IMG/VR virus record: IMGVR_UViG_3300017765_000078
Coordinates: 1 to 22,118 of that record
Origin: a virus
Length of the DNA stretch: 22,118 nucleotides
Reading direction: 5' to 3' (one strand)
Shown: piece by piece, positions 1 to 22,118 of the stretch
How positions within the stretch are numbered: position 1 is the stretch's first letter
How the letters are laid out: the number at the start of each line of letters is the position of its first letter
Notes under the pieces: generated by a model
What the model was told of the DNA's origin: nothing
Seen by the model: the letters and a program-made list of their open reading frames with translations, nothing else
The model's database searches: none
Position numbers and translations under genes: made by a program

Positions 1-201
1 AAAGGAATAATAAGTCCTAAAACTTTAAGAAATTATATGATAATATATGATTTTGACACTATTCTAAAGTATAATGAGGGTAATAGAACGCACACCTTTA
101 TGGATTTATCAATTAAATATCACATCTCAGAAAGACAAGCTCAGAGTATAGTTTATAAGGAGAGAAAGAAGATTGAAGCTACTTCAAATATAACTTATTA
201 A
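1..201 (+). CDS. C-terminal part of a small helix-turn-helix protein (5' end outside window)
   Basis: The reading frame is open from the first base and ends at TAA 199-201, giving 66 residues. The last half reads like a helix-turn-helix: a hydrophobic helix (FMDLSIKYHI), a short turn, then a helix starting SERQAQSIVYKERKK that is rich in Arg, Lys and Gln and could lie in the DNA major groove. It sits directly upstream of the head genes, where phages often carry a late regulator or a small terminase subunit. A better terminase small subunit lies at 18252, so a DNA-binding regulator is more likely. The N-terminus is missing and the family was not recognised. Confidence 0.55.
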   Translation, partial: KGIISPKTLRNYMIIYDFDTILKYNEGNRTHTFMDLSIKYHISERQAQSIVYKERKKIEATSNITY

Positions 202-256
202 AATTTATTCCAAAAACTGCGTAAAATTTAAAATTCTATAATATATTTTTGCTGTT

Positions 257-1267
257 ATGGATAAAAATTGGTACAACATAAGTGGAAAGGCATCAGATGG
301 TATAGTAGACATTTACATATTTGATGAAATAGGTGCATATGGATTAAATGCACAATCGTTTATTGATGAAATCAAGCCTTACAAAAACTCTCCTTTAAAT
401 ATACACATCAATTGTGTGGGTGGTGATGTTTTTGATGGAATGGCTATTTACAATATCATCAAAAAAAGAACTGCTAGAACTACAGCCTACATTGAAGGAA
501 TAGCTGCTAGTATGGGTAGTGTTATTGCTCTAGCTGCAGACAATGTGGTTATGGCTGAAAACTCTCTTTTTATGATTCACAACGCATGGGGTGGAGCTAT
601 GGGAGAAGCTAAAGAAATGAAGAAAACAGCAAAACTTTTAGATAAAATAAGTGGTGAAATTGCTGATATATATGTTAAAAAAACAAAATTACCTTACAAT
701 AAGGTAGAAGAAATGATGGATGAGGAGACTTGGTTAAATGCTGAAGAAGCATACGAACTTGGTTTTGTTGATTCTATCTCGGATGCTATTAAAGTAGCAG
801 CCAAATATGATGTTTCTAAGTTTAAAAATATTACAAACGAAGAAATATCTAATAAACTAAGTGTTAATTTAAAAAGTAAAAAAATGACTGATGAGTTAAA
901 AGCTTGGTTTAATGGTAAAGTTGAAGATATTATCGCAAGAGTAAAAAGTGAATCATCTGATAACGATGCTGTTGAATCAACAGAAGTTAGCGAAATAACT
1001 ATAGCAGACGAAGCTGAGATTTTAAATAAATTCTCTGATTTTGAATCTAAAGCTATTGAGCTTAATGGGTCTATTGCTGAGTTGGAAGGAGAAAAAGAAA
1101 CTCTTACAGCAGAGGTAGAAAGACTAACAGCTTTGTTAAGTAAAGCAGAAGCAACAGGGACAGATATATCTACAGAAGGCGACCCTGCGGTAGTTAAAAA
1201 TGAGGTAGAGAAAAAAGAGGATGCGTTTTGGAACAGTATAGTAGCTAAAATGAATCATATTAATTAA
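257..1267 (+). CDS. ClpP-like prohead (head maturation) protease with C-terminal scaffold-like region
   Basis: Residues 1-180 form a ClpP/S14-type serine protease fold. The oxyanion-side loop is NCVGGDVFDG (52-61), the nucleophile Ser85 is in GIAASMGS, and His108 is in LFMIHNAW. An acidic residue around 155-157 precedes the conserved WLNAEEAYELGFVD stretch. Phage members cleave scaffold and capsid precursors inside the prohead. Residues 210-336 are not protease: they are acidic and form a coiled coil (about 260-300, IAELEGEKETLTAEVERLTA), as expected of a scaffold. The major capsid gene follows 22 bp downstream. The start is ATG 257, five bases after TATTTTTG; this resembles a Bacteroidota -7 box but has no matching -33 element. 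Length and context fit protease-scaffold fusions of siphoviruses. Confidence 0.88.
   Translation: MDKNWYNISGKASDGIVDIYIFDEIGAYGLNAQSFIDEIKPYKNSPLNIHINCVGGDVFDGMAIYNIIKKRTARTTAYIEGIAASMGSVIALAADNVVMAENSLFMIHNAWGGAMGEAKEMKKTAKLLDKISGEIADIYVKKTKLPYNKVEEMMDEETWLNAEEAYELGFVDSISDAIKVAAKYDVSKFKNITNEEISNKLSVNLKSKKMTDELKAWFNGKVEDIIARVKSESSDNDAVESTEVSEITIADEAEILNKFSDFESKAIELNGSIAELEGEKETLTAEVERLTALLSKAEATGTDISTEGDPAVVKNEVEKKEDAFWNSIVAKMNHIN
884..1267 (+). other. Possible internal start giving a free scaffold protein nested in the protease gene
   Basis: An in-frame ATG at 884 (Met210 of the protease) is preceded by an A-rich run (AAAAAGTAAAAAA), the same kind of leader that precedes real starts here. 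Starting there would give a 127-residue acidic coiled-coil protein with no protease domain. Phage lambda makes its scaffold Nu3 in this way from within the protease gene C. The nesting here is inferred from leader and domain boundary only. Confidence 0.4.
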
Positions 1268-1289
1268 TATAAACTTAAAAAGAAAAAAA

Positions 1290-2420
1290 ATGGCAAATGT
1301 AGCAGCAAATGGTATAGGAACTGCATATAACGGAACCTATGCTAGTAAAATTTTATTAGAGCCTATGTTTACTGCGGATGATATTTCAAGAAATTATACT
1401 ATCTACCCTGCAGTAAAATATAAGCAAAACATAACAATGGCACCTTCTTTAAAAGGTATAACAGCATTACACTCAGGATGTGGAACAACAAATGGTTGTA
1501 ATCCTGCAGGATTTAGTGTAACTCAAAAAGTATTAGAAGTGGCAAATGTATCTGTTAAGCAGACACAATGTTGGGATGAGTTTAAAGATGAGGTAATTGT
1601 AGAGTCTTACAGAAATGGCGTAAACATGCCTGATCTAACAGGAACACAATTAGCTGAAGTAATCATTAACAGAGTTAGACATGGTATTGAGCATGATATG
1701 GTTAGGAATGCTTGGTTTGGAGAAGCTGCTATTGCAGTAGGTTCACCTGATTGTACTTACCAGTCAATGGGTAATGGATTATTCCACCAACTATCAACTG
1801 GAACAGCTTTTAGAGCTGGTACTAGTCAGCACATGAATGAAGTAGTGGGAGGTTTAACTTTAGCGGCAGCAACAGCTTCTTACGCAACTGTAGGGGGATT
1901 AATTAGCAACGCAGACGTTATCTTATTATTAGATAATGTATTTAATACTGCACCAGTTGAGTTACAACAAGTACCTGCATCAGAAAAAAGAATGTTTGTT
2001 ACTCCAAACGTATATAACGCTTGGTATAACTGTTTAACTGCAGTAGCAGTAAATGGAGCAGTTGATTACGGACACTCTGAGGCACAAGTTGGTAAAGGTA
2101 GATTATTCTATAAAGGAATTGAGGTTGTTCCTTGTTACACTTGGGATGAGGCATTAGCTTTATCAGCAACAGGAGCAGGAATTGACTTATCTGCAGCGTT
2201 TACTCAAGCAGGTGCAACAACAACTACTCAAACAACTAATGGTGTTGTTTATACGGCGAAAGCTAACTTATTCATTGGTACTGATGTAACAAGACCTGAG
2301 AATGAGCTTAAAATGTTCTATGACGAAGCGTCTGAGAATATGTATGTAAGAGCAGGATTTACTATGGGATTCCAGTACGGATTTAACTCTCTAGTTAATG
2401 GTGCTACCTTAGTAGGGTAA
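1290..2420 (+). CDS. Major capsid protein
   Basis: This 376-residue protein follows the protease/scaffold gene and has its own terminator-like hairpin directly after it, as expected for the most abundant virion protein. It has no signal peptide or membrane segment. It is rich in Ala, Gly, Thr and Val, and ends in a conserved-looking tail (MYVRAGFTMGFQYGFN) typical of capsid subunits. About ten cysteines are scattered along it, including a CGTTNGC cluster near residue 64, which is many for a capsid protein. The start is ATG 1290 after an A-rich leader. Identification rests mainly on size, composition and position between protease and head-tail genes; an HK97-type fold is likely but cannot be shown by eye. 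Confidence 0.8.
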   Translation: MANVAANGIGTAYNGTYASKILLEPMFTADDISRNYTIYPAVKYKQNITMAPSLKGITALHSGCGTTNGCNPAGFSVTQKVLEVANVSVKQTQCWDEFKDEVIVESYRNGVNMPDLTGTQLAEVIINRVRHGIEHDMVRNAWFGEAAIAVGSPDCTYQSMGNGLFHQLSTGTAFRAGTSQHMNEVVGGLTLAAATASYATVGGLISNADVILLLDNVFNTAPVELQQVPASEKRMFVTPNVYNAWYNCLTAVAVNGAVDYGHSEAQVGKGRLFYKGIEVVPCYTWDEALALSATGAGIDLSAAFTQAGATTTTQTTNGVVYTAKANLFIGTDVTRPENELKMFYDEASENMYVRAGFTMGFQYGFNSLVNGATLVG

Positions 2421-2433
2421 TATTTATAGTAGA

Positions 2434-2470
2434 TAGGGAGGGAGAAATCTCTCCCTAAATACTTTTTTTT
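2434..2470 (+). terminator. Rho-independent terminator-like hairpin after the capsid gene
   Basis: A 10-bp stem (2434-2443 with 2448-2457, one G-U pair) closes a GAAA tetraloop and is followed by a run of eight T at 2463-2470. It lies inside the structural operon, 14 bases after the capsid stop. It could stop most transcripts there, or protect the 3' end of capsid mRNA, giving more capsid than downstream products. Confidence 0.85.
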
Positions 2471-2491
2471 AACTTTTAAAAAAAGAACAAA

Positions 2492-3073
2492 ATGGCAATA
2501 ACAAATGGAATAAATATAGATTGTTCTAACTTACAAGCTGCAGGTGGTATAAGAAATATTCTTATTAGAACTTGGGCTTCAGGAGATGCTATTACTTATA
2601 CTAATACTGCAACTTCACACTCTATATCTAGTATTGTAGATACTGGAGGCTCAACAGCTACTTGGTTTAATTATGAGTTTAAGAACGAATTACCTTCTTT
2701 AACTGTTACTGCAGCTAAAGAGAATGGCTCTACCTCGTATGAATGTGCTTTAAGTTTTATGATGCCTGAGATGACAGATGATAAGATGGCTGTATTACAG
2801 CAACTTATGGACACTTGTATGATGGTTATAGCAGTTGGTAATAATGGTAAAAATTATGTACTAGGTGTAAGTCAAAAGTATCAAAATGAAAAGGCAGTTA
2901 TTAGAAATCAAACTTTTGCTAGTATGACTGGAGCAGAAGGTATATCAGGAGCTGCATATAATGATGATAATGGTGTAACTGTAACTATGGGATGTAAGCA
3001 ATATGAGTCTCCAAGAATTTATACAGGTACTTTAACTTTATATTCAGGTGCAAGTCAATCTACTACATCGTAA
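2492..3073 (+). CDS. Virion structural protein, tail-tube candidate (paralogue 1)
   Basis: This 193-residue protein is clearly related to the next gene. Both start MAI-G--I-CS-LQA-GG-R---IR-W and share SIVD-GGSTATW--YE, a Y-C--S--P strand, and near the end GVTV--GC--YE-PR---G--TL. The regular alternation of hydrophobic and polar residues suggests a beta-rich fold without membrane segments, as in siphovirus tail-tube proteins. It follows the capsid gene and its terminator, and ATG 2492 has an A-rich leader. It could instead be a head decoration or another virion protein. The family is not firmly recognised, so the functional name is an inference from size, fold and place. Confidence 0.55.
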   Translation: MAITNGINIDCSNLQAAGGIRNILIRTWASGDAITYTNTATSHSISSIVDTGGSTATWFNYEFKNELPSLTVTAAKENGSTSYECALSFMMPEMTDDKMAVLQQLMDTCMMVIAVGNNGKNYVLGVSQKYQNEKAVIRNQTFASMTGAEGISGAAYNDDNGVTVTMGCKQYESPRIYTGTLTLYSGASQSTTS

Positions 3074-3101
3074 TTAATAATAATATAATAAATAAAATAA
3101 T

Positions 3102-3722
3102 ATGGCAATAGCAGATGGAATGGCAATTAATTGTTCTGACTTACAAGCGGTAGGTGGAACACGCCTTATAGCAATTAGAGAATGGGTTTCTACTGATGCG
3201 GTTGTTTTTGACGACACTAATCATGATATAGCATCTATAGTAGATGTTGGAGGATCAACAGCTACTTGGGGAGTTTATGAAAGTAGAATAGAATCTTCTT
3301 CTTTAACTATTTCAGCAACTAATGAAGGTAAAGAGTTTACAGCATATGATTGTACTGTGTCGTGGTTCATACCAGGACTTACAGCAGCTCAGTTTAAAGG
3401 TCTTCATGACTTTGAAGGTGGTAAATGCTTGATGGTAATGGTTGTAGATAACAATGACAACACTTCAGGTACAACTGCTCCTGCAGCAACTTTTGCAGAC
3501 AATAAAGTAATTGGAGTATCTAATACTTTACCAAATCAAGATAAGGCTTCAAAAACTCAGCAATTTTGTACTTTAAGATCAGTTGAGGGTGGAACAGGAG
3601 CTGCATTTTCTGATGAGATAGGAGTTACTGTTACAGTTGGGTGTATCATGTATGAAACGCCTAGAAATTTTGAAGGTGCTATCACTTTAGGTGCGACTGG
3701 ATTAACTTTGACAACAGCTTAA
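3102..3722 (+). CDS. Virion structural protein, tail-tube candidate (paralogue 2)
   Basis: This 206-residue protein is a tandem paralogue of the preceding gene, with the same N-terminal CSDLQAVGGTR and central SIVDVGGSTATW motifs. It carries an extra loop of about 11 residues (around 125-140, Thr/Ala/Asn-rich) absent from the first copy. The gene starts 29 bases after the previous stop behind an A/T-rich leader and is followed by a long hairpin. Two divergent copies that are both intact suggest two related virion rings or sheaths rather than a decaying duplicate. The functional assignment is tentative, as for its partner. Confidence 0.55.
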   Translation: MAIADGMAINCSDLQAVGGTRLIAIREWVSTDAVVFDDTNHDIASIVDVGGSTATWGVYESRIESSSLTISATNEGKEFTAYDCTVSWFIPGLTAAQFKGLHDFEGGKCLMVMVVDNNDNTSGTTAPAATFADNKVIGVSNTLPNQDKASKTQQFCTLRSVEGGTGAAFSDEIGVTVTVGCIMYETPRNFEGAITLGATGLTLTTA

Positions 3723-3734
3723 TAATTAAGATTA

Positions 3735-3780
3735 AATAAGAGAGTGTTAGTTAATAACACTTTCTTATTAATATCTTTTT
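3735..3780 (+). terminator. Terminator-like 15-bp hairpin
   Basis: Bases 3735-3749 pair with 3755-3769 (15 bp with one G-U pair, loop GTTAA), followed by AATATCTTTTTA. It separates the two paralogous virion genes from the small protein and portal gene. The T-run is short and set back, so it may be a partial terminator or a processing site. Confidence 0.7.
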
Positions 3781-3784
3781 AGTT

Positions 3785-4060
3785 ATGTGTGACTGTAATA
3801 AAGAAAGAAGTGTAACTTTGACAAATATATATTTAACTATGGCAGAATATAAAGTAAACAGTAAGGTAATAAAAGGAGTAAGACTAGCAGGTAAAAAAAG
3901 TGTAGATTTTAGAACCGAATTAAGCCAAGCAGATTTAGCTTACGCTTATGAGGAATTGAATATAACAGATTGTATAGACAAAATAGAAAAATCAAATGAA
4001 AAAAACACTAGCAAAAAATCCAAAGAAAGCTCAAGTAAAGCGAAAAAATCAAAAGACTAA
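3785..4060 (+). CDS. Small protein with basic, Ser/Lys-rich tail, upstream of portal
   Basis: A 91-residue protein of unrecognised family. The first 60 residues are mixed (YKVNSKVIKGVRLAGKKSVDF, then an acidic helix with ELSQADLAYAYEEL). The last 25 are low complexity, almost only Lys, Ser, Glu and Asn. The gene overlaps the portal gene by 65 bases, so the low-complexity tail and the basic N-terminus of the portal protein are encoded by the same DNA in two frames. The start at ATG 3785 (MCDC) is uncertain; ATG 3839 (MAEYKV) also has a plausible position. Its place in the head-tail region suggests a minor virion or assembly protein. Confidence 0.6.
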   Translation: MCDCNKERSVTLTNIYLTMAEYKVNSKVIKGVRLAGKKSVDFRTELSQADLAYAYEELNITDCIDKIEKSNEKNTSKKSKESSSKAKKSKD

Positions 4061-5315
4061 TACTTTTGAATTTGGAGTATTTGACCTTACAGTACCTCCA
4101 AGTATAACAGAGCCTAAAGACCTAAAAGCTCTAAATAATGAGTGGGTTCCTTTTGGTGATGACAATCTCTTTCCTCAGTATTTAGCTGAGTTAAAACGTA
4201 AATCATCTACTCATAGAAGTGTACTAGCACAAAAAACTGTATTTACAAGTGGTGCTAAATTTGTATGTGAGAACGAATCATTAAGAAAATTTATTGAAGA
4301 TGTAAACGCTGACAAAGAATCTTTGAGGGATGTCTTTAAAAAATTAGCTGACGACTATTATACTTTTGGAAACGCATATATGGAATGCGTTATATATGAT
4401 GGTGGAGTTAATATATATCACTTAGATGCAACGACAGTTAGAATGTCTAAGAGCAAAAAAGAGGTTTATGTAAACCCTGACTGGTGTAAATACTGGAACG
4501 TAGATAAAAAAATAAAAAGACTACCTATATATCCTAGGGTAGCACACAATAAGTTTGTAATTCACTTCAAGGATTACGAGCCTACATTTAATTTTTATGG
4601 ATTACCTGACTATATAGCTGCACTAGAGCATATCTGTGTTGATTATGAGATTGGTAAATGGAATCATACCAAATTTTTAAATGGCTTTCAGCCTTCTGCT
4701 ATCGTAGAGATTAGCGGAGACATGGGTGAGAAGGAAGCACAAAAAATGGTTCACGAAGCTCAAAAGAAGTTTGTAGGAGAAGGAAATAATGGTAAGATAT
4801 TATTTATTGTAAAAAATGGAGATACATCTCCTGCCAACGTACAAGTCATTAAAGATGATCAAGAAGGTAGTTGGATTGATTTACAACGAATTACTGACCA
4901 AAATATTATAACTGCTAATAGATGGCAGCCATCACTATCAGGTATTGTAAGTTCAGGTAAAATGAATAATACGGGTAGTGAGATTAGAATTGCTTATGAC
5001 TTAGTAATGACAACAGTAATCAGAGATACATCTGAGTTGATACTAAATGGAATAAGAACAGTTCTTTACAATGAAATGGGTTATGACCCTAAAGACTTAA
5101 AGATACATTATGAGCCACCAATTTCTTACTCTAATGATGTAGATATTAGAGAGGTTCTAACTATAAACGAGCAAAGAGCATTAATAGATGAAGATTTACC
5201 TATGTTAGAAGATGGTGATATGTTTGTTGCTGACAGAGAAGTTATAGTTGTTGAAAAAGATGAGGATGGAGATGGAGAGATAGACGAGACAAAAGAAATA
5301 ACAGTAGAACAATAA
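3996..5315 (+). CDS. Portal protein
   Basis: At 439 residues this is the usual size of a siphovirus portal subunit, which forms the dodecameric ring at the capsid vertex through which DNA is packaged and ejected. Features typical of portals are visible. There is an N-terminal stretch leading to WVPFGDDNLFP, a helical part with DDYYTFGNAYMECV around residues 118-131, and HFKDYEP-FNFYGLPDYIAAL around 190-210. Then come a long acidic/helical region (GEKEAQKMVHEAQKKF) and RITDQNIITANRWQPSLSG. The C-terminus is very acidic (EDEDGDGEIDETKE). The first 20 residues are highly basic and overlap the preceding gene. The connector gene begins 3 bases after the stop. Confidence 0.88.
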   Translation: MKKTLAKNPKKAQVKRKNQKTNTFEFGVFDLTVPPSITEPKDLKALNNEWVPFGDDNLFPQYLAELKRKSSTHRSVLAQKTVFTSGAKFVCENESLRKFIEDVNADKESLRDVFKKLADDYYTFGNAYMECVIYDGGVNIYHLDATTVRMSKSKKEVYVNPDWCKYWNVDKKIKRLPIYPRVAHNKFVIHFKDYEPTFNFYGLPDYIAALEHICVDYEIGKWNHTKFLNGFQPSAIVEISGDMGEKEAQKMVHEAQKKFVGEGNNGKILFIVKNGDTSPANVQVIKDDQEGSWIDLQRITDQNIITANRWQPSLSGIVSSGKMNNTGSEIRIAYDLVMTTVIRDTSELILNGIRTVLYNEMGYDPKDLKIHYEPPISYSNDVDIREVLTINEQRALIDEDLPMLEDGDMFVADREVIVVEKDEDGDGEIDETKEITVEQ

Positions 5316-5318
5316 GAC

Positions 5319-5930
5319 ATGGCTAATACAAGACAATACACAACATTAGTTTCCGCAGGAGAGGTAATTGAGAAAACATTTACTAATAAAAATACAGACC
5401 CTGTTTTGGTTTCTGAAAACACTATTGTTTTAGCTGAACTAGCACACATTAGACCTCTTTTGGGTGAAAAGTTTTATGCAGAATTAAAGAAGGAACACAA
5501 TGATGGTACTTTAAGTGTTAATAATCAAGAGTTTATGCAGTATTATTTAGAGGACTGTCTTTCTTGGTATGTTAGATTTGAAGTGGTTAATGATATAATG
5601 AGTAATATATCATCTAGCGGGGTAGTACATAATATAGACGAGTTTTCAAGAATAATAAGTGAAGATACTTACAATACTTTTAAACAAGATACTTATAGAA
5701 AGGCAGAGATATTCGCTAATGATATGATGGATTTTTTACATTCAACTGATGAGAGTGGTAATTACCCTACTTATGAGTCTAATAAACCTAATAGCATGAG
5801 AGACACATATAAGAATCATGGAATGATATTTTATGATAGTATATATGGATATAATGGTGTTGATGGTTGCTTGAATTGTGGGAATCCTTATTTAAAAGGT
5901 GAGTGTAACTGTAATTGTATAGATTGCTAA
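5319..5930 (+). CDS. Head-tail connector-like protein with Cys-rich C-terminus
   Basis: This 203-residue protein lies immediately after the portal. Residues 40-55 (LAELAHIRPLLGEKFY) match the 'I-P-LG-kfy' pattern of Bacteroidota phage head-tail connector proteins, which stack under the portal. The rest is helical with many aromatic and acidic residues. The tail is unusual: six cysteines at 184, 187, 196, 198, 200 and 203 in a C-x2-C-x8-C-x-C-x-C-x2-C arrangement, which could bind zinc or form disulfides. It has no membrane segment. The start at ATG 5319 is supported by tight spacing to the portal stop. The connector role is inferred from this motif and from position. Confidence 0.65.
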   Translation: MANTRQYTTLVSAGEVIEKTFTNKNTDPVLVSENTIVLAELAHIRPLLGEKFYAELKKEHNDGTLSVNNQEFMQYYLEDCLSWYVRFEVVNDIMSNISSSGVVHNIDEFSRIISEDTYNTFKQDTYRKAEIFANDMMDFLHSTDESGNYPTYESNKPNSMRDTYKNHGMIFYDSIYGYNGVDGCLNCGNPYLKGECNCNCIDC

Positions 5931-5943
5931 AAAAAATAATAAT

Positions 5944-6585
5944 ATGTCATCAAATCAACATAGTTTAATAACAGACCCGCACATTCACAATCCTAAAGGA
6001 TATGAAACTGCTCCAAATGGAACTGTAATGACTAAAGGTATTAGTCTTAGTGGTTATAACGATGGAGCTTTAGAGTGGGTTCCTCAAACTAAAATTGGTG
6101 CTACAAATTATGAGCTTCAAGGTTATGTAACTGGTGCTAGTAATTATTTTAAAGGAGAAGATATTGCTAACACTAGATCACCATATTTATTTGGAGAGGA
6201 TTATGGAGCAAGTACCATAACTACAGGGGTTTCTACAATAGACAATAGCATTATGTTTAGAACTGGAATGAATTTTCACGTTGTTTCAAATTCTACAGTA
6301 AAATCAATTAGCGGATATATTACATCTAATGGCTCTAATAATGTGCAAATAGCTATTTGTAAAGTGACTCCTACATCTTCTTCATCACCTCATGTTATTG
6401 ACCTTATTGACGTAATTACAGTAACAGGGGGTAACAGCAATGATACTTTAGTGTCATTTAGTGAAACAGTTTTTTTAGCAGATACTTTAGCTGCGGGAGA
6501 TATTGTATTTCCAATGATTAGAGAGGATGGCGGCACAGGGTCAAGTATATATTTAAAAGGAACAATACAAACAATTTGTTATTAA
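5944..6585 (+). CDS. Virion/receptor-binding-like protein (fibre-type)
   Basis: This 213-residue protein has an N-terminal HSLITDPHIHNPKGYETAP segment. Versions of it recur, as I recall, at the start of Bacteroidota phage fibre or structural proteins. A Gly/Ser/Thr/Asn-rich region follows, then a beta-strand-rich C-terminus (about 90-213, with repeated short strands such as VQIAICKV and LIDVITVTG), as in jelly-roll adhesion domains. It sits between the connector and the lysis genes. No signal peptide or membrane segment is present. A receptor-binding or decoration role is inferred; the family could not be named. Confidence 0.55.
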   Translation: MSSNQHSLITDPHIHNPKGYETAPNGTVMTKGISLSGYNDGALEWVPQTKIGATNYELQGYVTGASNYFKGEDIANTRSPYLFGEDYGASTITTGVSTIDNSIMFRTGMNFHVVSNSTVKSISGYITSNGSNNVQIAICKVTPTSSSSPHVIDLIDVITVTGGNSNDTLVSFSETVFLADTLAAGDIVFPMIREDGGTGSSIYLKGTIQTICY

Positions 6586-6591
6586 GGTAAA

Positions 6592-6753
6592 ATGAAAAAT
6601 TCAATGAAAGATACGACAGAGGTGTTAGTTGCAAATGGGGGAGTTTTAGGATTAAGTTTGGCAGAGTGTAACGAAATATTACTTCTAGTCAGTACATCAT
6701 TAGCAATAATTTTTACACTTTATAAATTCTACAAGTTATCCAAAAAGAAATAA
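6592..6753 (+). CDS. Single-membrane-span peptide, holin-like
   Basis: A 53-residue protein: a short hydrophilic N-terminus, then one strong hydrophobic segment at about 28-46 (EILLLVSTSLAIIFTLYKF), then a basic end (KLSKKK). This N-out, basic-C-in layout fits small one-span holins or other phage membrane peptides. It starts 6 bases after the previous stop, and one base separates its stop codon from the next ATG. It opens the lysis group that contains an M15 peptidase and a second membrane protein. The holin role is an inference from layout and neighbours. Confidence 0.6.
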   Translation: MKNSMKDTTEVLVANGGVLGLSLAECNEILLLVSTSLAIIFTLYKFYKLSKKK

Positions 6754-6754
6754 T

Positions 6755-6877
6755 ATGGCTAAAATTAGCTTTGTTTTTAAGTCAAATTCTAGGAAAAAGA
6801 GGAAGGGCGTTCATTCTAAAAACGCTTCAAAGAGTCAAAATGGCTATAAAAAGAAATACAGAGGTCAAGGCAGGTAA
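6755..6877 (+). CDS. Very basic 40-residue protein of phage lysis region
   Basis: A 40-residue protein from ATG 6755, one base after the previous stop codon. It is almost entirely Lys, Arg, Ser, Asn and Gly, with RKKRKGVHSKNASKSQNG followed by YKKKYRGQGR at the end. Peptides ending in a YRGQGR-like motif recur next to lysis genes in Bacteroidota phages as far as I recall. Function is unknown; the charge suggests nucleic acid or membrane binding. It is read in a different frame from the peptidase that follows 25 bases later. Confidence 0.6.
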   Translation: MAKISFVFKSNSRKKRKGVHSKNASKSQNGYKKKYRGQGR

Positions 6878-6902
6878 GTGGTATAATGACAAGTTAAGAA
6901 AT

Positions 6903-7271
6903 ATGGATATTAAGTATTTTAAGTTATCCGAATTTGATTGTCCTTCTGATAGTGGATCAGGAGAAAATATGTGTCTTGATTTTTTAAGTAAGTTAGACAA
7001 TGCTAGAGAGTTAGCAGGAGTTCCTTTTAAAATTACATCGGGATATAGGTCTCCAAAACATAATACATCAGTAGGTGGAGCTTTAAATTCTTCACACATG
7101 AATATACCATGCAATGCTTGTGATATAGCAGTACCTGACAGCTCTACTAGATATAAAATTATAGACTCCCTTTTAAAAATGGGAATAAATCGCATTGGAA
7201 TTGGTAAAAATTTCATACATTGCGACACCGATAAAGAAAAAAGTCCAAATGTTATTTGGCATTATTATTAA
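6903..7271 (+). CDS. M15-family peptidase endolysin
   Basis: A 122-residue metallopeptidase of the M15 D-Ala-D-Ala/L-Ala-D-Glu carboxypeptidase group, which cuts peptidoglycan cross-links at lysis. The core motif SGYRSPKHNTSVGG spans 46-59. The presumed zinc ligands are His65 (SSHM), Asp74 (ACDIAV) and His106 (FIHCDTD). ATG 6903 (MDIKYFKLSEFDCP) is preferred because it gives the usual family N-terminus and lies just after the basic peptide gene. ATG 6840 and a TTG at 6771 would add residues encoded within that upstream gene. The protein has no signal peptide, so it would need a holin; membrane peptides lie on both sides. Confidence 0.85.
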   Translation: MDIKYFKLSEFDCPSDSGSGENMCLDFLSKLDNARELAGVPFKITSGYRSPKHNTSVGGALNSSHMNIPCNACDIAVPDSSTRYKIIDSLLKMGINRIGIGKNFIHCDTDKEKSPNVIWHYY

Positions 7272-7286
7272 TTAAAAACAGAAAAA

Positions 7287-7478
7287 ATGAAACAGTACTT
7301 AATAAGTAAACTTTTAACTTCAAAGAAGGTATGGCTAGGTATAGCATCTATGGTGGTGCCTTTAATAGCAAAAGCACTAGATGTAGACGAAGAAAGTGTA
7401 AGCCAAATTTGGTGGTCACTTCTAGCAATGTTATTTGGCCAATCTTTTGCAGATTTCGGTAAAGAATCAAAAAAATAA
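7287..7478 (+). CDS. Small membrane protein, holin candidate
   Basis: A 63-residue protein with a hydrophobic segment at about 15-31 (VWLGIASMVVPLIAKAL) and a second amphipathic or hydrophobic one at about 40-56 (QIWWSLLAMLFGQSFADF), ending in charged KESKK. It follows the M15 peptidase by 15 bases and is the last gene before a terminator. Two-span proteins of this size next to an endolysin are usually holins. It and the 53-residue peptide at 6592 could be a holin pair. Confidence 0.65.
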   Translation: MKQYLISKLLTSKKVWLGIASMVVPLIAKALDVDEESVSQIWWSLLAMLFGQSFADFGKESKK

Positions 7479-7531
7479 TGTATATTTGTATTCCTACTTT
7501 GAGTGTTTTCATGGTTGGATAGTTAGTAGTT

Positions 7532-7567
7532 AAGAGTGAGAGGTTAATAACTTCTCACTTTTTTTTT
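7532..7567 (+). terminator. Rho-independent terminator ending the late/lysis block
   Basis: Bases 7535-7543 pair with 7551-7559 (9 bp, one G-U), extendable by a few A-T pairs, with loop TTAATAA and a run of eight T to 7567. It lies 54 bases after the holin-like gene and before the metallophosphoesterase. Confidence 0.88.
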
Positions 7568-7598
7568 ACATCAATATTTTTTTTTAATAAATTTGAGT

Positions 7599-8684
7599 AT
7601 GATAAAAAATGGTAAAAGATTAAGACTCACTATAGAGGAGGAGAACCTCATCTATAAGTTTAGAGCAAATTCAATAGATAATTTTAATGACAATACAGCA
7701 TTAGATATGCACCTTGCAGAAAGAGGTATAAAGAAAAAAGATGTTGTATCTGTAAAACATTGGCAATCTGCAAATGGTGAGTTAAGGTTTTCAATAGTAA
7801 CTAAAGAGGATTGCGGATTAGATGAGAATCAAATATTTGATAATGTTAATAATTTTATAGAAAAATATTCGCCTGATTATACAGAGATAAAAAGAAAAAA
7901 GGGAAATCATCTTTTAGTTATAAATCCTGCAGACATTCATATAGGGAAGTATGCTAATGAATTAGAGACAGGAGAGGCATATGACTGTGAAACTGCTGTT
8001 ATGAGAGTTTTAGAGGGCGTTAAAGGACTTATAGATAAGTCTAAGGGTTTTGACGTAGAAAGGGTATTATTTTGTATAGGAAACGATGTTTTACATATAG
8101 ATAATGTATATAACACTACAACTAAAGGAACGCATCAAGATACTGATGGCAAATGGTGGGAGCATTATGAGATTGCTTTAATGTTATATGTTAGAGTAAT
8201 AGAGATGTTAAGAAAAATTGCTCCTGTAGATGTATTACACTCAATGAGTAATCACGATTATCAAAGTGGATTCCACTTAGCTCATACTTTAAAATCTTGG
8301 TTTAGAAAAGCTAAAGATGTTGCTTTTGATATAAGTGTAGCACATAGAAAATACTATCAATATGGTGAAAATTTAATAGGTTTAGAGCATGGAGATGGTG
8401 CAAAAATGGACAAATTACCACTTTTGATGGCACAAGAAAGACCTCAAATGTGGAGTGAAACTAAATACAGGTATTGGTATTTACACCATTTACATCACAA
8501 AGTAAAACACAAATGGCTAGACGCTAAAGATTTTATTGGAGTTACTGTAGAATATATGCGAAGTCCATCTGCCGCAGATAGTTGGCATTCAAGAAAAGGT
8601 TTTTGTGGAGCTTCAAAAGCCTGTGAAGCATTTTTACACGACAAAGAAAGTGGTCAGGTAGCTAGACTCACTCATTACTTTTAA
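7599..8684 (+). CDS. Calcineurin-like metallophosphoesterase (phage DNA-processing nuclease candidate)
   Basis: A 361-residue protein with the full metal-binding series of calcineurin-type phosphoesterases: ADIHIGK (111-117), GND near 161-163, SNHD (217-220), EHGDG (263-267) and a late His cluster HHLHH (296-300). Residues 1-100 are a separate N-terminal part of unknown type. Such proteins occur in many phages of marine and Bacteroidota hosts and resemble Mre11/SbcD nucleases, so a DNA repair or processing role is plausible. No SbcC partner is nearby. ATG 7599 is preferred to the TTG six bases earlier. It stands alone between the lysis terminator and the early promoter. Confidence 0.8.
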   Translation: MIKNGKRLRLTIEEENLIYKFRANSIDNFNDNTALDMHLAERGIKKKDVVSVKHWQSANGELRFSIVTKEDCGLDENQIFDNVNNFIEKYSPDYTEIKRKKGNHLLVINPADIHIGKYANELETGEAYDCETAVMRVLEGVKGLIDKSKGFDVERVLFCIGNDVLHIDNVYNTTTKGTHQDTDGKWWEHYEIALMLYVRVIEMLRKIAPVDVLHSMSNHDYQSGFHLAHTLKSWFRKAKDVAFDISVAHRKYYQYGENLIGLEHGDGAKMDKLPLLMAQERPQMWSETKYRYWYLHHLHHKVKHKWLDAKDFIGVTVEYMRSPSAADSWHSRKGFCGASKACEAFLHDKESGQVARLTHYF

Positions 8685-8891
8685 TTTAACCCTTTACTAA
8701 CTCTTTATATAGAGTATTTTATACTCTTAAAGATAAATATAAAGAAAAAGTTAAAGATAAATACTAGGTTAAATATAAAGAAATTAAACATTTTTTAGAA
8801 AAAACTTAGTAAATATTTTGGTAGTTTAAAAATATGTTTTATGTTTGCATAGAATTTTAACTAACTAACTATAAACTTAAAATCTTTACAT
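8685..8891 (+). other. Non-coding leader region before the early block
   Basis: No gene is visible. The 5' part has a short weak hairpin (ACTCT at 8698-8702 with AGAGT at 8709-8713). A 17-base stretch at 8721-8737 recurs exactly at 16594-16610 in the other large intergenic region, and both copies are followed by repeated AAAGATAAA-type units. The 3' half holds the promoter at 8817-8847 and a TAACTAACTA leader before ATG 8892. Confidence 0.6.
8817..8847 (+). promoter_or_regulatory. Bacteroidota-type promoter for the early/replication block
   Basis: TTTG (8817-8820), exactly 19 bases, then TATGTTTG (8840-8847). This is the Bacteroidota primary-sigma pattern of -33 TTG/TTTG and -7 TAnnTTTG. Transcription would start a few bases after 8847, leaving a leader of about 35 bases before ATG 8892. 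The promoter at 14462 has the same spacing. Confidence 0.75.
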
Positions 8892-9092
8892 ATGGAAAAT
8901 TACACACCTTTTCAAGACGCTATCATAGCAGATGTAAAAAAGTCTAAAGAAACAGAGATTAAAATATTACGAGAGAACAATCGTAAAATGAAACTAGAAA
9001 TTATAGAATTAAAGCAAGAACTTAATTCTAAAGAAAAAGCAAAGTTACTATTAAATAATATTAACTTTCAAATAAGAGAGTATTTAAAATAA
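8892..9092 (+). CDS. Small coiled-coil protein, first gene of early block
   Basis: A 66-residue, charged, almost wholly helical protein. From residue 17 on it has a heptad-like Lys/Glu/Leu/Ile pattern (ETEIKILRENNRKMKLEIIE and onward) that predicts a coiled coil. It is the first gene after the early promoter and has the TAACTAACTA leader. First early genes often encode host-modifying or regulatory proteins, but nothing here shows a specific function. Confidence 0.65.
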   Translation: MENYTPFQDAIIADVKKSKETEIKILRENNRKMKLEIIELKQELNSKEKAKLLLNNINFQIREYLK

Positions 9093-9137
9093 CTCTAATA
9101 ACTAACTAACTAACTATTAACGAAAACACAAATTACT

Positions 9138-9404
9138 ATGACAAATAGAGAAATAGACGATTTTTTTAATGAGCTTTTTCCTAAAGAAACACTCAAACCT
9201 AAAGAAACAGTAAGACAAAAACTGATTAGACAATTAAACGACCCTTATCACAATCCTTTTTCAGAAGGCTCAATAGCATCAGAGCAATTTGACTTGGCAA
9301 TGCAAGTAAGGTCAGGTCATTATGAATCAGGAGGATTTGTATCAGACTATCATTTAGAGCAGTATTATGGTAGTGATTATGATGATTACAATTTAGACAA
9401 CTAA
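9138..9404 (+). CDS. Small acidic early protein, unknown function
   Basis: An 88-residue protein with no recognised domain. It begins MTNREIDDFFNELFPKE, has a central helix (VRQKLIRQL), and ends with a Tyr/Asp-rich stretch (YYGSDYDDYNLDN). No membrane segment or cysteines are present. The leader upstream has four tandem TAAC units followed by TATTAAC and A-rich sequence, the strongest copy of the recurrent early leader. Confidence 0.6.
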   Translation: MTNREIDDFFNELFPKETLKPKETVRQKLIRQLNDPYHNPFSEGSIASEQFDLAMQVRSGHYESGGFVSDYHLEQYYGSDYDDYNLDN

Positions 9405-9427
9405 CTATTAACTAAAACTATTTAAAA

Positions 9428-9661
9428 ATGACGAAAACACAAACGAGTGATATTCTACAACACTTAAAAGATGGTAGAAGATTAACACAAAAAGAAGCAA
9501 TTAACGAGTATGGTGCTTACAGACTAGCAAGTATTATATATTCTCTAAGAAAAAAAGGCTATAATATAGAGTCTGAAGACTTAGATGTACCTACTAGGTA
9601 TAAAAAACTAGATGGCAGTCCTAAAACAGCTAGTATCGTTGAATATAAACTTAACAACTAA
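9428..9661 (+). CDS. Helix-turn-helix (winged-helix) phage protein
   Basis: A 77-residue protein matching the widespread phage helix-turn-helix pattern 'I--HL--G--LT--EA---yG-yRLa--I--LR--Gy-I' (residues 8-47: ILQHLKDGRRLTQKEAINEY, then YRLASIIYSLRKKGYNIESE). It ends in a wing-like strand (SIVEYKLNN). Such proteins are small DNA-binding regulators of early phage genes. The leader before ATG 9428 carries AACTAACTATTAAC. Confidence 0.78.
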   Translation: MTKTQTSDILQHLKDGRRLTQKEAINEYGAYRLASIIYSLRKKGYNIESEDLDVPTRYKKLDGSPKTASIVEYKLNN

Positions 9662-9684
9662 TTATTAATTAAATTTTAAAAACA

Positions 9685-10110
9685 ATGAAAAAAATGGAAA
9701 ACACAACAGAAGTAAAAGAAACTAAAGAAGAAACTTTAAAAAGACTATTCATAGAGAATGGCTTAGTTAAAGAAGATGTCTATAAAGACAAAAGAGGTTT
9801 TGTAATTATTACAAGAACTGGTATAGACAAGATAGTATCTAAACAAAATATTTCAGTAGCTTATGAGCCTGTAGTAATGGAGAAAGACTGGGTTGTAATG
9901 AGGGCAACTGCTAGTATGAAAGTAGGATATAAGGGAAAAGAAGTTAGAAACATGATGAGTTTTGGTGAGGCTTCCGACTCTAATCTTATGGGAGGTGGTA
10001 AAAAGTTTCCTGTTGCTATGGCTGAAAAAAGAGCTATGTCAAGAGTTGTTCTTAAGGTTGCAGGATTCTATGAGCAAGGTGTATTTGGTCAGGACGAAAT
10101 AGTAGACTAA
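9685..10110 (+). CDS. Conserved 'AEKRA' phage protein, possible ssDNA-annealing/recombination accessory
   Basis: A 141-residue protein. Residues 40-80 form strands (GFVIITRTGIDKIVSKQNIS, then WVVMRATASMKVGY). The C-terminal half has the hallmark MAEKRAMSRVVLKVAGFYEQG followed by FGQDE. Versions of this recur, to my memory, beside replication genes in Bacteroidota phages and mobile elements, and the MAEKRA-RV-LK pattern recalls Rad52/Erf/Sak-type annealing proteins. The neighbourhood (SSB-like protein, replication initiators, nuclease) fits, but the family is not proven. ATG 9694 is an alternative start three codons later. Its stop shares one base with the next ATG (TAATG). Confidence 0.6.
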   Translation: MKKMENTTEVKETKEETLKRLFIENGLVKEDVYKDKRGFVIITRTGIDKIVSKQNISVAYEPVVMEKDWVVMRATASMKVGYKGKEVRNMMSFGEASDSNLMGGGKKFPVAMAEKRAMSRVVLKVAGFYEQGVFGQDEIVD

Positions 10111-10367
10111 TGTCTGATTGGATGGATGAGGTTCTTGATGGGAAACCATTAGAAGCAGAACTGTGGAAACTTGGCTACATTGAGAACCTCTTACATAACA
10201 CATCAATACCTATACGTGAACAAGAAGATATAATGAGTTCTTTAAATGATCTTAGAGATATAGATGCAGACGATATAATACAAAAAATAAAAGAAAACGA
10301 AATACATTCTGACCCAAAACATCAATACGAACAAATGAGAAAGAGTGGAATGTTTAACTATAAATAA
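10110..10367 (+). CDS. Small acidic protein, unknown function
   Basis: An 85-residue acidic protein (many Asp/Glu; a Trp pair near the N-terminus, SDWMDEVLDG). It is mostly helical by composition, with no cysteines or membrane segment. Its ATG overlaps the stop of the 'AEKRA' gene by one base, so the two are probably translationally coupled and may work together. The C-terminus (QYEQMRKSGMFNYK) is basic. No family recognised. Confidence 0.6.
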   Translation: MSDWMDEVLDGKPLEAELWKLGYIENLLHNTSIPIREQEDIMSSLNDLRDIDADDIIQKIKENEIHSDPKHQYEQMRKSGMFNYK

Positions 10368-10373
10368 AATAAA

Positions 10374-10691
10374 ATGAAAAATGACTATGACAAAGTAAGA
10401 ACTTCAAGGAATGAGCTTGAGGCAATACTAAGAATAAGAGGAATATCTAAGCAACGATTTGGTAGAATATTAAATATTACAGGATCAACTATAGAAAAGT
10501 ACATAGAAAACCCTTATCATTTAAGATACTATCAAATGCAAAGACTTGCACAATTTTTAAACATAGAAGTAAAAGATGTTATAGATATTATTGAAATAGA
10601 TTTAAAAGAAGATTCAATAGTGGTTGAAGGTGAAGATAACTTTAAGGCTGTAGAATCATTAATAAAACAAAAGAACAATGACGATATATAA
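10374..10691 (+). CDS. XRE/Cro-like helix-turn-helix protein
   Basis: A 105-residue protein. Residues 10-60 match an XRE-type helix-turn-helix: helix (NELEAILRIRG), ISKQRFGRILNIT, the recognition-like helix GSTIEKYIENP, then LRYYQMQRLAQFLNIEVKDV. That layout is typical of Cro/CI-like repressors. The C-terminal 35 residues are acidic. It has no peptidase or dimerisation domain, so it is more Cro-like than CI-like. It overlaps the next gene by 14 bases. It could control the early promoter or take part in replication, being surrounded by replication genes. Confidence 0.7.
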   Translation: MKNDYDKVRTSRNELEAILRIRGISKQRFGRILNITGSTIEKYIENPYHLRYYQMQRLAQFLNIEVKDVIDIIEIDLKEDSIVVEGEDNFKAVESLIKQKNNDDI

Positions 10692-11136
10692 ATTAGAATT
10701 TACTAAAGAAAGAGACGAAATAATTAAGTCTGAAATTTCAAAAAGATACAACTTAAATTGGGAACAAATACAATCTACAAGTAGAGTAAGGATTGTTGTT
10801 GATGCTAGAAGGTTATATTGTGGTATATTAAGATATATTTTTAGATTAACATTTCAAGAAATTGGAGATATTCTTGATAAAAATCATGCAACTATAATTC
10901 ATAATATACAACAACATGATGCTTTTATTAGAATTTTAAAGTCATATAAAAAAAATTATGATGAAATAGAAAGAACTATGTTGTTAGATGACAATTATTA
11001 TATCCACGAAGTTGTTGAAGTAGAAAGAAAAATGAACGAGCTTTCTATTAGATTAAAAGATTTAATAGAAAAGAAAAATGAGTATAAATTAAAAATTAAA
11101 AACAAAACAAATGTCAGAAAAAAATTATGTAGCTAG
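10678..11136 (+). CDS. Stand-alone DnaA domain IV-like DNA-binding protein
   Basis: A 152-residue protein. Residues 20-80 match the DNA-binding domain IV of the initiator DnaA: an early helix, then R-x-R (36-38), DARRLYCGILRY (42-53), the EIGDIL turn (61-66), and KNHATIIHNI (68-77), equivalent to the DnaA-box signature RDHATVLH. There is no AAA+ ATPase domain. Residues 100-152 are a Lys-rich coiled coil. In DnaA this domain binds origin boxes, so this protein may mark the phage origin or block host DnaA boxes. It lies between an XRE-like gene and an SSB-like gene, overlapping both. Confidence 0.78.
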   Translation: MTIYKLEFTKERDEIIKSEISKRYNLNWEQIQSTSRVRIVVDARRLYCGILRYIFRLTFQEIGDILDKNHATIIHNIQQHDAFIRILKSYKKNYDEIERTMLLDDNYYIHEVVEVERKMNELSIRLKDLIEKKNEYKLKIKNKTNVRKKLCS

Positions 11137-11362
11137 TAGTATAAAAAAAGTAACTACGCAGTATGGAGATTTATTTAACGCAAGTTTTAAAGTAGAAGAT
11201 TTGCAAAAGATAGCTAAAAAAGGTTGGTGTAATATTACAATAGCAGAACGTAGAGAGCCTTCTGAAAAGGGTGCTACTCACTATGCTTACGAGAATACTT
11301 ATGAGCCACCCAAACAAGTGACGACAGACAAGTCTAAAGATGAGGATGATTTACCATTCTAA
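11111..11362 (+). CDS. Small SSB-like protein with DDLPF tail
   Basis: An 83-residue protein. The first 60 residues look like a compact beta-barrel (KNYVASSIKKVTTQYGDLFN, then WCNITIAERR and THYAYENTYEP). The chain ends in an acidic linker and DEDDLPF (77-83). SSB proteins end in DDIPF or a close form, and that tip recruits replication and repair partners. The protein is shorter than bacterial SSB, so it may be a minimal phage version. It overlaps the DnaA-like gene by 26 bases and is followed by a hairpin. Confidence 0.7.
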   Translation: MSEKNYVASSIKKVTTQYGDLFNASFKVEDLQKIAKKGWCNITIAERREPSEKGATHYAYENTYEPPKQVTTDKSKDEDDLPF

Positions 11363-11373
11363 TCTATGATATA

Positions 11374-11453
11374 GGTTGGGGAGGTTAGTAATTTATTTTA
11401 TTAATTCAGCGATTATACTTTGTGATGATTACAATTCCTCCCCTTCCTTTTTT
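11374..11453 (+). terminator. Long two-part hairpin with T6 tail (attenuator or terminator)
   Basis: GGGGAGG (11378-11384) pairs with CCTCCCC (11437-11443), flanked by a further GG/CC across a TT/TT mismatch. An inner helix pairs GTAAT (11388-11392) with ATTAC (11428-11432). Six T follow at 11448-11453. The G/C-rich clamp stands out in this AT-rich DNA. It divides the early block between the SSB-like gene and the replication-initiator pair. Confidence 0.5.
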
Positions 11454-11483
11454 ACTAACTATTAACTTAAACACTAAAACATA

Positions 11484-12107
11484 ATGGCAAAAAGATTTAC
11501 AGATACAGACAAATGGAAAAAAGGTTTTATAAGAAACCTGCCTTCAAAGTATAAATTATTATGGTTATATATATTAGATGATTGTAATCATGCAGGAATA
11601 TGGGAAACAGACTTTGAGGTTGCATCAATTAGAATAGGCAGTAAGATAAGCGAGAAAGAAGCTGTCAAGCATTTTGCAGAGCAGATCAAAATATTTGATA
11701 ATGGTAATAAATGGTTTATAGCAAAGTTTGTAGACTTTCAATATGGCACTCTAAATGAAAACTCAAGACCTCATCAAGCTGTAATTAAGGTATTAGACAA
11801 ATACGATGTTTACAATATAAAAGGTATTAATCCTGATGATATTGCAGGTTTAGATATAGAAATTAAAAAGCCTACTATTAAAAGATTTGTTGAGCCTACT
11901 ATAGACGAGGTTAAAACTTATTGTAATCAAAGAGATAATAGAGTAGATAGTATGAAGTTTCACAACTATTACACTAGCAATGGGTGGATGGTAGGCAGAA
12001 ATAAGATGCGAGATTGGAAAAGTGCTGTAAGGCATTGGGAATCAAACACTCCTAAAGATAAAACAGGTAGAAAACAATTATCTAATCAAGATTATAATAA
12101 ATTTTAA
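11484..12107 (+). CDS. Replisome-organiser-like replication protein (DnaD-type N-terminus)
   Basis: A 207-residue protein. The N-terminus (MAKRFTDTDKWKKGFIRNLP, then KLLWLYILDDCNHAGIWETD) matches phage replication initiator/organiser proteins that open with a winged helix. The C-terminal part (FHNYYTSNGWMVGRNKMRDW, then AVRHWE) resembles the helicase-recruiting end of DnaD/DnaB-type loaders. It sits directly before an AAA+ DnaC-like loader with one base between them, a common initiator-loader pairing. It probably binds the phage origin and brings in host DnaB helicase. The leader carries the ACTAACTATTAAC motif. Confidence 0.75.
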   Translation: MAKRFTDTDKWKKGFIRNLPSKYKLLWLYILDDCNHAGIWETDFEVASIRIGSKISEKEAVKHFAEQIKIFDNGNKWFIAKFVDFQYGTLNENSRPHQAVIKVLDKYDVYNIKGINPDDIAGLDIEIKKPTIKRFVEPTIDEVKTYCNQRDNRVDSMKFHNYYTSNGWMVGRNKMRDWKSAVRHWESNTPKDKTGRKQLSNQDYNKF

Positions 12108-12108
12108 T

Positions 12109-12687
12109 ATGAGAACACTAGAAGAAACATTGCAAAATGCAACGCACATAAAGGTTAGAGATTACAAAAGATATTCTTTTGGTAATTTACAAGAGTGTAA
12201 AAAATTATTTAAAGATGCTTTTATGCTTGTAGATAAAACTATTACAGAATATAAACATCTTGACGAGTATAATCATGTTATAAGTTGGCTAACAGATACT
12301 AAAGGTAAGGGATTGTTTTTGATAGGTAATTGTGGCAGAGGTAAGTCAGTTATACTTACTGGAGTCTTACCATTAATTTTTAATGCAAAAAAAGGTAAAA
12401 TACTAAAACCTATTCCCGCTAGAAAGCTGCATAATGTAACTGAATACAAAAGCCCATTCATTGTAATTGATGATATAGGTACTGAAGAAATAGTAAATGA
12501 TTATGGAACTAAAATAGATGCGGTAGAAAATGCTATATTTGAAGCTGAAGATGATTTAAAAATGCTTTTATTAACATCTAACCTTGACGCTAATGCAATT
12601 AAAGAAAGGTATGGAGAAAGGATATACGACAGGATTAAAAGGCTCTGTAAAGTTGTATTTATGAAAGGAGAAAGTTTGAGAAAATGA
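12109..12687 (+). CDS. DnaC-like AAA+ helicase loader
   Basis: A 192-residue P-loop ATPase. Walker A is GNCGRGKS (73-80), Walker B FIVIDDIG (117-124), sensor 1 LLLTSN (153-158), and a box with likely arginine finger is RYGERIYDRI (167-176). This matches DnaC/IstB-type loaders, which place the replicative helicase on single-stranded DNA. No transposase is nearby, so the DnaC rather than IstB role is preferred. The protein is shorter than E. coli DnaC, with a short N-terminal partner-binding region. Its stop overlaps a tiny membrane ORF (ATGA). Confidence 0.85.
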   Translation: MRTLEETLQNATHIKVRDYKRYSFGNLQECKKLFKDAFMLVDKTITEYKHLDEYNHVISWLTDTKGKGLFLIGNCGRGKSVILTGVLPLIFNAKKGKILKPIPARKLHNVTEYKSPFIVIDDIGTEEIVNDYGTKIDAVENAIFEAEDDLKMLLLTSNLDANAIKERYGERIYDRIKRLCKVVFMKGESLRK

Positions 12688-12773
12688 AGATATTAACAAC
12701 AGTTTGGTTAATAATTATAATAATATGTGTCTTAGAAGCGTATTTTTGTACTAAATTTGATGACGAATTATAA
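12684..12773 (+). CDS. 29-residue membrane peptide
   Basis: ATG 12684 overlaps the stop of the loader gene (ATGA), a typical coupled start. The peptide has one long hydrophobic run at 4-19 (LTTVWLIIIIICVLEA) and an acidic end (KFDDEL). The next gene starts 8 bases later. There is no known relative; its reality rests on coupling and on the hydrophobic design. Confidence 0.45.
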   Translation: MKILTTVWLIIIIICVLEAYFCTKFDDEL

Positions 12774-12781
12774 ATTAAGAA

Positions 12782-12970
12782 ATGATTGAAAGTATAACAT
12801 TAATTTTGTGCATATGGGGAATTAGCTATGCAGCTTTATCTTATATTATGACTAGAGGAAAAGAAGTGAATAATATAGAAGAAAACCTTAAAAAGCATGA
12901 AACTAGAACGGGAGGATTGCATAGTGATTACAAGTATGGACAAGCAAATAATAAAAAAAATGAAAGATAA
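12782..12970 (+). CDS. Small single-span membrane protein
   Basis: A 62-residue protein with a membrane segment at about 4-23 (SITLILCIWGISYAALSYIM) and a charged C-terminal part (EENLKKHETRTGG onward). It overlaps the next gene. Function unknown; it is one of several one-span proteins in this window. Confidence 0.55.
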   Translation: MIESITLILCIWGISYAALSYIMTRGKEVNNIEENLKKHETRTGGLHSDYKYGQANNKKNER

Positions 12971-13172
12971 AAGAATACCTCATTACTATATTGGAAGCAA
13001 TGGTTATGAAGCAAGAAAGGTAGTGTCAGGATTTGATCTTTCTTATAATATAGGGACAGCAACAACTTATTTACTTCGTGCATCACGTAAGCACAAATCA
13101 CCAGTTGAGTGTATAAAAAAAGCAATAGCTCATTTAGAGTTTGAGCTAGAGAAAATAGAAGAGTGCAAATAA
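12960..13172 (+). CDS. DUF3310-like protein
   Basis: From ATG 12960 the product has 70 residues and matches the phage DUF3310 pattern: HYYIGSNGYEARKVVSGFDL, SYNIGTATTYLLRA, then RKHKSPVECIKKAIAHLEFE. The function of this family is unknown; members occur near nucleotide and replication genes. ATG 12960 is preferred because it follows an A-run like other starts here and the family usually begins close to the 'HYY' motif. In-frame ATGs at 12897 and 12939 would add 21 or 7 residues, mostly encoded within the previous gene. Confidence 0.75.
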   Translation: MKDKRIPHYYIGSNGYEARKVVSGFDLSYNIGTATTYLLRASRKHKSPVECIKKAIAHLEFELEKIEECK

Positions 13173-13173
13173 G

Positions 13174-13413
13174 ATGGGTAGCCCTATCTATAGAGTTATT
13201 GTAGAGTATGGCTATAAGAAGAAAGGTTCTGTAAGAAATTATAAGTATGCAAAGATTGACACATTTGTTTTGACTAATAATATTGATATGATAAAAAAAG
13301 ATAAAGCATTGAAAGACAAGATATTAAGACATTCAAAATCTAAAAATACTGAGATAGATATAATATATAAAAACATCTATGTTGAGGGACAATATGGAGA
13401 AACTACTTACTAA
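13174..13413 (+). CDS. Small basic protein, unknown function
   Basis: A 79-residue protein beginning one base after the previous stop. It is Lys- and Tyr-rich, with alternating strands near the N-terminus (IYRVIVEYGY, NYKYAKIDTFVLT) and a lysine-rich helix in the middle. No cysteine or membrane segment. The strand-helix-strand order suggests a small alpha/beta fold. No family recognised. Confidence 0.55.
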   Translation: MGSPIYRVIVEYGYKKKGSVRNYKYAKIDTFVLTNNIDMIKKDKALKDKILRHSKSKNTEIDIIYKNIYVEGQYGETTY

Positions 13414-13427
13414 TTAAAAAAAACTAT

Positions 13428-13658
13428 ATGGGAACTATATTATTTGTTATTGTTGCAATTTACTGCATATTCTTAACTTTAAGAATCAGAGAAGCCGAGG
13501 CTGAAGTAATTGATCTTGGTTTAGATTTTGACGAGCTAGAAACAAGAGTATACAATAAAATGATGGATATTCGTAAAGAAATTAAGCAATCTATAAAAGA
13601 AAAGAAAATTGAGAAACCAAGAAGAAGAAGTACAAAAAAGCGTAGTAAAGTATCTTAA
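13428..13658 (+). CDS. Membrane-anchored coiled-coil protein
   Basis: A 76-residue protein. The membrane segment is at 3-19 (TILFVIVAIYCIFLTLR), then an acidic coiled coil (EAEAEVIDLGLDFDELETRV), then a very basic end (KPRRRSTKKRSKVS). That resembles phage lysis accessory or other one-span proteins. Its 3' end overlaps the VRR-NUC gene by 50 bases, so its basic tail and the nuclease N-terminus share DNA in two frames. Confidence 0.55.
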   Translation: MGTILFVIVAIYCIFLTLRIREAEAEVIDLGLDFDELETRVYNKMMDIRKEIKQSIKEKKIEKPRRRSTKKRSKVS

Positions 13659-13989
13659 ATTACAATATCCTGATGCTAAGTATTGTGCTAGTTTAGGAGG
13701 TATAAGAACATCGTTTAAACAAGCAGTTAAGGCTAAGGCTACAGGATATGTTAAAGGCTTTCCTGATTTACAAATCTGCGTTCCTATGGAGAGGGGGGGT
13801 GCCTCAGAGGGGGGGGGTGTCTATCATGGATTGTTCTTAGAAATAAAGAAGGATAAAAAATCTTATCCAACCAAAGAACAGAAAGAATGGATAGCATACC
13901 TTAATGAGCAAGGGTATTGTGCTAGGGTTACTAAAGGGTTAGATGAGAGTATAGAAGTGATTGATAACTATTTTAATAAAAAGATATGA
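13609..13989 (+). CDS. VRR-NUC domain nuclease
   Basis: A 126-residue nuclease of the PD-(D/E)xK group. Motifs: EEEVQKSVVKYL (5-16), KGFPDLQI with catalytic Asp53, LFLEIK with Glu78 and Lys80, then YPTKEQKEWIAYLNEQGY (86-103). VRR-NUC proteins in phages act on branched DNA such as recombination intermediates. Oddities: no ATG is available, since the frame opens after a TAA at 13594 and the first usable start is TTG 13609 behind an A-rich leader. Between the Asp and Glu-x-Lys motifs sits a Gly-rich insert (ERGGASEGGG) encoded by two poly-G tracts. The stop overlaps the next ATG (ATGA). Confidence 0.82.
   Translation: MRNQEEEVQKSVVKYLKLQYPDAKYCASLGGIRTSFKQAVKAKATGYVKGFPDLQICVPMERGGASEGGGVYHGLFLEIKKDKKSYPTKEQKEWIAYLNEQGYCARVTKGLDESIEVIDNYFNKKI
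13793..13817 (+). repeat. Two poly-G tracts (G7 and G9) inside the nuclease gene
   Basis: G7 at 13793-13799 and G9 at 13809-13817 lie within a near-repeat of GAG-Gn-TG. Runs of this length are exceptional in DNA this AT-rich. They encode part of the linker ERGGASEGGG between active-site motifs of the VRR-NUC protein. A change of one G would shift the frame before catalytic Glu78/Lys80. Confidence 0.9.
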
Positions 13990-14186
13990 GTATTAATATA
14001 TACGAAAGAAAAGATATGCGAGGTGGAGGTTATGCCAAGCGTAAGTTTACATATGAAGAAGCACAGAAGGTTAGAGCAGACTACAAGACAGGTAAGTACA
14101 CTCAACATGATCTAGCATCTATGTATAAGGTAAGTCAGTCTATAATCAATAAGATACTTAGGTTTAAGACTTATGTGAAAATATAA
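13986..14186 (+). CDS. Small helix-turn-helix protein
   Basis: A 66-residue basic protein coupled to the nuclease gene by ATGA overlap. Residues 20-60 look like a homeodomain/Psq-like helix-turn-helix: FTYEEAQKVRADYKTGKYTQ, HDLASMYKV, SQSIINKILR. It is the last gene before a terminator and may act on sites in the intergenic region beyond it. Confidence 0.65.
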   Translation: MSINIYERKDMRGGGYAKRKFTYEEAQKVRADYKTGKYTQHDLASMYKVSQSIINKILRFKTYVKI

Positions 14187-14216
14187 AAGAGGTTGTGTGT
14201 GTTTTGGTTGAAAGAA

Positions 14217-14248
14217 GTCAAGGAATTTATTTTTCTTGGCTTTTTTTT
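14217..14248 (+). terminator. Rho-independent terminator ending the early block
   Basis: GTCAAGGAA (14217-14225) pairs with TTTCTTGGC (14232-14240) over 9 bp with two G-U pairs, followed by eight T (14241-14248). It lies 31 bases after the last early gene and isolates it from the cassette downstream. Confidence 0.85.
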
Positions 14249-14260
14249 ATTTCTGCTCAT

Positions 14261-14305
14261 TGAAACTGCCGACCCTCCCTGAAACTGCTGAGGCCCTGAA
14301 ACTGC
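14261..14305 (+). repeat. Three iteron-like direct repeats, TGAAACTGC
   Basis: Exact 9-mers TGAAACTGC at 14261-14269, 14280-14288 and 14297-14305, spaced 19 and 17 bases start to start (near two helical turns), with C/G-rich spacers. The spacing fits binding by a multimeric DNA-binding protein, as at origins with iterons or at operators. Confidence 0.8.
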
Positions 14306-14429
14306 TAGGTATTTTGGTTGAGGTTTGCTTGATAATGGGCCTTAAAAATAATTGCTTTTTTATTTGGTTATTTAGTTTTTTTTGTTATTCGTGCGGGCGT
14401 TCCTATATATTACACCGATTAAACATTTA

Positions 14430-14465
14430 TTGTAAATAATTTGTAAATTTGTTGTAAATAATTTG
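14430..14465 (+). repeat. 14-bp direct repeat overlapping the promoter -33 box
   Basis: TTGTAAATAATTTG occurs at 14430-14443 and 14452-14465, 22 bases apart (about two turns). The last four bases of the second copy are the -33 TTTG of the cassette promoter, so a protein bound here would cover the promoter. A candidate operator. Confidence 0.7.
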
Positions 14466-14492
14466 GTTATTTGTTTTTTTGTTGTATCTTTG
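14462..14492 (+). promoter_or_regulatory. Bacteroidota-type promoter of the accessory cassette
   Basis: TTTG (14462-14465), 19 bases, TATCTTTG (14485-14492): the same element and spacing as the promoter at 8817. Transcription would begin near 14498, giving a short leader before ATG 14528. Confidence 0.78.
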
Positions 14493-14527
14493 CCAAAGAT
14501 TTAATTAACTAACTAAATTATAAACCA

Positions 14528-14623
14528 ATGACAAAAACATTTGAAACAATCACTAATTTAATTTATACGGGCGGCTTTATTGCCTTAATTACTTTTACTA
14601 TTAACGCAGCTATTAATTCATAA
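14528..14623 (+). CDS. 31-residue membrane peptide, first gene of cassette
   Basis: ATG 14528 follows the promoter and the TAACTAACTA leader. The peptide is MTKTFETITN followed by one hydrophobic segment (LIYTGGFIALITFTINAA) and a short polar end. It has no relative that I recognise. Support comes from its place right behind a good promoter, its leader motif and the clear membrane design. Confidence 0.5.
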   Translation: MTKTFETITNLIYTGGFIALITFTINAAINS

Positions 14624-14633
14624 AACTAAAAAA

Positions 14634-14846
14634 ATGACTGATTACAAAATAACAAACAAGAAAACAAAGCAAGTACAAATAATGAACGGAAAACAAGCGG
14701 CAGACTTTAAAAAAATAAATTATGAAAACAATTACGACATTCAAGCAATAACAAGCAAAAAAGATAAGATAATATTTAATGTTGTTGCGGTTTGTCTAAT
14801 GATCGCCTTATATTTAGGACTTACACAACTTTTAAGCATTATATAA
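14634..14846 (+). CDS. Small membrane-anchored protein
   Basis: A 70-residue protein: a Lys/Asn-rich soluble N-terminal part of about 45 residues with strand-like character (DYKITNKKTKQVQIMNG), then one C-terminal membrane segment at about 48-66 (IIFNVVAVCLMIALYLGLTQ). This tail-anchored layout would leave the N-terminus in the cytoplasm. It starts 10 bases after the preceding peptide. Function unknown. Confidence 0.6.
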   Translation: MTDYKITNKKTKQVQIMNGKQAADFKKINYENNYDIQAITSKKDKIIFNVVAVCLMIALYLGLTQLLSII

Positions 14847-14882
14847 ATAAATAATTAACTAACTATTAAAACACTTTAAAAA

Positions 14883-15317
14883 ATGGACACGCACACAATG
14901 AACGACCCAAACAACCCGATCAACTACAAAGAAACTCAAGAAGATAGAGAACACGCAAAAAATGAATTAATGCGAGACACTTTGCAGGGCTTAACAATTA
15001 AGTATTTAAATGATGATGCTTTAGACTATTTGAGCTGTTCAGAAGAGCTAGGACACAAAGACAGCAGCGAAATATTCGATGACCTTTGCGAGGGTGGATT
15101 TTGGGATGTTGAGATCATTTATTATTCCAAGGCGATGGAATACCTCAGAGAACACGATACAAGCCTTTCAGAGTCTTTAGAAATGGCTAACGAGTTCGGC
15201 TATAATTTAGAGAATTTAAACAGCGAAACACTTGCAAGCCTACACGCATCAAGAAAGAAAGAAGAAAATTTTTGGGACTTTGTTGCCCCTGAATTAGATA
15301 AAATATATAATAAATAA
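14883..15317 (+). CDS. Acidic helical cassette protein, unknown function
   Basis: A 144-residue acidic soluble protein. Residues 55-85 (SSEIFDDLCEGGFWDVEIIY, then KAMEYLREHD) and 95-125 (LEMANEFGYNLENLNSETLA, SLHASRK) form a pattern I recall from small proteins on Bacteroidota plasmids and phages, with no known activity. The first 20 residues are Asn/Asp/Pro-rich and probably disordered; ATG 14898 is an alternative start. Codons ending in C (AAC, ACG, GAC) look more frequent than in the structural genes, which may point to a different origin. The leader holds TAACTAACTATTAAAAC. Confidence 0.65.
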   Translation: MDTHTMNDPNNPINYKETQEDREHAKNELMRDTLQGLTIKYLNDDALDYLSCSEELGHKDSSEIFDDLCEGGFWDVEIIYYSKAMEYLREHDTSLSESLEMANEFGYNLENLNSETLASLHASRKKEENFWDFVAPELDKIYNK

Positions 15318-15320
15318 TAC

Positions 15321-15600
15321 TAACTATAAAACACTAATAAAATGAAATACAAACTAAAAAAACAAAGATTCTTAAGCTATATGTTTGCAGATAAAGAAGA
15401 CTATCTATATTGGGGTGAATATTTAGCGGATGAACTAGCAGGAGAGGGCAAGATCAATCTAACACTAGAGGAGATACTACAATCAACGGGGGATATTCCT
15501 GTATATTATTTTGATTTAGAAGATGAAAGCGGACACCCCGAGTACATTGATCCGAAAAATGTTAAACTAATTTAATTAATAACTATAAAACACTAATAAA
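15321..15600 (+). repeat. Identical 21-bp leaders before two cassette genes
   Basis: Bases 15321-15341 and 15580-15600 are identical, each directly abutting an ATG. The core is AACTATAAAACACTAATAAA. Coding sequences downstream are unrelated, so the shared part is the leader itself, either duplicated or conserved for translation control. Confidence 0.85.
15342..15575 (+). CDS. Small acidic cassette protein, unknown function
   Basis: A 77-residue protein with a basic start (MKYKLKKQRF) and an acidic remainder (ADKEDYLYWGEYLADELAGE, DIPVYYFDLEDESGHPEYID). It is rich in Tyr and Asp. Such dense negative charge occurs in DNA-mimic and other inhibitor proteins, but that is only a compositional hint. 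The 21 bases before its ATG are identical to those before the next gene. Confidence 0.6.
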   Translation: MKYKLKKQRFLSYMFADKEDYLYWGEYLADELAGEGKINLTLEEILQSTGDIPVYYFDLEDESGHPEYIDPKNVKLI

Positions 15601-15897
15601 ATGAGACTAATAACAAAAGAAAGTATCACAGCATTCATGAACGCACAGAAATTTAATAAAGCTAATATGTCAGTAGAAGTATTGCCAAACGTAACAATAT
15701 TAAAGTTACATAACAACGCTATTGCATACAGATACAACGACCCACAACGCACGTTAATGATAACTAATTGCGGCTGGTTTACTCCAACAACTAAAGAAAG
15801 ATTAAACGCCTTACCTAATGTAAACATTTATCAAAAGTCTTTTAAATGGTTTCTAAATGGTAAAGAGTGGGACGGATCAAAAACAGATATTAATTAA
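15601..15897 (+). CDS. Conserved phage protein with C-terminal 'FLNGKEWDG' motif
   Basis: A 98-residue protein. The middle has ILKLHNNAIAYRYN and a strand pair (RTLMITNCGWFTPTTKERLN), and the end is FKWFLNGKEWDG. The 'LHgN-IA ... GW-T-TT-eRLNAL ... W-lNG--WDG' series recurs in small phage and plasmid proteins of unknown function. No catalytic motif is apparent. It is the last sizeable gene of the cassette. Confidence 0.65.
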   Translation: MRLITKESITAFMNAQKFNKANMSVEVLPNVTILKLHNNAIAYRYNDPQRTLMITNCGWFTPTTKERLNALPNVNIYQKSFKWFLNGKEWDGSKTDIN

Positions 15898-15907
15898 ATA
15901 AAATATA

Positions 15908-15988
15908 ATGAGTGGACAACTTCCAAAGACTAATCCTAGCAATCTTATATTAACTATATTATTTTTTCTAGCCTTGTTAGGTTGTTAA
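15908..15988 (+). CDS. 26-residue hydrophobic peptide
   Basis: ATG 15908 follows the preceding stop by 10 bases. The peptide has a polar start (SGQLPKTNPSN) and a hydrophobic end LILTILFFLALLGC, where LALLGC looks like a lipobox but has nothing after the Cys. It lies just before the cassette terminator. Too short to be sure it is expressed. Confidence 0.35.
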   Translation: MSGQLPKTNPSNLILTILFFLALLGC

Positions 15989-16009
15989 TATAAAACACGC
16001 TAAAAATAC

Positions 16010-16042
16010 AAGACTTATCATTAAATTGATAGGTCTTTTTTT
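16010..16042 (+). terminator. Rho-independent terminator ending the cassette
   Basis: AAGACTTATCA (16010-16020) pairs with TGATAGGTCTT (16027-16037), 11 bp with one G-U, loop TTAAAT, followed by further T to 16042. Together with the terminator at 14217 it brackets the cassette as its own transcription unit. Confidence 0.9.
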
Positions 16043-16282
16043 ATGCTTAATTTTTTACAATGTTTTAAAATTAGTTTTAAAAATAGCTTATTATGAGCTG
16101 ATTTTTTTCTTTTCTTGTGCAAGTTTTCACAAAAAAACTTATTAAAAAGTTTTTAAAAGCATTTTTTTAATAAAAAAGTTAAAAAAAAGATTGTTTTTGA
16201 AAAAAAAAGGGAAGGTTGAAAGTAAAATCCGTAATTTTTGTGATTTCCGTTCTTTAACCATATTTACGTACACATCCTAATT

Positions 16283-16567
16283 TTAAATCCAATTTCATAA
16301 TTAGATATTCTTAATTATGTTTAGAAGTTGAAAGTTATTTTTGGAGGAAGTAGTTGTATAGTTATTTTGCCAAACTTATATGTATTAAGTTTCTTTAATT
16401 TTTTAAACATGATATTATTTTTTAAGAAGGTGATCAAATATGCTAGTTGCGATATGAGCAACAGCGTATTCTATAAGAAGTCCAAAGGTATAGGAAAATA
16501 AATTAATTATTAAGCAACTTTTGGAAGTAAAAAAAATTTTAAAAATGGAATTAAATCCAATTTCATA
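16283..16567 (+). repeat. 17-bp direct repeat pair flanking a 251-bp segment
   Basis: TTAAATCCAATTTCATA occurs exactly at 16283-16299 and 16551-16567, 268 bases apart. The enclosed segment holds both hairpins of the region. Possible meanings are protein-binding sites, the ends of a small inserted element, or recombination sites. Confidence 0.75.
16438..16469 (+). ncRNA. Strong intergenic hairpin, possible structured RNA
   Basis: Twelve base pairs with one bulged A: 16438-16444 with 16463-16469, then 16446-16450 (GTTGC) with 16458-16462 (GCAAC), loop GATATGA. The stem is well above what this base composition gives by chance and is not followed by a T-run, so it is not a simple terminator. Just upstream (16422-16433) AAGAAGGTGATC closely matches the complement of the usual 16S rRNA 3' end. 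Confidence 0.35.
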
Positions 16568-16717
16568 TAGATAGGGTATATTAAGGGTATCTAATACTCT
16601 TAAAGATAAAGATATGGTAAAAGATAAAGTTATGAATAAAGACAGGTTAATAAAATTTCTTTTAATTTCGTAGGAATTGTAATATATTTTGTTTTATTTG
16701 TAAAAAAAGAAAAAGAT

Positions 16718-17128
16718 ATGGCAGGTTACCATCCACCTAAAATGATTACATCAAACTCTGCACCTGCAATAAGTGCTGATTTAGCATATGAAGGACATGG
16801 AAAATGTGGATGCCAAACAGTAATCTTAAGTGATAATTCTGCGGAGGGAGTAACACCTACAACAGTATGGGAAGCATCAGCACCTGCAGGACAACCTACT
16901 ATTACAGGATGTACTGATTATTCTCATGTATATAAAATTGTAGCACTAGAAAATACTAAATTTAGAAATATATTTGCTACTAATATAGGTCAAGACTCTC
17001 TTAATGCTTTAGTTTTTGCAAATGGAGGGTTTAAACTTTTAGCAGGAGATGAGATTATGGCAGATTTTACTACAATAGATATTGTTAGTGGAACGCTAAT
17101 GTTATACAGAGATTGTGACCAATCATAA
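16718..17128 (+). CDS. Small virion-like protein (decoration/head-fibre type)
   Basis: A 136-residue protein without signal peptide. The C-terminal half (IVALENTKFRNIFATNI, then GGFKLLAGDEIMADFTTIDI and SGTLMLYR) has the strand pattern of small phage capsid decoration or fibre proteins ending in 'I-L-SG-v--Y'. An N-terminal GKCGCQ gives a close Cys pair. It is the first gene of the second late block, 28 bases before the Cys-rich protein. The structural role is inferred. Confidence 0.5.
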   Translation: MAGYHPPKMITSNSAPAISADLAYEGHGKCGCQTVILSDNSAEGVTPTTVWEASAPAGQPTITGCTDYSHVYKIVALENTKFRNIFATNIGQDSLNALVFANGGFKLLAGDEIMADFTTIDIVSGTLMLYRDCDQS

Positions 17129-17155
17129 AATATAAAAATTAAAAAAATAGAAATT

Positions 17156-17902
17156 ATGCCTTGCGAGGAATGTGAAAATGGATTATACAAATGGGGACAA
17201 ACAGGAGAGTGTCAATATGAAACTCTTGAAGATTGCCAATTAGCAAATCAAGGAGAGTATTTAGAAGAAACACTTAAGCCATCATATAATCACGAAGAAG
17301 ATGTTGAATATACGCTAAACTTTACCGAAGAACAAATGAAAGAACTTCATTCAAATGGAGAGCTTATTGTTCATGTTGAAGATGGTGATCGAGAGATGGT
17401 AATTAAATTTACTTATGACCATGAAGAAACACGACAAGAACATGAAGAAGAAGAAGAGCTTTATGCTATGTCAAGATTAAATTCTACAGCTTATGATTAC
17501 GCTACAACATTAATAAAAGAAGATAAGATAGATAAAGTTTCAGATTGGAGCTTTAGCACAGAAGAAGAAAATGCTTTATTAGGTGAAGATGGCGATGATT
17601 GGGGTAATTACGCTAAATGGTTTTTACTTGAAGATGAGGATGCAAACGAAGAAACTAAAGAAAGATATAAATTTCCATTTGGAAAAGATGGTAAAATATA
17701 TAGAAAAGCATTGACAGCAATTAGACAAAGAGCAGCCCAATTTAATTATGACGATGTATTTGAAGCAGCAGGAAAGTTAATTGATATGATTGATGAAGAA
17801 AAAGCGTTAGCAATGGATTGCTCAGTTTTAACAGCATCAATGTTAGATGAAGAACTTGACGAGTACATAAATAAAATAGCTGACTCTATAAAAAAACTAT
17901 AA
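17156..17902 (+). CDS. Head-region protein: N-terminal Cys motif plus acidic structural domain
   Basis: A 248-residue protein. Residues 1-32 hold four cysteines (3, 6, 19, 27) in CEECENG-YKWGQTGECQY, then CQLAN, a small motif seen at the start of many Bacteroidota phage proteins. Residues 35-105 are strands and very acidic (HEEEEE). Residues 105-220 resemble the region attached to phage prohead proteases and related head proteins: W--YAKWFLLEDED, then YKFPFGKDGKIYRKALTAIR and QRAAQFNYDDV. The next gene encodes another protein of that group, with start overlapping this stop (TAATG). It is probably part of head assembly. Confidence 0.55.
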   Translation: MPCEECENGLYKWGQTGECQYETLEDCQLANQGEYLEETLKPSYNHEEDVEYTLNFTEEQMKELHSNGELIVHVEDGDREMVIKFTYDHEETRQEHEEEEELYAMSRLNSTAYDYATTLIKEDKIDKVSDWSFSTEEENALLGEDGDDWGNYAKWFLLEDEDANEETKERYKFPFGKDGKIYRKALTAIRQRAAQFNYDDVFEAAGKLIDMIDEEKALAMDCSVLTASMLDEELDEYINKIADSIKKL

Positions 17903-18255
17903 TGGCTGAAACATATAATGACTACCCTCAATCTGCAACTAATAATGCAAAAAGGGCGTTAAAATGGTTAGAAGAAAATGATAATCCAAATGATTGTCTA
18001 ACGCCCGTAGGATTTGCAAGAGCCAATCAGCTCAAAAACAGAGAAAATCTGAGTAGAGAAACGATTGCACGTATGGCATCATTTAAAAGACATCAACAAC
18101 ATAAAGATGTGCCATATTCAGAAGGATGTGGAGGGATTGCTTGGGATTGTTGGGGAGGAACAAGTGGTATAGAATGGGCAATAAAAAAACTAAAGGAGAT
18201 TGATGAGCCTGAAGGGCTTTTTGAGACGCTAATAAAAAAAATAAATAAAATATGA
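17902..18255 (+). CDS. Conserved phage head-region protein ('ATNNAKRAL ... RANQL' family)
   Basis: A 117-residue protein. It matches a pattern found alone or fused to phage proteases and portal-region proteins: YNDYPQSATNNAKRALKW, CLTPVGFARANQL, LSRETIARMASFKRHQQ, GCGGIAWDCWGG, then WAIKKLKEID. Function is unknown. It lies between an acidic head-region protein and terminase, coupled on both sides (TAATG at its start, ATGA at its end), so it is probably needed together with them in head assembly or packaging. Confidence 0.7.
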   Translation: MAETYNDYPQSATNNAKRALKWLEENDNPNDCLTPVGFARANQLKNRENLSRETIARMASFKRHQQHKDVPYSEGCGGIAWDCWGGTSGIEWAIKKLKEIDEPEGLFETLIKKINKI

Positions 18256-18656
18256 GTGAAGATAAAAGACATAAATTGAAAGAAAGCAACCTCAACAAAT
18301 TAAATCCTTATAAAAGCACTACTGATAAATATTTTCCAAATGGCGGTAAAATAAATACAGAAGGCAGAAAGAAAGGAGAAAAAAATAATGTTACTGCTAC
18401 AAAAATAAGCAGAAATGCTTTAACATGGGCTTTAGAAGGTCATTCAACTAAAATAAGAATGGCACTTGATAAATTATTTGATCAAAATCCTGAAGCATAT
18501 ATAAATGCAGTTTCTAAACTACTTAACTATACAGTTCCAAAATTATCATCATCTGAGATAAACGATAACACGACCAAAAAAGTAAAAATAGAATTAAATG
18601 ATGATGTGAGCATTGAGGAGCTAAGAGCAAAACTTGATGACATTGACAACAACTGA
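18252..18656 (+). CDS. Terminase small subunit
   Basis: A 134-residue protein. Basic N-terminal third (KRHKLKESNLNKLNPYK, GRKKGEKNN) for DNA binding, a helical core (ALTWALEGHSTKIRMALDKL, EAYINAVSKLLNYTVPKLSS) as in small terminase subunits, and an acidic end. It overlaps the large subunit gene by 20 bases. The role is to recognise phage DNA at the packaging start and feed it to the large subunit. The identification rests on both sequence pattern and the classic position. Confidence 0.78.
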   Translation: MSEDKRHKLKESNLNKLNPYKSTTDKYFPNGGKINTEGRKKGEKNNVTATKISRNALTWALEGHSTKIRMALDKLFDQNPEAYINAVSKLLNYTVPKLSSSEINDNTTKKVKIELNDDVSIEELRAKLDDIDNN

Positions 18657-20094
18657 TGAAACACTTAGATTTGCATTAGAAAAAAAATTATGCGAACTAT
18701 CATTCTATGAGTTTTTTAAAAAGGCTTGGCATATCGTTGAACCTAGTATTGAGCTGTCTACTAATTGGCATCATAAATATCTATGTGATGCTTTACAAGA
18801 AGAAGCAGAACGAATAATAGCCAATAAACCAAAAACAAAAGATTTAGTAATTAATATTCCCTTTCGTTCTACAAAATCTCTTTTAGTAACTGTTATGTTT
18901 CCAGTATGGAGTTGGATTAGAAATCCAAAATTTAGATTTATAACAGCATCATATTCTGCAGAGCTTTCTATAGAACACTCAACAAGAAGTAGAGATATAA
19001 TAAACTCAAGTTGGTTTAAAGACAGATGGGGAGAGTTGTTTCACATCAAAAAAGACCAAAACTTAAAATCAAGATATGAAAATAATTTTTTGGGGGTTAG
19101 AAGAGCGACATCGGTAGGAGGAACAGTTACAGGGCAGGGGGGAGATTTTTTGATAGTAGATGACCCTGTATCTCCCCAAAATGCAGCATCAGAAATAGAA
19201 AGAGAAAATGCTAACGAGTGGTATAGAACAACATTTTACTCGAGATTGAACAATCCATTAACGGGAATAAGAATTATTATTATGCAGAGAATACATGATA
19301 ACGATTTAAGTGGGTTTTTATTGTACGATAATACAAGCAGATTAAAATATAAACACATTTGCATACCTGCAGAATTATCAGATGATGTCAAGCCAAAAAA
19401 ATTAGAAAAATATTATGATAAAAATGGATTGTTTTGGACAGATAGATTTAGCAAAACAATTTTAGATGATTATAAACAAGCATTAGGTAGTTATGGCTAT
19501 GCAGGACAGCTAATGCAAACACCAACACCACTAAATTCAGGAATGATAAAAGCAGAGTGGCTAAAAATAGATAAATTTAAAATGATGGAGGTGGGTGAAA
19601 AAACAACAGTTGATTTTGTTATTGACCCTGCATATACTGCAAATGAAAAGAATGATCCATCAGCTTTGTTAGCATATATATTTAAAGATAACAGGTGGCA
19701 GATAATAGATTGTGTAAATGTTAGAAAGGAATTTCCTGAATTGGTTAAGTTTATACCTCAATGGGTACAAAAAAATGGATATTCTAACAGAAGTAGAATA
19801 TATGTAGAACCAAAGGCATCAGGAAAGTCAATAGTGCAAACACTACAAAAAGAAACAGGACTAAATGTCAGAGAGGACAAGCCACCATCAAAAGATAAGG
19901 TAGCTAGAGTGCAAGATATATCTGCCTCTTTAGAATCGGGCAGAGTAAGTTTACTGCAAGGAAAATGGAACGAAGAATTTATACAGCAATTAGTAAAATT
20001 TCCATCTGCAAAACATGATGATATGGTGGATTGCTTAGTAATGGCAATAAATAAAAATATGTGGAATAGTGCAAAAGTAGTTTACTTTTCGTGA
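18637..20094 (+). CDS. Terminase large subunit (packaging ATPase/nuclease)
   Basis: A 485-residue protein from ATG 18637; the TTG one codon upstream is less likely. The N-terminal ATPase has the Walker A-like PFRSTKS (75-81) and Walker B FLIVDD (171-176). The C-terminal RNase H-like nuclease has VIDPAYT with Asp330, VEPKASG with Glu391, and KHDDMVD with Asp461/462. It translocates DNA into the prohead through the portal and cuts the concatemer. It follows the small subunit directly but lies about 13 kb from the portal gene, an unusual separation. Confidence 0.95.
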   Translation: MTLTTTDETLRFALEKKLCELSFYEFFKKAWHIVEPSIELSTNWHHKYLCDALQEEAERIIANKPKTKDLVINIPFRSTKSLLVTVMFPVWSWIRNPKFRFITASYSAELSIEHSTRSRDIINSSWFKDRWGELFHIKKDQNLKSRYENNFLGVRRATSVGGTVTGQGGDFLIVDDPVSPQNAASEIERENANEWYRTTFYSRLNNPLTGIRIIIMQRIHDNDLSGFLLYDNTSRLKYKHICIPAELSDDVKPKKLEKYYDKNGLFWTDRFSKTILDDYKQALGSYGYAGQLMQTPTPLNSGMIKAEWLKIDKFKMMEVGEKTTVDFVIDPAYTANEKNDPSALLAYIFKDNRWQIIDCVNVRKEFPELVKFIPQWVQKNGYSNRSRIYVEPKASGKSIVQTLQKETGLNVREDKPPSKDKVARVQDISASLESGRVSLLQGKWNEEFIQQLVKFPSAKHDDMVDCLVMAINKNMWNSAKVVYFS

Positions 20095-20160
20095 TTTCTA
20101 AAAACTTCTAGTGTAATATAAAAAAAATTGATATAATTGCGAAATAATAAGAAAATCTTT

Positions 20161-20589
20161 ATGAAACTTCATAGTCTTAACAAATATCACGAAGATATAC
20201 TTAAAAAGTATATTAGTTTTGTCCAAAAGACTGTATATTCAGCTACAGAAGATTACACTTCTGAAAAATTCTTTGATTTTAACGAAGTATTAGAAAATAT
20301 TATAGATTTTACTAATGCTTTTAATAAATTAGTAAAAACAGGTGATAGAAGGACAGAATGGGCTTACATGACACCTAATTTAATACTATATTCTTGTATT
20401 GGGTTTTTATCAGGAATAAAAACTAAAGAAAATGGTCAGATGATGGAAAGACTAGCAGAAGAATTATTTGAAACTACAGTAGATGTTATAGGAGAGACTA
20501 CTGATATACTAGAGGATATAAATATCAAAGAGGAGATGCAAAAAAACATACTAACTAACTTAAAAAAAATAAATGAGCATAACAATTAA
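20161..20589 (+). CDS. Helical protein between terminase and tail chaperone, unknown
   Basis: A 142-residue protein from ATG 20161; a TTG at 20137 would add eight residues and is less likely. It is nearly all helix, with acidic and aromatic residues (DFNEVLENIIDFTNAFNKLV; RLAEELFETTVDVIGETTDI). No cysteine-rich, membrane or catalytic motif is seen apart from one moderately hydrophobic patch (LILYSCIGFLSG). It overlaps the chaperone-like gene by 17 bases, so it may act in tail or head-tail assembly. No family recognised. Confidence 0.6.
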   Translation: MKLHSLNKYHEDILKKYISFVQKTVYSATEDYTSEKFFDFNEVLENIIDFTNAFNKLVKTGDRRTEWAYMTPNLILYSCIGFLSGIKTKENGQMMERLAEELFETTVDVIGETTDILEDINIKEEMQKNILTNLKKINEHNN

Positions 20590-21283
20590 TATTAAAAGTC
20601 AAAATTTTGATAGAGATGTTGTCATTCCAATAGAATGGAAAGACATAACTGTAAAGTATTGGGGTGAACTAGCAACTATTATTAAGAAGCATTACACAAA
20701 TGCTACTGAAGAAGATAAAAGCAAAGAAGAAAACAAACACGCCTTGCTTAAATCACCATTAATGCAAGACTTTAATAAAGATGTAAAACTTACAGATACG
20801 CAAACTCTAAAAATGAATGCTGATATTTTTAGTTATATTTCAGGATTGACAAAAGAAGAAACAACTTTAGTAGATGTAAAACAAATAAACAAAGTTTTAT
20901 CTTTAATAAACAAATTAACTGAAGAATATAAACCAAAAGGAACAAGGTCTTTTGAATTTGAAGGAGAAACATATTTCTTTCCATCAGAATTTTTTAAAAA
21001 GAATACATATGGAGACTATATTGAAGCTACTCAATTAGATATGTATATTAAAGACATGGAAAATGGAAGATTTGATATATTACCTCAACAGATGGCAATA
21101 TTATGTAGAAAAATTGATGAGGAGTATGATGATGATAAAATAGCCGAAAAGGCAGATAAATTTAAAGAACTTACAATGGACATCATTTGGGAGTTCAGTT
21201 TTTTTTTGACTCAGCAAACAGTAAAATTAGCAAAACTTTCCCCTTCGTATTTGGAGAAACAACAACAAGTACAGGAACTGTGA
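20573..21283 (+). CDS. Tail assembly chaperone-like protein (short form)
   Basis: A 236-residue soluble protein. The layout fits tail assembly chaperones of Bacteroidota phages: an opening strand with VVIPIEWKDITVKYWGELAT, a middle with SFEFEGETYFFPSEFF, then DYIEATQLDMYIKDMENG, PQQMAILCRKIDEEYD, and a final helix WEFSFFLTQQTVKLAKLSPS. These proteins wrap the tape measure protein during tail building and are often made in two lengths by frameshifting. The gene here contains a T9 run near its end and a second open frame that overlaps it. Confidence 0.65.
   Translation: MSITINIKSQNFDRDVVIPIEWKDITVKYWGELATIIKKHYTNATEEDKSKEENKHALLKSPLMQDFNKDVKLTDTQTLKMNADIFSYISGLTKEETTLVDVKQINKVLSLINKLTEEYKPKGTRSFEFEGETYFFPSEFFKKNTYGDYIEATQLDMYIKDMENGRFDILPQQMAILCRKIDEEYDDDKIAEKADKFKELTMDIIWEFSFFLTQQTVKLAKLSPSYLEKQQQVQEL
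21199..21208 (+). promoter_or_regulatory. Candidate programmed -1 ribosomal frameshift site (T9G)
   Basis: In the chaperone frame the codons read AGT-TTT-TTT-TTG, so T-TTT-TTT (21199-21205) and T-TTT-TTG (21202-21208) both fit the X-XXY-YYZ slippery form. A -1 slip continues as Phe-Asp-Ser-Ala in the frame that stays open to 21510. That frame has a stop at 21163-21165, so the shift must occur between 21166 and the chaperone stop, where this is the only strong slippery run. Confidence 0.65.
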
Positions 21284-21510
21284 ATACAAAAGGATTATAT
21301 AGAACCTATATAAAGCCATTTGGATGGCTTAATAGTCTTTATCTATTGGCAGAGAAGCAAGTGTTCAATATTGAAGGTAAAAACGCTATAGATAGCGTAA
21401 GAGACACAAATCTTTATCATGTCATGACGTATTTAAGTTGGATTACAGCAAAAAATACTTATGACAATAAAGTACAAGAAAAAATAAACAACCCTAACAA
21501 AGTAATGTAA
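21205..21510 (+). CDS. C-terminal extension of the tail chaperone, reached by -1 frameshift
   Basis: This frame encodes about 100 residues and has no ATG at its start (only TTG 21187), so it is probably translated as the end of a longer chaperone form, about 312 residues in all. It contains YIKPFGWLNSLYLLAEKQVF and DTNLYHVMTYLSWI, a pattern like the second part of chaperone pairs in Bacteroidota phages ('GW---iy-LA ... yL-w'). This mirrors lambda G and GT. Its stop overlaps the next ATG by one base. Confidence 0.6.
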   Translation, partial: FDSANSKISKTFPFVFGETTTSTGTVNTKGLYRTYIKPFGWLNSLYLLAEKQVFNIEGKNAIDSVRDTNLYHVMTYLSWITAKNTYDNKVQEKINNPNKVM

Positions 21511-22118
21511 TGGCAATAGTAAGATTAACAGATATAGTAAAAACAATGAAGGATAAATGGGTTTATGGTGATAAATTCTTTGGGTATACAGAAGAGTTTA
21601 ACGATAATCACAATACACAATATCCTTCATTACTTATAACACCTCCTGATTCGTTATATCCTGAAGTAACACCTAGAAACGGATGGGAAGAATATTCTTT
21701 TGAGGTGTATTTTTCAGATTTATACAACAGAACAGAACAAGCTAACGAAACAATAGATCAAAGGTGGGACAATTTACAGGATTTAGCAAATGAATGGTTA
21801 GATATGTTTTTAAAGTCATATATGGGAGAGCAAGAGGGCAAAACAACTATATCTTATCTTACAGATGGTACTTTAACATTAGAAAGAAATAAAGATGTTG
21901 CTAATGATCAATTACTGCAAATAAAAATGAATTTCGGATGGAAAATATTTAGTAAGTGCTTTACTCCTGTATCTAACTATCCAAATGAAATAGCAGACTT
22001 GAAGATATGGCTATCTGCAGATAGTAATGTTACATTTAGCATTCCAACAAAGAGGGTTAGTGCTTGGGGAGATAGGTCAGGAAATAATAATAATGTAGCT
22101 CAAGCTACTAGCGACAGC
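21510..22118 (+). CDS. Virion/tail protein with LamG-type lectin domain (3' end outside window)
   Basis: ATG 21510 overlaps the preceding stop (TAATG) and the frame is open to the last base, giving 203 residues. Residues 1-155 are a soluble alpha/beta region (PSLLITPPDSLYPE; WEEYSFEVYFSDLYNRTEQA; NLQDLANEWLDMFLKSY) resembling a tail completion/terminator-type protein. From about 160 the sequence changes to a concanavalin-like (LamG) start: IADLKIWLSADSNV, then RVSAWGDRSGNNNNVAQAT. That matches the common 'LWLdAsd ... VssWaDkSGNgnnatQat' opening of carbohydrate- or protein-binding jelly rolls. Such a fusion would put a binding domain on the tail. The N-terminal role is uncertain. Confidence 0.65.
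   Translation, partial: MAIVRLTDIVKTMKDKWVYGDKFFGYTEEFNDNHNTQYPSLLITPPDSLYPEVTPRNGWEEYSFEVYFSDLYNRTEQANETIDQRWDNLQDLANEWLDMFLKSYMGEQEGKTTISYLTDGTLTLERNKDVANDQLLQIKMNFGWKIFSKCFTPVSNYPNEIADLKIWLSADSNVTFSIPTKRVSAWGDRSGNNNNVAQATSDS

Follow-up and report, generated by a model that had tools for sequence, protein, structure and literature searches.

The window analysed here is the whole of virus record IMGVR_UViG_3300017765_000078, a stretch of 22,118 nt (22.1 kb). Its replication block, which includes a DnaC-like loader and nucleases, has head and packaging genes on both sides, and downstream of a VRR_NUC gene and an HTH gene lies a cassette of six small genes, designated A to F (Table 1). Among named phages, the nearest terminase to that of the window belongs to Croceibacter phage P2559Y (43% identity), so the virus most likely infects marine Flavobacteria. 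Searching phage records for DNA similar to the window gave no match, and neither did an Rfam scan of the window. Relatives were collected with proteins C and E and then compared gene by gene; A3 varied too much to serve in a distant search. What we call host-family genomes belong to a family reached via a Kordia MAG contig bearing gene C, which may not be the family of the host itself. Three observations concern the neighbouring genes: the VRR_NUC gene carries a run of nine Gs at 13808-13817, a possible slippage site; the end of the HTH protein in L011, L014 and L015 has Gly-rich repeats, also possible slippage sites; and a protein encoded at 10678-11136, for which no PHROG match was found, contains a stretch (NHATIIHNIQ) that by eye resembles the DNA-binding domain IV of DnaA.

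Table 1. Features of the cassette and of the genes upstream of it, in window coordinates
Feature	Position	Strand	Remarks
VRR_NUC gene	start 13609		upstream of HTH gene and cassette
HTH gene	13986-14186		cassette follows it
5' intrinsic terminator after HTH gene	14210-14247	+	pattern scan, folding against shuffles
TGAAACTGC array, three units	14261-14305	+	spacing 19 and 17
Conserved noncoding block TTTTTTGTTATTCGTGCGGGCGTTCCTATATATTA	14377-14411	+	alignment with L007 and L010
22-nt direct repeat	14425-14446/14447-14468	+	82%; site of the Fur-type box in relatives
Bacteroidota-type promoter TTG-N19-TATCTTTG	14463-14492	+	retained in relatives
Early leader motif AACTAACTA	14507-14515	+	second copy at 14857-14865
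Gene A, 31-aa membrane peptide	14528-14623	+	homologues in L007, L008, L010, L015, L043, L044, L049, L054
Gene B, 70 aa, C-terminal membrane segment	14634-14846	+	
Gene C, 144 aa, all-helical	14883-15317	+	founder member of a large family confined to viruses
Gene D, 77 aa, patchy	15342-15575	+	in four other contigs
Gene E, 98 aa	15601-15897	+	PHROG 554 / PF23790
Gene F, 26-aa membrane microprotein, Gly-Cys end	15908-15988	+	
3' intrinsic terminator	16010-16037	+	pattern scan, folding against shuffles, positional counterparts

An initial annotation had described this stretch as a separate transcription unit with a terminator at each end and a promoter of its own at 14462, and this description holds. 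Both terminators were found by pattern scan and both fold beyond their shuffles, at -16.6 kcal/mol (z -4.8) for 14205-14250 and -13.1 kcal/mol (z -7.0) for 16005-16042, no shuffle folding equally well in either case. The 5' terminator is conserved only in the nearest lineage (L005, L006, L007 and L012), and at the position equivalent to the 3' terminator L014, L015 and L019 carry a terminator unrelated in sequence. The promoter is of the Bacteroidota -33/-7 type and not sigma70-like (a sigma70 scan is uninformative in a phage this AT-rich); it is thus the host-type promoter expected of early host-takeover genes. The direct repeat said to overlap it is real, but it lies at and just upstream of the -33 side and does not extend over the -7 element. 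The leader motif AACTAACTA occurs eight times in the window against 0.63 expected, and is restricted there to positions ahead of the genes at 8892, 9138 and 9428 and to the cassette; this distribution, ahead of early genes and in the cassette only, groups the cassette with the replication operon.

All six annotated open reading frames exist, with the starts given for them, and each has homologues. The prediction of at least three membrane peptides is borne out by A, B and F, which are hydrophobic (best 17-aa Kyte-Doolittle means of 1.6, 2.5 and 2.0, respectively) and predicted to be single-span membrane proteins. Purifying selection acts on A, B, C, E and F, with dN well below dS. For gene D, dS to L007 is 0.05, compared with about 1 for B and C, and D may be either recently exchanged or slow. 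The Gly-Cys pair of gene F is terminal or within two residues of the end in 13 of 13 strong homologues. Gene F resembles a lipoprotein signal peptide with nothing beyond the cysteine; read as a signal peptide ending in a lipobox cysteine, it has a constant Gly at -1 and a variable -3. Microproteins of this type, 26-30 aa long, were seen in L008, L011, L014, L015, L016, L018, L043-L045, L051 and L096.

The cassette genes had been thought to lack known families, and a profile search of each protein overturns this for one of them. Gene E matches PHROG 554 along nearly its full length (3e-19) and PF23790 (Kyanoviridae Gp96) over residues 1-89 of 98, with 54.9 bits against a curated cut-off of 27, and is thus a member of that family. 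The family counts 332 phage records and is found elsewhere in large phages as well; its member in Pseudomonas phage CHF7 comes third in gene order, ahead of the RNA polymerase, and in Vibrio phage VEN it lies near the left end. The model of E (pLDDT 91) resembles numerous phage proteins that are uncharacterised and has a weak match to DUF8033. For A, B, C, D and F, none of the libraries gives a function. Gene C, modelled as all-helical (pLDDT 85), has no family match in Pfam or PHROGs; its relatives occur at no fewer than 87 viral places and in one of 299 host-family genomes, on a contig also recorded as viral. Gene C is, as far as its homologues indicate, the founder of a virus-only family absent from both libraries. 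Neither C nor E has a significant counterpart in the PDB by sequence or fold, and a search with PADLOC defence profiles returned only C against Cmr5, at a chance-level E of 0.017.

Upstream of the promoter, the conserved noncoding block has an exact core in four viral contigs and contains CGTGCGGGCGTTCCTATATATT, which is conserved in the window, L007 and L010; its place is taken in other members of the clade by a GT- or CA-rich block with TTCTATATA at its end. The TGAAACTGC motif, with five copies in the window against 0.17 expected, forms same-strand arrays of 2-7 irregularly spaced units between the nuclease genes and the promoter in all clade members read. Such arrays were found in at least 119 viral stretches, some of them inside genes, and a VRR_NUC gene directly precedes 70 of 119 distinct arrays among the matches listed; two adjacent units occur in just 2 of 150 host-family genomes. 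They are common in marine Bacteroidota phages (for example L014 at 5877, L015 at 4426 and L141 at 3134), and in some phages TGAAACTGC also lies within the nuclease coding end, in two reading frames. With regard to a possible host Chi-like role, TGAAACTGCTG exceeds its reversed control in hosts, yet the arrays are nearly absent there; the irregular spacing of 9-19 nt makes classical replication iterons unlikely. The idea that CGTGCGGGCGTT is an abundant flavobacterial repeat was dropped, as it was present in 4 of 150 genomes as a single copy each.

Between the array and the promoter, many relatives carry the sequence ATTTAGAATNATT(A/C)TAAAT, which in its C variant is the Fur box of Riemerella anatipestifer (Flavobacteriales), published with gel-shift support (PMC5609570). 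With at most one mismatch, it is present in 33 of the 117 distinct array regions listed and in none of 20 shuffle rounds. The control regions of L008 and L016 contain the putative Fur-type site ATTTAGAATNATTATAAAT, and the box also stands upstream of gene C in array-less phages; none was found in L014, L015 and L020. Of 120 host-family genomes, 22 contain the exact 21-mer TTATTTAGAATNATTATAAAT and none its reversed control. In 17 genomes, sites with at most one mismatch lie ahead of genes for FecA-like and siderophore receptors, hemA, aconitase, SufT and ApbC, and also ahead of CcoS, NqrA and a multihaem cytochrome operon, a set that takes in Fe-S assembly and respiratory genes. An operator matching a proven Fur box is thus present in the relatives, and the same operator precedes iron genes in host-family genomes; its simplest reading is a site for Fur. 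In host genomes L239 and L244, two Fur-type boxes about 60 bp apart (near 1501-1580) adjoin a gene for a small cysteine-rich protein, in one case with a FecA-like receptor gene on the other side.

It is doubtful, though quite conceivable, that the box instead serves a different member of the Fur family (PerR, for instance) or an activator acting on respiratory genes in general, in which case iron would not be the signal. Each host genome has few exact copies, which turn up repeatedly ahead of the same cytochrome operon, the fully symmetric published form occurs in 1 of 60 host genomes, and the half-site ATTATAAAT is similar to the PerR consensus of Firmicutes. Against this, the sites with at most one mismatch precede the receptor, hemA, aconitase, SufT, ApbC, CcoS and NqrA genes listed above, and the box is nearly identical to one with gel-shift support.

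The window itself has no such operator. When the whole window was scanned, the best match to the Fur-type box was a single one with three mismatches, inside a gene at 7254. L007 and L010, the nearest diverged relatives, carry the box with one mismatch and at a spacing of 54 bp; at the box site (in the region 14425-14468) the window has an 18-nt deletion, as do L005, L006 and L012. The window lineage has evidently lost the Fur-type box by deletion, and since the window is without it, all statements on iron apply to relatives and to other phages, not to the window sequence.

The distance between box and promoter, measured from the box end to TANNTTTG, is informative. Among host sites, those of the cytochrome operon, nqrA and ccoS lie at 44-46 bp and those of other host genes closer or elsewhere, and in phages found via the TGAAACTGC arrays the distance is mostly 44 or 54-55 bp. 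An independent scan of viral contigs, in which any spacing of 36-62 bp was allowed and no choice was made by gene or array, listed at least 98 distinct box-promoter sites: 25 at 43-47 bp, 67 at 54-58 bp and 6 elsewhere. That 92 of the 98 listed fall in the two modes has a binomial probability of 1e-32 against a flat spread, a value overstated because some contigs are related. The genes sampled within 3 kb downstream of the listed viral sites include primase/helicase, exonuclease and endonuclease genes; none of the host iron genes collected here lies downstream of these sites among the matches listed. Outside the cassette clade, among contigs L279-L387, many Bacteroidota phages with no relation to one another show the box 43-47 or 54-58 bp ahead of TANNTTTG, upstream of early DNA-metabolism genes. 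The two modes differ by one helical turn and put the middle of the box at about -66 or -77 relative to the expected transcription start. This phasing would fit an activator that has to face the polymerase, and repression from a distance is possible. Overall, the pattern points to early promoters being under iron-linked control in Bacteroidota phages broadly.

How far the cassette itself is accessory can be judged from its conservation. The initial annotation had likened it to a moron, that is, an isolated accessory cassette, and it does have its own promoter and both terminators. A horizontally acquired unit of this kind, outside the core programme of the phage, would also be in keeping with the identity to L007, which is 75-88% from the control region to gene C, below the 92-99% of most of the replication block (gene D reaches about 97%), with the gain or loss of extra small genes between B and C and around F in relatives, and with codon use. 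C-ending codons are indeed enriched, as had been noted: the two-fold C/(C+T) fraction is 0.40 against 0.24 in the other window genes used (Fisher p 3e-4), an excess due to genes C and E. In relatives these two genes share the bias (C 0.42 and E 0.38 against 0.28 for terL, but 0.37 for VRR_NUC), which would make it a trait that belongs to the genes themselves, not a mark of recent import. The order B-C-E-F recurs between the VRR_NUC and terminase genes down to about 50% protein identity, and every clade member examined has the cassette, each time flanked by the VRR_NUC/HTH genes on one side and terS/terL on the other, whereas a moron should be absent from the same site in close relatives. The genes do travel together as far as B, C, E and F are concerned, but A is found in about half of the relatives compared and D is patchy. 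Being core and syntenic in the clade, the genes largely refute the moron reading, which we regard as very improbable. The stretch is nevertheless evidently mosaic and exchange-prone, though conserved. In comparison with the near-identical L006, only the gene E region is lower, at 93-95%, and the start of gene E (15601-15720) differs from L006 and L005, genomes otherwise 99-100% identical, a sign of local exchange.

We consider it probable, though by no means assured, that the cassette represents an early operon conserved within one clade of marine flavobacterial phages, with products that act on the host early in infection and with Fur-type control in many relatives. Host RNA polymerase with its main sigma factor would read it from the Bacteroidota promoter, as it would the replication operon, giving early transcription that ends at 16010-16037. 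A, B and F may then sit at the inner membrane early in infection, and C and E could be soluble factors aimed at the host or its defences, roles suggested by placement only. An operator of the Fur family, lying 44 or 54-55 bp before the -7 element, would in many relatives tie the promoter to the iron state of the host; the window lineage appears to have lost this operator. The host takeover originally proposed is plausible and unproven: since T7-like phages have the E family in their pre-RNA-polymerase region, an early, host-takeover assignment is reasonable, and the placement of E indicates early position, not function. T7-like phages keep anti-restriction genes in that same region. The CHF7 position of the E family, the variable small genes among conserved ones and the local exchange within E between near-identical genomes could accordingly point to an anti-defence island, with C, D, E and the variable insertions serving to block host defence systems and an arms race driving the turnover. 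This we find unlikely, since no gene matches a known anti-defence protein (the libraries used hold few such families) and C, E and F have been long retained, not replaced.

Since the cassette adjoins the terminase genes, late expression is conceivable, and its position directly before the packaging genes, together with its single-span membrane peptides, could suit a late or packaging-linked unit expressed with the terminase genes, the peptides serving lysis. The separate host-type promoter, the early leader motif, the 3' terminator ahead of the packaging genes and the early placement of the E family in T7-like phages make this improbable.

What is new here lies in the control region of the relatives; we found no paper in the open-access literature on Fur boxes at phage early promoters in Bacteroidota. 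We tentatively propose, as a reading that may well be right, that Bacteroidota phages widely set a host Fur-family operator at one or other of two helically phased sites ahead of early promoters of host type, in imitation of how it is laid out at the iron-using respiratory genes of their hosts, thereby favouring early expression in iron-replete, respiring cells; the B-C-E-F operon would be wired in this way, and the window lineage would have escaped by deletion. Large parts of the ocean are growth-limited by iron, and algal blooms draw a major response from Flavobacteria. If true, a phage early programme that reads the iron regulator of its host would couple infection to iron status. The cassette also yields a large virus-only family (C) and a conserved membrane microprotein of 26-30 aa (F), both easily expressed and assayed.

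Several known systems offer points of comparison. Set against the Riemerella anatipestifer Fur box, ATTTAGAATTATTCTAAAT (PMC5609570), several phage sites are identical to ATTTAGAATNATTCTAAAT; the commonest form in phages and marine hosts, however, carries ATTATAAAT as its right half, and the phage form stands at fixed spacing upstream of early promoters and is not in the window. Gene E matches the PHROG 554/PF23790 family along nearly its whole length, whereas in these flavophages it is part of a small operon that also includes C and F. With the pre-RNA-polymerase (class I type) region of T7-like phages, the cassette has in common a host-polymerase promoter, small uncharacterised genes and gene E, but the window shows no phage RNA polymerase, and the cassette, instead of lying at a genome end, separates replication genes from packaging genes. 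Lastly, the stx1 gene of Shiga toxin phages is Fur-regulated, and thus a phage gene under host iron control, as we suggest, putatively, for the phages described here. There, however, it is a repressed, prophage-borne cargo gene, whereas here it would be the early promoters of many Bacteroidota phages, with an activator-like spacing.
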